From an uncultured Nitrospira sp. (GTDB lineage: Bacteria; Nitrospirota; Nitrospiria; Nitrospirales; Nitrospiraceae): 64,000 nucleotides of DNA. The notes under the pieces are model-generated. The model did not search any database. It had not been told where the DNA came from and saw only the letters and a program-made list of their open reading frames with translations. Every line of letters starts with the position of its first letter. Positions within the stretch are counted from its first letter, which is position 1. Where the stretch lies: positions 62,001-126,000 of the forward strand of contig CABVSR010000004.1 of the NCBI GenBank assembly GCA_902500995.1, in the 5' to 3' direction. Shown here piece after piece: positions 1 to 64,000 of this stretch. A program made the translations under genes and the position numbers.

Positions 1-556
1 ACCCCTGCCGCCCTAAGGCCAACGTGTTGTAATTGACCCCCACCTCCGAATCCCGTTCCTGCGCAGAGATCGCCCACACGACCTTGTTCGCCGCCTTGTC
101 GTAATGCGGCTTCTCTTCCCACCCGCGAATGATCAACGGCGGAAACCCTTGAGCCTGGCGCTGCTTGTTGTCCTCCTCCGTGCCTTCTTTGATGGACGTC
201 ATCAGCGCATCGGCGTCCCAATTGGTCGCGTCGTCGTCCTTCACGTAGCCCGCATCGATATAACGTACGACCATAAACCACTGTTCGCCTTCGCCGGTCG
301 CCGTAATCAGCCCCAGCTCGGAACCGGAGGGGAAGTTTCCCATTCTCTTCAACAGCGCTTGGGTCTCTTGCGCGCCAATAAATTGATAGCCCTGTGGCAA
401 TTTCAGTATTGCCTGATCGCCCAGCTTGGCTTCGGTCGGTCCCGCGATCCAGGGAAGGGTCTGCGGTTGAGACTCTGATTCCTTAGCGATGGCCGGCAGA
501 GTCCAAAGCCAAAAGGCTGCGGCAGCAAGGACCAGCAGCCGAATTGTATATCTCAT
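1..556 (-). CDS. DUF2167 family exported protein, 3' end outside window
   Basis: The reading frame opens with ATG at 556-554 behind a GGGAGAT ribosome site and runs off the left edge, so about 185 N-terminal residues are visible. The first 25 residues form a signal peptide (RLLVLAAAAFWLWTLPAIA). The mature part contains the DUF2167 pattern GYVKDDDA followed by NWDADALM, and later IRGWEEKPHYD. Known DUF2167 proteins are membrane anchored by helices near the C-terminus, which would lie outside the window. The biochemical function of the family is unknown. Two plus-strand frames opposite this gene are shadows. Confidence 0.8.
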   Translation of the reverse strand, partial: MRYTIRLLVLAAAAFWLWTLPAIAKESESQPQTLPWIAGPTEAKLGDQAILKLPQGYQFIGAQETQALLKRMGNFPSGSELGLITATGEGEQWFMVVRYIDAGYVKDDDATNWDADALMTSIKEGTEEDNKQRQAQGFPPLIIRGWEEKPHYDKAANKVVWAISAQERDSEVGVNYNTLALGRQG

Positions 557-718
557 AACCGTATCTCCCTGGCATTGCCTGCGGTCTGGTTTATCGTCAC
601 GACTCTATCAACTTCTCATCATCGGCATGGGTACCGACCAACAACCACTTGATAGGCACTCGATAGCCACCCGCCCTCTCGCCTGACAGCGCGTGCTTCC
701 GCCGGCGCCACGCACCGG

Positions 719-1831
719 CTAGTACACCATCGTCGTTAGCGACAGCGGCCCGACCGCCGTCTTGTCCAGCACCTTGACCGCCATCCGGCCGATGACACGC
801 CCGTCTTCGACTTCTACATCAACCCGCCAATCCCCCGGATCGAGTCCCTCCTTGAAGGTGTAGGCACGATAGCCTCCCTCCCGACCGCCGGAAATCTTGA
901 GTGGAATGCGGTCTGCGTCGGTGAAGGGCTGCGCGGAGTCCGAACGGTAATACCAGTGATGATAGATGGTCGTCTTGAGCGCCACGGGCGCAAATACCGC
1001 CGTGAAGCAATAGATGGGATCGTCGGCCGGGATGACGCTGTCTGAACTTTTCCAGACCTCGTACCAGGATTTTTCAAAGCTCAGTTCATACCGGTCCCCC
1101 GAACGCTTCACCTCATGATACATCCCACCGTGTTTCAAGGAGAGCGGCACGGGGGGAATCCAGTTCATGAAGTAGAAGCCGACCAGTAGCCCGATGAGAC
1201 CCAGCGCCGGCGCGCCGGCCCACATCGCCTCGCGCGTCGTCCGGGCGGCATTGTTCCAGTAGATCAATTGTACGACGCGCAGGATGACCAGCACAGTCAG
1301 CATGGCGCCGGCCAAAAAGATCGCCGCATTCATCCATCCGGTCATGACAGGCAGAAAAAAGGTGAAGAACGCGAAGCACACCAGGGCGTAGAGGCTGACC
1401 AGCAACTGCACGTTCGACAGGCGACTACGGAGAAATTCGTTCGCTACAAGGAACGCCACCAGGACGCAGAAGAACACGGCCGTCCCCGCGAAGGTCGCGC
1501 TTCGGGAATAAAAAATCGTATAGGCGCTGAACAGGCTGCCGAGCAGGAACTGTATGGCCATCGGCGCATAGGGCTTGGCCTGCACGACCCATTTCATGAA
1601 GAACGGCGCCTTGGGTGGCAGATCGTCGACCGTGGCCTCTTGTGTTCCCAATCGTCCGGTCAGCACGATGAGAAAACCCAGCAGAGTCAGATAGGCGAGC
1701 AGCAACAGGTTGTCCCGCAGACGGTCGATCCGCGTCAGCACCAGCGTGTCGTACGTCACGCCGCTAAAGAAAAACAGGGGTGGCAAGTAGGGCTTGCCCA
1801 GGACCGATTGGAAACGTTGCAATGAGACCAT
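719..1831 (-). CDS. multispanning membrane protein with C-terminal DUF2914
   Basis: A 370-residue protein starting at ATG 1831. Residues ~35-230 contain about six hydrophobic helices, for example LLLLAYLTLLGFLIVLTG and LLGSLFSAYTIFYS. The soluble C-terminus from ~260 contains HHWYYRSD, IPLKISGGREGGYRAYTFK and DPGDWRVDVE, which is typical of the DUF2914 domain, a predicted beta-rich periplasmic module. The function of the family is not known. The gene stands alone: a 162-bp gap separates it from the DUF2167 gene downstream, and a hairpin-rich gap lies upstream. Confidence 0.75.
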   Translation of the reverse strand: MVSLQRFQSVLGKPYLPPLFFFSGVTYDTLVLTRIDRLRDNLLLLAYLTLLGFLIVLTGRLGTQEATVDDLPPKAPFFMKWVVQAKPYAPMAIQFLLGSLFSAYTIFYSRSATFAGTAVFFCVLVAFLVANEFLRSRLSNVQLLVSLYALVCFAFFTFFLPVMTGWMNAAIFLAGAMLTVLVILRVVQLIYWNNAARTTREAMWAGAPALGLIGLLVGFYFMNWIPPVPLSLKHGGMYHEVKRSGDRYELSFEKSWYEVWKSSDSVIPADDPIYCFTAVFAPVALKTTIYHHWYYRSDSAQPFTDADRIPLKISGGREGGYRAYTFKEGLDPGDWRVDVEVEDGRVIGRMAVKVLDKTAVGPLSLTTMVY

Positions 1832-2010
1832 GCGCTAGATTTCAGGAGATGCGGGCGAATGTCAAACGAAGAGCGGATTCGGGGCCGAATCGAAACGCGG
1901 CCTTGCCCAAGGCAAGGCCGCAGCAAGTGAGAGGGCGCGGCGTACGTGTCCGATACGTCGAACCCTGGAACGACGCGAGCACGCCGCCGAACATCACCCT
2001 TATCATTCCC
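1832..2010. repeat. intergenic segment with an 11-bp perfect hairpin
   Basis: No gene is visible between the DUF2914 gene and the repeat that follows. A perfect hairpin with 11-bp arms (GCGGCCTTGCC / GGCAAGGCCGC, loop CAA) sits at 1897-1921. Its arms share the GGCCTTGC / GCAAGGCC core of the larger family-1 repeats of this window. No T-tract follows on either strand, so it is not an obvious intrinsic terminator. Confidence 0.6.
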
Positions 2011-2139
2011 GATCCGGCAGCTCAACAGGGTCATCCAGCGAGGCCGCAGCGGAGAAAGAACCGGAGGCGTACCCTCCGGGTACGTCGAGGATTCGTTCGA
2101 CGCGAGAACGAAGCTGGAGGCCCTGTTCAGCTGCCGGTC
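2011..2139. repeat. family-1 intergenic hairpin repeat
   Basis: A ~129-bp imperfect inverted repeat. Its ends pair over about 27 bp (GATCCGGCAGCTCAACAGGG against CCCTGTTCAGCTGCCGGTC, continuing inward through TCCAGC). The centre contains the family core GGCGTACC-N-GGGTACGTCGAGGA and GCGAGAACG. The right end overlaps the TGA stop codon of the neighbouring minus-strand gene. Related copies lie at 4778, 10394, 16849, 33646 and 37581. Confidence 0.8.
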
Positions 2140-3199
2140 AGAGGAAGGGAGGGAGCGGGGCATAGACGACCCCCATACCCAACAGCCGTTCCAACCACCC
2201 GGCCATATGGTCCTCGGCTAAGGGCGCGCGATTGAGCCGGGCCTCTAATTGAAACCCTGCGGCGGTCCCGACAATCCCGATGATGGCCGAGGCATCCTCT
2301 CCCTCGGGCATCAAGTCTTGAGTCTGGAACTCACACAGGGTGCTGTAGAGCCGGCCCTGCGGCTCGATGGTCGCCAACACTTCCGGCAATTCCCCCAAGG
2401 CGCAATGCACGGAACAGCGATAGACGGACCGGGCACCGGGTTGCACGGAGGCAAAGACGTCCAGCGCCGGTTCGGAAAAACCTGTCAGGTAGGCTCGCAC
2501 CGAGGCCGGTTGCGGCGCGAAGGTGGCCGCCAGTTTGCTTGCCGGCACGAGGAACTCATAGGCGTCCAGCGTATTGTATTCGAATTGGCAGGGGCCGAAC
2601 GCGTCCGGCCAGGAGCAGAAAAACGGTGTCGCCGGATCGGCCGGCCTTAGCACCAGGTTTCCCTTGTCGACCGAAGTTTCTACCGGCAACTCCAGCAGGG
2701 CGATCGCGTCGAGAAATATCGCCCGCCGCTCATCCACCCACTCGGCCCGCCGCTCATCTTCGCGTGTTTCTCCCGGCGTCACCACTTCCCGAGTCTGCAG
2801 TCGTACCCGGATAAAGGCATGGTTATGGCGAAATCCCAGCCAGAACATGGCGGTGGGATCATGAAATCGCAAGCCGGGTTTGGTGCGCCAGGGATGACTG
2901 ATGGAGCAATAGGTGCCGACATCCTGAAAGCGCTGATACACCGTGTGGTAGCCGCCCGCCAGCAGAAAAAAATCGCCTTGCCAGGCGTCGCGGATGTGGA
3001 GGAGCGTGACATCTTCCGTGGCCCAATGGTCGAGCTGATCGAAGGCCTCCGGGGACTCGACGGCCCAATCCTCCACGTAGCAGATCACATCCTTGGCGGG
3101 ATGGGCCGGTTTGAGACCTAAGGCTCCCAGGCGCTCGCCGACCGCCAGGATCTCCTGAAAGGTCAGCCGGCCGGCGGTTTCCCAGCGGCGTTCACGCAC
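2138..3199 (-). CDS. conserved hypothetical protein, 353 aa
   Basis: The chosen start is GTG at 3199, because AGGAG lies five bases upstream. The protein is soluble, without signal peptide or membrane helices, and rich in aromatic residues (CYVEDWAVES, FFLLAGGYHTVYQ, FRHNHAFIRVRLQTRE). I do not recognise the family. Nothing in the neighbourhood suggests a role: it is followed 45 bp upstream by a lipoprotein gene read in the same direction. The stop codon TGA at 2140-2138 lies within the end of a family-1 repeat, so the last residues may have been set by the insertion or recombination of that repeat. Confidence 0.7.
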   Translation of the reverse strand: MRERRWETAGRLTFQEILAVGERLGALGLKPAHPAKDVICYVEDWAVESPEAFDQLDHWATEDVTLLHIRDAWQGDFFLLAGGYHTVYQRFQDVGTYCSISHPWRTKPGLRFHDPTAMFWLGFRHNHAFIRVRLQTREVVTPGETREDERRAEWVDERRAIFLDAIALLELPVETSVDKGNLVLRPADPATPFFCSWPDAFGPCQFEYNTLDAYEFLVPASKLAATFAPQPASVRAYLTGFSEPALDVFASVQPGARSVYRCSVHCALGELPEVLATIEPQGRLYSTLCEFQTQDLMPEGEDASAIIGIVGTAAGFQLEARLNRAPLAEDHMAGWLERLLGMGVVYAPLPPFL

Positions 3200-3244
3200 A
3201 ACGCTCCTCCGCGGTCCCCGCGCCGTGGTTGAACCGACGGCCCC

Positions 3245-3895
3245 TCACTTGGCCGACTTCAGCGCGCGGCCCTCGATCTTCGTATCGGCGATAAACCGCT
3301 CGATGCCGTCCTGCAACAGACCGGACATGAGGGTCTCGACGTCTTCGCTGGTAAACCAGAACACGAGCTTGCTCTGCTCACCCTGCAAATTGCGCTGCGT
3401 GCTGCTGTCGTCCGCCATATTCTTCGCGCGAATCACCAGGCGGCTTTCGCCCGTTAATTTCGTATTAAACACCCGGCTCTTGGCGTTGGCATAAAAGTCC
3501 TGAATGTCTCCACCGATGACGATGTCGGCGCCCGACACCCCGACGCCCGACTGCACCACACGCGCATCCCAGCCGCGGCGGTTCCAGCCCCGCCACCGCA
3601 AGGCTTCGGCCAGGGCTTCGGCGATGGTCACTCCCGGCGAGCCTCCGCTGACATTGAAGTTGGTGACCCCGCCGCCCAGATGGGTGCGCTGGCCGATTTT
3701 GGTCTTGTCCGCGCGACGGTCTTCAAACGGCTCGATGACGATTTTCAGCGGCGCGGGCTGGCCGCTCTGCACAAACGGTTGCTGCGGTTGCACATTGAGC
3801 GACACCATTTCCCCGGTTCCGGCACAACCCCAGAGCAGCGCCAATCCCACCGCAATACAGACCTGACCCGCGATTCGACATCCCTGTGCAATCAC
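3245..3895 (-). CDS. lipoprotein of unknown function (YajG-like)
   Basis: A 216-residue protein with start GTG 3895, preceded by GGGAGG at a five-base spacing. A lipobox LWGC places the lipidated cysteine at residue 24. The mature part (IVIEPFEDRRADK, GVTIAEALAEALRWRGW, ADIVIGGDIQDFYANA, ESRLVIRAKN) has the layout of YajG-like envelope lipoproteins, in which a domain tests and modifies an outer-membrane component. That relation is a guess from pattern only. It may be co-transcribed with the 353-aa gene 45 bp downstream. Confidence 0.7.
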   Translation of the reverse strand: MIAQGCRIAGQVCIAVGLALLWGCAGTGEMVSLNVQPQQPFVQSGQPAPLKIVIEPFEDRRADKTKIGQRTHLGGGVTNFNVSGGSPGVTIAEALAEALRWRGWNRRGWDARVVQSGVGVSGADIVIGGDIQDFYANAKSRVFNTKLTGESRLVIRAKNMADDSSTQRNLQGEQSKLVFWFTSEDVETLMSGLLQDGIERFIADTKIEGRALKSAK

Positions 3896-4064
3896 ACATG
3901 CCTCCCTGTCAGTATGTGGCCTTACTAAAACGGGCCCAGTCTACCCAACTCGCAGCCGGATGACAAACGGGAAGAACGAGTCGGAGCGAAGAATCGGAGC
4001 TGATGGCAGATTGCCGATGGCAGGCATGACAACACTCCGGCCAGGGCGGGCTGCACAAGCCGGA

Positions 4065-4694
4065 TCAGGGAGTCAGGAGCGGTAAGAGGCTGCGGAAGGT
4101 TTCACGGCCGATCTCCGGGAGGCGACCCTCTCGCAAGGCCGGCGAATCGAGCGGCACAAACCGGGCGATCTTGAACCAGGTCCGCCCGGACAAGACGGCG
4201 GCGAGTTGCGCCTTGCGGTCATGCGTGATCGGCAAGGTGTACCCCTCGCCCTGTTTCCATTCCCATAACGTAGGCGCCAGGGAAAGCTCCAGACCGTGAC
4301 CGGCCAACTGATGGAACCGGTCAAAGAAGTTCTTCTTGCACTGTTTCACCTGACCGCCTTCGAGAATTATGGCAAACACCAGATGGTGCCCCCACCAGCA
4401 CAAGGAACGAAAGGTGAACTTATCGTCGCCGAGAAAGTGTTTGGGATAGTCCAGGTATTGGTAGGGGCAGTCCTCCAGCCGCTCTCCTTTCACGGCTTGC
4501 TGCTTGCCCGGATCAAACCCGGGCGGGAACAACAACGAGGCCCCTGCGAGATCCTCCCGCAACCCGGCCTGAAGAGTCGCCAAGAGCGCCTGCACCTTTT
4601 GAATAGTCCGCTCCTTTGAACGGAACAGATCCCTGTCGGCAACCAACGCAAGCTCGGCGGGCGTCAAAGATCGTTCATCCAACGGGAGAGACAT
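4065..4694 (-). CDS. hypothetical cytoplasmic protein, 209 aa
   Basis: An intact frame from ATG 4694 with typical codon use. There is no signal peptide or membrane helix. Conserved-looking stretches are CPYQYLDYPKHFLGDDKF, RSLCWWGHHLVFAIILEGG and FFDRFHQLAGHG. I do not recognise a domain. The gene is isolated: 169 bp without features follow it, and a family-1 repeat lies upstream at 4778-4904. Confidence 0.65.
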   Translation of the reverse strand: MSLPLDERSLTPAELALVADRDLFRSKERTIQKVQALLATLQAGLREDLAGASLLFPPGFDPGKQQAVKGERLEDCPYQYLDYPKHFLGDDKFTFRSLCWWGHHLVFAIILEGGQVKQCKKNFFDRFHQLAGHGLELSLAPTLWEWKQGEGYTLPITHDRKAQLAAVLSGRTWFKIARFVPLDSPALREGRLPEIGRETFRSLLPLLTP

Positions 4695-4777
4695 TTCGGC
4701 TCATCGATTGAAGAACCATGATGTTGAGAGGGCTGATTCAGCGGTCGACTACACGGATGGCACATGAACATGTTCTC

Positions 4778-4904
4778 GTCGGATGCTCAAACGGACCGAC
4801 CGGCAAGGCCGCAGACGATGACAAGACCGGAGGCGTACCCTTTGGGTACGTTGAGGATCTTGTCGAGGCGAGAACGCGGCCGGCGGACCGTTTCAGCATC
4901 CGAC
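4778..4904. repeat. family-1 intergenic hairpin repeat
   Basis: A ~127-bp inverted repeat whose ends pair as GTCGGATGCTCAAACGGACC against GGACCGTTTCAGCATCCGAC with one or two mismatches. The central core is GGAGGCGTACCC-N2-GGGTACGTTGAGGAT. Its right end touches the TAG stop codon (4906-4904) of the next minus-strand gene. Confidence 0.85.
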
Positions 4905-5278
4905 TAGGACTTCTGGTGGGATTCAAACACCGACACTTGCATATCGAATACCCGGCGGCATTCGCCGCAGCGCAGGCCAACCTGGTCGCGGATCACATCC
5001 AACTCCCTGATGGTCACGGAGACGGGATGGGCGCGCAGGCAGTCCTCCAGCAATTCTCTCGCCGTCGGCACAGGTTCGGGACTCTCGACCTCACCGCCGA
5101 CCGGGACGGCAGCAACCCGGCCCCTCACTTGCACGGCCGTCATGAGATGCATCATGCGGCAGGAGGTGCAGGCAACGACCAGCCGTCCGTCGCCGTCGAG
5201 ACGCTTCAGCGACAGACACAAGGGATGCACGGCGAAACATTGTTGCACGAAGGCGCCGCTTTGAAATCGCTGTGCCAT
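4904..5278 (-). CDS. small protein with two CxxC pairs (zinc-ribbon-like)
   Basis: A 124-residue protein from ATG 5278. Residues ~35-45 carry ACTSC and residues ~103-106 carry CGEC, so four cysteines could form one zinc site; a further Cys/His group lies at the N-terminus (QQCFAVHPLCLS). There is no signal peptide. No family is recognised. The ribosome site is weak. The stop codon coincides with the end of the family-1 repeat at 4778-4904. Confidence 0.55.
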   Translation of the reverse strand: MAQRFQSGAFVQQCFAVHPLCLSLKRLDGDGRLVVACTSCRMMHLMTAVQVRGRVAAVPVGGEVESPEPVPTARELLEDCLRAHPVSVTIRELDVIRDQVGLRCGECRRVFDMQVSVFESHQKS

Positions 5279-5464
5279 AGCTACCTGTCTGTACCCCGCT
5301 TCGTTCGTCGTTCGTGAAGCGTCGTTCGTTGAGAACCCATCAGCTGTCAGCCATCAGCTCCGATCTCACACGAGATACGCTTCACGAGAGACGAGGCAGG
5401 ATGTGCTCCCGTTTGACCTTTCCGCGATGGAAGAGCAAGGCCCTTGGTCCCCTTGAGGAGGCTG
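5279..5464. repeat. intergenic segment with short mixed repeats
   Basis: No gene is seen. The segment contains CGTTCGTCGTTCGTGAAGCG and CACGAGATACGCTTCACGAG, words also used by the repeat at 27060-27190. It also holds the tandem CAGCTGTCAGCCATCAGCTC, the CTGATGGC-type word found at 9326 and 29925. Confidence 0.5.
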
Positions 5465-5800
5465 TCACAGCTTGGTCAACCCTAACATCATGAGGACACC
5501 GAGCGCATAGGGAATCATACAGGAATACAGCACCGCATTGAATGCCCGATCCGGTGAGTTCGACTCAATGGTGCGATCCTTGTAAATGAATTCATAGGCG
5601 AGAATGAGCAGGGTGAGAGTCAACACGAAGACCCGGCTCGTGCGAGGCCACGTGTAATGGCCGCTCACGATGAAATTGGCCGTAAAGAACCCGCTGGAGA
5701 CGAAGAGCAGCGGCGCCAGCGCATAGCGAAGGGTGTGGGAAAAGAACACGTGCCAGGCCGGCCTGGTCGAACGCTGCTGCGGATCTAGTAAGACGGTCAT
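5465..5800 (-). CDS. small integral membrane protein, 111 aa
   Basis: Start ATG 5800 overlaps the TGA stop of the upstream gene (ATGA), which favours translational coupling and this start over longer ones. Three hydrophobic helices are visible: YALAPLLFVSSGFFTANFIV, VFVLTLTLLILAYEFIY and VLYSCMIPYALGVLMMLG. No known domain is recognised. The overlap suggests it works with the zinc-ribbon protein encoded just upstream. Confidence 0.7.
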   Translation of the reverse strand: MTVLLDPQQRSTRPAWHVFFSHTLRYALAPLLFVSSGFFTANFIVSGHYTWPRTSRVFVLTLTLLILAYEFIYKDRTIESNSPDRAFNAVLYSCMIPYALGVLMMLGLTKL

Positions 5801-6090
5801 GACCCGACTGGAGCGGGTTGGCTGGACGGAGAGGAAGGGGTTTGCTTGGCCTGCTCTGCGGCGGCTTTGCACGTTTTGCACATACGCGGGCGTTGCTTGA
5901 GGAAGCTGAATTTCCCGCTCGCCAGGCAACTGTAATGAACGAATTCGTCGCAGGCGGCGCAACGCGACCATCCTCCGCGAAGCATCGTCTTGTCGCGATA
6001 GAGGCCCTGGTTGCATACCTTGCAGTTCCGGGGCTCGATCCCCAGCAGCATCGGCTCCCAGTCCCCGCCGCCATTGCGCAGAATATTCAT
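5797..6090 (-). CDS. Cys-rich zinc-ribbon protein, 97 aa
   Basis: The chosen start is ATG 6090 (MNILRNGGGDWEP); a 29-residue longer frame exists but begins in low-complexity sequence. Three CxxC pairs (CKVC, CAAC, CKTC) plus a single C and an H are spread over residues 24-78 (HYSCLASGKFSF), fitting two zinc sites in a RING- or double-ribbon-like arrangement. The C-terminal tail is Ser/Pro rich. It overlaps the downstream membrane-protein gene by four bases, so the two are likely made together. The function is unknown. Confidence 0.65.
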   Translation of the reverse strand: MNILRNGGGDWEPMLLGIEPRNCKVCNQGLYRDKTMLRGGWSRCAACDEFVHYSCLASGKFSFLKQRPRMCKTCKAAAEQAKQTPSSPSSQPAPVGS

Positions 6091-6345
6091 GGAGCGGGAG
6101 TATAACGAAGGGGGTGAAGGAAAAACAAGGAGGGAGAGGGAGGAGGCCGGCCTAGTGGTCCCCCTATGCTCGCGCAACGCGCGGCCTGGGAAGGCCCTCG
6201 TTGGACGCGCGCAGTTTGGGGAACCCCCAGACCGCCCTCCTGCAAGATAGACGTAAAAAGAACGCCACGATCGCGGCGACTGCCGGCTAGACCTTTGCTT
6301 CGCTTTCTGCTTAACTCAGCGGCATTTCTCCCTTAGAGGGCGCGC
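6091..6345. repeat. intergenic segment with a family-2 GCGCGC repeat
   Basis: No gene is seen. At about 6160-6235 lies GCTCGCGCAACGCGCGGCC followed by GGAAGGCCCTCGTTGGACGC. This is the reverse complement of a stretch at 15205-15255. The outer ends (GTGGTCCCCC / GGGGAACCCCC) form an imperfect hairpin. Confidence 0.6.
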
Positions 6346-6522
6346 ATGCCGAAAGCGAAGAAAACCGCATCGGCGAAAATTCAGCAACAGACCGCGCTCT
6401 ACAAGTATCCTGAGATGAAGAGCCTCTTGCGACAGGACGTAGGAAGACAACCGCATTTCAACAAGGTGCCAAAGCCGCCGGGTCAAAGATCAAAAATCTC
6501 GAATTATGAAGTTCTGAGTTGA
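6346..6522 (+). CDS. possible small basic protein, 58 aa
   Basis: A short frame with ATG 6346 and a GAGGG ribosome site seven bases upstream; it ends in TGA at 6520. The product is basic (MPKAKKTASAKIQQQTALYK, then YPEMKSLLRQDVGRQP). No domain is recognised. It could be a small DNA-binding or partner protein of the following accessory genes, or the decayed start of a longer gene. Support is only the ribosome site and its position. Confidence 0.35.
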   Translation: MPKAKKTASAKIQQQTALYKYPEMKSLLRQDVGRQPHFNKVPKPPGQRSKISNYEVLS

Positions 6523-6591
6523 TGATTAGTGGTGAAGAAGCTGGGGGCACTTTAAGGAGTGACGGCTCCAGTCGGCGACGAGAGATGTATA

Positions 6592-6852
6592 ATGCCTACT
6601 ATCTGTGAGTTCTTCGGCATCGTGATTCGCATGTATTATCAGGACCACGCTCCGGCTCACTTCCACGCCTATTATGGGGAGCACAACGCCGTCGTCGAGA
6701 TCGAAACGCTCCAGGTGCGGGAGGGACGTTTGCCCCGGCGGGCATTGAGCCTCGTGGTCGAATGGGCGATTGAGCATCGCGAAGAACTCCTTGAGGACTG
6801 GCGGTTGGCTCAGGCGCACCAGCCGCTGCGTCGTGTGGCGCCATTGGAGTAG
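6592..6852 (+). CDS. DUF4160 domain protein
   Basis: An 86-residue protein. The start MPTICEFFGIVIRMYYQDH matches the DUF4160 opening, followed by the signature HFHAYYGEH and AVVEI. Known DUF4160 genes are usually paired with a DUF2442 gene, as here: the next gene begins four bases after this stop. The pair is widespread in accessory DNA and often discussed as toxin-antitoxin-like, but the activity is not established. A TATAAT at 6588-6593 overlaps the start codon and cannot serve as the -10 box of this start. Confidence 0.85.
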   Translation: MPTICEFFGIVIRMYYQDHAPAHFHAYYGEHNAVVEIETLQVREGRLPRRALSLVVEWAIEHREELLEDWRLAQAHQPLRRVAPLE

Positions 6853-6856
6853 AACC

Positions 6857-7105
6857 ATGAGCAAAGTCGTGAGTGTGACGGTGCTGGACGATTATCGATT
6901 GAACGTGGTCTTCGACGATGGCCTGCGCGGCATAGTGAGTCTGAAAGATGAACTGTACGGCCCTGTGTTTGAACCGTTGAAGGATGTCCCTTATTTCAGA
7001 CAGGTTCGAGTGGATGAGTTCGGAGCCATCTGCTGGCCGAACGGCGCGGATCTGGCTCCGGACGCCCTGCATGCCGAACTGCTGGCGCGAAACAAAGTCG
7101 CCTGA
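6857..7105 (+). CDS. DUF2442 domain protein
   Basis: An 82-residue protein with start ATG 6857 (MSKVVSVTVLDDYRLNVVF). It has the DUF2442 pattern: a short beta hairpin (LNVVFDDGLRG), then LYGPVFEPLKD and FRQVRVDEFGAICWPNGADL near the C-terminus. It is encoded four bases after the DUF4160 gene and probably translated with it. Members bind nothing known; the fold is small and DNA- or RNA-binding roles have been proposed. Confidence 0.85.
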   Translation: MSKVVSVTVLDDYRLNVVFDDGLRGIVSLKDELYGPVFEPLKDVPYFRQVRVDEFGAICWPNGADLAPDALHAELLARNKVA

Positions 7106-7118
7106 GCGTTCGTCTCTC

Positions 7119-7397
7119 ATGAGCGCTTTCGAAGTTCCTCAGCCTATCCTGAATAGTCCCGTCGAAGAGCCCCATCAACATTGGCACATTGTCGAAGGCG
7201 ACAGTCCCGAATGGGCGGGTCGGCGAGCGGCGTCAACTATCACCAGGATATTGAGAGCCATCCCTCAACAGGAGGTCAAACGAGCGGCGGCAGAAAGATG
7301 GGTAGCCGCGGTCAATGCGGATGGAACTTACGGCCGTTGGATGTATCGAGTGGCGAAGAAGGTCTCAGACATCCCTGACTGTCTTGGACAGGCTGTT
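7119..7397 (+). pseudogene. relic of a helicase-type restriction endonuclease (internal deletion)
   Basis: A frame opening with MSAFEVPQPILNSPVEEP and HWHIVEGDSPEW matches the N-terminus of large DEAD-box restriction enzymes of the BPTD_3080 type, which are normally near 900-1000 residues. After GRRAA it jumps to EVKRAAAERWVAAVNADG and YGRWMYRVAKK, which resembles the C-terminal end of the same family. The whole helicase-nuclease middle is missing. Beyond ~7397 the frame runs on antisense to the ORF6N gene and has no family resemblance. The remnant shows that a restriction system once stood here. Assignment is from memory of the family. Confidence 0.6.
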
Positions 7398-7411
7398 TCC
7401 AGCTGGAATCC

Positions 7412-8011
7412 TCACCCCTTGCTCTTCGACTCAAATCCGATCCGCCGCTTGGGTTCGTCCGGCGCAGGCTGGAGTAGCGGCAGCAGCTTTTCGTACACAT
7501 CCATCAACGCCGAATCGTGCTCCAGCAGGGTGCGGTCGATCTCGGCCAAGCGTTTCAGAATCGCTTTATTGGCAGCAACCTGCTCGCGCAGGCGTACGAA
7601 GGCCCGCACCACGAAGACACTCATCTCGACTGCTCGCTCACTGTGAAGGATATTCGCAGCCATTACTGCGCCATGCTCGGTAAAGACGAAGGGAAGAAAT
7701 CGAGGGTCTCGGTGTTTCTGGGAACCGGTCACAATCTGTGACCGGTTCGCCTTGCCCGCTGAAGACTCAAGTGCTTCTCGGTTTGAGGTCACAATGTGTG
7801 ACCTTACGCACTTAAATTCAGTCGCTGTCAGTTGAAACGCAAAGTCTTCCGGAAATCGAGCGACGTTACGCTTAACAGCCTGGTTGAACGCTTTCGTCGT
7901 CACTCCGTAGAGCCGGGCCAAATCGGCATCGAGGATGACTCGTTGATCCCTGACCACGAGAATCAGCGGCTCCAGCGATGCATGAATCGAAGCGGGCTTT
8001 CGAGTAGACAT
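7412..8011 (-). CDS. ORF6N domain protein
   Basis: A 199-residue protein. Residues ~14-100 form an ORF6N domain (ILVVRDQRVILDADLARLYG, then VKRNVARFPEDFAFQLT), a DNA-binding module common in phage antirepressors and mobile DNA. The typical FTEHGAVMAANIL block follows, and residues ~130-190 are likely a coiled coil. The central part carries an imperfect duplication (SHIVTSN ... SQIVTGS), whose DNA contains two palindromes at 7723 and 7786. The role is probably transcriptional control in an accessory locus. Confidence 0.85.
   Translation of the reverse strand: MSTRKPASIHASLEPLILVVRDQRVILDADLARLYGVTTKAFNQAVKRNVARFPEDFAFQLTATEFKCVRSHIVTSNREALESSAGKANRSQIVTGSQKHRDPRFLPFVFTEHGAVMAANILHSERAVEMSVFVVRAFVRLREQVAANKAILKRLAEIDRTLLEHDSALMDVYEKLLPLLQPAPDEPKRRIGFESKSKG
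7723..7804. repeat. two palindromes inside the ORF6N gene
   Basis: A perfect 11-bp inverted repeat lies at 7723-7747 (AACCGGTCACA-ATC-TGTGACCGGTT). A second with 8-bp arms lies at 7786-7804 (AGGTCACA-ATG-TGTGACCT). Their centres are 60 bp, i.e. 20 codons, apart, so the encoded SxIVT motif is duplicated in frame. Confidence 0.85.
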
Positions 8012-8355
8012 ACTCAGTTCACCTTGAGTAAATTCATTCCTGATGGGTCAGAATTACGACCGAGGGATACCCGTTCCTGGGAGGGAAATCAACTGGGCGT
8101 AGCCAACGGCTGTCCTTCACTGCGCGCATACGTTTCACCCGCCCACACCTCTGGCGCGTCGAGACGCGCCATTTACCCAGGCGAGGTCCTTCTGAGCGCG
8201 CGCCAGCCGCGAGCTACAATGTTCCCTCCAAGCTCGCTCGTTTCCTTCCCAGGTAGGGGTGGCACCTGCAAGAGGCTCTACCGCGCGCATCGAACGAGCA
8301 CATTTCGATCGTGCGCGTTCTGCGAGCGAGGAGCCGCTTGCAGGCGCCGCCCCTC
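8012..8355. repeat. intergenic family-2 GCGCGC hairpin repeats
   Basis: No gene is seen. The clearest hairpin is 8261-8348: GGCACCTGCAAG pairs with CTTGCAGGCGCC, enclosing GCGCGCATCGAACGAGCACA and CGATCGTGCGCG. The inner words recur at 15526-15570. A further inverted GCGCGTCGAGACGCGC lies at about 8156-8171. Confidence 0.65.
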
Positions 8356-8359
8356 TCAA

Positions 8360-8389
8360 TTGACACCCCTTCAACCCATTTGCTACTCT
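8360..8389 (+). promoter_or_regulatory. predicted sigma70-type promoter for the prenyl synthase operon
   Basis: TTGACA at 8360-8365 and TACTCT at 8384-8389 are separated by 18 bp. Transcription would start near 8396, about 36 bases before the start codon at 8432. It lies just downstream of the repeat block. Confidence 0.55.
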
Positions 8390-8431
8390 CCGCCGACCCC
8401 GTAGAACTCATCACGATACCCTGTAATATCC

Positions 8432-9325
8432 ATGAACATTAAGGACTATCTCGAACAGAACCGGCTGGCGGTCGACCGCTTTCTTGATGAGGTCAGCCCT
8501 TCTGCGACGACGCCGCCCACGACGCTCCACGAGAGCATGCGCTACAGTTTGATGGCGGGCGGCAAGCGCGTGCGCCCCATTCTGACCATTGCCGCCGCCG
8601 AGGCCGTCGGCTCGACACACCCGGCCGGTTTGATGGCAGTCGCCTGCTCGCTGGAGTTCATCCATACCTATTCCCTGATTCACGATGACCTGCCCTCGAT
8701 GGACAACGACGACTTTCGCCGGGGCAAGCCGACCAACCACAAGGTGTATGGCGACGCAATGGCGATCCTGGCCGGCGACGCACTATTGACCATGGCGTTC
8801 GACCTGATCAGCCGAGCTGATCTGATGAAGGGCTGCGAGCCCTCACGCCAGGTGCGGATCATCCAAGAGCTGGCCTATGGATCCGGCAACATGGGTATGG
8901 TCGGCGGCCAGGTCTTCGACATTCAGGCCGAAAACAAAGACATCGATCTGCCCACTCTGCAAAACATCCATAAGCACAAAACCGGCATGCTCATCCGCGC
9001 CGCCGTCCGCATGGGCGCCATCGCCGCCGGAGCGACGGATCGCCAGCTCGACGACATGACCGGCTATGCCGAGAACATCGGCCTGGCCTTCCAAATCGCC
9101 GACGACGTGCTGAACGTCACCGGGACACGCGAGGAACTCGGCAAGAATCCCAACACCGATGCGGAGCGCGGGAAGAAGACCTATCCGACGTTTTACGGCG
9201 TCGAGGGGGCGAGCAAGCTGGCGGACGACTGCGTGACCCGCGCGATCGGGAGGCTGGGCACATTCGGCCCGCAGGCCGATCCGCTCCGAGAGATCGCCCG
9301 CTACATCACCTCAAGAAAAAACTAA
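8432..9325 (+). CDS. ispA: polyprenyl (farnesyl/geranylgeranyl) diphosphate synthase
   Basis: A 297-residue trans-isoprenyl diphosphate synthase, which condenses IPP with allylic diphosphates. The first Asp-rich motif DDLPSMD is at residues 85-91 and the second, FQIADD, ends at D224-D225. The usual GGKRVRP lies at ~43-49. Length fits the bacterial short-chain class (C15/C20). It is followed 82 bp downstream by hpnA and then by a carotenoid gene, so the product probably feeds hopanoid and carotenoid synthesis; chain length cannot be read with confidence, so crtE-type function is possible. Confidence 0.9.
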   Translation: MNIKDYLEQNRLAVDRFLDEVSPSATTPPTTLHESMRYSLMAGGKRVRPILTIAAAEAVGSTHPAGLMAVACSLEFIHTYSLIHDDLPSMDNDDFRRGKPTNHKVYGDAMAILAGDALLTMAFDLISRADLMKGCEPSRQVRIIQELAYGSGNMGMVGGQVFDIQAENKDIDLPTLQNIHKHKTGMLIRAAVRMGAIAAGATDRQLDDMTGYAENIGLAFQIADDVLNVTGTREELGKNPNTDAERGKKTYPTFYGVEGASKLADDCVTRAIGRLGTFGPQADPLREIARYITSRKN

Positions 9326-9405
9326 AGAGCTGATAGCTTATGGCGGATGGTATGACAAATCTTCTTCCTGCTATACGCCATCGGCCATCGGCCATCAGCT
9401 CTCCG
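9326..9405. repeat. CTGATGGC-type intergenic hairpin
   Basis: AGAGCTGATAGCTTATGGCG at the left is inverted at the right by GCCATCGGCCATCGGCCATC-AGCTCT, so the segment between ispA and hpnA can fold into a long imperfect hairpin. The repeated 7-bp unit GCCATCG/GCTGATG recurs at 5340 and 29925-30035. Confidence 0.7.
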
Positions 9406-9407
9406 TT

Positions 9408-10391
9408 ATGAAAGCGCTCGTCACCGGCGCAACCGGGTTTGTCGGCGGGGCCGTGGCCCGCGCGCTGGTCAAGGCCGGCGTGGAAGTCCGGACGCTCTCC
9501 CGCAAGGGTGCCGATCTCCAGAATCTCACCGGGCTGCCCGTCGAACAGGTGCACGGAGACCTCCGCGATCGCGACTCCTTACGCCAAGCCCTTAGCGGGT
9601 GCCGCCATCTGTACCACGTGGCCGCGCATTACGCCCTGTGGGCCAAAGATCCCTCCATCTTCTACGACATCAATGTCACCGGCACCAGAACACTCCTGGA
9701 GACGGCTCGCGAAGTCGGCATCGAGCGCACCGTCTATTGCAGCACCATCGGCGCAATCGGCTTGCCGCCAGGCGGTGGACCGGGCACGGAGAACACACCG
9801 GTCTCGCTGGAACAAATGGCAGGCCATTACAAGCGATCCAAATATCTCGCCGAGCAGGAAGTGCTGAAGCTGGCCCGCGAAGGCCTGCCGGTCGTCATCG
9901 TGAACCCCAGCGCGCCGGTCGGCGAAGCGGACGTGAAGCCGACGCCCACCGGTCAGATCATCGTGGATTTCATGAAGGGGCGGATGCCCGCCTATATCGA
10001 AACCGGCATGAACCTGATCGATGTGGACGACGTGGCGCAAGGCCACCTGCTCGCCATGCACAAGGGCCGTCAAGGCGAACGCTACATTCTCGGCAATAAG
10101 AACTTGCTGCTCAACGAAGTGTTTCAGATGCTGAGCCGAATCACGGGCGTGAAGGCGCCCTCCGTCAAACTCCCCCGGCTTGCCATCCTGCCGTTGGCCT
10201 ATGCGAATCACTGGATCTCGAACCTGACGGGCCTGTCACCCCGCATCCCGCTCGAAGGGGTGAAGATGGCCAAATATAAGATGCACTACGATTGCAGCAA
10301 AGCCATCCGGGAACTCGGCCTGCCACAAACGCCGGTCGAGGTGGCGCTGGAGAAGGCGGTGAAGTGGTTCAGGGCGCACGGGTACGCCTGA
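9408..10391 (+). CDS. hpnA: hopanoid-associated NAD-dependent sugar epimerase HpnA
   Basis: A 327-residue extended SDR enzyme. The nucleotide-binding motif is GATGFVG (residues 7-13), and the catalytic YxxxK is Y141-K145 within YKRSKYLAE. The overall text (HYALWAKDPSIFYDINVTGT, VNPSAPVGEADVKPTPTG) matches HpnA, found in hopanoid loci, where it is linked to side-chain sugar modification. Its place after a prenyl diphosphate synthase supports this. The stop is followed within three bases by a family-1 repeat. Confidence 0.9.
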   Translation: MKALVTGATGFVGGAVARALVKAGVEVRTLSRKGADLQNLTGLPVEQVHGDLRDRDSLRQALSGCRHLYHVAAHYALWAKDPSIFYDINVTGTRTLLETAREVGIERTVYCSTIGAIGLPPGGGPGTENTPVSLEQMAGHYKRSKYLAEQEVLKLAREGLPVVIVNPSAPVGEADVKPTPTGQIIVDFMKGRMPAYIETGMNLIDVDDVAQGHLLAMHKGRQGERYILGNKNLLLNEVFQMLSRITGVKAPSVKLPRLAILPLAYANHWISNLTGLSPRIPLEGVKMAKYKMHYDCSKAIRELGLPQTPVEVALEKAVKWFRAHGYA

Positions 10392-10393
10392 TC

Positions 10394-10621
10394 GGATGCT
10401 GAAAAAGGCCTTCAGCTGCGTTCTCGGCTCGACAGAACCTGCCGCCTCACCACTCGGCGGAGCGCACAAACGTGGCGCTCTTTATTCATCGCGCCGTGCG
10501 CCCTCAACGTACCCTCGGAGCCAAGAGCTGTCCCGGCAGCTCGGGGTGGGTGGGTGAAAATTGGTACGCCTCCGGTCTTGCCAGCGGCTGCGGCCTTGCT
10601 GAAAGACCTTTTTGAGCATCC
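10394..10621. repeat. family-1 intergenic hairpin repeat, long form
   Basis: A ~228-bp element with inverted ends GGATGCTGAAAAAGG (10394-10408) and CCTTTTTGAGCATCC (10607-10621). The interior contains GTACGCCTCCGGTCTTGCC and GCTGCGGCCTTGCTG, the reverse complement of the core in other copies. It begins three bases after the hpnA stop codon and ends 12 bases before the next gene. Confidence 0.85.
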
Positions 10622-10633
10622 TCGACTTACCCG

Positions 10634-11443
10634 ATGGAATTCCTCTTTCTGTTTCTCAAAACGATTTGGTTACGCCCCTACGTGTTCGCTTTTCTGGCGG
10701 CGTTTTTGCTGTCAGCGATTCTGCTGATCGGCTGGCCGCGCACCTGGCGGTTCTGGCTCATCAGCTGGATCACGGCTTTCGTCTGCGAGTATTCCTCCAC
10801 GCGTAACGGCATTCCGTTCGGCTGGTACCACTACACTGGATCCACGGTGGGTCAGGAACTCTACCTGTCGAACATTCCCTTCATGGACTCGATCTCGTTT
10901 TCGTTCCTGCTCTTCGCCAGTTATGCGCTTGCACTGTTATTGCTCCTGCCGGTGGTACCGGGCGATCGACATTCAGGACTGCGACTACCCCGGATCTCGT
11001 TCGCGCTCCCTGAGCGCACGTCGTGGCCGGTGTTCATCCTGACCGTGCTGCTGTTTGCGTTCATCGACATGGTGATCGATCCGGTTGCCTTGCGCGGCGA
11101 CCGATGGTTCCTCGGCAAGATCTATTATTATCCCGACCCGGGCGTACATTACGGCGTGCCCATGGCCAACTACGCCGGGTGGGCGGTGGTGGGCAGCATC
11201 TCGCTGTTGCTCTACTTTCCCCTCGACCGCCGGCTGGCCGCCGTGCTCCCGCCCCACAGCCCCTCCACCACCCACCGCCTGCTCTTAGGCGGCGGCCTCT
11301 ATTATGGCGTGCTCCTCTTCAACTTGGGGGTCACGTTCTGGATCGGCGAGTCACTCCAAGGCACGACCGGCCTCTTGATGTATGTGCCGGTCACCGCCAT
11401 GCTGTTGCTCCGTTTGCTCACCCCTGCACCACCAAACGCCTAA
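10634..11443 (+). CDS. carotenoid biosynthesis membrane protein, CruF family
   Basis: A 269-residue protein with about seven membrane helices. The signature of the CruF / bisanhydrobacterioruberin hydratase family is visible: NGIPFGWYHYTGS, LSNIPFMDSISF, FIDMVIDPVALRG and YYYPDPGVHYGVPMANYAGW. Family members hydrate the psi end of linear carotenoids at C-1'. It lies downstream of the prenyl synthase and hpnA, giving an isoprenoid neighbourhood, but the repeat in between may carry its own promoter or a terminator. Confidence 0.85.
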   Translation: MEFLFLFLKTIWLRPYVFAFLAAFLLSAILLIGWPRTWRFWLISWITAFVCEYSSTRNGIPFGWYHYTGSTVGQELYLSNIPFMDSISFSFLLFASYALALLLLLPVVPGDRHSGLRLPRISFALPERTSWPVFILTVLLFAFIDMVIDPVALRGDRWFLGKIYYYPDPGVHYGVPMANYAGWAVVGSISLLLYFPLDRRLAAVLPPHSPSTTHRLLLGGGLYYGVLLFNLGVTFWIGESLQGTTGLLMYVPVTAMLLLRLLTPAPPNA

Positions 11444-11548
11444 CCACCCGCATGTCCCGCCCGTTCCCCTGCGGTCAAATTGGCATTCATTTGATTGAGC
11501 CTGTATAGTGATAAAAACCGTGACGCCTTGACGGAAGGCTCTTCACTG

Positions 11549-12166
11549 ATGAAGAAAATTTGCGGACTGTTGTTGATCGGCTTCCTGGCGACCCTGGCGA
11601 TTCTCGGGTGGTTCGGCTATCAATCCTACACGACCGGATTCAGCGCCAAGGCCGAACCGAACGAATTGGAAGTCTTGATCGCCAGACAACTCCGGCACTT
11701 GGCCATTCCCTATGAAAACAGGCGGCTCCGCAATCCCCTTCCGGTCACACAAGAGCTGATGAAGGAGGCGCGCGCGCATTTTGCCGACCATTGCGCCTCA
11801 TGCCATGCCAACAACGGGAGCGGAGACACCGTGATCGGCAGAAATGTCTACCCGAAGTCTCCCGATCTCCGCCTCCCCGATACTCAGACCATGTCGGATG
11901 GCGAGCTGTTCTTCATCATTCAGAACGGCATCCGTTTCACGGCCATGCCGGGATGGGGCACAGGCGATCCGGTCAAGGACAGCGGGAGCTGGCAACTCGT
12001 GCATTTCATCCGCCACCTGCCCAGCCTGACCGAAGAAGAATTGCAGGAGATGGCCGCATTGAACCCCAAGACCAAGAAAGAATTACAAGACGAAGCCCTG
12101 ATCGATCAATTCCTGAGCGGCGATGACGCCGCCGCGACCGGTGCCACCGGCGCGCATCGCCATTAA
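11549..12166 (+). CDS. membrane-anchored c-type cytochrome
   Basis: A 205-residue protein; start ATG 11549 is chosen because the signal anchor LLLIGFLATLAILGWFGY follows directly. One class I haem c domain is seen: C82-AS-C85-H86, and the axial methionine is probably M133 in TAMPGWG. The domain sequence (HFADHCASCHANNG, SDGELFFIIQNGIRFTAMPG) is typical of monohaem electron carriers in the periplasm. It is followed 24 bp later by a small exported protein, so the two may form an operon. Confidence 0.88.
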   Translation: MKKICGLLLIGFLATLAILGWFGYQSYTTGFSAKAEPNELEVLIARQLRHLAIPYENRRLRNPLPVTQELMKEARAHFADHCASCHANNGSGDTVIGRNVYPKSPDLRLPDTQTMSDGELFFIIQNGIRFTAMPGWGTGDPVKDSGSWQLVHFIRHLPSLTEEELQEMAALNPKTKKELQDEALIDQFLSGDDAAATGATGAHRH

Positions 12167-12190
12167 TGCAGCAACAGAAAGGAACTACCC

Positions 12191-12511
12191 GTGACTGTCC
12201 TTCGATTCCTCATCGCCGCCCTGCTTGTCCTCAGCGCCCCCGCTTTGGTGGCCGCTCATGGCAGCGGGCAACATGTGCTCGGAGTCGTCTCGGCGATCGA
12301 TGCGACCCACATGGAAGTCAAAACTCCGAAAGGCCAGATTGTCTCGGTTCGTCTCACGCCCAAGACACAGTACAAGGTGCGGAATCTGCGCCGGCCGAAA
12401 AGCCCACCCCAAGTGGGGGACCGTGTGGTCGTCGAAGCTGAAAAAGGGACCGATGGGTTGACCGCCACGGAAGTCCATTATTCTGATTCACAGCCGAAAG
12501 CTGCCCAATAG
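12191..12511 (+). CDS. small exported beta-rich protein (DUF5666-like)
   Basis: A 106-residue protein starting at GTG 12191. The signal peptide spans residues 1-22 (LIAALLVLSAPALVAAHG). The mature part HVLGVVSAIDATHMEVKTPK, then VGDRVVVEAEK has the alternating pattern of a small OB-like or DUF5666 beta barrel. No metal-binding motif is evident apart from the N-terminal HGSGQH. It sits between the cytochrome and the holin-like gene in the same direction. Confidence 0.7.
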   Translation: MTVLRFLIAALLVLSAPALVAAHGSGQHVLGVVSAIDATHMEVKTPKGQIVSVRLTPKTQYKVRNLRRPKSPPQVGDRVVVEAEKGTDGLTATEVHYSDSQPKAAQ

Positions 12512-12517
12512 CCCTCT

Positions 12518-12991
12518 ATGCGCCTGGTACAACTCTCACACTTCCAGCAAGCCGGCGGGGGAAGTGACGGCTTTCGACCATTGATCATCAGGGTGTTGAT
12601 CATGGGTCTTGCTGTCTTTCTGGCCGTGACCATCGTGCCCGGCATCGAGTCCGACAGTCTCGGTGCCGGCCTGGCGGCCGTGCTGGTTCTGACGTTGATC
12701 AACAGCCTGATTCGGCCGCTCTTGTACCTGCTGGCGCTCCCGTTGATCCTCGTGACCCTCGGTCTGTTTATGGTCGTGATCAACGCCTTGTTGCTGCAGC
12801 TCACGGCGACGCTGGTGAAGGGGTTTACCGTCTCCGGGTTCGGGGCCTCATTCTGGGGCGCGCTGGTCATCAGTGTGGTCAGCAGTATCCTCAATACGTT
12901 GCTGGTCGTGGAGCATAGCCGGGTCGAGACGAGCCATCCTCACCGCCGGCCACCGACGATCATCAATCCCGACGGGCCGGAGAGCCCGTGA
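12518..12991 (+). CDS. four-helix membrane protein of the phage holin 4_2 superfamily
   Basis: A 157-residue protein; start ATG 12518 lies six bases after the previous stop. Four helices follow the pattern of the PF04020 family: VLIMGLAVFLAVTIVPGIES, AVLVLTLINSLIRPLLYLLA, LFMVVINALLLQLTATLV and SFWGALVISVVSSILNTLLV. Despite the name, chromosomal members are widespread, with no proven role in lysis. The C-terminal tail is hydrophilic. Confidence 0.8.
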   Translation: MRLVQLSHFQQAGGGSDGFRPLIIRVLIMGLAVFLAVTIVPGIESDSLGAGLAAVLVLTLINSLIRPLLYLLALPLILVTLGLFMVVINALLLQLTATLVKGFTVSGFGASFWGALVISVVSSILNTLLVVEHSRVETSHPHRRPPTIINPDGPESP

Positions 12992-13006
12992 GCGCTGTGT
13001 CTTTCC

Positions 13007-13035
13007 TTGAGTTAGTCCCCTTCGACTGCTACAAT
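13007..13035 (+). promoter_or_regulatory. predicted sigma70-type promoter for the GAF kinase gene
   Basis: TTGAGT at 13007-13012 and TACAAT at 13030-13035 are 17 bp apart, a near-consensus pair. Transcription would begin near 13042, leaving a leader of about 150 bases before the start codon at 13194. Confidence 0.6.
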
Positions 13036-13193
13036 GCGCCCCGACGCTCGATCATCACCGCAGAGAGCGCACAACCTATAACGAGCATCGTGTTTCACAC
13101 GTGCAGCGGGTCATGGTTCACGATCAGCGCCTCCTGCGCTGCTCGGCAATCGGCGGCCCCCTGCATGCGCGACAGCATTCTGCATAGAGGTCG

Positions 13194-15023
13194 ATGAGTC
13201 CTCCAGTCGAACCAGCGAAAGCCGCAGCGGACACCCATCTTCAACGCACCCTGACTTCCGTCCTCAACGGATTGCCGGCCGATGCCGCGCTGGTGGCGAT
13301 TTTTCATCAGGAACAGGGACCGCTCACCACGCAAGTGCATCGGGGATTCACGCCGCGGGATGTGCAATCGATCGTCCGCACCTTGTCTTCACAAAAGATC
13401 CTCACGTCTGTGCCGGTGGGGAACGATCCCGACGCTTCGCGCACTCTTCGCCTTCGCCTGATCACGCCCGGCGCCAAATCGCTCCTCGGCGTGCCGCTCC
13501 GCCACCGCAACCGCACCTATGGGTTTCTGGTCATCGGACGGAAGGACAATGCGGTTTACGCCAAAAAAGACAAGACGATGCTGGAGCAGACCGGGGACGA
13601 TATTACCAAAGCCCTCGAACGCGACAGCCTCTTCGACCTGAATGTGCTGCTCAGCCGCCCGCTGGTGGTGCAGGAGCCGCAGCCGACCATAGCCGCGGCA
13701 GATGCGTACAATGCCCCGACCTCCCACGCGACCCCGGAAATCCAGGGAAAGGTTGTGGCGCTGCTGAATGAACTGAACCAGACCTTGGCCTTCGATCGCG
13801 CCTGGATCGGCGCGTATGACCCGCTCGCAGGGAATGTCGAAGTGTTGGGCATCGCGGGCGAACAAAAGACCGACCCCAAAGACCAGAAAAAAGATCTCAA
13901 AGCCGGCCAGCGCTTGACCCTCGATGCCTCCGCCGCCGGATGGGTGGTACGGCATCGGAAACCGCGGGTCGACCATGATCTCGCCTCCACGCAAGGCCGC
14001 TTTCTCGACCATAAGCACCTTTATAAAGACCGCTTCCAGTCGTCGTTGGTTCTGCCCTTCTTCCTGCGCGGCCAGGTCGGCGGGACGATCACGCTAGCGT
14101 CGAAGGAAGCGGACCGATATGCGGTCACCGATGCCCGCTTGCTCGAACCGATCAACCTGAAACTGGTCGATCTGCTCCAGGCGGCGCCCCCCGCGGCAAC
14201 CGGCGCCGTCAAAGCCGAGGGCGAGCCCGACTCCGAGGCCGGTTCCGCAGCGCTGATTTCGACTGAACCGGTGATCCGAAAACAGGAACGGCAAGCGGCC
14301 ATCGGAGAGTTCAGCGCCTTCCTCGCCACTGAAATCAGGGAACCGCTGGGATCGATCCGCGCGCAGCTGGAAGAAGTCACCGCGGAAGGCATTCTCGATT
14401 TCGACCCGCAGACCCGTGTCGAGAACGCCATGCGAGACTTGATCCGCATTGAAGCGATTCTGAATGAAATCCTCGACTTTGCCAAACCGCTGGACCTCAT
14501 GCGCCGGCTCTGCCGCGTTCCTGAAATGGTCGAAAACGCGTTGACCGTGGTCGCCACCGAACTGGAAGCCACCCGGATTCAAGTGGTCAAAGACTATCCG
14601 CAGCTCCTTGCGCCGGTGCGCGCGGATGAAGCCAAGATGCAGCAGGTCTTCCTCAGTATTTTCAAGAATGCCATCGAAGCCATGACTCCGGGCGGCATCC
14701 TGACGATCACCATGAGCAACCAGCGGGCCGGCAAACATCTGGAAGTGCAGATCCTGATCAAGAATAACGGCACCCCCATTCCTCCCGAACATGTCGACAA
14801 AGTCTTCGAGCCGTTCTTTACGACGAAGCGGTCCGGCACCGGTCTCGGCCTCGCCACGGTCAAAAAAATCGTGGAGGAGCATCAGGGCAGTATCGGCATT
14901 GCGGGCACACCAGGCGAGGGCACGACCGTGACCATTCGCCTACCGGGCGTCAGCCGTGGACCTGCGCACCGCTACCGCGGGCGCGGACGCCGCCCCCCGC
15001 GCCGCCCCACCTCCGCCTCCTAG
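13194..15023 (+). CDS. GAF-GAF histidine-kinase homologue lacking the phospho-acceptor His
   Basis: A 609-residue cytosolic protein. Two GAF domains occupy residues ~20-150 and ~175-325. A HisKA-like helix pair follows (AIGEFSAFLATEIREPLGSI): the H-box histidine is replaced by T379. The ATPase domain spans ~470-590; the N-box (FKNAIEAM), F-box (FEPFFTTK) and G2 box (GTGLGL) are present, but the G1 box reads NNGTPI instead of DNGxGI, so the adenine-contacting Asp is N524. The C-terminal tail is Arg/Pro rich. It is probably a pseudokinase or a sensor that works without autophosphorylation. No response regulator is adjacent. Confidence 0.85.
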   Translation: MSPPVEPAKAAADTHLQRTLTSVLNGLPADAALVAIFHQEQGPLTTQVHRGFTPRDVQSIVRTLSSQKILTSVPVGNDPDASRTLRLRLITPGAKSLLGVPLRHRNRTYGFLVIGRKDNAVYAKKDKTMLEQTGDDITKALERDSLFDLNVLLSRPLVVQEPQPTIAAADAYNAPTSHATPEIQGKVVALLNELNQTLAFDRAWIGAYDPLAGNVEVLGIAGEQKTDPKDQKKDLKAGQRLTLDASAAGWVVRHRKPRVDHDLASTQGRFLDHKHLYKDRFQSSLVLPFFLRGQVGGTITLASKEADRYAVTDARLLEPINLKLVDLLQAAPPAATGAVKAEGEPDSEAGSAALISTEPVIRKQERQAAIGEFSAFLATEIREPLGSIRAQLEEVTAEGILDFDPQTRVENAMRDLIRIEAILNEILDFAKPLDLMRRLCRVPEMVENALTVVATELEATRIQVVKDYPQLLAPVRADEAKMQQVFLSIFKNAIEAMTPGGILTITMSNQRAGKHLEVQILIKNNGTPIPPEHVDKVFEPFFTTKRSGTGLGLATVKKIVEEHQGSIGIAGTPGEGTTVTIRLPGVSRGPAHRYRGRGRRPPRRPTSAS

Positions 15024-15610
15024 CCCGTTGTTGCTGACCGCCCGCATCGATCACAGGCGGCTTCCAATATCATTCCGCCTGCGCACCTCGACGGAACATC
15101 TCCTTTTCTCGCACCGACGGTAGGCTGAGGGAGGCCTGCGACTGCGCGCGTTGAAACACATCCGCTCATTCTCCATCTGTCGAGGGTGGCGTGACGGTTC
15201 TCCCCGTGCGCGCGTCCAACGAGGGCCTTCCGAGGCCGCGCGTTGCGCGAGCAAAGGAGACCGTCACGCCACCCTCCCCATCTGACTCCTTCCCTGCGGG
15301 TGGTCGTGAAGCCGTCCACCTGCGCGCATGGGCCGAGCACATCTTTCCTCGCCCTAGCGGTAGTCTGAGGGGGAGCCTGCACCTGCGCGCCATGGTTCTT
15401 ACCCTCCTACCCCGAGTTGCGCCAAGACGCACCTCCGACCCGAGCGAGGGCCTTCCGAGGCCGCGCGCTTTTTATCCACATGCCTCATAATCGCGGGTGG
15501 TCTTGGTGGCCGTCCACCTGCGCGCATGGGCCGAGCACATTTTGATCGTGCGCGGTCTGCGAGCAACTGGACGGCCTCATGACCACCCGCTCCCCTCCCC
15601 CTTTATCCTT
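15024..15610. repeat. family-2 GCGCGC repeat block with long hairpins
   Basis: A ~590-bp noncoding block. Hairpin one, 15184-15274, has perfect 15-bp arms (GGGTGGCGTGACGGT / ACCGTCACGCCACCC). Hairpin two, 15493-15590, pairs GCGGGTGGTC with GACCACCCGC and GGCCGTCCA with TGGACGGCC. The phrase CCGTCCACCTGCGCGCATGG followed by GCCGAGCACAT occurs twice (15316 and 15511). GAGGGCCTTCCGAGGCCGCG also occurs twice (15221 and 15444). Short frames here are arginine-rich shadows. Confidence 0.85.
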
Positions 15611-15712
15611 GACACGGCTTCTTCAGGAAGCTAAGATTCCGGCACTCTTAAGGCTTTTAACGTCTATATACTCGACCACCATACTTTCACATTCTTTCAA
15701 AGGAGTAGGGGT

Positions 15713-16078
15713 ATGAAACTCGTGATCGGCAGCGTCGCGACCCTTGCAGGTGTACTGTTTCTCTGTTCGATGGCCTCCGCCAATCCGGCGCTGTTGCCGA
15801 AGCACGAAGGTTATCCGATGAAGAATGACGGCAGCCCGGTGAACGGACAGCCGACCGCCAATGATCCCGGTCAAAAAGACGCGCGCGGGGAGTCCACCTT
15901 GCTGAAGTCCGCCGAGTCCACCAAGCATGCCGAGCAAAAGCTGATCAAGTCGGACAATGCGCGGATCACCGAAGGCCAGGGCGCAGGCCGCTTGCCGAAC
16001 GTGCAGGGTCCGCAGATCAAGATCGAGCCGCCCGTCACCTCCGCGACCAAGATCACCGGCGAGCGCAAGATCGACTAA
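15713..16078 (+). CDS. small exported protein of unknown function, 121 aa
   Basis: Start ATG 15713 follows AAAGGAG at good spacing. Residues 1-23 are a signal peptide (VATLAGVLFLCSMASA). The mature protein is hydrophilic, lysine rich and probably extended (NDPGQKDARGESTLLKSAES, then RLPNVQGPQIKIEPP). No family is recognised. A strong intrinsic terminator follows 28 bp after the stop, so the gene is a single transcription unit. Confidence 0.7.
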   Translation: MKLVIGSVATLAGVLFLCSMASANPALLPKHEGYPMKNDGSPVNGQPTANDPGQKDARGESTLLKSAESTKHAEQKLIKSDNARITEGQGAGRLPNVQGPQIKIEPPVTSATKITGERKID

Positions 16079-16105
16079 GTATCGATTTTCTGGAATTGTT
16101 TTCCA

Positions 16106-16137
16106 AAGGGGGAAGCCGCACGGCTTCCCCCTTTTTA
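16106..16137. terminator. bidirectional intrinsic terminator
   Basis: A GC-rich stem AAGGGGGAAGCCG / CGGCTTCCCCCTT with a two- to three-base loop, followed by TTTTATTT on the plus strand and AAAA before it, so U-tracts form in both directions. It separates two convergent genes; the last codon of the glycosylase gene lies in the T-tract. Confidence 0.85.
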
Positions 16138-16710
16138 TTTCCTGGACGCAGAGAGCCTGGCAGCAGCACGACGAAACGTAGAGGTATCCGTGGTCAAACG
16201 AAACCGCCAGGGTTTGTGAGCCCACTCGCCGGCATAGGCCACCCCGATACGCGGATGGGAGTTCACTAGGCCGGCCGGCACGGCCGTTCCACGGTCCTCA
16301 AACCACAGGGATCGACCAAGCGTCAAATCGCAACGGTTTAGACGGCGGTCGATGTCGAAAGCGCGGGTCAACCGCCCCGGTCCATCGATCAAACTCCCCT
16401 CGCACTCCACCGCTCGCAGAAGGATGGCCGCTGGAAATCCTTCCCGCTCCGTCACGACGTTCAACATCTCATACATGCCGTAACAGAGATAGACATAGGC
16501 ATGGCCCGGCGGCCCGAACATGACATCCGTCCGTGGCGTCCGCCCTTTCGAGGCGTGGCAGGCCTTATCCTCCGGTCCGATATAGGCCTCGACCTCGATG
16601 ATTCTCCCGGCAATCAGCCGGCCGCCCTGGTCGCGGACGAGATACTTTCCGATCAGCGAACGGGCCACCTCGAGGGTCGGGCGGTCGAAATAGTCACGAG
16701 AAAGGATCAT
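16135..16710 (-). CDS. mpg: DNA-3-methyladenine glycosylase (AAG/MPG family)
   Basis: A 191-residue DNA repair enzyme that removes alkylated purines. Start ATG 16710 (MILSRDYFDRP) is preferred over an eight-residue longer frame because GGAG precedes it. Family motifs are ARSLIGKYLVR, the catalytic glutamate in IIEVEAYIGPEDKACH, then GRTPRTDVMFGPPGHAYVYL and CYGMYEMLNVVT. The length is normal for bacterial members. It ends within the shared terminator. Confidence 0.92.
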   Translation of the reverse strand: MILSRDYFDRPTLEVARSLIGKYLVRDQGGRLIAGRIIEVEAYIGPEDKACHASKGRTPRTDVMFGPPGHAYVYLCYGMYEMLNVVTEREGFPAAILLRAVECEGSLIDGPGRLTRAFDIDRRLNRCDLTLGRSLWFEDRGTAVPAGLVNSHPRIGVAYAGEWAHKPWRFRLTTDTSTFRRAAARLSASRK

Positions 16711-16848
16711 GGCCGCTCCACAAGACCTCACCAAACAGACCCGAATGCTACATGGTGCCGATCCATAGGTTCAATCAATAACGCAGCCGCCGCAGCCGAC
16801 GGCAGGACTGGAGCTTGTCCCTCCACGCGGATCGAGCCATTCTGAAGA
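16711..16848. repeat. intergenic segment with a partial family-1 repeat
   Basis: No gene is seen. GCCGCAGCCGACGGCAGGAC at 16788, with a later GGATCGAGCC, resembles a decayed copy of the tandem unit that starts at 16849. Confidence 0.5.
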
Positions 16849-17213
16849 CAGGCGGCTCAAAATGTTCGTCCAGCAAGGCCGCAGCCGACGGCAGCACCGG
16901 AGTTGATCCCTCCCTGCGGCCGCTCAAAACGGCTTCCAGCTAGGCCGCAGGCGAGAAGATACCGCAGGCGTACCCTTGCGGTACGTCGAGGATATGTTCG
17001 AGCCGAGAACGCCAGTAATCCACAGCAGGCGGCTCAAAATGCCCGTCCAGCAAGGCCGCAGCCGATGGCAGCACCGGGTTGTCCCTCCCCGCGACCGCTC
17101 AAAACGGCTTCCAGCTAGGCCGCAGGTGAGAACATCCCGCAGGCGTACCCTTGCGGTACGTCGAGGACATGTTCGAGCCGAGAACGACGCTGGAAGGCGT
17201 TTTCAGCGGTCGA
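16849..17213. repeat. tandem family-1 repeat, 177-bp period
   Basis: Two head-to-tail copies begin at 16849 and 17026 with CAGGCGGCTCAAAATG. Each contains TCCAGCAAGGCCGCAGCCGA, CGCTCAAAACGGCTTCCAGC, GGCGTACCCTTGCGGTACG and TCGAGCCGAGAACG. The second copy ends against the TAG stop codon (17216-17214) of the TonB receptor gene. Confidence 0.85.
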
Positions 17214-19259
17214 CTAGAAGTACCAGGCCAAGCCCGCCATCACAAACCGCGGATTCCCCGGCACAAAGTGCGTATCGGAAACGGCGGCCGCTTCGTTGCG
17301 CAGGCGGGATTCGAAGAAAAACGTGGCCTGTTCCCATTTCGTATTCAAAAGATTCTGCACGAAGAGAAACGCCTCCAACCGGCCATGCGGCAACTTGACG
17401 GGAAGCTGATATCGCTCAGACAGGTCGAAGGTCGTCCAAGACGGCGCCTTCGCGCTGCGATCCTCGATCAAGGGCCGGACGCCGAGATAGGTCGCCTGAA
17501 TCTGTGACGTGAGTCCTTCCGGCCAGCGCAACAACAACGCGCCATAGGCCGTGACCTCCGGGGCCAGGGGAATCGCATCACCATTGGTGAATTCCGCTTT
17601 GGTCCAGGTGACACTGCCGTTGAAGTACAGAGGCCCCCAGACCTGTCCACGGGCGGCGACCTCCATGCCACGCCGGCGAGAGGCCCCACGGATTTCCGTC
17701 GTCCCTTCATCTCCCACAAACACCAGCTCCTGTTTCAAATCCAACGCCCAGAGGGTCGCGATCAGCTCGACTCCATCAGGCCCCCAGGGTTTGGAGCGGA
17801 CACCGACCTCGTAATTTCTCGCCCTGGCCAGAGGTGACGCGGCCTGGGCCACAGCCGATCTGGCGTCGTTGCTGTGATAGCCCTCGCCATAGTTGGCGAA
17901 AAATTCCGTCCTGAACCAAGGGCCTAGGATCACGTTCAGTTTGGGCATCACGAGGCCTGAACTGGTATTGCCGGCCGGCTGCTCCGAACAAGTCGCACAG
18001 CGGTTTCGCACGTCGAACGTGAAGACTTCGGTGCGCACGCCACCGGCTACCCGCAACCAAGGCGCAGGCTGCAATTCCAGCTTCAGAAACGGCGCGTACG
18101 ACGCTTCATAGATGGTGCTGTCCACGGCCGTCCCCACCGGCGCCCGTTTGACTTGCGGTCCTAACCGCGCATGGATGTCGTCGATCCGTGCTTGGAACCC
18201 CGCTGTCACGGCACCCTCCATGTCGAAAAATCGAACGAGCTGTTTGTACCCTACATCACCGCCGTAGACGACTCGCCGGTCCGATTGTTGAAACCCGTCT
18301 CCGTTGAGCGGGTCGTTCAGAAAGAAGGTGAAGTTCGTGAACAGATCGAATCGATAATACTGCGCGTAGGCGTTGGCAAAAAACCGGCCTCCCGACGAAG
18401 TGTCATAATGGTAATTCATCCGGCCCGTGCTGCGCTGCGTCCTGCCGCCTTCGCTCGGGTCGACCGAACCGAACCGGTCCAGCGATCCGTCATACACCGC
18501 GCGAAGGGGAATTTCACCGGAGCCGTTCCACTGCGATTTCTGGAAGGTGCCGGTGATAACGAGCTCGTCGCGGCCAAGCGGGTTCATCGTGGCCTTGCCT
18601 AACAAGTTGCCACGGAAATACCGATTGTCGTTTTGGAACGGCCCGTCGGTGTAATAGCCTTCCGCCGCAAACAGCGTCCGCACCCTGTCCTTGGTCGGCG
18701 AGAACATCAACAGATGACGCTGCGTGCTGAACTGTCCGCCGGCCGACTGCACGACGCCTTCCTTCACCAGTTCACGGGTACGAAAGTTCACCGCGCCGGC
18801 CGTGGCAAAATCGCCATACTCGGGCAGGTAGGCGCCTTTGTACACATCGACCCCTTCAATGGTTTCCGGGATGATGAAGTTGAGATCCGTGTAGCCTTGT
18901 CCGTGGGCGTGACTGCGCAGGTTGATCGGCATGCCATCGGTGAAGAACGCGACATCGGTTCCATGATCGGCATCGAACCCGCGCAGGAAATACTGATCGG
19001 CCTTTCCCGCTCCACCGGAATGTTCCACGGCGACAAACCCGGGAATCAGCCGCAACACCTGAGCCGGGCGGCCCTGCGGCTGCATGAGATATTCTTTGTC
19101 GGGAATGAACTGTTGGGAAGAGGCCGCCACGGGGCGCTCGGCGGACACCCGGATCTCCGCTACCTCGAGATCCACGGCATCCGGATCGTGGGCGCCGAGA
19201 GGCGCAGCCCCGAACACCACACCCAGCGCAACCATGAAAACGCGAAGAACACCCGTCAC
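17214..19259 (-). CDS. TonB-dependent receptor, probably nickel regulated
   Basis: A 681-residue outer-membrane transporter. The signal peptide spans residues 1-23. The plug domain (~40-160) includes QVLRLIPGFVAVEHSGGAGK, FLRGFDADHGTDVAFFTDGM and VDVYKGAYLPEYGDFATAGA. The beta barrel ends in the phenylalanine of GLAWYF. A loop has CATC (within RNRCATCSEQ), and the plug contains HAHGQG, both possible metal contacts. It starts seven bases after nikR and would share its operator, which suggests that it imports nickel or a nickel complex. The ligand is inferred from context only. Confidence 0.88.
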   Translation of the reverse strand: MTGVLRVFMVALGVVFGAAPLGAHDPDAVDLEVAEIRVSAERPVAASSQQFIPDKEYLMQPQGRPAQVLRLIPGFVAVEHSGGAGKADQYFLRGFDADHGTDVAFFTDGMPINLRSHAHGQGYTDLNFIIPETIEGVDVYKGAYLPEYGDFATAGAVNFRTRELVKEGVVQSAGGQFSTQRHLLMFSPTKDRVRTLFAAEGYYTDGPFQNDNRYFRGNLLGKATMNPLGRDELVITGTFQKSQWNGSGEIPLRAVYDGSLDRFGSVDPSEGGRTQRSTGRMNYHYDTSSGGRFFANAYAQYYRFDLFTNFTFFLNDPLNGDGFQQSDRRVVYGGDVGYKQLVRFFDMEGAVTAGFQARIDDIHARLGPQVKRAPVGTAVDSTIYEASYAPFLKLELQPAPWLRVAGGVRTEVFTFDVRNRCATCSEQPAGNTSSGLVMPKLNVILGPWFRTEFFANYGEGYHSNDARSAVAQAASPLARARNYEVGVRSKPWGPDGVELIATLWALDLKQELVFVGDEGTTEIRGASRRRGMEVAARGQVWGPLYFNGSVTWTKAEFTNGDAIPLAPEVTAYGALLLRWPEGLTSQIQATYLGVRPLIEDRSAKAPSWTTFDLSERYQLPVKLPHGRLEAFLFVQNLLNTKWEQATFFFESRLRNEAAAVSDTHFVPGNPRFVMAGLAWYF

Positions 19260-19266
19260 CGGCGAC

Positions 19267-19683
19267 TCACCGCAATCTCTTGCCCGTCGTGGTCATCGTG
19301 AGTTTGCCGTGTTTCACGCCCTTGACGCTGAGTAAGGCATCGGCGATCTTGCGAATGGCTGCGCCTTGGCCTTTGGCCACCAGCACTTCCAGACAATGAT
19401 CATGGTCCAGATGTACATGCATCCCGGCCAGGATATGTCCCTGGAAATCATGCTGGATATGGGTGAGCTTTCCCGTCAGGCCGGGGACGTGATGATCGTA
19501 GATGAACGTAATCGTGGCGATGGCTTCCTTGTTGTCGTCCCACTGCTGCCCGACCAGGCTGTCCCGAATCAGATCGCGGATGGCTTCGGAACGATTCGTA
19601 TATTTGCGCCGCTCGATCAGGCGATCGAAATCGATGAGGAGATCTTGATCGAGAGAGACACCAAATCTCGCCAGCGCTTTCAT
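19267..19683 (-). CDS. nikR: nickel-responsive regulator NikR
   Basis: A 138-residue ribbon-helix-helix regulator. Start ATG 19683 is preceded by GAAGGA at eight bases and leaves the standard N-terminus KALARFGVSLDQDLL; the longer frame adds 24 unrelated residues. The DNA-binding RHH covers residues ~3-45. The nickel site H78, H89, H91 and C97 matches the spacing of the known ligands (H76, H87, H89, C95 in E. coli). It forms an operon with the TonB receptor downstream, and a palindrome 14 bases upstream is probably its own operator. Confidence 0.93.
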   Translation of the reverse strand: MKALARFGVSLDQDLLIDFDRLIERRKYTNRSEAIRDLIRDSLVGQQWDDNKEAIATITFIYDHHVPGLTGKLTHIQHDFQGHILAGMHVHLDHDHCLEVLVAKGQGAAIRKIADALLSVKGVKHGKLTMTTTGKRLR

Positions 19684-19696
19684 CAGTCCATCCTTC

Positions 19697-19723
19697 GTAG
19701 CACGAAATAAATAATCGTGACAC
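19697..19723. promoter_or_regulatory. candidate NikR operator
   Basis: GTAGCAC and GTGACAC, separated by 13 bp, form an imperfect inverted repeat with an AT-rich centre (GAAATAAATAATC). The layout resembles the GTGTTAC-N13/14-GTAACAC sites described for NikR of deltaproteobacteria. It lies 14-40 bases upstream of nikR. Confidence 0.65.
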
Positions 19724-19825
19724 GGATAGTACGGAAGACATCGCGGACGCGTCAAGCGAAGAAGCCCATTACCGATGGATGTGTTGATACGAGAGGGAAG
19801 GGAGAGGAGTGTGTGAACCGGTGGC

Positions 19826-20899
19826 CTAGCCGAAGAACGGCGTGTCCTTCACATCATCCAGTAAGGTTTCACCGTCACGGTCGATGAGCTTCAGAAACAG
19901 CGCGCTTAGCTCCGGATCAAACTGAGTTCCGCCATGACGTTCGATTTCCATCCTGGCCTGACCAAGCGTCAGCGCGGTCTTGTACGAACAGGGGTGGGTC
20001 ATCACATCGAAGGAGTCCGCCAGCGCCACAATGCGCCCGCTGAGCGGCGTCTGCACGTCCTTCAGCTTGTGATAGCCCTTCCCGTCCCACCGCTCATGAT
20101 GCGTCAGCGCGATTTCTCGCGCCATCATCAACAGGGGCGAGCGGCTGTCCGCCAGAATCTTGGAGCCGAGTTTCGTATGCGCCTTCATCGCTTCGAATTC
20201 GGCGGGCTCGTAGGGCCCTTCTTTCAGGATGATCGCTTCGCGGAGGCCGATCTTTCCGACGTCATGGAGCGGAGCGGTTTTCTTGATCATGTCCACCTGA
20301 TCCGGCGGCAGTCCTTTGATTTCGGCAAGGAGCTTGGCGACACGGCCCACACGCCAGGCATGGGCGCCCTTCGCATCGTAGCGGTATTCAGAAGCCATCA
20401 CCAATCGATTGAGCAGATCCAATTGCGTCTGCTCCACCACTTTGGTGCGAAGCCGGACCTGGGCCTCCAAATGTTCGTTATGCATCTGCAATTGGTTGTG
20501 CAGATGTTGGGTCTGCAACTGATTCTTCATCCGCAACACTACTTCCGTCGCGTCTACGGGTTTGTTGATGAAATCGTTGGCCCCCTCGGCCAAAGCCCTG
20601 TGTTTCGTCGGCGCGTCCAACTCACCGGTCACGATGAGAATGGGCACATAGTCCTCGGCCGGAATGACCTGCCTCAACTGCCGCATCACGTCGAAACCGT
20701 CCAAGTGCGGCATGCGCATGTCGAGGGCGACGAGATCCGGCTTGACCTGGTGATAGAGATTCAGCGCCTGGCGAGAATCATTCGTGGTCGTAATCTGGCT
20801 AAAGCCGGCCTGCCGGAGAAAGGCCTCCATCAATTTGGTGCAATGGGCTTCGTCATCGATTAACAGAAGTTTGATGCTGTTCAGATCACAATCCTGCAT
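19826..20899 (-). CDS. response regulator with HD-GYP-like output domain
   Basis: A 357-residue protein. Start ATG 20899 follows AAAGGAG; a 16-residue longer frame is less likely. The receiver domain (8-125) has the acceptor D60 in LVALDMRMP and the conserved lysine in FINKPVD. A coiled linker leads to an HD domain with H212-D213 in LHDVGKIGL and HHERWDGKGYH. The latter deviates from HHE-GxGYP of HD-GYP phosphodiesterases: the proline is His, and the following loop is shorter. It probably hydrolyses cyclic di-GMP or has lost this. It lies 50 bp after the hybrid kinase gene, its likely partner. Confidence 0.87.
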   Translation of the reverse strand: MQDCDLNSIKLLLIDDEAHCTKLMEAFLRQAGFSQITTTNDSRQALNLYHQVKPDLVALDMRMPHLDGFDVMRQLRQVIPAEDYVPILIVTGELDAPTKHRALAEGANDFINKPVDATEVVLRMKNQLQTQHLHNQLQMHNEHLEAQVRLRTKVVEQTQLDLLNRLVMASEYRYDAKGAHAWRVGRVAKLLAEIKGLPPDQVDMIKKTAPLHDVGKIGLREAIILKEGPYEPAEFEAMKAHTKLGSKILADSRSPLLMMAREIALTHHERWDGKGYHKLKDVQTPLSGRIVALADSFDVMTHPCSYKTALTLGQARMEIERHGGTQFDPELSALFLKLIDRDGETLLDDVKDTPFFG

Positions 20900-20949
20900 G
20901 GCATTCGCGCCGCTCCTTTGCCGGCATTCCTTGGTTGAGCCTATCATCC

Positions 20950-23706
20950 TCAGGCGGCATCACCAATTTCTTTCCTGCTCTCCGCAGTGAGCGCAGCAGG
21001 AAAGGTGAGAGTCGACAACGTTCGCTGGAGCGCCGCCATGGTGAGCGGCTTGCTGAGTTCGGCATCCACGGCTGACGATGCGGTCTCGTTCGCCTCAAGC
21101 TCATCGCCGCCGGTCAGAAGCACGACCGGGGTCTCCGGCGACACCTGCTTGATCACCTCAGCCAATTGCCGACCGGTCATATTTGGCATGCCGTGATCCG
21201 TCACGACCAGATGCACACGTTCGGGGTTGAATCGCTTCACCGCTTCCGCCGCGCTCGTCACAACTTCCACCTGATGGCCGGCCACTCGCAGGTATTCCCC
21301 GGTGACACGGCCCACCAATGGATCGTCATCCACCACCAGGACATGCAGTCGCACCCCTTCAAGCCCCTTGCCCTCTTGCCGGTTGCCCACCGCCTGCTCG
21401 GCTTGAATCGGCAACCGAATGCTGAATGTCGTCCCGACGCCGAGGGCACTGGTGATCTCGATCGTGCCGCGCAGCCGTTTGATGATCCCATACACCATCG
21501 CCAACCCGAGCCCGGACCCCTTGTCGCCTTTGGTGGAAAAAAACGGCTCGAGACAACGCCGCCGCACGTCTTCGGTCATGCCCGTGCCGGTATCGCTGAC
21601 CTCCAGGCGCACGTGATCGCCGTCTGCTTTTGTGCGAAGCGTGATCGAGCCGCTCTTCGGCATGGCATCCACGGCGTTAAAGACCAGATTGGTCAACACC
21701 TCACGCAACTCCGATTCGTGTCCCGCCACCGAGGGCACGGAATCCAATTCGGTTTTGATCTCGATGGCAATCCCATTGGCCAAGGCCTGGTTCTTCCATT
21801 TCGGCTGGCTGAGCTTCACACTTTGTTCGACCAGTTGATTCAGGTTCACGATGCCAGCCAGGTCAGCGTCGAGGCGGGGACGATAGAATTCGCGCAGTCG
21901 GCTCACCACTTTGGCCGCATCCTTGGCCGCCATATTGATGGTCTGGAGGTATTCCTTCAGTTGCGCAGGGTCGGCGGACATCTGGGGGGCAATGAGCAGG
22001 AGTTCGCTGAAGCCCATAATCGGCGACAGCGTGTTGTTGAAATCGTGCGCAATTCCGCTGGCCATCTGACCGAGCGCGCGAAGCCGTTCCTGCTGCACCA
22101 TCTGCTCTTGCGCGGTCTGCAGGTTGGCCATGGCTTGCTCAAGTTTGGCGTGGCTTTCACGGAGCGCGCTCTCCGCGCGTTTCCGCTCCGCCAGATCCGA
22201 GGCATTGCTCAAGGCCACCGCGACCTGATCGGCCAATTGACGCAAGAGCGCGCGCTGCTCACTTTCAATCTGAGGCGCGCGGCGATAACTCATCGCGATG
22301 CCGCCAAGCAGATCGCGGGAGCGGAACAAGGGCAGCACCATCAGGGCCGTGATACCGGGACCGCCGAGGGCCGCAAAGGCAGGGATTGAGTCGCCCCCCA
22401 TCAGCGTGGCGCCGGCCTCGTGGGACGTCAGTATCCGGCGGTCTTCCTCGCTGACGGAGACACCGGTCATTGTCGTTTGGTCGGCCGTCGTTCCCAGTCT
22501 GGCGTACAGCCATCCCCGCGCCGGATCGGACGACTCCGTTAGGAGCACGGCAATCCCGTCGCATGGCGAAACGTCGCGCACCCGGGTCAACACCGTATCG
22601 ACAATGCGGCTGGGGTCCAACACCGAGAGTACAGACCGATCGATTTCGTGGATCGTGGCCAGCTGGGTGAACTGTTGATTCAGCCGGCCGGCCATGGCGT
22701 TGAACGACGTTGCGAGATCCTCAAACTCGTCGCCGCTTGCTACCTGCACCGGCTTCGAAAAATTTCTCGCGGCGAGTCGCTTCGTTCCTTCTCCCAACTG
22801 CTCAAGAGGCACCATGATTTCCCGAATCTGAATGACACTCAGAAGGGCTGCGGCAAACACTCCCACGAGGACGAACAGGGAGAACCGATAGTTATTATTG
22901 GTCAAGAGTGTCCAGGCCGAAATCCGAGGTTCGCTCCACACGACCGTCCAAGGTGTCGTCGAGAAGTCCGATCGTAGGGGAATTACCCAGGCGCCGGCCA
23001 GGTACCTATCCTGCTCGTCTTTCCACTCAAAGACCCTGCCACCAGTTTCACCCTCTATCGGCACCTGCCGCGTCAACATAGCCGAAGCCGCATGACTGCA
23101 AAATAGAACCTTCGCAGCTTTGCCAAAAATACAGAGCGAGGTATCAGGGGGCAGCGTCATATCGCCATCAATCGTCCACAGAACCTCGCGATTGACTTGT
23201 GCTACCACGACTCGCCCATCAAATCCTGACAACCTAACCAAGTAGAATCGACTTCCTTCTGCAACAGCCTCTTCTGTGATGAGCAGGGTCTTTCCCTGAC
23301 GAAGTAGTGCCCACTGTTCATTGGACAAGACCGGAATAGACTGCAACTTGCCTAGAGACACTTGCGTCTCACCGGTCTCAGACACCAAGGCAATTCCGAC
23401 AAAGTCAGGTGCAGGCGACCGCACCTGATGCGGCGACGCTTCAGTCTGTATCAGCACGGGCGCTTGCTGTCGTGCGAGGGTCGATACAAGTGTCGTCTCC
23501 AGCAGCAGCAGACGTTGCAAGACAGCCATGCCCATGGCCTTGCTTTCCTGCCGCACGCGGCGCTCGGCCTGCTGGGTGAGCTGTTTGGTCACGTCGCTGA
23601 GTGAAATCAAACTCAACGCGCCGACCGGCAACAGGGCGCAGAGGATAAAGAGAAAGAAGACCCGGCGGGCGACACGGCTACGGAGGAAGGAATATTCGAT
23701 CTGCAC
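20950..23706 (-). CDS. hybrid sensor histidine kinase (dCache-like, HAMP, GAF, HisKA, REC)
   Basis: A 918-residue inner-membrane kinase. Helix one is at ~17-37 and helix two at ~275-295, enclosing a ~235-residue periplasmic sensor. HAMP (~296-350) and GAF (~365-500) domains follow. The HisKA phospho-acceptor is H554 in GIAHDFNNTLSP; the ATPase domain has SDTGTGM and GSGLGL. A C-terminal receiver domain carries D837 in VVTDHGMPN. The gene stands 14 bp after a pseudopilin gene and 50 bp before a REC-HD gene, so all are probably co-transcribed, and the signal may relate to the envelope structure built by the pseudopilin. Confidence 0.9.
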   Translation of the reverse strand: MQIEYSFLRSRVARRVFFLFILCALLPVGALSLISLSDVTKQLTQQAERRVRQESKAMGMAVLQRLLLLETTLVSTLARQQAPVLIQTEASPHQVRSPAPDFVGIALVSETGETQVSLGKLQSIPVLSNEQWALLRQGKTLLITEEAVAEGSRFYLVRLSGFDGRVVVAQVNREVLWTIDGDMTLPPDTSLCIFGKAAKVLFCSHAASAMLTRQVPIEGETGGRVFEWKDEQDRYLAGAWVIPLRSDFSTTPWTVVWSEPRISAWTLLTNNNYRFSLFVLVGVFAAALLSVIQIREIMVPLEQLGEGTKRLAARNFSKPVQVASGDEFEDLATSFNAMAGRLNQQFTQLATIHEIDRSVLSVLDPSRIVDTVLTRVRDVSPCDGIAVLLTESSDPARGWLYARLGTTADQTTMTGVSVSEEDRRILTSHEAGATLMGGDSIPAFAALGGPGITALMVLPLFRSRDLLGGIAMSYRRAPQIESEQRALLRQLADQVAVALSNASDLAERKRAESALRESHAKLEQAMANLQTAQEQMVQQERLRALGQMASGIAHDFNNTLSPIMGFSELLLIAPQMSADPAQLKEYLQTINMAAKDAAKVVSRLREFYRPRLDADLAGIVNLNQLVEQSVKLSQPKWKNQALANGIAIEIKTELDSVPSVAGHESELREVLTNLVFNAVDAMPKSGSITLRTKADGDHVRLEVSDTGTGMTEDVRRRCLEPFFSTKGDKGSGLGLAMVYGIIKRLRGTIEITSALGVGTTFSIRLPIQAEQAVGNRQEGKGLEGVRLHVLVVDDDPLVGRVTGEYLRVAGHQVEVVTSAAEAVKRFNPERVHLVVTDHGMPNMTGRQLAEVIKQVSPETPVVLLTGGDELEANETASSAVDAELSKPLTMAALQRTLSTLTFPAALTAESRKEIGDAA

Positions 23707-23720
23707 AAGGCCTCGTCCCG

Positions 23721-24428
23721 CTAGAATTCCACAGCGAGGCCGACGAAGCCGCCGTCGTTCGCGCGAATGACATCGTCATGGCTTTTTTGCGCCGTAAGCG
23801 GCTCCACAGTCTCACCGTCCTTGCCCATGCTGTAGAGGTCGTAATCGGAATTGATCGGATGGAGAAAGCGGTCTTTGCGCGGCCTGCCTCTTGACCCATT
23901 TCCCCCGGCTGCAGCGTATGCCTCGTCAGGCATGATCCAACGCCAAGCCCCATGTCCACCGGATCCGCCGCCGTTCCCATTTCCACCTCCGTTCCCATTT
24001 CCTCCGCCATTGCCGCTGCCGCTTGGCGCAGGGGCCGGGCTGGAGTTTCCGTTTCCACCGGCACCAGCCCCATTACCTCCCCCACCGTTGCCGCCGTTGC
24101 CGCCGGCATTTCCGTTACCGCCTCCGTTTCCTGGCAGGCTTAAGGCAGCAATATTTAGATATGCGTACGGATTACCCCACGGATCGAGGATATCGCCTGC
24201 TCCTGCCTCCGCCAGATTATTGGGGAACGCTTCATTCGTGGCCTGATATGCATCGATGGCCCGCGAGATGTAGCGGATTTCGGCGATGCAGCGTGCCAGC
24301 CTGGCCTTGTCCAGGTAGCCGAGATAGGTTGGTATGGCCAATCCTGCGAGGGCCCCGACGATCACGACGACGAACAAGAGCTCGACGATGGTAAATCCCT
24401 GCTGGCGACGATCGGCGGTAGGCATCAC
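23721..24428 (-). CDS. GspG-like pseudopilin with a Gly/Asn-rich insert
   Basis: A 235-residue type IV pilin-like protein. The prepilin leader ends at G11 before FTIVELLFVVVIVGALAGLA, with the conserved E at position +5. The globular part begins like GspG (RAIDAYQATNEAFP, LDPWGNPYAYLNI) and ends like GspG (DYDLYSMGKDG, SHDDVIRANDGGFVGLA). Between them, residues ~100-160 are a Gly/Asn-rich low-complexity stretch absent from ordinary GspG. The stop and start codons of neighbours are 5 and 14 bp away. No other secretion genes are in the window, so it may be a stand-alone pseudopilin. Confidence 0.82.
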   Translation of the reverse strand: MMPTADRRQQGFTIVELLFVVVIVGALAGLAIPTYLGYLDKARLARCIAEIRYISRAIDAYQATNEAFPNNLAEAGAGDILDPWGNPYAYLNIAALSLPGNGGGNGNAGGNGGNGGGGNGAGAGGNGNSSPAPAPSGSGNGGGNGNGGGNGNGGGSGGHGAWRWIMPDEAYAAAGGNGSRGRPRKDRFLHPINSDYDLYSMGKDGETVEPLTAQKSHDDVIRANDGGFVGLAVEF

Positions 24429-24433
24429 GCTTC

Positions 24434-25069
24434 TCAGAATCCGGCGGCAGTGGGCAACGGAGCAGGGGCAGAATTAGACGGTTCGGAACGGAGTTGGAAG
24501 GGCTCCATCGCCAGCGCCAGTTGTTCGACTGTCGCACGCAAACGATCGGCCTCCTGTTCCACCTCACGCAACATCCCGCGGGAGACGGCCGCCTTCAGCC
24601 TTTCCAACTGCGGAGTCATCTCCGCATGGCGCGCTTCGATCCTGGCGATCTTGTCCCGCAAGGCGCTGACCATCTCTCCCAGACATTTCGCTTCCGTATG
24701 GAGATAGTCGCTCTTGCGGATCGAGGTCCGCACCGTCAAATCTCCGTTGGCGACTGAGTGGAATATCCGGCGAAAGCGATACAGCGGGCCGGCGATCCGG
24801 TGCGAGAAGAACACCCCGTGCACGATCAGCAGCAGTGAGACGGCCCCCACCACCGGCCAGAACCGGCTGTGCAACAATTCAAACTGATCGGCCACGCGCT
24901 GCGCCTCAGCCGAGGAGAGCGGCAGATGCTCGAGTTCAAGCATCAAAGGAAGAAACAGCGCGACCGACACCGAGACGATCACGACCATGACATAACAGAG
25001 GCTCAGCCCCATGAACCGGGGCTGCACCGTATCCCACAAGAAATGCCGTCTGAATCGCGGCCGGCTCAT
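24434..25069 (-). CDS. membrane protein with HAMP-like segment and coiled coil
   Basis: A 211-residue protein. Start ATG 25069 overlaps the TGA of the upstream lipoprotein gene (ATGA). Two helices (~21-45 and ~72-95) flank a ~30-residue periplasmic loop. The region after helix two (HRIAGPLYRFRRIFHSVANG, then DLTVRTSIRKSDYLH) is HAMP-like, and ~130-190 is predicted coiled coil. No kinase, cyclase or methyl-accepting domain follows. It resembles the input half of a chemoreceptor and could pass a signal sideways to the hybrid kinase encoded two genes later. Confidence 0.75.
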   Translation of the reverse strand: MSRPRFRRHFLWDTVQPRFMGLSLCYVMVVIVSVSVALFLPLMLELEHLPLSSAEAQRVADQFELLHSRFWPVVGAVSLLLIVHGVFFSHRIAGPLYRFRRIFHSVANGDLTVRTSIRKSDYLHTEAKCLGEMVSALRDKIARIEARHAEMTPQLERLKAAVSRGMLREVEQEADRLRATVEQLALAMEPFQLRSEPSNSAPAPLPTAAGF

Positions 25070-25431
25070 GTGGTGGCCGTTTTCTTTATCCATATCAAAT
25101 GATCCTGGTTCTTGAACGTGATCCGGCCACCGCCGGAAGGTTCGTAATAAAACGCCAATTGATACTTTGCCTGCTCGGCATCCTGATACGACACGACAAA
25201 CAGGGTCTTGATTCCCTCGCGGGTTTCATCGATCTTCGTAATCCGATAACCGTTTGCCGCAATGGCACTGGTGCCGAATCCGATCCGGTCCTGATCAATG
25301 AATATATGCTGGTCGGCATACCCCTCGGCTCTCGTTTCCCAGATACCAATCAGATAGGCAGGCGCCTGATCCGGTTCCGGGGCACAGGCCGCACAGAGCC
25401 ACATGGCCAGCAGACAGGGGATGCTTCTCAT
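25066..25431 (-). CDS. small lipoprotein, first gene of the pseudopilin-kinase run
   Basis: A 121-residue protein with start ATG 25431 (MRSIPCLLAMWLCAACAPEP); the lipobox LCAAC or CAAC places the lipidated Cys near residue 16. The mature domain (AYLIGIWETRAEGYADQHIF, RIGFGTSAIAANGYRI, YQLAFYYEPSGGGRITFKNQ) reads like a small beta sandwich or barrel. No family is recognised. It overlaps the HAMP protein gene by four bases. Confidence 0.7.
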   Translation of the reverse strand: MRSIPCLLAMWLCAACAPEPDQAPAYLIGIWETRAEGYADQHIFIDQDRIGFGTSAIAANGYRITKIDETREGIKTLFVVSYQDAEQAKYQLAFYYEPSGGGRITFKNQDHLIWIKKTATT

Positions 25432-25615
25432 CGGCCACACGGGACACCTCGATATTCTGAAAGACATCGGTCGTCGACGGATAGGACATCAGTATGTCGC
25501 AGTTATCCAGAAATTCAATTTCTTCGGATTTTTTTGCGCGGGAAACGGACGCGGCTCAGGAGAAGTGCAGCGCCGCCGGCAGGTACTGCGGCCGACGAGG
25601 GCCCGTCTCAGCCGG

Positions 25616-27046
25616 CTATTCGCTTTGAATGGGAATGTAGAGCAGGCTGCCCTGGCGATTGATGAGCAGCAACGCGAGATCAGTCGAGCGGAGCGGCTCG
25701 GCGAGCCGTTGAAACGTGCTGAAATTGGGGATGGGTTGCCGATTGAGTTCGAGCAGCAAGTCGCCGGGCTGAAGCCCCGACACTTCCGCCAGGCTGCCGT
25801 CTTCGATATCGGTCACGACCAGGCCTGAATTGGCCGGGAGATCCATCTGCCGCGCCAACGCCGGAGTAATTTCATCGACGATGACGCCGGACAAGGGATG
25901 GGCCGTGGGAGCGGTCTCGGTCGCCTGCGCTTTCCGTTGCCGTTCGCGCGGCGCTTCCTGCACCGTCAGTTCGGCCTGCATCAAACGGGCATCCCGCAGG
26001 AGTTCGACCCGGTGTTTGCTGCCGATGGCGGCCGCGGCCATGAGATTGCGCAAATGGCCGCTATCCATGATATCGCGCCCGTCGAACCGCACCACCACGT
26101 CGCCGCGTTTCAGGCCCGCCCGTTCAGCGCTGCCTTTGGCTTGCAAATCGGTGATGATCGAGCCCTTCACATCCGGCAGATGGAAAATCTTGGCCAGCAA
26201 CGGCGTGACATCCTGGGTGGAAGCGCCCAGGAAGCCGCGCACCACGCGGCCGGTTTTGATCAGGCTCTGCATTGCCGTTCTGGCCATGTTGCTCGGGATC
26301 GCGAAGCCGACACCGACGCTACCGCCGGTCGGACTGGCGATGGCGGTGTTGATCCCCACCAATTCACCGTTCGTGTTGACCAGCGCGCCGCCGGAATTGC
26401 CGGGATTAATCGGCGCATCGGTTTGAATGAAATCCTCCACGTCGGCGACCCCCACGTCCGCCCGCCCCACCGCGCTGACGATGCCGAAGGTCACGGTGCG
26501 GCTCAAACCGAGGGGATTGCCGATGGCGAGGACAAAATCACCGACGGCAAGCGCGCTGGAATCACCCCAGGCTGCCGTGGGGAGACCGCTGGCGTGGATT
26601 TTCACAACGGCCACATCGGTTTTTGGATCAGTTGCGACCACGCGGCCCTTGAATTGGCGACGGTCCGCAAGGATGACCTCGACATCTACCGCATCGGCCA
26701 CCACGTGGTTGTTCGTGATGATGTAGCCGTCGGATGACACAATCACGCCCGACCCCTGCCCATACTGGCGGCGAGGCGGCACATCCTTAAACATGCCGAA
26801 GGGTAGACCTTCATCGCTGAAGGCTTGGTCGTGCACCATGACGGTGGAGGCAATACTGACGACGGCAGGAAGGACTTTGGCGGCGGTGGCCCGCACCTGG
26901 GCCTGCAAATCGCCGGTGGCGCTCACCTTCGACCAGCGGAGCGCAGACGCATCGGCTGCGGTGGCATTCCCCTCCGGCCAGCAACCGAAGAGCAGGCCCA
27001 CGATTCCCAGAGCCAGAAGGCTCGCTCGTAATCCAAGTGAGGTCAT
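25616..27046 (-). CDS. degP: periplasmic serine protease of the DegP/HtrA family
   Basis: A 476-residue protease with signal peptide (1-31) and trypsin-like domain. The catalytic triad is H114 (TNNHVV), D144 (DPKTDVAVVKI) and S218 (NPGNSGGAL). Two PDZ domains follow at ~255-350 and ~385-475 (VKGSIITDLQAKGSAERAGL; GLVVTDIEDGSLAEVSGLQP). The composition matches DegP/DegQ, which degrade misfolded envelope proteins. It lies 184 bp upstream of the pseudopilin operon on the same strand and may be independent. Confidence 0.92.
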   Translation of the reverse strand: MTSLGLRASLLALGIVGLLFGCWPEGNATAADASALRWSKVSATGDLQAQVRATAAKVLPAVVSIASTVMVHDQAFSDEGLPFGMFKDVPPRRQYGQGSGVIVSSDGYIITNNHVVADAVDVEVILADRRQFKGRVVATDPKTDVAVVKIHASGLPTAAWGDSSALAVGDFVLAIGNPLGLSRTVTFGIVSAVGRADVGVADVEDFIQTDAPINPGNSGGALVNTNGELVGINTAIASPTGGSVGVGFAIPSNMARTAMQSLIKTGRVVRGFLGASTQDVTPLLAKIFHLPDVKGSIITDLQAKGSAERAGLKRGDVVVRFDGRDIMDSGHLRNLMAAAAIGSKHRVELLRDARLMQAELTVQEAPRERQRKAQATETAPTAHPLSGVIVDEITPALARQMDLPANSGLVVTDIEDGSLAEVSGLQPGDLLLELNRQPIPNFSTFQRLAEPLRSTDLALLLINRQGSLLYIPIQSE

Positions 27047-27059
27047 GGTCTCAGATAGC

Positions 27060-27190
27060 CCTAGCAGGATGGGCTTCTCGACATCCGTGAAGCGTGAATC
27101 GTGAAGCGTCTCTCGTCAGGATCCGCGACCGGGTCCTCACGAGAGACGAACGACGTTTCAAGAAAGACGATACGAGGACGGCCTTTTTCC
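27060..27190. repeat. intergenic hairpin repeat (CGTGAAGCG type)
   Basis: CGTGAAGCGTGAATCGTGAA precedes a hairpin with 9-bp perfect arms, GTCTCTCGT (27108) and ACGAGAGAC (27147), with partial pairing inside (AGGA/TCCT). Related words are at 5283-5400. No gene is seen between degP and the ATPase gene. Confidence 0.65.
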
Positions 27191-27244
27191 GTATCCTGCC
27201 GGGCCCCAGCCTAACACGCGCCGGGGGCCGGGCACAGGCAAAAC

Positions 27245-29902
27245 TCATAAATCCGTATGCCGCAGGCGCAAGGCGTTTGAAATGACGGAGAGCGAACTCA
27301 AAGTCATGGCGGCACTGGCGATCATCGGGCTTAGCAGAAGACCGAACAGCGGATACAAAAGTCCGGCCGCAATCGGCACCCCGATGCTATTGTATACGAA
27401 GGCAAAGAAGAGATTCTGCCGGATGTTCCGCATCGTCGCCTGGCTCAATCGATAGGCCCGGACGATGCCCCGCAGATCCCCTTTCACGAGGGTGACGCCC
27501 GCATGCTCCATGGCGACGTCCGTGCCGGTCCCCATGGCGATGCCGACATCAGCCTGCGCGAGGGCCGGCGCATCGTTGATGCCGTCTCCGGCCATGGCCA
27601 CGACCTGGCCTTGCCTCTGCAATTCCTGGACGATCCGGCTCTTCTCATCCGGTTTCACGCCGGCTCGAACCTCGTCCAGCCCCAATTCCTTGGCCACCGC
27701 TTGCGCCGTGACCGCATGGTCGCCCGTCACCATCACCAGGCGGATGCCTTCCTCCCTCAACAAGCGAAGGGCCTCCGGCGTGGAACTCTTGATCGGATCG
27801 GCGACACCCAGCAACCCGATCGCGCGGCCATCCACGGCCACCAGCATCACGGTCTGCCCTGTCTGCCGCATCAGTTCGGCATTGGCATCCAACGCGGCGA
27901 GGCCCGTTTCATCGACCTTCAGCTCCCGCAACCAATCGATGGTGCCGACAGCGACCTGCTGCGTCCCGACGGTCGCCCTCACACCCTTCCCCGTTTTTGA
28001 GGCAAACCCGGTCACCCGCTCCAACGTGACCCCGCGCGCGCCGGCTCCGCCGACAATCGCATTGGCGACCGGATGTTCACTCCCCCGCTCAACCGAGGCG
28101 GCCAGTCGCAGCAGGTCCGTTTCCGACCAGGGCGGCAGCGCGCTGGCCACTCGCAGCTTCGGCTTGCCTTCCGTGAGCGTGCCGGTTTTGTCAAACACCA
28201 GCGTGGTCATTTTTTCGATCGTCTCCAGCGCCTCGGCCTTCTTGAACAAGACTCCCGCCGATGCCCCGCGTCCGGTCCCCACCATGATGGACATGGGCGT
28301 GGCCAACCCCAGGGCGCATGGGCAGGCGATGATCAAGACCGCCACCGCATTCAAGAGGGCATGGGCAAGACGCGGCTCCGGTCCCACCAATGCCCAGATC
28401 AATCCGGTGAGGATCGCCACACCGACGACGATCGGGACAAAGTATCCGGCCACCACGTCCGCGGTGCGCTGGATGGGGGCTCGGCTGCGCTGAGCCTCCG
28501 CCACCATTTGCACGATGTGGGACAGCAGCGTGTCCGCCCCTACCCGATCCGCGCGCATGACCAGCCCGCCCGTACTATTGATCGTGCCCCCCGTGACCCG
28601 CTCGCCGGCGGATTTTTCGACCGGGATGGATTCGCCGGTGATCATGGATTCGTCGATCGAGGTCGCCCCTTCGAGAATCACCCCATCAACCGGCACCCGT
28701 TCACCGGGACGCACCCGCAGCCGGTCGCCGACCAGGACCTGTTCCAACGGGACGTCTACCTCATGGCCGTCGTCCTGTATCCGGCGGGCCATCTTCGGCG
28801 CCAAGCCGAGCAACGACCTGATGGCGCCGGTGGTACGACTCCTGGCTCGCAACTCCAACACCTGCCCCAAGAGGACCAGCACCGTGATCACCGCCGACGC
28901 TTCGAAATACACCGGCACGGCGCCATTTTCCAGATGGAACGAGGCCGGAATCCACGAGGGAAATAACGTCGCGATCACGCTATACAGATACGCCGTCCCC
29001 GTACCGATCGCGATGAGCGTGAACATATTCGGGCTGCGATGGACAATCGAGGCCCACCCGCGTTGAAAAAACGGCCATCCGGCCCAGAGCACGACCGGCG
29101 TGCTCAACAGGAACTGCACCCAGGCCGATTGGCTGTCCGACAGCAGATGTTGCAGCGGGTGACCGGGAATCATGTGCGACATGGCAAGCACGAACACCAC
29201 GGCCGCTGGTCCCACACCGATCCAGAAGCGCCGGGCCATATCGACCAGCTCCGGATTCTGCTCTTCTTCGGCGGTGACCGTCCGTGGCTCCAGTGCCATC
29301 CCGCACTTCGGGCAGGCCCCGGGCTCGGCCTGCACGACCTCCGGATGCATCGGGCAGACATATTCCGTCTTGGTCGGCAGCGGTTGCACGGAATCCGGCT
29401 CCAAGGCCATGCCGCATTTCGGGCAAGGCACTGGCTTGTCTTCCAGAACCTCCGGGCACATGGGACAGACATACTTGGTTCCCGGTGGGGTCGGGATCGC
29501 GGGCATCGGGTCCTTGGCGACACCCGGCGACAAATAGCGCGGCGGATCGGCCTGGAACTTCGTGAGACATCCCTGGCAGCAGAAGTAGTAGGTCGTGCCT
29601 TGATACGTAAACGAGCCGGCGGCGGTCTGTGGATCCACCGTCATACCGCAGACCGGATCGATCACTCCGGCAGGGGATTGGCTGGGCGCCGCCGACGCCA
29701 TCATCGGCAGCGCTTTCCCTCCGAATTGGCGTGGCGCATTGACCGGAGCTCCGGCGGCTGGCTTCAGATACCGGGCCGGAGCGGCACGAAACCGGTCGAG
29801 GCAGGACAGGCTGCAGAAATAATAGGTCTCTCCGTCATGCTCTGCATGCCCAGCCGCCCGTTCCGGCTCCACCGTCATCCCGCAAACTGGATCACGTGCC
29901 AT
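27245..29902 (-). CDS. copA: copper-translocating P1B-type ATPase with two YHS and two metal-binding zinc-ribbon-like domains
   Basis: An 885-residue copper exporter. The N-terminus has two YHS domains ([20 protein letters not shown] and [15 protein letters not shown]), then two heavy-metal-binding domains ([19 protein letters not shown] and [19 protein letters not shown]) instead of classical MXCXXC domains. The core has the CPC motif in [20 protein letters not shown] near D570, MVTGDHA and [10 protein letters not shown]. The last helices contain [11 protein letters not shown] and [15 protein letters not shown], typical of Cu(I) transporters. Pumping of Cu(I) to the periplasm fits the adjoining DsbA-like and SmbP-like genes. 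Confidence 0.92.
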
Positions 29903-30040
29903 TCATGACTCCGCTGGGAAGCGCGGAGCTGATGGCCGATGGCTTATGGCTTATGGCGTCGAGTCACAGATCGGAAACCACGAACCGTCCGTGACTCTCT
30001 TCACTCCTGCTATCAGCCACCAGCTATCAGCTATTCGCTC
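29903..30040. repeat. CTGATGGC-type intergenic hairpin
   Basis: GGAGCTGATGGCCGATGGCT followed by TATGGC faces GCTATCAGCCACCAGCTATC followed by AGC, so the ends can pair across ~100 bp. The same type of repeat separates ispA and hpnA at 9326. Confidence 0.7.
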
Positions 30041-30043
30041 CGA

Positions 30044-30691
30044 TCATTTTCTCGCGCTGTCTCCGTCCAGAATGCTTTGAATAATAACCTTCAGATTCTC
30101 GGGGTCAATCTGCTCGACCTTGATATTGCCGTCGAGCAAGACCGTCGGGGTCTGCTGGATCTTGATGCGATCTCCCCATTTCCGCCCATCTTCGAACGCC
30201 TTGGCTGGTTTCGCGCTGGCCAGGCCCTCCTCGAAGGCCGCCGGATTGAGTCCGACCTCGCGAATCAGCACTTCGCGAATCGCCTTGTCGATGATGCCGA
30301 CCTTGTCCTTGTGAATGGTCCGGAACAAGGCCCGCTTCATCTCATTGCCCTTGCCCATGCTCTTGGCCTGCTCGTACATATCGAAGGCCGTCGGCAATTT
30401 ACCGGGAATGACCGGATACCCCACCATGACCGCTTCGATCTTGTTGCCGAATTCCTTTTCGAGAATCATGAGCCCTTCGCCGTCGAACCGGTGGCAATGC
30501 GGGCAATAGAAATCGGCGAACTCTACCAATTGAACCTTTCCCGGCTTGTGGGTCGATTTTTCCTCGCTCAAAATCTGGAAATTGCCTTTGAGTTCCGGCT
30601 TCGCGGCCTGCGTCGTTCCGGGCGAACACACAAACGCCAGCACGATCAACCCCAGGACAAGACCACTCTGCCACATACGACGCATCACCAT
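30044..30691 (-). CDS. DsbA-like thiol oxidoreductase
   Basis: A 215-residue periplasmic protein. Start ATG 30691 is chosen because AAAGGAG lies eight bases upstream. A signal peptide (~1-29) precedes a thioredoxin fold: the active site is CPHC in FADFYCPHCHRF and the cis-proline is in QQTPTVLLDG. The helical insertion between them fits DsbA. It likely forms or isomerises disulfides in exported proteins, for instance in cytochrome or copper protein maturation. The copA gene follows 141 bp downstream. Confidence 0.88.
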   Translation of the reverse strand: MVMRRMWQSGLVLGLIVLAFVCSPGTTQAAKPELKGNFQILSEEKSTHKPGKVQLVEFADFYCPHCHRFDGEGLMILEKEFGNKIEAVMVGYPVIPGKLPTAFDMYEQAKSMGKGNEMKRALFRTIHKDKVGIIDKAIREVLIREVGLNPAAFEEGLASAKPAKAFEDGRKWGDRIKIQQTPTVLLDGNIKVEQIDPENLKVIIQSILDGDSARK

Positions 30692-30773
30692 ACGCTGCAC
30701 TCCTTTTCAGATAGGGATCGTTCTCGCTGCCTCTCCGGCATTATAAACAATGCTCGCACTCTTATGCGTCTGT

Positions 30774-30779
30774 TATAAT
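30774..30779 (+). promoter_or_regulatory. consensus -10 box directly before slp-like gene
   Basis: TATAAT ends seven bases before the ATG at 30787, so transcription would begin at or next to the start codon and the mRNA would be leaderless. No good -35 box is visible at the expected spacing. Confidence 0.4.
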
Positions 30780-30786
30780 GCCCACG

Positions 30787-31338
30787 ATGCGAGGCAAACT
30801 TCTACAGGGGTTCGGTATTTTCTGGGTAGCCGCCATGCTGGCGGCCTGCGCGACGTCCGCCGACCAGCGCGTGGGGGAAAACGTCGGCCCTCCCCAGCCG
30901 CAGTTTTCGGAAATCAAAGCCGCGCCCGACTCGTTCAAGGGGCAAACGATGGTGCTGGGGGGCCAAGTGCTCTCGGCCAAGCGCCTGAAGGACGGTACTC
31001 GTATCGAAGTGCTGCAACTGCCACTCAATGAGGCCCAGCAGCCGTCGTTGGACCTCACGAAATCGCAAGGACGGTTTATTGCCATTCAACGGGAGTTCCT
31101 CGATCCGGCAACGGTGCCTCAGGGCACCTTCCTCACGATCAACGGCCGGTTGACCGGCTCGGTCACGCAGCCGCTGGATGAAACCGAGTACTCCTATCCG
31201 GTGGTGGAGGTCGATAAGTTTCGCACCTGGACTCCGGCTCAAGAATCAGAGCTCCCCCGCTACCGCCCCTATCCCTACTACAGCCCCTTTTGGCATCCCT
31301 ACTGGGGACCCTACGGGCGCTTCCCCTATTACTGGTAG
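30787..31338 (+). CDS. Slp family outer-membrane lipoprotein
   Basis: A 183-residue lipoprotein. The lipobox LAAC places the lipidated Cys at residue 21 counted from ATG 30787; an ATG nine bases earlier is possible. The domain (PQPQFSEIKAAPDSFKGQTM, VLGGQVLSAKRLKDGTRIEV, LQLPLN, GRFIA) matches the Slp family of starvation-inducible outer-membrane lipoproteins. The tail is unusual: it is rich in Pro, Tyr and Trp (RPYPYYSPFWHPYWGPYG). The function of Slp proteins is not settled. Confidence 0.85.
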   Translation: MRGKLLQGFGIFWVAAMLAACATSADQRVGENVGPPQPQFSEIKAAPDSFKGQTMVLGGQVLSAKRLKDGTRIEVLQLPLNEAQQPSLDLTKSQGRFIAIQREFLDPATVPQGTFLTINGRLTGSVTQPLDETEYSYPVVEVDKFRTWTPAQESELPRYRPYPYYSPFWHPYWGPYGRFPYYW

Positions 31339-31437
31339 TCTTCCCGGGCTCCTGTCGAACGAGGGTCCGCTCCGTTTGTGTCCGCTCACATGAGAGGTCC
31401 GATCCAGCCCGTGCTCGTTCATGCTCGGCCTCAACGA

Positions 31438-31475
31438 CAACGCCCCGTCCATCCGCGAAGATGAACGGGGCGTTG
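31438..31475. terminator. hairpin between convergent genes
   Basis: Perfect 11-bp arms CAACGCCCCGT and ACGGGGCGTTG with a 16-base loop that can pair further (CCATC/GATG). It lies between the slp-like gene and the convergent cupredoxin-like gene. The U-tracts are weak, so it may be only a transcript end stabiliser. Confidence 0.5.
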
Positions 31476-31498
31476 CGAAGATGGAATGTTGTCGGCTG

Positions 31499-31978
31499 TT
31501 ACTTGATCATGATCAATTGGCCGCCGGGCTGCTTCGGATTGAGCTGATCCCGGTAGGTCAACGTGTTGCCCTGCGTGGCATTGAACAAATCGCTGGTTGG
31601 GACACCGATGTACTTGGTCTCGCCCGGCTTCAGCACCACTTCCGCCTTGAGCACGAACGGGGATGCGGCGTTGACGGGGTCCGTCATCTGGAAGCCACGG
31701 TCGGAGGAACTGTTATTCGTCACCTTCAGCAAGACCGGACGACCGGGACGGATCTTGAAGTCGATGACCGTCGTCGGCGGATACCAGGCCTTCAAACCGC
31801 CCACTTCCACCGCGAACAACTGCGCATCCACTTCCAGCTCCTTGAACGGCTGGCCCACTACCGAACCGGTCTCGAGGTCGCCCACCTCGACGCCGCCGGC
31901 CTGCAAGGCCCAGGCTCCGGTGGCACTCGACAACAGACTCAATGCACCCAGAAACAACACTGCGCTCCTGCTCAGCAT
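31499..31978 (-). CDS. exported cupredoxin-like protein
   Basis: A 159-residue protein. Start ATG 31978 follows AGGAGG at ideal spacing. The signal peptide ends near residue 24. The domain VIDFKIRPGRPVLLKVTNNS, then SSDRGFQMTDP and AEVVLKPGETKYI has the strand order of cupredoxins and of the EfeO-type cupredoxin module, but lacks the usual Cys/His/Met copper ligands. It may be a structural or weak metal-binding member. It is read 18 bp after the preceding exported-protein gene, together with which it lies behind the repeated promoter element. Confidence 0.7.
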   Translation of the reverse strand: MLSRSAVLFLGALSLLSSATGAWALQAGGVEVGDLETGSVVGQPFKELEVDAQLFAVEVGGLKAWYPPTTVIDFKIRPGRPVLLKVTNNSSSDRGFQMTDPVNAASPFVLKAEVVLKPGETKYIGVPTSDLFNATQGNTLTYRDQLNPKQPGGQLIMIK

Positions 31979-31996
31979 ACACAACCTCCTGTCAGG

Positions 31997-32341
31997 TTAA
32001 AGGGATGAAGACGAACGATGCTCCGGCGCCAGGCACGGGGGAAGACCGGTGCCTTCCAGCACCTGACCGCCGACAATGTGACCATCCACGATGAGAAATA
32101 ACACTTTCATGCGCTTGGTATTCTCTGAAAATTTCCCGCTGGCGATGGCCAGCACTTCATGCGATCCGTCGGGCTGCGGCTGATCCGCTTCGATTTTGAC
32201 ATAGTAGGAATCAAAGCCTTCGAACTCCCTGTTGAAGGCCTGCGCCCGCAACAACCCTTCAAGTGCGTCGTCGGCCCCCCATCCTGTAGTTCCGCCTGCC
32301 AGCACCAAGAACTGGATCACAGCGATGACGGCAATTCGCAT
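31997..32341 (-). CDS. small exported protein of unknown function, 114 aa
   Basis: Start ATG 32341 follows AGGAGAAGC at good spacing. The signal peptide (1-22) is clear. The mature part (EGFDSYYVKIEADQPQPDGS, then VLAIASGKFSENTKRMKVLF) has no recognised domain and ends in a Ser-rich tail. It is the first gene of a two-gene operon with the cupredoxin-like protein and is preceded by the ~32-bp element (here a longer, 41-bp form). Confidence 0.7.
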   Translation of the reverse strand: MRIAVIAVIQFLVLAGGTTGWGADDALEGLLRAQAFNREFEGFDSYYVKIEADQPQPDGSHEVLAIASGKFSENTKRMKVLFLIVDGHIVGGQVLEGTGLPPCLAPEHRSSSSL

Positions 32342-32387
32342 GGAGCTTCTCCTAGGGTGAGGAGTTATAGCCCCGGCACACCTGGTC

Positions 32388-32428
32388 GTCTACAGATGCG
32401 CGCTCATGGTTGCCGACGGATGCTACAG
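32388..32428 (-). promoter_or_regulatory. regulon element A (four-unit form)
   Basis: Read on the minus strand: CTGTAGCATCC, GTCGGCAACC, ATGAGCGCGC, ATCTGTAGAC. The last three 10-bp units align with the other six elements; the first is an extra copy of unit one. It ends 47 bases upstream of the start codon. Confidence 0.75.
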
Positions 32429-32593
32429 TATCGCGTCCTGGATACCATCGGCAAGATGGGGGACAGGATGGGTCGATACGATGAAGCGGAACAAGGCTGG
32501 CGCGAGCGGCAAAATCGGGCAGCGGACGTGGCGCAAGCGGAGCGCCAGGGGGAAGCCGGATACGTGCCGCCTCCCCGTGGCGCCATCAGACGC
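32429..32593. other. intergenic region with imperfect hairpin
   Basis: No gene is seen. GCCAGGGGGAAGC at 32546 pairs imperfectly with GCCTCCCCGTGGC at 32571; it may end the transcript of the SmbP-like gene on the minus strand. Confidence 0.4.
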
Positions 32594-32896
32594 TTACTTG
32601 CTCTTTCCTTTTCCCTTCTTGCTGGACGCCTGCTCCGCATGCGCCAGGGATTCTTCGGCATGTTTCACGGCTTCTTTCGCATGCTCCAACGCCTCTTTCG
32701 CATGCGGATCGTTGCTCCCCTTTACCGCTTCCTCCAGATGCTTGATCGCTTCCTTCTCATGCTCCAGGCCTTCCTTCGCATGTTTGATCGTTTCCTTCAC
32801 ATGCCCCCCGCCATCGGCCAGCGCATACTGCGCCGGCGCAGCCGCGAGCAGCGCGCACAAGGACACGGCCATCACTCCTGCACGTAAGACTGTCAT
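32594..32896 (-). CDS. smbP: SmbP-like small His-rich metal-binding protein
   Basis: A 100-residue periplasmic protein. Start ATG 32896 (MTVLRAGVMAV) has AGGAGG seven bases upstream. After the signal peptide, residues ~30-90 are amphipathic heptads rich in His, Glu and Lys (HVKETIKHAKEGLEHEKEAI, HAKEALEHAKEAVKHAEESL). This is the pattern of SmbP, first described in Nitrosomonas europaea, which binds several divalent metals including copper. Its position near CopA and a cupredoxin-like gene supports a metal-buffering role. Confidence 0.8.
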   Translation of the reverse strand: MTVLRAGVMAVSLCALLAAAPAQYALADGGGHVKETIKHAKEGLEHEKEAIKHLEEAVKGSNDPHAKEALEHAKEAVKHAEESLAHAEQASSKKGKGKSK

Positions 32897-33002
32897 ACGC
32901 ATTCCTCCTCTGTGGTGAGAATTCCGTCATCCGGCTGTGTGCATTCTACAGCATTTGAGCGACGGTGTTGAGTAGGGAGCGGTACGAGCGGGCGGGCTAG
33001 CC

Positions 33003-33048
33003 AAAAAAAAAGGTGGGAGAGGGAAGCGTATGGGCGTACGCTTCCCTC
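33003..33048 (-). terminator. intrinsic terminator of the P460-like gene
   Basis: Perfect 12-bp arms GAGGGAAGCGTA and TACGCTTCCCTC with loop TGGGCG. On the minus strand a run of nine T lies seven bases after the stem. It is 58 bp beyond the stop codon of the gene at 33106. Confidence 0.8.
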
Positions 33049-33105
33049 ATCGGAGCTCACTGCGTGGTCAGCGCAGTCCAACCGTCGAGCTCCGTCCACC
33101 GATTC

Positions 33106-33630
33106 TCACACCTGTGGCGGCGTCAACCAGGGCAGGCGACAGATTCCGCACCGCCCCGGGTCCGCCGTCGCCGCCTGGCCGCCGGAATCCCAGCTGGCAT
33201 AGATCCATGATTCGGACTGCTTGGTCGCGTCTCCATCCAGCGTCATCCCGGCGCATTTCTCCATGACAAACACGGCCGGACGAGATCGCTGGGCTCCGGA
33301 GCCTGTCTCACAGGGTTCGGATTCCACGATGAACGCCGTGCCCACGGGAAACGACGAGTCGTCCGGGGTGAGCAGCGCCTTGGGGCAGACATAAAACCGG
33401 AGTTGTTGCGGTCCGCTCTGCGCCTTCACCACCGAGGTCAGATGCGGCCAATCCCGATATCCGAACGGGATCAGGAGGCCCTCCGCCGGAGGAGCCGGCG
33501 ACCACCCGCCGCTGATATCCAGGGCCAGCGCCAGGAGACGCACTACGGCCACACTCAGTCCCGTCTCGTCGTGAGGAGTCGCGGCGATCACTGTCCGTTG
33601 AGGAGATACCTCCGCACACACAACCGGCAT
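33106..33630 (-). CDS. degenerate cytochrome P460-like protein, CxxCR
   Basis: A 174-residue protein whose order of motifs matches cytochrome P460: GYRDWPHLTSVV, RFYVCPKA, FPVGTAFIVESE, PAVFVMEKCAG, SWIYASWDSGG. The haem motif of the family (CxxCH) is replaced by C161-GI-C164-R165, so the axial histidine is missing. There is no signal peptide (MPVVCAEVSPQRTVIA), although P460 proteins are periplasmic. Start ATG 33630 follows AAGGAAGG. The intact frame argues for a retained function, perhaps with another ligand or none. A true P460 gene lies 2 kb away. Confidence 0.65.
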   Translation of the reverse strand: MPVVCAEVSPQRTVIAATPHDETGLSVAVVRLLALALDISGGWSPAPPAEGLLIPFGYRDWPHLTSVVKAQSGPQQLRFYVCPKALLTPDDSSFPVGTAFIVESEPCETGSGAQRSRPAVFVMEKCAGMTLDGDATKQSESWIYASWDSGGQAATADPGRCGICRLPWLTPPQV

Positions 33631-33645
33631 GCAACACCTTCCTTT

Positions 33646-33852
33646 CTAACAGGATGCGGAAAAAGTCCGCCAGCGGCGTTCTCGCATCAGTCAGAGGCTC
33701 ACCGTACGGCACGAGTACGATTCGCCTCTCCGTTCGCTGCGGCCTTGCTGGACGGCCTTTTTGCGTATCCTGCGGGCTATTCTGGGGCGAGATGGCCCCT
33801 GTGTGAAACGCGACGCATGACGCAATAATCAAGTTTTTCCGCAGCCTGCTAA
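33646..33852. mobile_element. 207-bp MITE-like element, copy 1
   Basis: Terminal inverted repeats CTAACAGGATGCGGAAAAA and TTTTTCCGCAGCCTGCTA. The first ~130 bp (GTCCGCCAGCGGCGTTCTCG, GAGTACGATTCGCC, GGCCTTGCTGGACGGCC) are nearly identical to the element at 37581, and the length is the same. There is no coding capacity. The interior shares the GTACG core of the family-1 repeats. Confidence 0.75.
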
Positions 33853-33865
33853 GCGTGACACAAAT

Positions 33866-35023
33866 TTATGGGCTGACGTCTCCGCGCGCCGTCCCGGGGC
33901 GATCGACCGCGCTCTGCTTCACCGCGCCCGTCTGGGACCTGGCGCGAATCGAGGCGGCGCGCGCCGCGAACAATCCGGCTTCAACCGGCCGGCCGATGGT
34001 ATCGAGCACCAGGGCATAGCGTTCCGCCAACAGCCCGACAGTGGGATGCTGCAGGCCGAGGTGTTGCTGCTGGATCACCAGGGCCCGCTCGTACAGAAGC
34101 TGCGCCTGGGCCATCAACCCCTGCTGATCGGCGAGAAACGCCATATTCCCGACGATCGTGCCGGCGAGAGCGCTCTGCGGGCCCGTCACCCGCTCAGCAA
34201 GCGTCACGGCCTCATCAAAATACCGTTGGGCGGAGGCATAGAGGCCTTCAGCCTGGTACAGACAGGCGATGTTGTTGAGACTCATGACCACGGCCGGGTG
34301 TGTGCTTCCGAAGTGCAGCCGGCGCACCTTCAACGCCCGTTCATACAGCGGTTCCGCCCAGGTATACATCCCGCGGCCCTTGTACAGCGCCGCCAGATTA
34401 TTCAGCACCGGCCCCAAATCGACATGCTCGGGGCCCCATGCCTGCTCCATGAGCGTGAGCGCCAGCTGGTAGGCCGATTCGGCCGCCGTCTCTCGTCCCT
34501 GCTTGCGATAGAGTTCGGCCAGATTGTTCAAGCTGATCGCGACATCGGGATGTGCGTAACCCAGCGTCTTGCGCTCGATGTCCAACACCCGCTCGTACAA
34601 CGGCTCCGCCGTGGCCCAATCACCCCTGGCATGGGCAATCTCCGCAAGGTTATTCAAGGCGGCCGCGACATCTTCATGTTCGGGCCCTAGCTGGGATTCC
34701 CACAGGCCGAGCGCGCGCCGATAGAGCGATTCGGCCTCGGTGAGCCGCCCCTGGTCGTGGTACAGCAATCCCAGCTGATTCGCGGCCAGCGCCACTGGGG
34801 CCTCGTCGCCTCCCGTGTGCTCGGCTTCCTGCAGGGCTTGCGTCAGGAGCGACTCGGCCTGCCTGTAATGCGCCGCTTCGCGGGCCTTCACCCCCGCCTC
34901 GAAACCTTGTCTCCAGCCGTCCAGATCCGCGGCCCCGGTTCCCGCCGGGACGCAGAGGACTGCGAGCAGGAGCAGGTTCAAGACCGCTCTTCGAGAGCGC
35001 CGTTGCGTCATGCAATCATCCAT
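33866..35023 (-). CDS. exported TPR protein (kinesin-light-chain type repeats)
   Basis: A 385-residue protein; ATG 35023 or 35011. A signal peptide (VLNLLLLAVLCVPAGTGA) is followed by about six 42-residue TPR units of the type LNNLAELYRKQGRETAAESA and YERALKVRRLHFGSTHPAVV. Such repeats form protein-binding superhelices. Proteins of this form are frequent in Nitrospirota. The partner is unknown; it is located between a MITE-like element and a ~90-bp direct repeat. Confidence 0.85.
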   Translation of the reverse strand: MDDCMTQRRSRRAVLNLLLLAVLCVPAGTGAADLDGWRQGFEAGVKAREAAHYRQAESLLTQALQEAEHTGGDEAPVALAANQLGLLYHDQGRLTEAESLYRRALGLWESQLGPEHEDVAAALNNLAEIAHARGDWATAEPLYERVLDIERKTLGYAHPDVAISLNNLAELYRKQGRETAAESAYQLALTLMEQAWGPEHVDLGPVLNNLAALYKGRGMYTWAEPLYERALKVRRLHFGSTHPAVVMSLNNIACLYQAEGLYASAQRYFDEAVTLAERVTGPQSALAGTIVGNMAFLADQQGLMAQAQLLYERALVIQQQHLGLQHPTVGLLAERYALVLDTIGRPVEAGLFAARAASIRARSQTGAVKQSAVDRPGTARGDVSP

Positions 35024-35094
35024 GATGGGGACAGTCCTTCAAGTTTCTCGATCGACTCCCTGCGTTCAATGACGATTCCATTCACCCTCCCAAT

Positions 35095-35184
35095 GACCGG
35101 CCCCAAGGGCCGGGGTGAAGGGGGAGGCCATCCCGTTCACCCCGGAGAGGCAGATCCTGAAGAAGGGTGCACAACCCCAGGATC
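35095..35184. repeat. direct repeat, copy A, downstream of cytochrome P460
   Basis: A ~90-bp sequence that begins GACCGGCCCCAAGGGCCGG and ends GAAGGGTGCACAACCCCAGG. Copy B at 35797-35888 is about 85-90% identical in the same orientation. Copy A starts 22 bases after the P460 stop codon. Confidence 0.85.
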
Positions 35185-35205
35185 TGAGGGAACCGATGCC
35201 GCACG

Positions 35206-35748
35206 TCAGTGGGCCTTCTGGCTTTGCGCGCAGAATTCATCCACTCGATGCACAAAATCTTTTTGCGCCAACGGCGCGTGGCAGGCCCGGCATTTCGTAA
35301 ATTCTTCAGCCAGCGCCTTTCCGTCCGGACCGTAGGCACCAAACACCCAGTTGCCGTTCTTCAGATTGTCCGGCACGTCCTGCCCCCACCCGTCGTTCTT
35401 TTCCATCACAAAGACTTTCGCCAGATCGCCCTTGACCAATTTCCCGTCGGCCCCTTTCAAGAGCGTCTCTCCTTCGGACTTGGCTTTGTACAACTCCATG
35501 ACCAGCCTGGTGCCGTTCGGAAAGACTCCGGCCGGACAGGCTTTGGCGCCGGGATTCACATAAAGCTCACGGACCTGCTTGGTATCCTCCCGTTGCACGC
35601 CGCTCAGGAACTTCGGCCAACTCGCATAGTCGGCCGGAAGCGCCACCTCGCCGTCCTTCGGGGAAGCGGCCTGCACCAGGTTGGCCGTCAAACCGCCGCA
35701 ACAGCCCAGACTGACGACCACCGCCACCGCACATATCTGCTTGATCAT
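35206..35748 (-). CDS. cytochrome P460
   Basis: A 180-residue haem protein; ATG 35748 is favoured by the AGAGGA site, with ATG 35754 possible. The signal peptide ends near residue 28. The domain matches the P460 family (LPADYASWPKFLSGV, RELYVNPGAKACP, FPNGTRLVMELYKA, AKVFVMEKNDGWG, NWVFGAYGPDG), and the haem is bound through C153-RA-C156-H157. P460 enzymes oxidise hydroxylamine to N2O or NO, using a Lys- or tyrosine-crosslinked haem. In the window it is flanked by ~90-bp direct repeats. Confidence 0.9.
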   Translation of the reverse strand: MIKQICAVAVVVSLGCCGGLTANLVQAASPKDGEVALPADYASWPKFLSGVQREDTKQVRELYVNPGAKACPAGVFPNGTRLVMELYKAKSEGETLLKGADGKLVKGDLAKVFVMEKNDGWGQDVPDNLKNGNWVFGAYGPDGKALAEEFTKCRACHAPLAQKDFVHRVDEFCAQSQKAH

Positions 35749-35796
35749 GGACATGTTCCTCTCTTCATCAGGCCTGGCGCTGCGTTCATCGTTCCC

Positions 35797-35888
35797 GACC
35801 GGCCCCCCGAGGGGCCGGGGTGGAGGGGGAGGCCATCCCACCCACCCCGGGGAGGCAGATCCTGAAGAAGGGTGCACAACCCAGGATC
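35797..35888. repeat. direct repeat, copy B, upstream of cytochrome P460
   Basis: A ~92-bp match to copy A (35095), with hairpin CCGGCCCC-CCGA-GGGGCCGG near its start and GAAGGGTGCACAACCCAGG near its end. It lies ~50 bp upstream of the P460 start codon, so it may contain regulatory sequence. Confidence 0.85.
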
Positions 35889-35908
35889 CGTCTTGAATCG
35901 CTCATCGC

Positions 35909-36157
35909 TTATCGTTTGGCCACCCGCCGCCCGCCGAGCGGCACCGCCTTCAAATGCGGCACCGGCTCGTTCGGACGGGGATCAGTCCGGTTCCCATCCA
36001 CGAGGGAGGTCACGGAGAGACGAAAAATCCGGAGACTGCCGCCGCCGATTTTCGTCGCTTCGAGACGTCCTTCATCGATCCATCGGTAAATGGTCCACTT
36101 ACTGACTTTGAGCAATTGCGCGGCTTCCTTCACGCGCAACAGGGGTTGATCGAGCAT
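35909..36157 (-). CDS. helix-turn-helix protein (excisionase/MerR-like)
   Basis: An 82-residue protein. The N-terminal winged helix (LLRVKEAAQLLKVSKWTIYR, then WIDEGRLEATKIGG and LRIFR) is the HTH_17 domain of excisionases and small regulators. The C-terminal 35 residues are basic and Pro rich, without a known domain. It sits next to the direct repeat flanking P460, consistent with a mobile or formerly mobile segment, but it may be a chromosomal regulator. Confidence 0.85.
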   Translation of the reverse strand: MLDQPLLRVKEAAQLLKVSKWTIYRWIDEGRLEATKIGGGSLRIFRLSVTSLVDGNRTDPRPNEPVPHLKAVPLGGRRVAKR

Positions 36158-36514
36158 CTCGGTCCCTTTTTTGTCTTGGCGGTGGATAGGAGCGGTCCGT
36201 TACCGCTCCTCACCCGGCTGCAGGAAGGGGCACGAGCCTCCCGCACAACCAGGTCCACCATGCACGACCGACTTGAATCCATCACGAGTTTCGCTGAGAA
36301 CCGGCAGCGGAGGTCACAGAGAGGGCGCCTGCGCTGCCGGCCAGTCCAGGGTAGAGGGCAATCCGACCCTGGACTCAGAGCGTCGAGTGAATAGTTCGGG
36401 CCGAACGCCCGATCGAGGCGGCTCACAGTATGGAGCAGGAACCGTGCAGGTTGACCTGCACGGACCGGCTATCCGGAGTTGCTGTGAAGAAAGGCGACGC
36501 GCGCCCCGCCCGAA
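36158..36514. other. 357-bp intergenic region with three hairpins
   Basis: No gene is seen. Hairpins: GGAGCGGT / ACCGCTCC at 36189-36209; AGTCCAGGGT / ACCCTGGACT at about 36343-36376; CCGTGCAGGT / ACCTGCACGG at 36442-36463 with a two-base loop. The last is close to the end of the next gene on the minus strand, but no T-tract follows. Promoters for the HTH gene may lie here; none is clear. Confidence 0.55.
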
Positions 36515-36847
36515 CTATCCCCTCGCGGAGACAGGCGGCGCGCGGGCATGCAGGGACGAGGGATCCTGGGACGGAGGAAGAAGCGGAGAAGTGATCAACG
36601 CCTGGGCTTGAGCCACCCAGGCCACGCTCACATCACCCTGGGAAATCGGGCCCACATCCGATGTGGCCTGGCAAGCCCAGGAGCAGAGAGACGAATGGGA
36701 ATCCGTGGCTGAATGCTGATGATGACTATCCGACGGGGTGGCATGGGCGAACGAACAACCAGGCGCCACGAGGGCCAGCGCCATGTACAGGCAGACGATG
36801 CCGATCGCGAGGAGGCCGGCTGAGGGGTTGTAGGTCTGTCGGTTCAT
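36515..36847 (-). CDS. small exported His/Cys protein (DUF2946-like) behind regulon element
   Basis: A 110-residue protein from ATG 36847. The signal anchor (AGLLAIGIVCLYMALALVAP) is followed by a His-rich patch with two cysteines: HATPSDSHHQHSATDSHSSL, then CSWAC. The rest is Pro/Ser rich. The order helix, His patch, Cys pair resembles DUF2946-type copper-linked proteins and the other small genes of this island (43810, 48138, 60732). It is preceded by the shared ~32-bp element, but unlike the others is not followed by a receptor or exporter gene. Confidence 0.65.
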   Translation of the reverse strand: MNRQTYNPSAGLLAIGIVCLYMALALVAPGCSFAHATPSDSHHQHSATDSHSSLCSWACQATSDVGPISQGDVSVAWVAQAQALITSPLLPPSQDPSSLHARAPPVSARG

Positions 36848-36896
36848 AGCTTGAGAGTTCTCACCTGCCCTATCGAATACGCCTTTCCCCACGGGT

Positions 36897-36928
36897 TGTC
36901 TACCGACGGATGCTCACGCCTGCTACAA
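36897..36928 (-). promoter_or_regulatory. regulon element B
   Basis: Minus strand: TTGTAGCAGG, CGTGAGCATC, CGTCGGTAGACA. It ends 50 bases upstream of the start codon at 36847. The flank TCACATTT directly before it is shared with the element at 63481. Confidence 0.8.
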
Positions 36929-36960
36929 AATGTGATGTGGGTCCTTATTGAGGCGCGCGA

Positions 36961-36998
36961 CGCCGCCCGTTCCCCGAGCGCCCGGACGATCTCCATCC
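36961..36998. repeat. 38-bp duplicate of the permease gene 3' end
   Basis: 37 of 38 bases equal 37846-37883, which encode the last residues of the FtsX-type permease (IEIVRALGERA). The same orientation is kept. The copies bracket the toxin-antitoxin pair and a MITE-like element. Confidence 0.9.
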
Positions 36999-37035
36999 TC
37001 GCCGTGAAGATCGTCAACGCTTCGGACAAGGAGGT

Positions 37036-37063
37036 TTGAATCCATAACGCCCTCAGGTATACT
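37036..37063 (+). promoter_or_regulatory. predicted promoter of the toxin-antitoxin pair, leaderless
   Basis: TTGAAT (37036-37041) and TATACT (37058-37063) are 16 bp apart. The ATG at 37070 lies seven bases after the -10 box, so the transcript would start at or next to the start codon. Confidence 0.6.
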
Positions 37064-37069
37064 CCACCT

Positions 37070-37288
37070 ATGTCGTTTCATTTACCCCTCAAAGAGATGA
37101 CGATTCAGGAAAAGCTCGCAGCCATGGAGTCGCTGTGGGAGGATCTCGCCCATGACCCGGAGTCCATTAAATCCCCTGCCTGGCATGAGGACATCCTCGA
37201 TGAACGCCGCAAGCGTCTCGCGGAGGGGGAGTCTCGCTGTACCGATTGGGAGGCCGCCAAGGCGAATATCCGCAAGACGTTGTCGTGA
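37070..37288 (+). CDS. antitoxin of the addiction-module protein family (PF09720)
   Basis: A 72-residue protein. The text LKEMTIQEKLAAMESLWEDL, then SPAWHEDILDERRKRLAEGE and WEAAKANIRK is typical of the family that pairs with RelE/ParE toxins. It overlaps the toxin gene by four bases (GTGA), as usual for such pairs. No separate DNA-binding domain is evident; family members often lack one. Confidence 0.9.
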   Translation: MSFHLPLKEMTIQEKLAAMESLWEDLAHDPESIKSPAWHEDILDERRKRLAEGESRCTDWEAAKANIRKTLS

Positions 37289-37584
37289 AAATCGAGATTC
37301 TCGATGCAGCCCAGGACGACTTGATTCAAGGCTTCCGCTTCTACGAGGACCGAGAACCTGGGCTCGGGTCCTATTTCTTAGACTGCCTATCTTCCGACAT
37401 TGATTCCCTTCTGTTGTTCGCCGGAATTCATCCGGTGATCTTTGGCCTCCACCGCTGTCTTTCCAAACGCTTTCCGTTTGCCATCTACTACAGTCTGGAA
37501 GGAAAGTTGGTTCGGGTGCTCGCCGTATTGGATTGTCGCAGCAGCCCGTCCTGGCTCAGAGCACGATTACAAGACGAGAGCTAG
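37285..37584 (+). CDS. RelE/ParE family toxin
   Basis: A 99-residue protein starting at GTG 37285, overlapping the antitoxin stop. The fold signature is seen in KIEILDAAQDDLIQGFRFYE, EPGLGSYFLDCLSSDIDSLL and FPFAIYYSLEGKLVRVLAVL. Family members either cleave mRNA at the ribosome or poison gyrase. The last codons (ES, TAG) run into the end of a MITE-like element that begins at 37581, so the natural C-terminus could have been altered. Confidence 0.88.
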   Translation: MKIEILDAAQDDLIQGFRFYEDREPGLGSYFLDCLSSDIDSLLLFAGIHPVIFGLHRCLSKRFPFAIYYSLEGKLVRVLAVLDCRSSPSWLRARLQDES

Positions 37585-37787
37585 CAGGACGCGGAAAAAT
37601 TCCGCCAGCGGCGTTCTCGCATCCCTCAGCGGCTCACCGTACGGCGTGAGTACGATTCGCCACTTCACTCGCTGCAGCCTTGCTGGACGGCCTTTTCCCG
37701 CGTCCTGCGGGTATTCTGCTACCGATGCGGCGGATGAGTTGATCCGAGCGTATTGGGCAACACACGAGTGTTTCCGCAGCCTGCTAG
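37581..37787. mobile_element. 207-bp MITE-like element, copy 2
   Basis: Ends CTAGCAGGACGCGGAAAAA and TTTCCGCAGCCTGCTAG are inverted repeats. The first ~130 bp match the element at 33646, in the same orientation and with equal length. The toxin stop codon TAG is the second to fourth base of the element. No coding capacity. Confidence 0.75.
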
Positions 37788-37842
37788 GAGCTCTTTAAGG
37801 CCAACGCCATTGACCTACCTCGGCTTGCGCAGCAAGAACTCA

Positions 37843-39039
37843 TCACGCCGCCCGTTCCCCGAGCGCCCGGACGATCTCGATCCGTGCCGCCCGCGTGGCG
37901 GGAGCGAGCCCCCCGACGGCCCCCATGCAGACGGCAAACAACAGCCCTTCACCAGCCATGGCCGGCGTGAGATGAAAGGCGAAGGCCAGTTCGGTCCCGG
38001 TGTCCCAATTCACGGTCGAGATGGTCATGGAATTCAGGAGCGCCGCGCCGGAGACGCCCAGCAGACCCCCGGCCACGCCGAGCGCCATCGACTCCAGCAG
38101 GAAGGCCTGCAGAATGTGGCCGCGCGAAAATCCCAGAGTGCGGAGAGTGCCGATTTCGGTCGTGCGGTGCGCCACGGAGGCAGACATGGTCATCGTGGCT
38201 CCGAGGATCGCGCCGACGCTGAACACCATGGTCAGGAACAAACCGGTCACGCGAATCAGTCTGGCCAGGCCCTCAGCCTTGGCTTCGTAGTACTCCGGTT
38301 CTCGCTTCGCTGAAACCTTCACGCGGGGATCGCGCTCCAATCTCGCCTTGAATGCGGGAAACGCCTCCGGCTCCGCCAGGCGCAGGGTCATGGACGAGAA
38401 CGCCGTGCGATGAAACGTGGCCATGAGCTGTTCCGCATCGCCCCAGACTTCGGAATCAAACCCGCTGCCCCCCGCCTCGAAGACACCCACGACCGTCCAC
38501 TCGCGCCTTCCGAAGCGCAAGGTCTCATTCACACGCGCCTCAGGGAATTGTCTGGCGACTTGCGCCCCCACGATCACCTCCGTCGTACCCGGCTGCCAGA
38601 GACGCCCCTGGACGAGGCGCAGGCGGGGTCGCACGGCAAATACGCCGGGCGAAGACCCACGCACGGCCAGGCTGGCCAGGCTTCCCCGGTCATATTTGCG
38701 CAAGGTGAGCTGCAGGGCAATTTCACGCACCGCCGCGACTTGATGGTCCGCCAGGGTCAGAACTTCCGGTTGCGCCGCCAACACTCCGGTCTGATCGCGC
38801 GACAGGCTGCTGTCGATTTCGGACAGCGCGCCTTTAGAGAACAGGACCGCATTGGCGGAGTCCCCGGTTCTGCCCATCGTCTCCTCCAACCCATGGGCGA
38901 GCATAAGAATGGCCACGAACACGAAGACGACCAGCCCCAAGCCCGCGACCGTCAGCAGCGTGGTCACACGGCGCGCCCACAGATTCCGCAGACTGTATGC
39001 ACTCCACAACATCCGGTGCCTCGTGACCGTAACCCGCAT
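37843..39039 (-). CDS. FtsX-type ABC transporter permease (MacB-like)
   Basis: A 398-residue permease with one N-terminal helix (~26-50), a ~200-residue periplasmic domain and three C-terminal helices (LFLTMVFSVGAILGATMTMS; LQAFLLESMALGVAGGLLGV; a last one near the end). The FtsX core signature is ASVAHRTTEIGTLRTLGFSR. The first codons lie in an arm of an inverted repeat (39031-39223), so MLWSAYSLRNLW nine residues in may be the ancestral start. With the next three genes it forms an exporter. The 3' end is duplicated at 36961. Confidence 0.88.
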   Translation of the reverse strand: MRVTVTRHRMLWSAYSLRNLWARRVTTLLTVAGLGLVVFVFVAILMLAHGLEETMGRTGDSANAVLFSKGALSEIDSSLSRDQTGVLAAQPEVLTLADHQVAAVREIALQLTLRKYDRGSLASLAVRGSSPGVFAVRPRLRLVQGRLWQPGTTEVIVGAQVARQFPEARVNETLRFGRREWTVVGVFEAGGSGFDSEVWGDAEQLMATFHRTAFSSMTLRLAEPEAFPAFKARLERDPRVKVSAKREPEYYEAKAEGLARLIRVTGLFLTMVFSVGAILGATMTMSASVAHRTTEIGTLRTLGFSRGHILQAFLLESMALGVAGGLLGVSGAALLNSMTISTVNWDTGTELAFAFHLTPAMAGEGLLFAVCMGAVGGLAPATRAARIEIVRALGERAA

Positions 39040-39223
39040 TCTTCATGAGCACTTCTGCTGCAATCGCCGATTCACTGCTACGACGAGCCTTCGGCCAGCG
39101 AGCTCGCCCCTCGGACCCTCAACGTACTGCACAAGTACGCTTCGGGTCCTCCCGGGCTCCGCACGCCGGTCTCGCCACGTGACTCGGCGATTTCGCGACG
39201 AACCGCCATGAAGAATGCGGGTT
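39031..39223. repeat. 193-bp inverted repeat between two permease genes
   Basis: Perfect 17-bp ends AACCCGCATTCTTCATG and CATGAAGAATGCGGGTT. Inner pairing includes GAGTC/ATTC-type stretches (AATCGCCGATTC, GACTCGGCGATTT) and the core CGTACTGCACAAGTACGC. The left arm contains the start codon of one permease gene and the right arm the stop codon (TAA) of the other. Confidence 0.9.
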
Positions 39224-40388
39224 AACCCCTGTGACGCAAGCCTTCTAACGTCGTCATGCGGCTGAGACGCGCAGCCGGCCAGAGGGCCGCCACCACCCCG
39301 ACCAGGACCATCACGCCCAGGCACAAGCCGACGGTTTCGGCAGTGATCTCGTATGTCCCGACCGTTTTTCCGCCGGCAACCATGACGGCATAGATCCGCG
39401 CTGCCGGATACAGCAATGCCAATCCGACAAGCGCGCCGCCCAACGCCACGAGCAACGATTCACCCAGCACCAGCGCCACCAGATGGCGCGGCTGAAAACC
39501 CAAGGTCTTCATCACACCGTACTCCCTGGTCCGCTCGCGCACCGCCATGGCCAAGGCATTGACCAACACCAGGGCCGCGATGCCGTTCATCACGCCCGAC
39601 AACCAATGCAAGGCATCGAGTAAGGCGCCGGCGCGGGCGACCCACCCGGCGATGTACGCCTGTTCCCGCTCCGTTCTGGTTTCCGCGAACGAGTTGGCAA
39701 ACGTGGCATCGATGGCGGCGACCACCGTGCGGGGATTCGCGCCCGGTGCCGTCGTGGCGACATACCAGCCGACTTGATCGACCCGGTCCGGCGCCGTGGT
39801 CTTCAACCGCTCATTGGCAACCTGCCAATGCATATACAGTTCGCCTTCACCCATGATGGCGGGGTTCTTGCTGTGAAAGATGCCCCGCACGACCAACTCC
39901 CAGTTACCGGGGTGCGTCGTGCCCTTGAGCGGAATCACATCGCCGAGCTTCCACCCGAAGCGGGCGGCGAGTTTCCACCCGATGAGGCATCCGCTCCGGT
40001 CCTTCAGCAACGCCAGGCGTTCCCCGTCGCTCAGGAGGATTTCCGGATAGGTCTCGAAGAAGGTCCCCATCTGCTCGGCAAAGGCCCCGAACGATTCCTT
40101 CGCATCACGGTACTCCACCCCGAACACGTTCCCGTAGTGCACCAGCTGCACGCCGGGAATCACCGCGAGCCGTTCCTTGTACGCCAGCGGCAGCTGCAAG
40201 GAATCCGACATGGCGTGGACGGTGATCAGCCGGTTGTTGGCCGCCGCCTTCACCCCGCTGTGCCATTCATCCAGCGTCAGCCGCAGCAACCCGAACGCCA
40301 GCACCACCATCGCGAGACCGCCGATGGTCAACGCCAAACGCACCGGCCGCCGGATCGTATTACGAAGCATCAAGCGCAGCAGCGTCAC
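39222..40388 (-). CDS. FtsX-type ABC transporter permease (MacB-like)
   Basis: A 388-residue permease paired with the one downstream. The first helix is ~18-40 (LALTIGGLAMVVLAFGLLRL) and three helices lie in the last 130 residues (MNGIAALVLVNALAMAVRER; VALVLGESLLVALGGALVGL; LCLGVMVLVGVVAALW). The cytoplasmic REYGVMKTLGFQPRHLVAL is the FtsX signature. It overlaps the ATPase gene by four bases (ATGA), so translation is coupled. Confidence 0.9.
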   Translation of the reverse strand: MTLLRLMLRNTIRRPVRLALTIGGLAMVVLAFGLLRLTLDEWHSGVKAAANNRLITVHAMSDSLQLPLAYKERLAVIPGVQLVHYGNVFGVEYRDAKESFGAFAEQMGTFFETYPEILLSDGERLALLKDRSGCLIGWKLAARFGWKLGDVIPLKGTTHPGNWELVVRGIFHSKNPAIMGEGELYMHWQVANERLKTTAPDRVDQVGWYVATTAPGANPRTVVAAIDATFANSFAETRTEREQAYIAGWVARAGALLDALHWLSGVMNGIAALVLVNALAMAVRERTREYGVMKTLGFQPRHLVALVLGESLLVALGGALVGLALLYPAARIYAVMVAGGKTVGTYEITAETVGLCLGVMVLVGVVAALWPAARLSRMTTLEGLRHRG

Positions 40389-41083
40389 GGCGGCATCTCC
40401 AATAGGCCCTTTTCCAAGTGCCGGATCATCTGCGCGCGCTCGGCTGCGCGGGGATCGTGGGTCACCATCACGATGGTTTTCCCCAGCTCGCGGTTCAACC
40501 TGGCCAACAGCGTCAGAATATCGTCGGCCGATTCCCGATCGAGATTGCCGGTGGGCTCATCGGCCAGGATCATCGTCGGATCGCTGACGATGGCACGCGC
40601 CACGCCGACCCGCTGCTCCTGTCCCCCGGACAATTGTCGTGGATAATGGTCCATCCGGTCGGCCAATCCGACCAGGCGGAGCGCCGTCTTCACATGATCG
40701 GCGCGCTCGCGCCGCGACAGGTGCGTCAACGCCAGCGGCAACTCCACATTCTCCGCCGCGGTCAACACCGGAATGAGGTTATAGGTCTGGAAGACATAGC
40801 CGATATGGCGCGTCCGCCACCGCGCCATGTCCCCCTCCGACAGACCGTCCAGCCTGGTGCCGGCCACGACCACCGACCCGCTGGTCGGCCGATCGATGCC
40901 GGCCATCACGTTCAGCAAGGTGCTTTTGCCGGAGCCTGATGGCCCCATGATCGCGAGAAATGTGCCCGCCGGAATGACGAAGGACAAATCCTTGAGTACG
41001 GACACCTCCGTGCCGCCGCGGCTGTAGGTCTTGGTCACGTTGTGGAGACTGACGACCGGATCGATCATGGCCGGCTGACTCAA
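40385..41083 (-). CDS. ABC transporter ATP-binding protein (LolD/MacB type)
   Basis: A 232-residue ATPase. Walker A is GPSGSGKST, the Q-loop YVFQTYNLIP, the signature LSGGQEQRVGVARA, Walker B MILADEPTG and the switch VTHDPRA. This belongs to the MacB/LolD class that powers FtsX-type permeases acting on periplasmic substrates. It overlaps genes on both sides by four bases, giving the operon adaptor, ATPase, permease, permease. A siderophore or peptide exporter is likely from the surrounding receptors. Confidence 0.93.
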   Translation of the reverse strand: MSQPAMIDPVVSLHNVTKTYSRGGTEVSVLKDLSFVIPAGTFLAIMGPSGSGKSTLLNVMAGIDRPTSGSVVVAGTRLDGLSEGDMARWRTRHIGYVFQTYNLIPVLTAAENVELPLALTHLSRRERADHVKTALRLVGLADRMDHYPRQLSGGQEQRVGVARAIVSDPTMILADEPTGNLDRESADDILTLLARLNRELGKTIVMVTHDPRAAERAQMIRHLEKGLLEMPP

Positions 41084-42348
41084 GGCCCTCGGCGGACCAC
41101 CGAGACCGCGCTTCCGGAACGCAGGGACTCGGCCGGCGCCACAATGACTTCATCCGTCTGGGACAGGGGCCCATGGACCGGAACCATGCCGGCCACGGCG
41201 GTGCCTGCTTGCACCACCGCTTCCGCCACGATACCGGCGCGCACGACCAGCACCACCGTTTGCCCCTCCCGCGTCACCACGGCAGTGGAAGGCACGCCCC
41301 AGTCCTCCCCCTTTTCCGCAGCCGTTCCGGGGACCGGACCAAACGTGACCTTGGCGCTCAGCTCAGGCCGTACGCGATCGTCCAGATCTCGAAATCGGAT
41401 GCGTGTCAACACAGTACCCTTGGCACGATCGGCGATCGGCATGATCTGCAGCACTTCGCCCTGATACCGGTGGCCCGGCACCGAGTCGAGCTGAATCTCC
41501 GCCGGCTGGCCGGCGCGCACGAGGTGGATCATGGCTTCCGACACCTCGGCGTCCACTGTCACCGACAGGGGATCGACCATGTTGACCACGGAGCCGCCGG
41601 AGCGGACGGTGGCGGTGAAGGGCGACACGACCTCGCCGATCTCGGCCAACTTCTTGACGATGACGCCGTCGAACGGCGCACGAATACTCGTATTCTCCAG
41701 CTGGACCGTGGCATTTTGCCGTTCGGCTTCCGCCGCAGTAACCGCCGCCTCAGCCGACTTCACGGCGGCGGCGGCGCGACGAAGCCGCGCGGAGGCCATG
41801 TCGTATTCCGATCTGGTCACAAACGACTTCTCCAGCAGCGTCTTCACGCGCTCGAAACTCAGCGTCGCTTCCTCCAGCTCCGGCTTGGCGGCGCCCAACT
41901 GCGCCCGCGCCACCCCCAGCCGGGCCAATGCCTGCCGCAGAAGTGCGTCCATATCGTCATGCTCGATCCTCGCGATCAGCTGCCCTTCCTTCACGCGATC
42001 ACCGACATTCACACCGAAATAAATCAGCCGGCCCGTGCCCTTCGAGGCGATCGAGGCCTGCCGCTGCGCCACCACATACCCGGTTGCCGCCAGGCCTGCC
42101 CCGCTGCTCGATGGCAGGCGCACTACCGGAACCACCTCGACTTTTTGATCCGTCTGCATCCAGCTGCTGCTCCACATCAAGCCGGCGACAACCAGCAAGA
42201 CGGTCAGGATCAGCCAGAACCGCCGGCGGCCGCCGGATGCGGTAGCGGGACCAGGGGTGGGACGATGAATCGCCAGGCCATCGAGATCCGCATCATGGAT
42301 GCCGGACTTGCGAGGCTCAGGACGATCAGATGATTGACCAGACACCAT
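41080..42348 (-). CDS. periplasmic adaptor protein (MacA/HlyD family)
   Basis: A 422-residue membrane-fusion protein. One helix at ~43-62 (FWLILTVLLVVAGLMW) anchors it. The lipoyl halves (ASIASKGTGRLIYFGVNVGD and NTSIRAPFDGVIVKKLAEIG) enclose a long coiled-coil hairpin rich in Ala/Glu (~115-195), and a beta-barrel domain follows. It would link the ABC permeases to an outer-membrane channel; no TolC-like gene is present in the window. Start ATG 42348; the PepSY gene lies 22 bp upstream. Confidence 0.9.
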   Translation of the reverse strand: MVSGQSSDRPEPRKSGIHDADLDGLAIHRPTPGPATASGGRRRFWLILTVLLVVAGLMWSSSWMQTDQKVEVVPVVRLPSSSGAGLAATGYVVAQRQASIASKGTGRLIYFGVNVGDRVKEGQLIARIEHDDMDALLRQALARLGVARAQLGAAKPELEEATLSFERVKTLLEKSFVTRSEYDMASARLRRAAAAVKSAEAAVTAAEAERQNATVQLENTSIRAPFDGVIVKKLAEIGEVVSPFTATVRSGGSVVNMVDPLSVTVDAEVSEAMIHLVRAGQPAEIQLDSVPGHRYQGEVLQIMPIADRAKGTVLTRIRFRDLDDRVRPELSAKVTFGPVPGTAAEKGEDWGVPSTAVVTREGQTVVLVVRAGIVAEAVVQAGTAVAGMVPVHGPLSQTDEVIVAPAESLRSGSAVSVVRRGP

Positions 42349-42370
42349 TGCCTCCTTCGCGGAACGAACC

Positions 42371-43633
42371 CTATCGTGCCGCTTCCTTTCTTGTGGGCGT
42401 CAGCCCTGACGCCGACACACCCTGCTCTCGCCTTCGCCGCTTGCGCCACCACATCAGCAGGCCGGTGACGTAGATGAGCGGACAAGACAGCCCGGCAACG
42501 AACACCACCAGCCGCCCGCCCCAGCCAAACGCCTTGCCCGAGTGCAGGGGCCATTGCCAATCGATGAAGGTTTCTCCCGCGCTCCGCCTCGTATCGGGAG
42601 CCCGCACATCCAGAATTTCCCCGCTCGAAGGATCGATGCTCACGATTCGCTCCGACCAGAACGGGCTCAGGCGCGGAACGTTCTGGCGGACGATCTGATA
42701 CACCCCCCGCGGCCCGTCCGGCATGGTGATCCACGCCAGGCTTCCCTCGGGATACCGCGAGGCGGCGATGGCTTCCGCCCGTTCCGCCGAGACAGGCGGC
42801 GCGCCGCTGTCCGCTCCCGGCTCCGGTGCCGTGACCGTCCCTCGCGTGGCGGGAGAAAACAGTTGCGTGACGCGGATGAACGGATCGGCCATGTTCATAT
42901 ACACACCCGACAAGAGAACGGCTCCCAACACCAGACAGGTATACAACGACACCGTCTTGTGGAGATCGAACAGGAGCCGGAACGGCCGCGAAGGCCGCCG
43001 GATCACGAAGGCCTGCCGCCATTGTCCTCCGCGCGGCCACCAGACGATCAGCCCGGTCACCAGCGACAGAATCAACAGCAAGGCCCCGATCGCCGCCGCA
43101 GTCATCCCCCTCTCACCGAGGAAGAGGGCGTAATGCAGTTGGAAGACGACGTCCATGAGATACATCGGCACCAACTCACCGGCGCCATAGGTACGGATAC
43201 CGGTCACCACCGCGCGGTAGGGATCGACATAGACCCGCTGCCAGGCTTTGGACGGATGTTGCAGATACACGGCGGCCACTCCCTGCGAGCCTGCCGGTGC
43301 ATAGACCTGGGTGATCGCACTCTCCGGCAAGGCGGCGCTCTCCGCTGCCGCGAGAATCGCTCCCCACGACCGGTAGTCGCCGCCGGTTTCCGGCGGGACC
43401 GGCACCGTCAAGAGCGCGGGATTCAACCATTCGTCGATCTCCTGCCAGAACACGAGGAGGCTCCCGGTCAGCCCGAACAAGACCAAGAGTGCTCCGGCCG
43501 AGAGCCCGAGATATAAGTGCACCTGGACCCACAGGGCGCGCCCCAGCTGCAAGCGGCGGTGCCTGCCGGCCCGAGCGGCCGCCACCCAGGAAGGCAACGG
43601 CACAGAATCATGACCGGCCAGTTCGTGGGACAT
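42371..43633 (-). CDS. PepSY-associated membrane protein (iron reductase-like)
   Basis: A 420-residue protein; ATG 43633 (MSHELAGHD) is chosen by spacing to GGAGA, as the much longer open frame has no family match. Helices occur at ~36-58, ~175-195, ~230-250 and ~385-405. The PepSY_TM signature is seen: HLYLGLSAGALLVLFGLTGS, LHYALFLGERG, FDLHKTVSLYTCLVLGAVLL, WQWPLHSGKAFGWGGRLVVF. Homologues such as FoxB and PiuB sit beside siderophore receptors and are thought to reduce ferric siderophores. It precedes the MacA-like gene. Confidence 0.85.
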   Translation of the reverse strand: MSHELAGHDSVPLPSWVAAARAGRHRRLQLGRALWVQVHLYLGLSAGALLVLFGLTGSLLVFWQEIDEWLNPALLTVPVPPETGGDYRSWGAILAAAESAALPESAITQVYAPAGSQGVAAVYLQHPSKAWQRVYVDPYRAVVTGIRTYGAGELVPMYLMDVVFQLHYALFLGERGMTAAAIGALLLILSLVTGLIVWWPRGGQWRQAFVIRRPSRPFRLLFDLHKTVSLYTCLVLGAVLLSGVYMNMADPFIRVTQLFSPATRGTVTAPEPGADSGAPPVSAERAEAIAASRYPEGSLAWITMPDGPRGVYQIVRQNVPRLSPFWSERIVSIDPSSGEILDVRAPDTRRSAGETFIDWQWPLHSGKAFGWGGRLVVFVAGLSCPLIYVTGLLMWWRKRRRREQGVSASGLTPTRKEAAR

Positions 43634-43809
43634 GGGGTTCATTCTCCAACAGCTCGTTGCGCGCTGCGGTGATGGGCGACATCTCGCTGCTGCCGCGGCG
43701 GCGAACGCCCTCGAGGTCGAGATGAATCCATCCCGAACATCGGTCGCAACGGCACAACGACAGCAACCAGCCACAGGGTGGCCGGCTTCATTGGTCACAG
43801 GTACAGGAT

Positions 43810-44208
43810 TTACGTGGAGAGGAAAGGAGGCCCGCGGCCATGGGCGACCACCAGCGGGCGGCCGCCGAACGACAGGACCACGAAGACGAGCGGCACGAAC
43901 AATGAGACCAGCAGAGGGAGGCGTGGAATGTCCGGAAGGATGAACGCCGTTTCGTCCTGCGTCACCGTGCAGGCCCAGGTGATGAGCGGGCTCGACTCGA
44001 CCCGACCGTGATGGCAGGGATCGCGATCCCCGCCGGCGTGGAGATGAAAGCTCCGGGAAGCAGGCTTTTCGAAATCGACGAAGCAGGTGTGGCAGACAAA
44101 CCCGGCCACGATCCGGATCACGACCAGGAGGCAGGCCACAGCCACGGCCACCCGAGGCGCCAGACCGGATCGCCGATGCCATGAGACCGGTGTCTGCTGT
44201 GTCGTCAT
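43810..44208 (-). CDS. small Cys/His membrane protein, operon leader (paralogue of 48138)
   Basis: A 132-residue protein from ATG 44208. After an N-terminal helix (VAVAVACLLVVIRIVAGFV) comes CHTCFVDFEKPASRSFHLHA and GGDRDPCHHG, then ITWACTVTQDETAF and a second helix. The paralogue at 48138 shares the framework CxTCFxxFExPASR, GGDxDxCHHGR, WACxVTQD, FxLPD. The Cys/His groups could bind metal or haem. It lies at the head of the operon PepSY, adaptor, ABC exporter, and carries regulon element C 55 bases upstream. Confidence 0.7.
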   Translation of the reverse strand: MTTQQTPVSWHRRSGLAPRVAVAVACLLVVIRIVAGFVCHTCFVDFEKPASRSFHLHAGGDRDPCHHGRVESSPLITWACTVTQDETAFILPDIPRLPLLVSLFVPLVFVVLSFGGRPLVVAHGRGPPFLST

Positions 44209-44262
44209 CGAGGGTTCCACGCGGGTGAAAGGTTCCTTACCATACGCAACCAGCCATTCCTT

Positions 44263-44294
44263 TGTCCAGCAACAGGTGCTCACGGATGCTACAG
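44263..44294 (-). promoter_or_regulatory. regulon element C
   Basis: Minus strand: CTGTAGCATC, CGTGAGCACC, TGTTGCTGGACA. The last unit is the most divergent of the seven. It ends 55 bases upstream of the start at 44208. Confidence 0.75.
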
Positions 44295-44406
44295 CCTGTT
44301 GCGATGAAGAACGGACGAGCCACGATAGGAATGATTCAAGAGATGGCATGAACGTCGCCGATCCATAGCCATGCGGGACCGAGTGCGGCGGCATGGCCGG
44401 TGACGT

Positions 44407-45567
44407 TTAGACGGTTTCTTCCTCGAAGAGATGCCCTGGCACGGCCAATGCGCCGACCGGCACGGCTTCCACCCGGTCGGTGAGGGCAACGCGCTTGGTT
44501 CCTGGATAGACGATCGCGACGCGTTCCAAGCGGAGATCATCGAGTGCGATGCGGATTGAGGGCGTCAGGCGCGGCGCATCGACGCGCTTACACTCCACGC
44601 CGAACAACCGGTCACCTCGGCGCAGGATCAGGTCGATTTCCGCTCCTTGGTGCGTGGCCCAGAAGTACGCTTCGTCATACGACTCGGCGGCCAGTACCTG
44701 CTCGATGACAAACCCCTCCCACGAAGCCCCGACCCTAGGGTGGGAGAGGATCGCCTTTTCCGTGCCAAGCCCGAATAACTGGTGCAACAGGCCACTGTCG
44801 CGAACATAGACTTTCGGCATCTTCACCTGCCGTTTGCCGAGGTTGGCGTGCCAGGGTTGAAGTTGACGCACCATCAAGGCGTCGGTGAGGAGATCAAGGT
44901 AGCGACGGCTGGTGGACGGGTTCACACCCAGTGCCCTGGCCGGTTCGGCAGCGTTCCAGATCTGTCCCTGGTAATGTGCGACCATAGTCCAAAAGCGCAG
45001 CAACGCCGCTGCTGTGACGCGGACGCCCCATTGCGGAAGGTCGCGCTCCAAGAGTGTCTGAATGAACTGCTTGCGCCAAGCGAGGCTGTCCATCTCCGTG
45101 CGGGCGAGGAATGCGAGCGGAAAGCTGCCGCGTCGCCAGAGTTGGGCCACCGATTGCAATCCCACTTCGGCCACGGTGAAGCCCCCGATCTCGATCCGCT
45201 CCATACGCCCGGCCAGGCTCTCCGAACTCTGGCGCAGCAACTCACCCGAGGCGCTGCCGAGAATCAGGAAGCGCGCCGGCTGTTTCTTGCGGTCCGCAAG
45301 CACCCGCAGCACTGGAAAGAGATCCGGCCGCCGTTGAATCTCATCAATGACCACAAGCCCCTGCAGTGGTTCGAGAGCGGTCTTGGGTTCGTCCAGTCGC
45401 GCGAGACTCAGCGGGTCCTCAAGGTCAAAGTAGTTGGGGGAGTCCTCGGAGAGAAGTTCACGTGCCAGCGTAGTTTTGCCACACTGTCGTGGTCCGGTGA
45501 GCACGACCACCGAGGCCCTGGAGAGCGCGGCGCGAATACGGTCGAGAATGGCAGGCCTGTTGATCAT
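44407..45567 (-). CDS. AAA ATPase with DUF4143
   Basis: A 386-residue protein. Start ATG 45567 (MINRPAILDRIRAALSRA); longer frames lack support. Walker A is GPRQCGKTTLA, Walker B LVVIDEIQRRPDLFP. The C-terminal DUF4143 (winged helix plus nuclease-like, YVRDSGLLHQLFGL and AEIDLILRRGDRLFGVECK) contains an E-x-E/K-type restriction-like core. Such proteins are common accessory genes of unknown role. It interrupts the island between receptor D-operon and element C. A perfect 11-bp inverted repeat lies 16 bases upstream. Confidence 0.88.
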   Translation of the reverse strand: MINRPAILDRIRAALSRASVVVLTGPRQCGKTTLARELLSEDSPNYFDLEDPLSLARLDEPKTALEPLQGLVVIDEIQRRPDLFPVLRVLADRKKQPARFLILGSASGELLRQSSESLAGRMERIEIGGFTVAEVGLQSVAQLWRRGSFPLAFLARTEMDSLAWRKQFIQTLLERDLPQWGVRVTAAALLRFWTMVAHYQGQIWNAAEPARALGVNPSTSRRYLDLLTDALMVRQLQPWHANLGKRQVKMPKVYVRDSGLLHQLFGLGTEKAILSHPRVGASWEGFVIEQVLAAESYDEAYFWATHQGAEIDLILRRGDRLFGVECKRVDAPRLTPSIRIALDDLRLERVAIVYPGTKRVALTDRVEAVPVGALAVPGHLFEEETV

Positions 45568-45582
45568 TGCAAGCTGATGGTA

Positions 45583-45619
45583 CCATGAAAATCGCGCATT
45601 GGCAGCAGGATTTTCATGG
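45583..45619. promoter_or_regulatory. perfect inverted repeat upstream of the AAA ATPase gene
   Basis: CCATGAAAATC and GATTTTCATGG with a 15-base spacer. Its location 16-52 bases before the start codon suggests an operator. Confidence 0.55.
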
Positions 45620-45661
45620 CAATTGGAGGCGCCTGCCAACTGTTGATGAGCATACCCCCGG

Positions 45662-45705
45662 AGGCTGGTTGCCGAATCGTCTCGATGCGGTCCGGCAACC
45701 AGCCT
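45662..45705. terminator. hairpin after the TonB receptor gene
   Basis: Perfect 12-bp arms AGGCTGGTTGCC and GGCAACCAGCCT, loop of 20. It lies 41 bp beyond the receptor stop on the minus strand. The absence of a T-tract makes a Rho-independent terminator uncertain; it may protect the mRNA end. Confidence 0.5.
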
Positions 45706-45745
45706 GCTGGCATCAGAGGGGCGGACTCGATTGATCGGGGTCCGC

Positions 45746-47971
45746 TCAGTACGTCATCGAATAGCCGATCGTCGCCGTGGCGCCACGTGCGGCATAGTGG
45801 AAACTGTTCAAGAAGGAAATCTGGTTGAACGCCGCCACATATTTCTGGTTCAAGAGATTCTCGATGCCGAATCGTAACGTGCCCGGCCCGGCCTTCACCG
45901 TGCTGATCAAGTCCACCAGGAAGTATTCCGTCATGGAGAAGGGATCTGCGGTCGGATCGATGCCTGAATTGAAGGCCGTCAACGACCGCGTCCGGCTGCC
46001 GGAATACAGCACCTGGAGCCGGTTGCGCCAGTTCCATTCCGGCACCGTCAGATGTTCGAGGTAGGCGGTGATCTTTTGCGGTTGGATGCTGAACCCGTTG
46101 AGCGGCACCCGCACGTCGGGATTGAACCCGATCGTCTGATCGCCCTCCACGAAGGTGTAGGTCCCGCCGACCTTCCAGCCCTCGTACGGCTGCACATCCA
46201 ACGTGGCTTCCACGCCGTAGATCGTTTGCGGCGCGCGCTGCAGGGAATTGGTGAACTGATCGAAATTCAATCCGAGATTCGATTTGGAAATGTACCCTGA
46301 CACCGACCCCTGCACCTTGCTCCAGTTGCCGCGCAGACCGATCTCATAGTTGTTCACGCGCTGCGGCTGCAAATTGGTGAGGGCGATGGTCGTTCCCGGC
46401 GTCACGGCGAGCGCCGAGTCGATCGAGCCGACCGGCACGTTGAAGCCCTGGCTGAAATTGAAGAAGAGGTCTACCGGATCGGTGATATGGTAGACAAACC
46501 CGCCGTTGAACACGGTGGTGTCGAATCGGATGTTGCTGGCAGGAGAAAAGGTCCCGACACTGTCTGTGAAATTGCTGGTCGAAATGCCGATGCGTTCGTA
46601 GCGCACGCCGCCACGCAGAACAAGGGCGGGGATCGGCGTCCATTCCCCCTGCGCAAACGCGGCCGCGGTTTCAAACACACGACTTCCCACCAGGGGAGAC
46701 TGTCCGATCTTACTGAACACCCGCCCTCCCGACGCATCCAGCACGGCCGGATCGTAGAGATTTTGGTTCTGAATCCCGTGCTGACTGGAGAAATCCATGC
46801 CCCACGTGATCTGTGGTTTGCCGTAAAGCGGAATCGGCGTGGTGATATCGACCCTCGTTCCCAGCACATCCGTTTGCGGGAGCCCCTGCACCACGTCCGT
46901 GCCGCCGAACGGCCGGACATCGAAGGTCGGAAACGTGGTCTTTTGAGTGCGATAGTAGCCTTGGATGTGCACGCGGCTGTCGAGGAACAGATGAGGATGC
47001 GTGTAATCCGCACTGATTTGAGTATTCGTCAACTTCGGTTGGTCCTGCAGGGCCAGTCCCGGAACGAAGCGCGCCGTGGTGCGCGGCAGGCCGTCGATCG
47101 CCGGATCGACAATGTAGTTCGTATCCTGCGCGGTTTGCTTGCGATTGAAGGTCAGTTGAAACCGGTGCTCGCCGAAGGTGGCGCCGAATTTGCCGAGGAT
47201 GTTGTAGGTTCTCGTATCCGCATACCCGCCGATGCTGTTGGTGCCCGGCATGGTCCGTGAGCCTTCGGAATCGAACATGCCGCCCTGTTGATTGAACGTG
47301 CCGACGATGTTGTAGTCGAACCAGTCTTTTTTACCCTGGAACCCCTGCACGACCGTGCCGCTGAGGCCGCGCAACACCCTCGTCAAGGACCCGCTTCCCT
47401 GGACTTCGGTATAAAAGCTGGGCTTTCCGTCGCCCGCCTGCTTCGTGATGATGTTGATCAACCCGCCGGTCGCGCCGTTCCCGTAAATTGCCGTGGCGCC
47501 GCGGACGATTTCGATCCGCTCGATGGCGCTGGGGTCGATATGCGCCAGGTCCAACTGCGACGCGGGACTGCTCAGTTGCGGGACGCCGTCGATCAGCACC
47601 GCGATCTGGCGGCCGCGCATCTGTTGCGACGTCCCCGAATCCAACGATCCGTCGTTTTGGGACATGCCGGGAACGAGCTTCGGAAGGATCTGACTCAAAC
47701 TTCGTCCCGGCGAAACCGCGATCTGCTGCTGAATCTGCTCCTCCGTGACGATGGTCACCGACTGGTTCACGCTGCCGATGGACGTCGGGGTCCGCGTCGC
47801 GGAAATGAACACGTCGGGCGCATTCACTTCCGGGATGGCGTCGGTTCGTCCCTCATCCGCAGGATCTTCCGCCGAGGCGGGCAATACAGGTGCACAGAAT
47901 CCAAGCAGCAATGCGCCGATGACAGAAACCCGCAAGAGCTGGTGGTAAAGACTGGTACTCATGACGGTCAC
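45746..47971 (-). CDS. TonB-dependent siderophore receptor (IutA/RhtA-like)
   Basis: A 741-residue outer-membrane receptor starting at GTG 47971 or ATG 47962. The signal peptide ends near residue 34. The plug domain has SATRTPTSIGSVNQSVTIVT, QMRGRQIAVLIDGVPQLSSP and IEIVRGATAIYGNGATGGLI; the last phrase is characteristic of the hydroxamate receptors IutA and RhtA. The barrel ends in GYSMTY, with a C-terminal tyrosine. It is transcribed after the small Cys/His gene at 48138. The ligand (citrate-hydroxamate siderophore) is inferred from family resemblance. Confidence 0.88.
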   Translation of the reverse strand: MTVMSTSLYHQLLRVSVIGALLLGFCAPVLPASAEDPADEGRTDAIPEVNAPDVFISATRTPTSIGSVNQSVTIVTEEQIQQQIAVSPGRSLSQILPKLVPGMSQNDGSLDSGTSQQMRGRQIAVLIDGVPQLSSPASQLDLAHIDPSAIERIEIVRGATAIYGNGATGGLINIITKQAGDGKPSFYTEVQGSGSLTRVLRGLSGTVVQGFQGKKDWFDYNIVGTFNQQGGMFDSEGSRTMPGTNSIGGYADTRTYNILGKFGATFGEHRFQLTFNRKQTAQDTNYIVDPAIDGLPRTTARFVPGLALQDQPKLTNTQISADYTHPHLFLDSRVHIQGYYRTQKTTFPTFDVRPFGGTDVVQGLPQTDVLGTRVDITTPIPLYGKPQITWGMDFSSQHGIQNQNLYDPAVLDASGGRVFSKIGQSPLVGSRVFETAAAFAQGEWTPIPALVLRGGVRYERIGISTSNFTDSVGTFSPASNIRFDTTVFNGGFVYHITDPVDLFFNFSQGFNVPVGSIDSALAVTPGTTIALTNLQPQRVNNYEIGLRGNWSKVQGSVSGYISKSNLGLNFDQFTNSLQRAPQTIYGVEATLDVQPYEGWKVGGTYTFVEGDQTIGFNPDVRVPLNGFSIQPQKITAYLEHLTVPEWNWRNRLQVLYSGSRTRSLTAFNSGIDPTADPFSMTEYFLVDLISTVKAGPGTLRFGIENLLNQKYVAAFNQISFLNSFHYAARGATATIGYSMTY

Positions 47972-48137
47972 AACATCCTTTCCTCAGGGCGCCTCGCGCC
48001 CTTCAGGGCAAAGGCGGCTCGCATCACGTCTGCCCGGGCACATGCGTCGAGGAGAGCCTGCTCCCGGCAAGACACACGAACCAGGCGCATAGGCATGCGT
48101 TCAGCCTTCGGTGGTTCAATAACGTAGATGGGAATCG

Positions 48138-48509
48138 TTACGGCAGCAGGGATCGGAGCGGCGGAGAGCGACCCTTGCCGGCAACCAACAGGCTGTCCCG
48201 GCGGGACATCCCGAGCAGGGTCAACGCCACGAGGAAAGACACGATGATCGGTAACGGGGGACTATCAGGCAACACGAAATCCGCATCGTCCTGGGTGACT
48301 TCGCATGCCCAGGCGACGAGCGGGCCCACCGGCTCGCGGCCGTGGTGGCAGGCATCATGATCGCCCCCGTCGTGGAGATAGAAGACTCGCGACGCAGGCG
48401 TTTCGAACTCGTTGAAACAGGTGGAGCAAATGCCGACGGCCAGCACCCGGATACAGGCCAGGAGGCAGGCCAGCCACAACAGGGTCCGGCGGGAGCGCAC
48501 CATCGACAT
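48138..48509 (-). CDS. small Cys/His membrane protein, operon leader (paralogue of 43810)
   Basis: A 123-residue protein; ATG 48509 or 48503. Helix one (TLLWLACLLACIRVLAVGIC) is followed by STCFNEFETPASRVFYLHDG, GDHDACHHGRE and VAWACEVTQDDADFVLPDS, then a second helix (LPIIVSFLVALTLLGM). It has six conserved Cys/His positions in common with the protein at 43810. It precedes the IutA-like receptor gene by 170 bp and lies behind regulon element D. The conserved pairs suggest metal or haem binding near the membrane. Confidence 0.72.
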   Translation of the reverse strand: MSMVRSRRTLLWLACLLACIRVLAVGICSTCFNEFETPASRVFYLHDGGDHDACHHGREPVGPLVAWACEVTQDDADFVLPDSPPLPIIVSFLVALTLLGMSRRDSLLVAGKGRSPPLRSLLP

Positions 48510-48583
48510 GGAACGAATGAAGGCGTCCACAGATTCCCTACGTAGGAAAAACGGCCTCCACCCTACGCAAGCGCAAGCGAGCT

Positions 48584-48615
48584 TGTCTACAGACGGGTGC
48601 TCACGGTTGCTACAG
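48584..48615 (-). promoter_or_regulatory. regulon element D
   Basis: Minus strand: CTGTAGCAAC, CGTGAGCACC, CGTCTGTAGACA. It is the closest copy to the consensus and ends 75 bases upstream of ATG 48509. It lies 44 bp beyond the stop of the preceding receptor gene. Confidence 0.85.
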
Positions 48616-48658
48616 TCCCACACCGCCGCCTGCCCACCGCGGTCACGGTTCGCCTCGG

Positions 48659-51002
48659 CTAGAACAATCCCAGCGTCACGCCGCCATAGATGGCCCGGCC
48701 GTACCCCGCGAAGAACAACGTCTTGTTCGCATCGGGCGTGCTGTCGGCGATGACGCCGCCGGAGCCGACGTATCGCTTGTCCGCGATGTTGTCCAGCTGC
48801 AGGTAAAACTTCGCGAAACGGAACCAGGCATTAGGACGGAACTCGACCGTCTTGTGTAGATTCGCATTGAGGAGCCAGTAGGCCGGCGCGCCGACGGTAT
48901 TGTTGTTGTTCAAGAAGTAGCTGTTCCAATAGGTCGTCTCCAACCAGCCGCCCCAGCCGGATGGATGGTCGTACTCTTCCTTGAAATTGAGCACGTCTCG
49001 GGCCACATTGGGTACTTGCTTGCCGTCGCGTAGAATCTGGGTGATCGGGCCAGACCCGTTGATGCGGAATTGATCGGCAAAATTGATATACTGCGCGTCG
49101 ATATGGGTGTAGGCCCCGGAGAAACGCCAGCCAGGCGCGGGCCGCCAGTCGTAACTCGCCTCGATACCTCGATATTGAGAGGAGTCGGCATTGATGGCAA
49201 ACGATCCGGCCGTCGTGGAATTCACCTGGGTGATGATTTCATCCTTCACCAGCACCCAAAACCCGACCAGTTGGACGCCGAACGTGCTGTGGAGTTTTGA
49301 ATCCGTCCCGATCTCGAAGTTATAATTCTTCTGCGGCTTGATCGAAAAATTCGTCCCGGCCAATCCATCCAGGCCGGTCGTCAGATTGGCAAAACCCGGC
49401 ACGGAATAGCCGGTCGAAGCGCGCACCCAATGCCGGTGATTTTCCGTCGGCTTCCACGACAGCGACACCTCCGGCGCCCAGTTATACAACGTGCGATCCG
49501 CTCCGGGAGTCGAGGCGAGCGCCCCGGCCGTGTAATTGATCGTCTGCACACTGATCTGCGACTGCTGGAACCCGACACCGGCCGCCAAGATCCACTTGGG
49601 GATGACCTCCAATTCCTCCCGCAATCGTCCGCCGATGTTGCGAATGGTGCCGCGACTGTTCTGTACCAGCGCGCCGCGGGACCCGCGGGAATTGCCGAGA
49701 TTCTCAAACGTTTGCGATTCCTGCTCCATATTGTTGGCGAAGAATCCCACATAACTTTTCAGCGGCATGTCACCGAGCCGGCCGTCGTGCCGGAGGTCCG
49801 CATATCCTTTGAAGTTCGGGTAGAACGCATCATTGATCTGCGTGAAGGTCTGATTGATGTCGCGCACATCGTAATCGGCTTCCAGGAGAAACACGGTATT
49901 GGCATCGATGTGGCGTTCATACAGGCCGCCGATGACCGTCCGTCGATCAAGACGCCGCTGCGCCAGGCGGAGGGGATCGTTGCCCGGCCCGGTGCCTCCG
50001 GCCTGTCGCGAGTCCGCGTTGAATTGCCCGAGGGTGAGCCTGGTCGGCACGTTGGCGTTCAACGCATTCGTCACGGCCTTCACATAGAAATTGTCCTTGT
50101 CTCCCAGCTTGAAACGAAAATTCAGATTGACCGTTTGGGTGTTGTAATCGCTATGCCGGATATAACCGTCTTCGGAGACCTGGCTGGCAAACAGAGCCAC
50201 GTCCACATCGCCATATTCCCGGCCGATGGCGAGGCCATACTTCTGGTAGCCGAAGGAACCGCCGCTCAAGAACGTCTCCACCCCGTTGATGTCGCCGCCG
50301 CGCCGCGTCTTGAAATGAATCATGCCGCCGAGCGCCGCGTTATCATAGAGCGACGACGAGGCGCCGCGTGTCACTTCCACGCTCTGCATGAACCAGGGAT
50401 CGTGCATGTCCAGGCGAGAGAAGCCATCTGATTGGGTTTGCCCGATGCCGTCTTCATAAAATTTGAGGTCGCGCACAACGCCGGTCGTCTTCACGCCGGA
50501 CCCCGCGAATCGAGACACCGAAGTCGCGCGGGCCGTTGGCGGAGCGCAGAATCACACCGGGAAGGGATTCCATCGACTCCTTCATCGTGCGAGTCGGTTG
50601 GGAATCGGTTTCACTCCTCGGCGTCGCGGAGAAGGCCAGTCCCTCCGGAAGTTTCTGCACCCGCTTGCTCACGATGCTGATATCGGCCAAGTCGTACACC
50701 GGAATCGCGTCGGGCGCATTGGTACTTTCGGCCTGAGGTCCGGCTGTCTCCTGATACCGCTGCGGCTTCTCTTCCACCGGCAAGGCTTCGTCACGCCGCC
50801 GCGTGATGTCTTCCAGCTCCCGGAGCAACTCCTCGCGCTCCCGGACATTCTGTTGCAGGCGGTCGCGCAACCCTTCTTCGGTGACGCCCTGACTCATCGC
50901 AGGCCGGGGCGGCGCCTCTTGCGCCAGACCCGCCGCGCCACCCAGCGCCACCAGAAAGATCGTCGCCATGATCACAATCTCGATCTGCATGCTGTGCTTC
51001 AT
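48659..51002 (-). pseudogene. TonB-dependent receptor with a +1 frameshift (paralogue of 58362)
   Basis: Two overlapping frames make one receptor. The first (51002 to ~50505) gives signal peptide, a coiled-coil segment (LRDRLQQNVREREELLRELE) and plug start ending in DFGVSIRG. The second (to 48659) continues with SGVKTTGVVRDLKFYEDG, LDMHDPWFMQSVEVTRGASS and the whole barrel, ending in GVTLGLF. The paralogue at 58362 is continuous across this point. One base too many in the run CCCC at 50501-50504 (plus strand) explains the break. It could be a sequencing error, phase variation, or true inactivation. It follows exbD in the operon. Confidence 0.82.
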
Positions 51003-51044
51003 CTGCATCTCCCTCATTCTTCCGCAGGTAGGAAGGCCTGGCTG

Positions 51045-51419
51045 TTACGTCCGCGTGACTTCCAAACTGACCTGTTGAAAGCCAAGCCCGCGGATGCGGT
51101 CGACGATGCCGACGAACCGTTCCAAACGCGTAGTTTTGTCGGCCCGCACCAGCACCGGCGAATGCCGCGGGCGAGACGCCAGGACGAGATCCAGTTCCTC
51201 TTCATTGATCGAGCGCTCCTCCACAAACACCCGGCCATCGGCCGTAACGGTGACGATCAGAGGCCGGTCCTGCCGATCGCTTGCGGTCGAGGCTTTGGCC
51301 AGATTCACCGGGATCTGACCCGTCGTGATGAAGGTGGCCGTCGTCAGCACGATGACGAGCAACACGAGCATGACGTCGACCAGCGGGATGACGTTGATCT
51401 GATTGACCTCACGCTCCAT
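51045..51419 (-). CDS. exbD: ExbD/TolR family energy transducer subunit
   Basis: A 124-residue inner-membrane protein. The single helix LVDVMLVLLVIVLTTATFIT contains the essential aspartate (D15). The periplasmic part (RPLIVTVTADGRVFVEERSI, then VLVRADKTTRLERFVGIVDR) is typical for ExbD. It couples the proton motive force to TonB together with ExbB, whose gene it overlaps by 11 bases. No tonB gene is in the window. Confidence 0.92.
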   Translation of the reverse strand: MEREVNQINVIPLVDVMLVLLVIVLTTATFITTGQIPVNLAKASTASDRQDRPLIVTVTADGRVFVEERSINEEELDLVLASRPRHSPVLVRADKTTRLERFVGIVDRIRGLGFQQVSLEVTRT

Positions 51420-51834
51420 GGTGCGCCTTGTACTGCGCGAGCAGTTCGCTGACGCGCCGCCGGAGCACGTTGTTCATGACGACGCAGGGAATCGCCACGA
51501 CCAGTCCCGCCGCGGTGGCCTTCAACGCGAGACTCAGGCCGATCATGATCGTGGTGACGGCCAGCGCGCCGGACGTGCCCATGGTGTGAAACGTGAGCAT
51601 GATACCCAACACGGTCCCCAGCAGCCCGATATAGGGCGCATTCGCCGCCACAGTCCCGATCACCACCAGCCGTCTGGTCAACGCAATTTCACATTCCTCG
51701 ATTGAGGCGAACCCTCGCACATCGATGTTCCGGTAGCACCACCAGCGCTCGATGGCCACGGCCACCGCCCACAGGCTCAACCCGATCAACAGCCCGATCA
51801 CGCCGTACTCTACGGCTTCCTTCAGTCCGTGCAT
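51409..51834 (-). CDS. exbB: ExbB/MotA/TolQ family proton channel
   Basis: A 141-residue protein of the short ExbB class. Three helices are seen: VIGLLIGLSLWAVAVAIERW, ANAPYIGLLGTVLGIMLTFH and TIMIGLSLALKATAAGLVVA. The GLLGTV and ALxATAAGL motifs are those of MotA/ExbB proton channels. It is encoded directly before exbD, after a PepSY gene, and should energise the local receptors. Confidence 0.92.
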   Translation of the reverse strand: MHGLKEAVEYGVIGLLIGLSLWAVAVAIERWWCYRNIDVRGFASIEECEIALTRRLVVIGTVAANAPYIGLLGTVLGIMLTFHTMGTSGALAVTTIMIGLSLALKATAAGLVVAIPCVVMNNVLRRRVSELLAQYKAHHGA

Positions 51835-51919
51835 GCTGTGTCACCTTTCGTCCCGTCCGATTGATTCATCCATCCGCCGCCCCGTCCAGGGCCTGTGCCT
51901 GAATCAAGGCCGGGGGATC

Positions 51920-53134
51920 CTACACCGCACTGCGCGGCACCCTGCGTTTTCGCCACCAGAGATACCAGCCCGTCACAAACAAGAGTGGACAGACCAGGCC
52001 CGAGGCACACACGATCCAGCGCCCCGTCAGGCCGAAGATCTGTCCCGAGTGCATCGGCCATTGCCATTGAATGAAATGGTCTCCGGCCGTGCCGTGCTCC
52101 GGACTCTGAACATGCAAAATGTCCCCGCTGTAGCGATCCACCACCACGCATCGCCGGCTCAGTACCAGGCTGAGTCCCGGCACATCACGCTGGCAGATCG
52201 TATAGGTACCGGCCGCTTTCCTCGGCAGGTAGAGCCATTCCGGCCGTCCACCCGGGTACTGCGTCTCCACGGTCTGCATGACCTGTCCCAGAGAGACGGA
52301 TCCGCGGCCCTCGGCCGGTTTCGAGTGAATGTCGTATCGGTCGATGGTGGGGGAAAACAGCCGCACGACCGCATGGAACGGCGCCCGCAGGTTGAGAAAG
52401 ACCCCGGATACAAAGATGGCCAGGAAGATGAGCGAGCAATACACTCCCGCGGTCTTGTGCAAGTCGAAATGGAGCCGGCGCACATGGGCCCGGCGTTTGA
52501 TCGTCAACGCCGCACGCCACCCGCCGTTCCGAGGCCACCAGAGGTACAGACCCGTGAACAAAGACACGATCAGCACCATCCCGATGATGGCGACAACCGT
52601 ATCCCCGAACGGCGGGTCACCGAAGCGCGGCAACAGCAACGCATAGTGCAGCGCAAACACAAAGCCGACGAACGTACGAGGCACGGCGCCGCCGAGGCCC
52701 GCCGGCCGGACCAATCGGGACCCGATGACCTCGGCGCGATACGGATCGACGAACACGTGGTGCAACTCAAAATCCATTGGTGACGTCGCGTCCGGCCCGG
52801 AGGGCACCGACACGTTCCATCGGAAGGCGATTCCGTCATGACGCGGGTATTGCCCGAAAACCAGCTGCCCTCCCTGCGGCATGATGCGCAGCGCAGCCTC
52901 GGCCATCTCATCCACAGGACGATAGGCCGCCGAACCACCGGGCTTCGGTGCCACCCGGATCAGGTCAGGGTTCAGCCACTCGTCGATCTCCAGATGAAAT
53001 ACGAGGATGCTGCCCGTCAGCCCGATCAGCACCAACAGGGCTCCGGCCGTGAGCCCGAGGTATCGATGAGCCAGTAACCAACGCTTGCGTAGGGCGGCGA
53101 CCGTCAGCGGCACCGTGGGCTCTGTGGAGAACAT
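51920..53134 (-). CDS. PepSY-associated membrane protein (iron reductase-like)
   Basis: A 404-residue paralogue of the protein at 42371. The same order of motifs is present: HRYLGLTAGALLVLIGLTGS, LHHVFVDPYRAEVIGSR, LHYALLLPRFG, FDLHKTAGVYCSLIFLAIFV, WQWPMHSGQIFGLTGRWIV. Four membrane helices are predicted. It follows the siderophore receptor gene by 21 bp and precedes exbB by 85 bp, in the arrangement known for ferric siderophore reduction in the inner membrane. Confidence 0.87.
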   Translation of the reverse strand: MFSTEPTVPLTVAALRKRWLLAHRYLGLTAGALLVLIGLTGSILVFHLEIDEWLNPDLIRVAPKPGGSAAYRPVDEMAEAALRIMPQGGQLVFGQYPRHDGIAFRWNVSVPSGPDATSPMDFELHHVFVDPYRAEVIGSRLVRPAGLGGAVPRTFVGFVFALHYALLLPRFGDPPFGDTVVAIIGMVLIVSLFTGLYLWWPRNGGWRAALTIKRRAHVRRLHFDLHKTAGVYCSLIFLAIFVSGVFLNLRAPFHAVVRLFSPTIDRYDIHSKPAEGRGSVSLGQVMQTVETQYPGGRPEWLYLPRKAAGTYTICQRDVPGLSLVLSRRCVVVDRYSGDILHVQSPEHGTAGDHFIQWQWPMHSGQIFGLTGRWIVCASGLVCPLLFVTGWYLWWRKRRVPRSAV

Positions 53135-53155
53135 TCGCCATCTCTCATGTCTGTG

Positions 53156-55546
53156 TCAGTATTCAAGGCGTAACGATCCGAACACCGTCATGGGCGCGCC
53201 CGGATAAACGCCGTTGCGCGGGGCCACGTTCGAATTCAGATCGGCGTTTTCGTAGTACTGTTGATTCAGAAGGTTACGAACGGTCACCTGCGCGATCGCC
53301 CGCGTCGGCCCGATCATCCACCGGTACGCGGCAAAGCCATCCAGCCGCACATAGCCCGGCAAGGTGAAGGTGTTTTGAATGTCTCCGTGCCGAGAACCGG
53401 AGATGTAGGTCCCGAGTCCCACGCTCAGCCCCTTCGCCGGTCCGTCGAGCTCGGCGAAGTCGTATTTCATCCAGAGGCTGCCGCCGTGCAGAGGGACTCC
53501 GGGCAGGCGTTTCTCCTGCAGGCCGGAATTGTCTTTGGTCACTTTGGTGTCGGTATAGGCGTAACTGCCGATGACGCTCACCGCATTCGTCACTCGCCCG
53601 GTCATGTCGAACTCGATGCCCTGGCTGCGCTGCTCCCCCACGACGATTCTGGCCAACGGATCGCCGCTCGCGAGGTCGGGCGTCACAAGGTTGTTTCTGG
53701 TCAGGTGGTAGAAGGCCAACGTGGCATTCAAGCGGTGTTCGAAGAGATCCGCCTTGAATCCGGCCTCCTGCTGCTTACCGGTCTGCGGGGGAAACGGCTG
53801 ATTGTTCGAAGACACCCCGTTATTGGCGCCGAATGAGGTGACATAGTTGCCGTAGACGGCCAGCGAGGGCGTGAGGTCGTAGAGCAGGCCGACTCGCGGA
53901 TTGAAGCGTGAGTCCTTTCGCGTGACGCCATCCACATTGGCGCGCGCCTGATCGAAGTTCCCGGCCGTGCCTCGCGCCACCTCGGCCCAGTCGTACCGGC
54001 CACCGACGAGCACATGCAGCCTCTTCCACAGCGTGATCTGGTCCTGCAGGTACAGCCCGTACCATTGTTCATGAAAGACTGAGACATTTCGTCCCGGCCG
54101 GTCGGTCGTGGCTCGCGCCGCGCTGAACAGTGACGGATCGATCCCATACGACGGGTTAAAGAGATCGATCGCAAGGGCTGGATTGCCCGAGGTGAAATTG
54201 CCGTAAATCCCGTAGTCGGTCGCGGCCCGCGTATAGTCCATTCCGACCAACAGCTTGTGTTGCGTCTCCGCCACCGTGAACGTTCCCACCAGGTCGAGGT
54301 TCGTGGCATAGGTCCGTACGTAACTGGTCTGGCCGAAAATATTGCGATTGAGCGTGCGCCCGTCGGCCTGCAGTGCGTTCCCGAAGGCCGGCGCCGGGTT
54401 CGCCCAGATGCTTTCCGCATCGATGAAGCTGGAGAGGAAGCGATTCGTCAGCTTCCACGACTCATTGAAGGTATGATCGAGATTGAATCCGACATGCGTT
54501 TTGTTGGTGAACGACACCGGCGTATTGGGATCGCCGTACGACCGGCTGATCGGCACGGGGGCCGGGCGATTGCCGATGACCGGAATGCCGCTGTCGGCGC
54601 GGAAGTCTTGCTTCAAGATCTCCACGTCCACGGTCATTGTGGTTTTCTCGGTCGGCCGCCAGGTCACACTGGGATTGAAGACCTTACGGTCGATGAAGTT
54701 GAAATCGCGGAACGACCCACTGTTCTGATACCCCCCCGCAAAGCGAACCGACAGCGACTTGCTGTCCGTGATGGCCCCGCCGACGTCCCAGAGCGTGCGG
54801 TAGAAATTGTAGGAACCGAATTGTTGCTCCAGGGAGCCGTGAGGGGTATCCAACGGCCGCTTTGTGTTGACGTTGATCATGCCGCCCGGCTCGATGCGGC
54901 CGTAGAGAATGGAGGCCGGTCCCTTCAACACCTCAATGCTGTCGATGTTCGCCGTGTCCATTTCGAACGGGAATCCTGAGGGGGACGTGGCGAGCAGCCC
55001 ATTGCGATAGGTTTTCCCGAGGTCCGGAAAGCCGCGAATGATGAATCGATTGCCCGATCCGATCGACTGATTCGGGCGGACGCCGCTGACATTCTCCAAC
55101 GCATCCTTTATCCGCGGCGTCTTCTGGTCTTCGATCACCTGCCGCGGCACCACCTGAATGCTGGCCGGCGTCTCATGAATCGGCGTATCGGTCTTGGTCG
55201 CCGTCAGAGTGTTCGAGACCGTGTAGGATTCGCGAGTGGACGCGACCAGCACGGGACGCACCTCCACGACGGGGGGATCCGAGTCCGACGCATCCGCAGT
55301 GGCGGGTCTCTCGCCGGATCTTTGTTCCGGCTCGGAGCTTCCCGGCACCGGAAGCGGAAGGGGTAGCGGAGGAGGCGATGCGGTGGCCCGTGATGACTCA
55401 TCGGATTGCAACCGCACTGATGTTTCATCTGCAACCGGAGGCTCCCTATGTGGCGCCACGCGAGGCCCGGCACAGCCCACGCCGGCGACCAACCACACAC
55501 ATATGACGAATGCCTGACGTACGGCACGGATCGGTACACGGTGCAT
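53156..55546 (-). CDS. TonB-dependent siderophore receptor (FhuA/FpvA type)
   Basis: A 796-residue receptor. Start ATG 55546 (MHRVPIRAVRQAFVICVWLV) with GGGGGGAG upstream; the open frame extends 75 residues further without family match. The N-terminus (to ~110) is Pro/Ser rich. The plug includes ETPASIQVVPRQVIEDQKTP, FIIRGFPDLGKTYRNGLLAT and IEVLKGPASILYGRIEPGG, which is diagnostic of siderophore receptors. The barrel ends in GSLRLEY. It follows the small gene at 55645 and precedes the PepSY, exbB and exbD genes. Confidence 0.9.
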   Translation of the reverse strand: MHRVPIRAVRQAFVICVWLVAGVGCAGPRVAPHREPPVADETSVRLQSDESSRATASPPPLPLPLPVPGSSEPEQRSGERPATADASDSDPPVVEVRPVLVASTRESYTVSNTLTATKTDTPIHETPASIQVVPRQVIEDQKTPRIKDALENVSGVRPNQSIGSGNRFIIRGFPDLGKTYRNGLLATSPSGFPFEMDTANIDSIEVLKGPASILYGRIEPGGMINVNTKRPLDTPHGSLEQQFGSYNFYRTLWDVGGAITDSKSLSVRFAGGYQNSGSFRDFNFIDRKVFNPSVTWRPTEKTTMTVDVEILKQDFRADSGIPVIGNRPAPVPISRSYGDPNTPVSFTNKTHVGFNLDHTFNESWKLTNRFLSSFIDAESIWANPAPAFGNALQADGRTLNRNIFGQTSYVRTYATNLDLVGTFTVAETQHKLLVGMDYTRAATDYGIYGNFTSGNPALAIDLFNPSYGIDPSLFSAARATTDRPGRNVSVFHEQWYGLYLQDQITLWKRLHVLVGGRYDWAEVARGTAGNFDQARANVDGVTRKDSRFNPRVGLLYDLTPSLAVYGNYVTSFGANNGVSSNNQPFPPQTGKQQEAGFKADLFEHRLNATLAFYHLTRNNLVTPDLASGDPLARIVVGEQRSQGIEFDMTGRVTNAVSVIGSYAYTDTKVTKDNSGLQEKRLPGVPLHGGSLWMKYDFAELDGPAKGLSVGLGTYISGSRHGDIQNTFTLPGYVRLDGFAAYRWMIGPTRAIAQVTVRNLLNQQYYENADLNSNVAPRNGVYPGAPMTVFGSLRLEY

Positions 55547-55644
55547 CGCTCCCCCCTGTGAACGCTCTTTCGCCGATCGAGCAGAAGCAACACCTTCCCC
55601 ATCGATGTGGCGATTCGAAACCAGATTCATGAGCGAGAATGGGA

Positions 55645-55992
55645 CTAGATCGCACTCACGGGAGGGGGAGCACGAAGACCGAGACAAACAGGGTTCGAAC
55701 CGGAGAAATTTCGATATTGCGTCGAGGCAAGGCAGCACCGCGCCGTGCCCGGCACAGGCTGGCCGCGCCACAGGACTAGCGCCGCGGCCGGCGATGGGCC
55801 GTCACTCACCGGCCCCCCCGCCTGCGCATCGTCCGCCAAGGTTCCTTCCACCCAGCGCTGCTGCAGGAAGCAATGCAAGCAACTCAGCGCGCCGCCCGGC
55901 GTCACGGAGAACCAGGCAAGAGACAGGGCAAGCGCCAGCATGAGGCCGGCGATCACACGTTGCCGCTGGAGAAATCTCTGGCGTGACCGCAT
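55645..55992 (-). CDS. small Cys-containing membrane protein, operon leader
   Basis: A 115-residue protein from ATG 55992 (MRSRQRFLQRQRVIAGLMLA). One helix (residues ~15-32) is followed by GALSCLHCFLQQRW, a CxxC pair, and a second Cys pair, ARCC, further on. It lacks the His patch of its counterparts but has the same size, place and promoter element. The siderophore receptor gene begins 98 bp downstream. No family is recognised. Confidence 0.6.
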   Translation of the reverse strand: MRSRQRFLQRQRVIAGLMLALALSLAWFSVTPGGALSCLHCFLQQRWVEGTLADDAQAGGPVSDGPSPAAALVLWRGQPVPGTARCCLASTQYRNFSGSNPVCLGLRAPPPVSAI

Positions 55993-56021
55993 GGGCGTTA
56001 TGTACCAGACTTGCACTTTCT

Positions 56022-56054
56022 TGCGCTACCGACGGCTGCCGCCCGCTGCTACAG
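56022..56054 (-). promoter_or_regulatory. regulon element F
   Basis: Minus strand: CTGTAGCAGC, GGGCGGCAGC, CGTCGGTAGCGCA. It ends 30 bases upstream of the start at 55992, the shortest distance in the set. Confidence 0.75.
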
Positions 56055-56075
56055 TTCGAGGTTGTTTCGGCTCTC

Positions 56076-58310
56076 TCAAAACCTGGCCATGACGCTCAGC
56101 TCCACAGTCCGAGGCGCGCCGATCAACACCTGATCCGGATAGAAGTTGGATCCGAATATTCCATAGGTCTTGTCGAACAGATTGCTCCCGCGCAGCGTCA
56201 CCACAAACTGTTTGTACGGCACTGAAATCCAGGCATCCGCCGTCATGTACGCGTGCAACCGCACGGTATTGGCGGCATCGTTATACCGGTCGCCGACATA
56301 GCGCCAGGCCGCTCCCACATCGAACGGAATGGGCGTGGGCACGCGATAGATCGTCCAGAGGTTACCGACCGCCTGCGGTACTTCGAACGGCCGATTTCCG
56401 TTGCGCGAGACAAACGTGCCACCGACCACCTCGGCAAATTCATCGAACTTCGCCGACAGGAATGTCACGTTCCCATGGAGGCGCCACGCATCAGTGAGGC
56501 GGACGGCCCCCTCCAGCTCAACGCCCTTGGATGAGCGCCGCCCCACGTTGAGCGATTCGATTTGTGAGATTTGCGTCAGGATATTTTTCCGTACCATATC
56601 GAAGTAGGCCACAGTCCATTCGGCACGATGATTCCAGAACTGCCCCTTGGCCCCAACCTCCCACTGATGGCCGGTCGCCAGATTGAACTGTTGGTTGGCG
56701 CGGGCGGAGAAAAGACTGCCGCCCACCTGATCCGCCGCAGTGGCGAATTGGCCATACAGCGTGACCTGCGGCAGCACGTCGTACACGACACCGGCGCGCC
56801 AGGTCGTCGGCGTGAAGTTCTGTTTGAAGCTCTGCGCCGTATTCAAGGCCCCGGCGGTGGTGAAGAACTCCCGTTCCAAATTTATGGAATCCGTCCGGAC
56901 GCCCGCGACCAGCTTGAGTTGTTCCGTCACGCTGAATTGATCTTCCGCAAACACGGCCGTATCGAGGATCTTGGCGGTCTGCGTGGCCGTCGGACCGCCG
57001 CCGAACAAGCCTTGCACCGGGCTGAGCGGGTTGACACTATCCGCAGCCCCATTGAAGAAGCTCGGCCGCGTGAAGTCCGTGTAGGTGAAGTCCAATCCCA
57101 CCACGAACCGGTTCTTGAACGTACCGATCGGGTGATTGAGCTGCAACTCCAAGCGATCGCCGATCACGGATTGGTCATGCGCGACCATGAAGCGGTCTCG
57201 ATCGATCAGTTGTGTGCCGCTGTTAAACCGGTAGGTTTCCCCGTTCATCCAGTCGCGCTTCGCCGTGTAGTAATACGTCTGATTCCGCAACTCGATGAAG
57301 TCCGTCGGCTGCCACGTCGCTTTCAACTTCGTCCAGGTCGTCAACGCGCTCATGTCGGCATCTTGCACGTTGTAGTTCTGCCGCAGCATCCGGGCATCCA
57401 CGGTTCGTCCGTTCGTCGTGCTCACGACCCCGTTGACCCCTTGTGTGGCAAAAGACGAGGGCACCAGCGGCGTGCCGGTGTAGGGTTTCGCCCGATCGTG
57501 CGCGATATCAAATGACAGTTCGAGGTTGAACCGCGAGGTCACGTCGTACAGCACCGCGCTCGTCATATTCCAATAGGTATAGGGCGTCCGTTGAATGCCG
57601 AAAACACTGTCTGAATTCTGATAGCTCAGATCGACCCGATAGTGCAGCTGATCCGTTCCCAATTTGCCGCCGCTCCCCACACCGACCCGCAAGGTATTGA
57701 AGCTGCCGTAGGAGAGAAACGCCTCGCTGCCGGTCAACTCACGAATGGGCCGCTTCGTCACCAAGTTCACCGCTCCGGCCACCGCCCCTTCTCCATACAG
57801 GACGGACGCTGGCCCCTTCAGGATTTCGACCCGATCCAAATTCCAGGAATCGCGCGGCCGCGTGACGAACCCGGTCGGGCCAAGCGACAGCCCATCGAAC
57901 AACAACCGGATCTGGTTCTGTGAAAACCCGCGCATGGAAAACGCGCCGGGGGCAACCGGGTGATCCCCCACGACAACACCGGTCGCCGCTTGGATCGCTT
58001 CCGACACTGTGCGCAACCCTCGCTCCTGCATCGTCTGCTGCGTGATGACCTCAACACTCGCCGGAATCTCCCGCAATGTCACCCCGAGGCGCGAGCTGCC
58101 GTTGCTCTGTTCCCGCAAGCCGAGTGTTCCTGTCCCGTCCTTGCCGATGGGCTGCGCCTGCACAATGACGGGGGGCATGAGCACGGGCGATTCCGTCGAT
58201 TCCTGTCCCTCCTCGGCGGAGAGCACCGGGCCCGGCCACTCGGCGATCAGGCAAACCACGAGCACACCCGTTCCGATCCAGCGACGGACAGGGCCTTCTC
58301 TCTCAGACAT
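56076..58310 (-). CDS. TonB-dependent siderophore receptor
   Basis: A 744-residue receptor. Start ATG 58310 (MSEREGPVRRWIGTGVLVVC) has AAAGGA six bases upstream. The plug shows LREIPASVEVITQQTMQERG, FSMRGFSQNQIRLLFDGLSL and VEILKGPASVLYGEGAVAGA. The barrel ends in LSVMARF with the terminal Phe that BamA recognises. It begins 51 bp after the stop of the receptor gene at 58362 and is probably in the operon led by the gene at 60732. Confidence 0.9.
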   Translation of the reverse strand: MSEREGPVRRWIGTGVLVVCLIAEWPGPVLSAEEGQESTESPVLMPPVIVQAQPIGKDGTGTLGLREQSNGSSRLGVTLREIPASVEVITQQTMQERGLRTVSEAIQAATGVVVGDHPVAPGAFSMRGFSQNQIRLLFDGLSLGPTGFVTRPRDSWNLDRVEILKGPASVLYGEGAVAGAVNLVTKRPIRELTGSEAFLSYGSFNTLRVGVGSGGKLGTDQLHYRVDLSYQNSDSVFGIQRTPYTYWNMTSAVLYDVTSRFNLELSFDIAHDRAKPYTGTPLVPSSFATQGVNGVVSTTNGRTVDARMLRQNYNVQDADMSALTTWTKLKATWQPTDFIELRNQTYYYTAKRDWMNGETYRFNSGTQLIDRDRFMVAHDQSVIGDRLELQLNHPIGTFKNRFVVGLDFTYTDFTRPSFFNGAADSVNPLSPVQGLFGGGPTATQTAKILDTAVFAEDQFSVTEQLKLVAGVRTDSINLEREFFTTAGALNTAQSFKQNFTPTTWRAGVVYDVLPQVTLYGQFATAADQVGGSLFSARANQQFNLATGHQWEVGAKGQFWNHRAEWTVAYFDMVRKNILTQISQIESLNVGRRSSKGVELEGAVRLTDAWRLHGNVTFLSAKFDEFAEVVGGTFVSRNGNRPFEVPQAVGNLWTIYRVPTPIPFDVGAAWRYVGDRYNDAANTVRLHAYMTADAWISVPYKQFVVTLRGSNLFDKTYGIFGSNFYPDQVLIGAPRTVELSVMARF

Positions 58311-58361
58311 GTTGTTCCTTTCTAGGCGTCGATCGACACTCACAGGTCCCTGCGCCCGGCC

Positions 58362-60659
58362 TTAGAAGCCCAGCGTCACCCCCGCGTAAAACGACCGGCC
58401 CGCTCCGCTCCAAAACGCCTGCTTGTTCGCATCGGCGACGCTATCGGCCACCGGCTGAACCCAGGAGACGTAGGCCTTGTCGAATATGTTGTCCATTTCT
58501 ACGTAGGTTTTGATGAACTTGACGTACCGGTTGTTGTGCGTGCGGTAGTAGTGATGCACGTTGGCGTTGAAGAGCAGATAGGCCGGAGTGCCGAGCGTAT
58601 TGTTGTTGTTGACGAAGAAGCTGTCGATCCAACTGCCCTCCAGCCAGGCTCCGAGCCCCGAGCCGGCATGATCGTAGGCGGCCTTCATGTTCAGCACGTT
58701 TTTTTCCACCGCCGGCACCTGGCGCCCAGACTGATTGATGCGCGTGATCACGCCTCCGGCCGCAAATTGGTCGAAGAACCGCACATACTTGCTTTCCATA
58801 TGGGTGTAGGCCCCAGTGAAGCGCAGGCCTTCGACGGGCATCCAACGCCATCCGACTTCGATCCCGCGATATTGAGATTCCTTGGCATTGACGGCGAAGT
58901 TGCCCACGACCGTCGGGCTCAACGGCACACTCTGGGTGATGATTTCGTCTTTGAAGAAGGTCCAGAAGCCCACGGCTTCCAGCCAGAAGGTCGGAGTGAG
59001 CTGCGTGTTCGTCCCGATTTCGACGTTGAGATTCTTCTGCGGCTTTACCGCCCCGTTGAAACCGGGGTTGCCGTCCAAGCCGGTCGTCAAGTTGGTAAAT
59101 TGAGGGATGCCGTAAGCCACGGAGCCTCTCGTCCAGATATTCGTATCGCGATTCAGCCGATAGGTCAGCGAGAGGTCCGGGGCCCAGTTGTCGTATGACC
59201 GGTTGACGCCCACGGTGCTGTTCAGTGTGCTCGTGGTCGTCGTGGCGGTGAAGTTGTTCACGAAACCGGAAATGTCAGACCGTTCGTATCCCAGCCCGAC
59301 GGCCAGCACCCATTTGGGCGTGAACTCCAGTTCCTCGCGAAACCGGCCGCCGATATTCCGGACCGAAAACCGGTTTTGCTGCGTGACGGGGCCAAACGAG
59401 GCCCGGCCATCGTTCAGGTTCACATTGTTGACGCCTTCTTGCTCGCTGTAATTGGCAAAGAACCCCACATAACTGCGGAGTGGCAGATCGAACAATCGGC
59501 CGTTGTGGCGCAGGTCGGTGTAGTGCTTGAAGCTGGGCGTGACGGAGGCTCCGACCGGCTGGTTGATATCCCGCACTTGATAGTCGGCCTCGGTGGTCAA
59601 CAGCGTATTGGCATCGATTTGCCGTTCGTACACGGCGCCGATGAGCGTCAGCCGGTCGCGTAGTTTAGAGTTCAGACTGACCGGATTGGTGGCGGGCGTG
59701 CCGCCCATCTGGCGAGGGTCGGCCTGGAACTGGCCGCGCGTCAGCCGGGCGGCGTATTTCTCGTCTTGATCCAGATTCACCGCCTTCACATAGAGGGATT
59801 GCCGATCATCGATGCGGTAACGCACATTGAGATTGACGGTGGATATCCAGTACTCGCTATGCTCGCGCCAGCCGTCCTCCCGCTGATAACTCGAGAACAG
59901 GGCGATATCGAGGTTGCCGTATTCTTTCCCGATGGCCAGGGCTTCCTTGTGAAAACCGTAGGAGCCGCCCGAGAGGAAGGTCTCGACCCCATTGATGTCC
60001 CGTCCCCGTCTCGTCCTGAAATGCACCATGCCGCCCAGGGCATAGTTGTCGTAGAGGGACGAGGAAGGTCCTCGTCGGACCTCGACCGACTCCAGAAACC
60101 ACGGATCGTGAATTTCCGTCCGCGAAAAGCCGTGCGGATCGGTGAACGAAATGCCGTCCTCGTAGAGCTTGACATTGCGCAAGGCGCCGCCGTTTTTCGC
60201 GCCCGATCCGCGGATCGAGAGGTTCACTTCACGCCCTCCAAATCCCTGCCGTGTCACGATGCCGGGTAACGACTCCAACGATTCCCGCAGGTGCCGCGTC
60301 GGCTGCGACTCGTGCTCGCTGCGCGGAGTGGACGATGCGGCGATGCCCGTGGGCCGCCGTTCCACCCGTTCGCTGATGACTGCAATGTCGTGCAACGTGA
60401 CCTCCGGCACGGCGCTTGGTTCCGGGCCGGACGATTGTTCCCTGACGGCAGGGGAACTCGATTCCCGATGCCCCGCCGCGCGGCGGCGTTCCCGCACGTC
60501 GTCTAATTCTTCCAAGACGCCCTTCAACTTCTGTCTCAACGCCTCTTCCTGCTGCCCCAGCGCATCGTCGTCCGACTGCGCAGCGACCGTTCCGTCGTAC
60601 CAGGCCAGCAGAGCGACGAGGCTCAATGCGGCAACTATTCCTTTGCGAAAACCAGACAT
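58362..60659 (-). CDS. TonB-dependent receptor with N-terminal coiled coil
   Basis: A 765-residue receptor. Signal peptide 1-27; residues ~30-70 form a charged coiled coil (ALGQQEEALRQKLKGVLEEL, then DDVRERRRA), unusual for receptors. The plug has ESLPGIVTRQGFGGREVNLS, IRGSGAKNGGALRNVKLYED and VEVRRGPSSSLYDNYALGGM; the barrel ends in GVTLGF. It is the intact paralogue of the frameshifted gene at 48659. The ligand is unknown. It is transcribed after the small His/Cys gene at 60732 and before the siderophore receptor at 56076. Confidence 0.88.
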   Translation of the reverse strand: MSGFRKGIVAALSLVALLAWYDGTVAAQSDDDALGQQEEALRQKLKGVLEELDDVRERRRAAGHRESSSPAVREQSSGPEPSAVPEVTLHDIAVISERVERRPTGIAASSTPRSEHESQPTRHLRESLESLPGIVTRQGFGGREVNLSIRGSGAKNGGALRNVKLYEDGISFTDPHGFSRTEIHDPWFLESVEVRRGPSSSLYDNYALGGMVHFRTRRGRDINGVETFLSGGSYGFHKEALAIGKEYGNLDIALFSSYQREDGWREHSEYWISTVNLNVRYRIDDRQSLYVKAVNLDQDEKYAARLTRGQFQADPRQMGGTPATNPVSLNSKLRDRLTLIGAVYERQIDANTLLTTEADYQVRDINQPVGASVTPSFKHYTDLRHNGRLFDLPLRSYVGFFANYSEQEGVNNVNLNDGRASFGPVTQQNRFSVRNIGGRFREELEFTPKWVLAVGLGYERSDISGFVNNFTATTTTSTLNSTVGVNRSYDNWAPDLSLTYRLNRDTNIWTRGSVAYGIPQFTNLTTGLDGNPGFNGAVKPQKNLNVEIGTNTQLTPTFWLEAVGFWTFFKDEIITQSVPLSPTVVGNFAVNAKESQYRGIEVGWRWMPVEGLRFTGAYTHMESKYVRFFDQFAAGGVITRINQSGRQVPAVEKNVLNMKAAYDHAGSGLGAWLEGSWIDSFFVNNNNTLGTPAYLLFNANVHHYYRTHNNRYVKFIKTYVEMDNIFDKAYVSWVQPVADSVADANKQAFWSGAGRSFYAGVTLGF

Positions 60660-60731
60660 GCCTCACCCCTCCTTGTTCCGCGGAACGAGACGCGCCTTCC
60701 CGGCGCCGCGACTCCGCAGCGTGATTCACTT

Positions 60732-61073
60732 CTATTGATCGAGTGACTCGGACGGAGGAGGAGCGCGGGGGGAACATGGTCTGGGGTGGGCTGGAGACAT
60801 GCGTCGGCCGGCCGGCTGCGCCAGGGTGTCGCGCGAAGCGACGGCGAGATTTGCCCACCGATCGGGGACGATCCCGCTACCGGCCTGTCCTGAACAGAGC
60901 AGACTGCACAGGCTGTGAGGCATGAGATGCTGCGAATGCTCGTGCGGAGCGGAGGCGGCAACGATCATGGAGGCGGCACAAACGGCCGACACCCACAGGA
61001 CCGCCAGGTACAGGGCCACGACGCACCCTGCGCTGACTCGATATCTGCCTCCCGCTCCGATCGTGTGACGCAT
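60732..61073 (-). CDS. small His/Cys exported protein, operon leader (DUF2946-like)
   Basis: A 113-residue protein from ATG 61073. The hydrophobic segment (GCVVALYLAVLWVSAVCAAS) is followed by a His patch and Cys pair: APHEHSQHLMPHSLCSLLCS. The C-terminal half is Pro/Ser/Arg rich. The layout matches the protein at 36515. It lies 72 bp before a TonB receptor gene and 34 bases after regulon element G. Periplasmic metal binding is a reasonable guess. Confidence 0.65.
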   Translation of the reverse strand: MRHTIGAGGRYRVSAGCVVALYLAVLWVSAVCAASMIVAASAPHEHSQHLMPHSLCSLLCSGQAGSGIVPDRWANLAVASRDTLAQPAGRRMSPAHPRPCSPRAPPPSESLDQ

Positions 61074-61106
61074 GGCGGGCGCGAGTGTAGTCGGACGACT
61101 CCTACC

Positions 61107-61138
61107 TGTCTACAGACGGGTACGTATGGATACTACAG
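61107..61138 (-). promoter_or_regulatory. regulon element G
   Basis: Minus strand: CTGTAGTATC, CATACGTACC, CGTCTGTAGACA. The third unit is perfect; the middle unit is divergent. It ends 34 bases upstream of the start at 61073. Confidence 0.75.
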
Positions 61139-61182
61139 TGGCTCCCGCGCGGGAGGGGGGGACATCTCCGGCCCAAGAACGC

Positions 61183-63414
61183 TCACCCGAAGACATATCG
61201 GATCGAGACGCCGCCGAAGACATTACGGCCGATGAAGGGACCGAACGCCGGCGCATTGGCGGGATTCAACGTCGCAAAGGCATAGTTTTCGTCGAAGATG
61301 TTTTCCAGGCGCGCAAAGGCTTCGACGCCCCAGTGTTTGTTCACCATCGTCTTGTATCCGCCCTTGAGATTCGTCACGGTGTAACTGGGATTCTTCTGGC
61401 CGTTCAGCGGAGAGGTCGATTCGAGATTGGTATCGCTCAGGAAATAGGCGGTCTGGTATTGCCATTCCACGCCGGCAAAGGCCCCTGCCAGCAGCCCCTC
61501 CAGTTGTTCATACGTCACATCGACGACGAGGCGATGTGTCGGCACGCCCGGCAGGGTCTTTCCTCCCAGTTGCTCACCATTGACCACATAGTCGCGAAAC
61601 CGGTAATCCGCATAGGTATAGGCCAGTTGCGCGGTGACGGAGCGAAGAGGCTTGTACGCCAGGCCGACTTCCAATCCGTCATGATCGCTTTTCCCCGCAT
61701 TGCGGAAACAAGGCGCAAAGATGTTGCAGACACCGGTGAGCCCCGTGCTGAATCGCAACAGTTCATCGGTAAAATGCTGCCGGTACAACGCCACGTCGTA
61801 ATAGAAGGTCTCTCCCACGGCGCCTTTCACCCCGATCTCATAGTTGGTGGATTTCTGCGGTTGGATGCCGGGATTTAACCCGGCGCCGTTGGCGGTGAGG
61901 GGATTGCGGAACTCCGAACCGGTCGGGGTCTCGAAGGACTGCCCGACGGTGACGTACAGGTTCGCCCAAGGCACGGGACTGTAGCGAATCCCGCCGAGCC
62001 CCGTCGTTTGCGCGAAATTGCGGCGGCTGGACGCATCGATGCCGCCGAACCGGAGATGGTCCTGCACCTTGAAGCGCACCTGGCTGTACCGCACCCCGCC
62101 GACCAACTCGATCTGCTCGGTGACCTTGAATTCGTTCTGCAGGTAGACCCCGTCCTGGTTGATCCGTTCCTGGGTAAAGGTTTGTAGCGCGCCCGGCGAA
62201 CCCAACACATTCGCGTAGTTTTTATTGACGGAGTTCTGGTCCTGCCAGTCGTACCCGACGATCAAGCGATTGTCATGGCCCAGGATCGGCACGGTATTCG
62301 TGTATTTCGCGAAGGCTGCATTCTCGATCCGGCTGAGCGTGATGAAGCTGCTGTTGAAGCAGCAGAGCGGATGGTGCAGGTCGCGGGTGGCGAAGAATCC
62401 CGTGAGCGTGATTTCCTGATGTTCGCTGATCTGGTTACGGTAGGTCAGGGCGGGGCGAAACCGCTCGTCTTTGCGAAACGGCTGGAACGCCCCATAGGGC
62501 GTATTCGCCGGGAATAACGCGGGGGGCACGGCATGCCGAGTCTGCTGTTGCAGCCGCGGACTGTTTTCGAACTCCGATCGAAATAGACTGCCCGGAATAT
62601 CGCCGTCCATTTGCCCGTAGGTCATCACCAGGGACAGGTCTGAGTGGTCGTCGAGGGTATACTTGAATTTGCCCAGAAACCGCTGGTTTCTCGTCACCGA
62701 TTGATCGCGATATCCGCCGTAATCCATGAAGGAGTAATTCGCCATCCAACTGAACTTGTCGTTGGCGCCGGCGGCTTTCACCCGGTACTTGGAGAAATCG
62801 TACGACCCGAAGACGAACCGCGGTTCGACATAGCGATGGTCCTTGTTGCCCTCCTCCAACACGTAGTTGATCACGCCCGCCGAGGCGTTGCCGTATAAGG
62901 TCGAGTTCGGGCCGCGCAGCACTTCCACGCGAGCCACGGCATCCAGATCGATGGGCTCCAGCCTGGTCTGCCCATCGACTTCGGTGAGCGGAATCCCGTC
63001 GATCAGGACGCGCACGCTGCGCACCCCGAAGGTGGAGCGCACGCCGCTGCCGCGGATGGAAATGCGCACGTCGTCCGGACCGAATCGCCGCTCCGTCTGC
63101 ACACCCGGCACGATCCGCAACGTTTCATCCACGCCGACGGCCGGGCGTCCCTGCAGGATCTGCTTTTGATCGATCACCGACACCGCGCCGGGCACTTGCG
63201 TGAGTTGCTTCGGCGCGCGCGTCGCCGTCACCACGACCGGGTCCATATACACGAGCGGCGCGTCGCGGTCGGCGCTCCCACGAATTTCCTTGTCGTATTC
63301 TTCCTGCAACGTCGGATGCGCCGGGCCGCCCGCTTCCTGGGCCCTGGCCATCACGACCATCGACAGCGACCACGCACACAACAGCGCTCCGCTGCACAGC
63401 GCGACTTTTCGCAT
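61183..63414 (-). CDS. TonB-dependent receptor
   Basis: A 743-residue receptor; ATG 63414 (MRKVALCSGALLCAWSLSMV) precedes a clear signal peptide. Plug: YMDPVVVTATRAPKQLTQVP, SIRGSGVRSTFGVRSVRVLI, VEVLRGPNSTLYGNASAGVI. The barrel has two Cys pairs in loops (LCCFNSSF; CNIFAPCF) and ends in VSIRYVFG. The subclass resembles FecA-like receptors, but the ligand is open. It carries regulon element H directly in its promoter and no small leader gene; element G for the next operon lies between its 3' end and that operon. Confidence 0.88.
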   Translation of the reverse strand: MRKVALCSGALLCAWSLSMVVMARAQEAGGPAHPTLQEEYDKEIRGSADRDAPLVYMDPVVVTATRAPKQLTQVPGAVSVIDQKQILQGRPAVGVDETLRIVPGVQTERRFGPDDVRISIRGSGVRSTFGVRSVRVLIDGIPLTEVDGQTRLEPIDLDAVARVEVLRGPNSTLYGNASAGVINYVLEEGNKDHRYVEPRFVFGSYDFSKYRVKAAGANDKFSWMANYSFMDYGGYRDQSVTRNQRFLGKFKYTLDDHSDLSLVMTYGQMDGDIPGSLFRSEFENSPRLQQQTRHAVPPALFPANTPYGAFQPFRKDERFRPALTYRNQISEHQEITLTGFFATRDLHHPLCCFNSSFITLSRIENAAFAKYTNTVPILGHDNRLIVGYDWQDQNSVNKNYANVLGSPGALQTFTQERINQDGVYLQNEFKVTEQIELVGGVRYSQVRFKVQDHLRFGGIDASSRRNFAQTTGLGGIRYSPVPWANLYVTVGQSFETPTGSEFRNPLTANGAGLNPGIQPQKSTNYEIGVKGAVGETFYYDVALYRQHFTDELLRFSTGLTGVCNIFAPCFRNAGKSDHDGLEVGLAYKPLRSVTAQLAYTYADYRFRDYVVNGEQLGGKTLPGVPTHRLVVDVTYEQLEGLLAGAFAGVEWQYQTAYFLSDTNLESTSPLNGQKNPSYTVTNLKGGYKTMVNKHWGVEAFARLENIFDENYAFATLNPANAPAFGPFIGRNVFGGVSIRYVFG

Positions 63415-63480
63415 GCCACACCTCGAGACGTCCTGGTTGGTTGACGCAAACGGGGTGGACGGTAACAAAGCCCGCCTTGG

Positions 63481-63512
63481 TGCGCTACCGACGCGCGCTC
63501 GCAGATGCTCCA
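63481..63512 (-). promoter_or_regulatory. regulon element H
   Basis: Minus strand: TTGGAGCATC, TGCGAGCGCG, CGTCGGTAGCGCA. It ends 67 bases upstream of the start at 63414. TCACATTT directly before it is shared with element B. Confidence 0.7.
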
Positions 63513-63524
63513 AATGTGACAGAA

Positions 63525-64000
63525 TCAGTCGAGATGGCTGGAGAGAAAGGCGTCCAGTTCGGAGAACACCTGCTGGCGGTCCTCCTCGCGGCGTAAGGCT
63601 TCATCGGCGAGAGGCAGTTCCACGTATCGTGAGGTCGTCACCTTCGCATCGTTCAAGGCCCGGGCCATCGCACGACCCTGGGAGACCGGCACGGAGCGGT
63701 CCATGAGGCCGTGCATCAGCAGCAGCGGCGTACGGATCTCACCGGCATGCGCGATGGGGGACGTGTCGCGCAGCCGTTCCGGATCGTTCCACCAGGAGGC
63801 GACCCGCGACTCGACTACCGGTTTCTGAGTCAAATACCCGCGGCTGTCGGACAGCACCTGCGGCAGATCGGTCACCCCGCCGAGACTGGCGACGCACCGG
63901 TAGAGATCCGGCGTCTTCACGGCGCCCATCAGGGCCGCATATCCTCCATAGCCCGATCCCACGATGCAGATGCGCTTGGCGTCGGCGAGACCGGCGCGAA
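63525..64000 (-). CDS. prolyl-oligopeptidase (S9) family C-terminal domain, catalytic residues replaced, 5' end outside window
   Basis: About 158 C-terminal residues of an alpha/beta hydrolase of the S9 type. The nucleophile elbow, normally GxSYGGYAAL, reads VGSGYGGYAAL, so Ser is replaced by Gly. The acid is present in LLMHGLMDRSVPVSQGRAM. The histidine position, normally in ADHxLRREEDR, reads LADEALRREEDR, with Glu. Two of the three catalytic residues are thus absent, while the fold remains. The gene enters the window from the right and ends 13 bp from element H. Confidence 0.75.
   Translation of the reverse strand, partial: RAGLADAKRICIVGSGYGGYAALMGAVKTPDLYRCVASLGGVTDLPQVLSDSRGYLTQKPVVESRVASWWNDPERLRDTSPIAHAGEIRTPLLLMHGLMDRSVPVSQGRAMARALNDAKVTTSRYVELPLADEALRREEDRQQVFSELDAFLSSHLD

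Follow-up and report, generated by a model that had tools for sequence, protein, structure and literature searches.

All members of the cytochrome P460/c'-beta superfamily known so far are exported haem proteins with a part in nitrogen metabolism. The 64,000-nucleotide stretch of Nitrospira DNA analysed here (the window) carries a gene, P460L, the product of which was described in the initial annotation as having the motif order of cytochrome P460 without the haem histidine and without an export signal. Nitrospira comprises the principal nitrite-oxidising bacteria and the comammox organisms, and a conserved haem-less, non-exported branch in this genus would show that the P460/c'-beta fold can be used without haem. 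Is P460L a genuine member of the superfamily, has it lost the haem, and what could such a protein do in the cell?

The gene occupies positions 33106..33630 of the minus strand, and the coordinates, strand and 174-aa translation given in the initial annotation are all exact. The Shine-Dalgarno sequence AGGAAGG (33637..33643, minus strand) precedes the ATG at 33630 by 6 nt, a spacing repeated in the relatives; an in-frame stop lies six codons upstream of the ATG. Close to the C-terminus, which reads CGICRLPWLTPPQV, the translation and the family alignment place CGICR (residues 161–165; 33136..33150, minus strand) where CxxCH would stand: in C161-G-I-C164-R165, Arg165 takes the axial histidine position of cytochromes c. 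An identical protein is encoded by a metagenome-assembled genome labelled Nitrospira defluvii NOB1, and the orthologue of 'Candidatus Nitrospira defluvii' FP929003 is 67% identical to that of the window.

The claimed relationship to P460, first read from the order of motifs, is borne out by Pfam, hhalign and the predicted fold, which all agree, and P460L is a paralogue family of the P460/c'-beta superfamily beyond chance. While the sole Pfam match of the window protein, PF16694 (E=1.4e-5, 25.9 bits), falls 1.1 bits below the curated cut-off of 27 bits, 24 of 25 P460L members match this profile at E<=0.01, with a best value of 1.2e-7. Profile alignment by hhalign of P460L with the CxxCH paralogues of the same bacteria (99.3%, E 3e-20) covers 144 columns and spans the region from the N-terminal helix to CxxC. 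When a mixed alignment of P460L and CxxCH paralogues (A2) was used as a profile against the PDB, the top match was the cytochrome c'-beta of N. europaea (1.8e-10), followed by further members of the same superfamily. Structure prediction, too, yields a P460 fold and not another one: the AlphaFold model (mean pLDDT 73, pTM 0.73) consists of a helix at residues 19–40 and five strands, which form, in this predicted model, the five-stranded antiparallel sheet of the superfamily. The first seven Foldseek matches of the model are P460 or c'-beta proteins, as are all of the best 17 entries found by VIA-align (Z 5.1–7.0, next family 4.2); the model itself is of moderate confidence and these matches, at Z 5–7, are of medium strength. 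The closest known protein by PDB profile match is the c'-beta-Met cytochrome of N. europaea (NeCP-beta, PDB 7s5o), which shares with P460L the fold, the FVMEK-W core and the lack of a cross-linking lysine; unlike P460L, it is exported and carries haem c on a CxxCH motif. NeP460 (2je2) and McP460 (6hiu) have a five-stranded sheet like that predicted for P460L (Z 5.7–7.0). In cytochrome P460 the haem is cross-linked to a lysine, and the hydroxylamine-oxidising members have a distal carboxylate, whereas P460L has Val102 at the position of the cross-linking lysine or its Met/Phe substitutes and Phe121 at that of the carboxylate, in addition to lacking the haem histidine; it is thus not a cytochrome P460 proper.

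Is the loss of the haem site a peculiarity of one gene? A search for CxxCR homologues recovered a family and not an oddity: P460L orthologues, 48–100% identical, are present in 24 of the 29 genomes of the genus Nitrospira (many of the compared genomes being drafts), and more distant ones occur in scattered other genera of the same family. None of the P460L sequences has CxxCH with its axial histidine; they carry CxxCR or no CxxC at all, which extends the replacement by Arg165, correctly noted for the window protein, to a loss of the histidine throughout. Within the genus all P460L proteins share the ending CG[IV]CR, with C161 and C164 invariant and C82 and C126 nearly so. CxxCR was rejected as a functional motif of the whole family, since outside the genus the motif reads CGVCRLP, CGLRRLP, WGLRRLP, CGIRHLP or CRACA, or is wholly lost. 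Despite the decay of CxxC, the sequences there keep the motif V-V-R-L-L-A-[IVL]-A-[LIV] of the helix, and often also the terminal R-L-P, which indicates that the haem is very probably gone from P460L. A tree built from 72 domains sets P460L apart from the CxxCH proteins, the sole misplaced row (L044) being a frameshifted cytochrome. No P460L relatives were found in viral contigs.

With the functional motif gone, P460L might be taken for a cytochrome pseudogene in decay. This is contradicted by purifying selection on the protein, as judged from a median dN/dS of 0.21 over 134 pairs together with the divergence of third codon positions (about 0.43–0.65 pairwise identity); moreover, the reading frame is open in every genome, the start site is conserved and the gene is widespread in the genus. 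P460L is a functional gene, and the pseudogene reading is extremely unlikely. Haem that is still attached by one or two thioether bonds, with a non-histidine ligand, is also very improbable for this protein. While the CxxC retained in the genus would allow such attachment, the cytochrome c machinery works outside the cytosol and P460L has no signal peptide, both cysteines are gone in other genera, and arginine is not a usual axial haem ligand. The strict retention of CxxC within the genus could instead reflect a remaining cofactor or metal site: C161 and C164 with C82 and C126 might provide a site for Cu(I) or Zn, or a redox disulfide, in a cytosolic protein that senses the metal handled by the island in which the gene lies. 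The conservation of these four cysteines and the neighbouring genes for a small metal-binding protein (SMBP), a cupredoxin-like protein and CopA speak for this role, which is plausible within the genus; in several other genera the cysteines have given way to CGxRRLP or WGxRRLP or have disappeared from an otherwise retained protein, making a thiol or metal function impossible for members without them and rather unlikely as the role of P460L.

The statement that P460L has no signal peptide holds for the whole family. In the genus, the start codon of the orthologues lies behind the same Shine-Dalgarno sequence with no signal-peptide coding sequence upstream, and, judged by start-codon context and charge pattern, neither a signal peptide nor a lipobox is present in any relative; all CxxCH paralogues readable to the N-terminus have one or the other. 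The P460L protein has a polar N-terminal arm of 25–30 residues and a helix at residues 19–40 (33511..33576, minus strand), which contains VAVVRLLALALDIS and was delimited by paralogue alignment, model and hydropathy. In the CxxCH paralogue the aligned region is the signal peptide, which suggests that the helix may be a converted signal peptide. It contains Arg31, conserved in 90% or more of P460L sequences, and usually Asp38; since these conserved charges break the helix, the protein most likely stays in the cytosol. The cytosolic location, taken as given in the initial annotation, is nevertheless weakened by the fairly hydrophobic character of the helix (19-residue mean hydropathy 1.2–1.7, overlapping between the P460L and CxxCH groups) and by its alignment with a signal peptide, which leave room for a membrane-anchored form. 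In that case residues 19–40 would serve as a signal-anchor that is not cleaved, and the domain without haem would be periplasmic like the other proteins of the island, every other structural gene of which encodes an exported product; in some species the hydrophobic stretch does reach a mean of 1.6–1.7. Given that the core is interrupted by Arg31 and frequently by Asp38, that the uncharged stretch leading up to Asp38 spans just some six residues (LLALAL), that the N-terminal arm is long and that AlphaFold predicts a helix there with good confidence, we regard membrane targeting as rather improbable. Taking both properties together, we consider it likely that P460L is haem-less and not exported.

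P460L lies in a conserved island of mostly exported products, the gene order of which was established from 18 species-level loci with additional contexts. The arrangement seen most often in the genus runs DUF2946-like, HTH (excisionase family), cytochrome (when present; its presence varies among loci), TPR, P460L, the RNA element A described below, SMBP, an exported protein of unknown family (DUFx), cupredoxin-like, Slp (on the opposite strand), DsbA-like and CopA. In the window, the conserved neighbours, all on the minus strand, are the excisionase-family HTH DNA-binding protein (35909..36157), the exported TPR protein (33866..35023), the exported SMBP (PF16785; 32594..32902), the exported DUFx (31997..32341) and the exported cupredoxin-like protein (31499..31984; weak match, E 0.15). 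Other genera have two modules, P460L-TPR-SMBP and HTH-P460L-element A-DUFx-cupredoxin. In the window species an inserted repeat of about 200 nt (33645..33855, minus strand; 42 matches in the genome) separates the TPR gene from P460L, where most relatives have a gap of about 38 nt. In other genera, second P460L paralogues with no element A behind them stand beside TPR (and SMBP) genes at L113 16641–17069, L109 13919–14395 and L049 8823–9227.

What was called a normal P460 gene 2 kb away is a nearby exported CxxCH paralogue (35206..35754, minus strand; CRACH haem motif), identified by Pfam, alignment and a residue table; it lies 1.6 kb from P460L, and its assignment as normal P460 did not hold. 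At the position of the cross-linking lysine, as judged by the residue table of P460/c'-beta cross-link positions in the review PMC11928373, it has a methionine aligned with Met79 of N. europaea c'-beta. By residue, the neighbour would therefore be a cytochrome of the c'-beta-Met type and not a classical P460, and hydroxylamine oxidation should not be assumed for it. The GTG start listed for this reading frame, at 35877, reads through a second RNA element, element B (GWPPPPPRPLGG), and the gene in fact starts near 35754. On either side of the cytochrome gene stands a direct copy of element B (window 35089–35908), and loci without the cytochrome keep one copy, so the gene seems to have been lost by recombination between the copies. 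P460L is kept in 13 genomes of the genus that have no intact cytochrome match, some of these being incomplete drafts, and is therefore not merely a subunit of that cytochrome. A role for P460L as adaptor of the neighbouring cytochrome was accordingly lowered, since P460L outlasts the loss of the cytochrome and two genomes of the genus have the cytochrome without P460L.

Directly after the P460L stop codon lies element A, an RNA element of about 95 nt (33008..33107, minus strand) delineated by conservation, folding and covariation; it is predicted to form a three-way junction of a closing stem and two hairpins (-50 kcal/mol, z -5.3). The element is 93–100% identical to that of the window in all 24 genomes of the genus with P460L, with a near-invariant apical core of 24 nt and sharp borders on both sides, where the end of the coding region and the DNA further downstream have diverged. 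It is present as a single copy in the window and in most genomes, and is absent from four of the five genomes of the genus that lack P460L. The fifth (G001) retains a truncated element A, which is a deletion remnant; at L106 4357–4456 of this genome it is joined to the beginning of the following gene, P460L and SMBP being gone. Across 28 sequences 97.4% of cells pair, and seven pairs show two-sided changes (21 such cells as compared to 6.3 in shuffles), while slid controls collapse. Rfam gave only chance-level scores for element A, far below gathering, and no match at E<=1 over 32900–36300; the exact core was not found in viral contigs.

This structure bears on the strong terminator that the initial annotation had assigned to P460L. 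The 3' hairpin is real but is one arm of the conserved structured RNA, and apart from the window species only a few relatives have a U-run after it. The strong hairpin with its T-runs in the window species could mean that element A is no more than an intrinsic terminator, or a palindromic DNA site for the HTH protein, and not a functional RNA. We consider this unlikely: most species have no U-run, the hairpin is separated from the tail by the paired closing strand, the terminator scan did not call the element, the apical core barely varies, and compensation includes, besides the two-sided changes, many pair changes that pass through G-U, which favours an RNA over a DNA palindrome. As to the transcript that carries element A, the next gene in the genus has its own promoter-like sequence behind the element (in the window the sigma-70-like TCAACA-17-TAGAAT, 32943..32971, minus strand), so element A is most likely part of the P460L transcript or an sRNA. 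A promoter for the element within the end of the P460L gene, sought by eye, was dismissed because the TTGAC-like stretch there is not conserved. Genomes G029 and G276 have element A without P460L, and in G216 the two stand apart, which indicates that the element has a role of its own.

What, then, might P460L do? In Nitrospiraceae this paralogue family keeps the predicted five-stranded sheet; its axial histidine is lost (Arg165), and several genera have lost the two haem cysteines as well. We propose that the former signal-peptide region has turned into an N-terminal helix broken by conserved charges, keeping the protein in the cytosol, where it could bind or regulate, as a partner, the exported metal-binding and redox proteins of the island (SMBP, TPR, cupredoxin-like, c'-beta-Met cytochrome, DsbA-like and CopA). 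P460L is most likely a cytosolic protein without catalytic activity that belongs to a periplasmic metal/nitrosative-stress island. That it acts more specifically as a cytosolic regulator or sensor is possible but doubtful, and that such a regulator works with element A, for example by binding it and controlling expression of the island, is quite improbable. The next neighbours of the P460L model after the P460 family in VIA-align include coat proteins of single-stranded RNA phages, in which a beta-sheet dimer binds RNA hairpins; this likeness, at Z about 4, may be just a common arrangement. Since two genomes have element A without P460L, binding of P460L cannot in any case be the only role of the element. 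Like pseudoenzymes in general (PMC5106787), P460L is a member of a catalytic family that has stayed under selection after loss of the active site. We found no haem-less member of the P460 superfamily in the literature searched, and none is mentioned in the searched parts of the review PMC11928373.

Element B is a covarying two-hairpin RNA, found by motif, covariation and phylum search, of which the window holds two copies on the minus strand: copy 1 behind the HTH gene (35794..35908) and copy 2 behind the cytochrome gene (35089..35203). Its near-invariant core, GTTG[TC]GCAC[CT]CTTCT, reads GTTGTGCACCCTTCTTC in the window. Nine pairs covary on both sides, with 53 such cells as compared to 15.6 in shuffles. 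RNA models R1 and R2 were searched within 296 Nitrospirota genomes; element B was found in 45 of these, in one or two copies each, all belonging to the same family as the P460L carriers, and in the 30 loci inspected it adjoins genes of the P460L island. Element B has no match in Rfam, and the literature searched holds no report of either element. Absent from Rfam and limited to one family in the phylum sample, elements A and B are candidate new regulatory RNAs of environmentally important bacteria. A third two-hairpin element, A', with the apical sequence UGACCU(A)CCUCC, stands behind the cytochrome genes of L034, L041, L112, L113 and L049. We rejected A' as a genome-wide family: many sites elsewhere with its apical motif TGACCTACCTCC resemble a gene start and its Shine-Dalgarno sequence read in antisense, and the remaining sites in several genomes fold differently. 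The element sits behind P460-type genes in several genera, where it gives weak matches to model R1.
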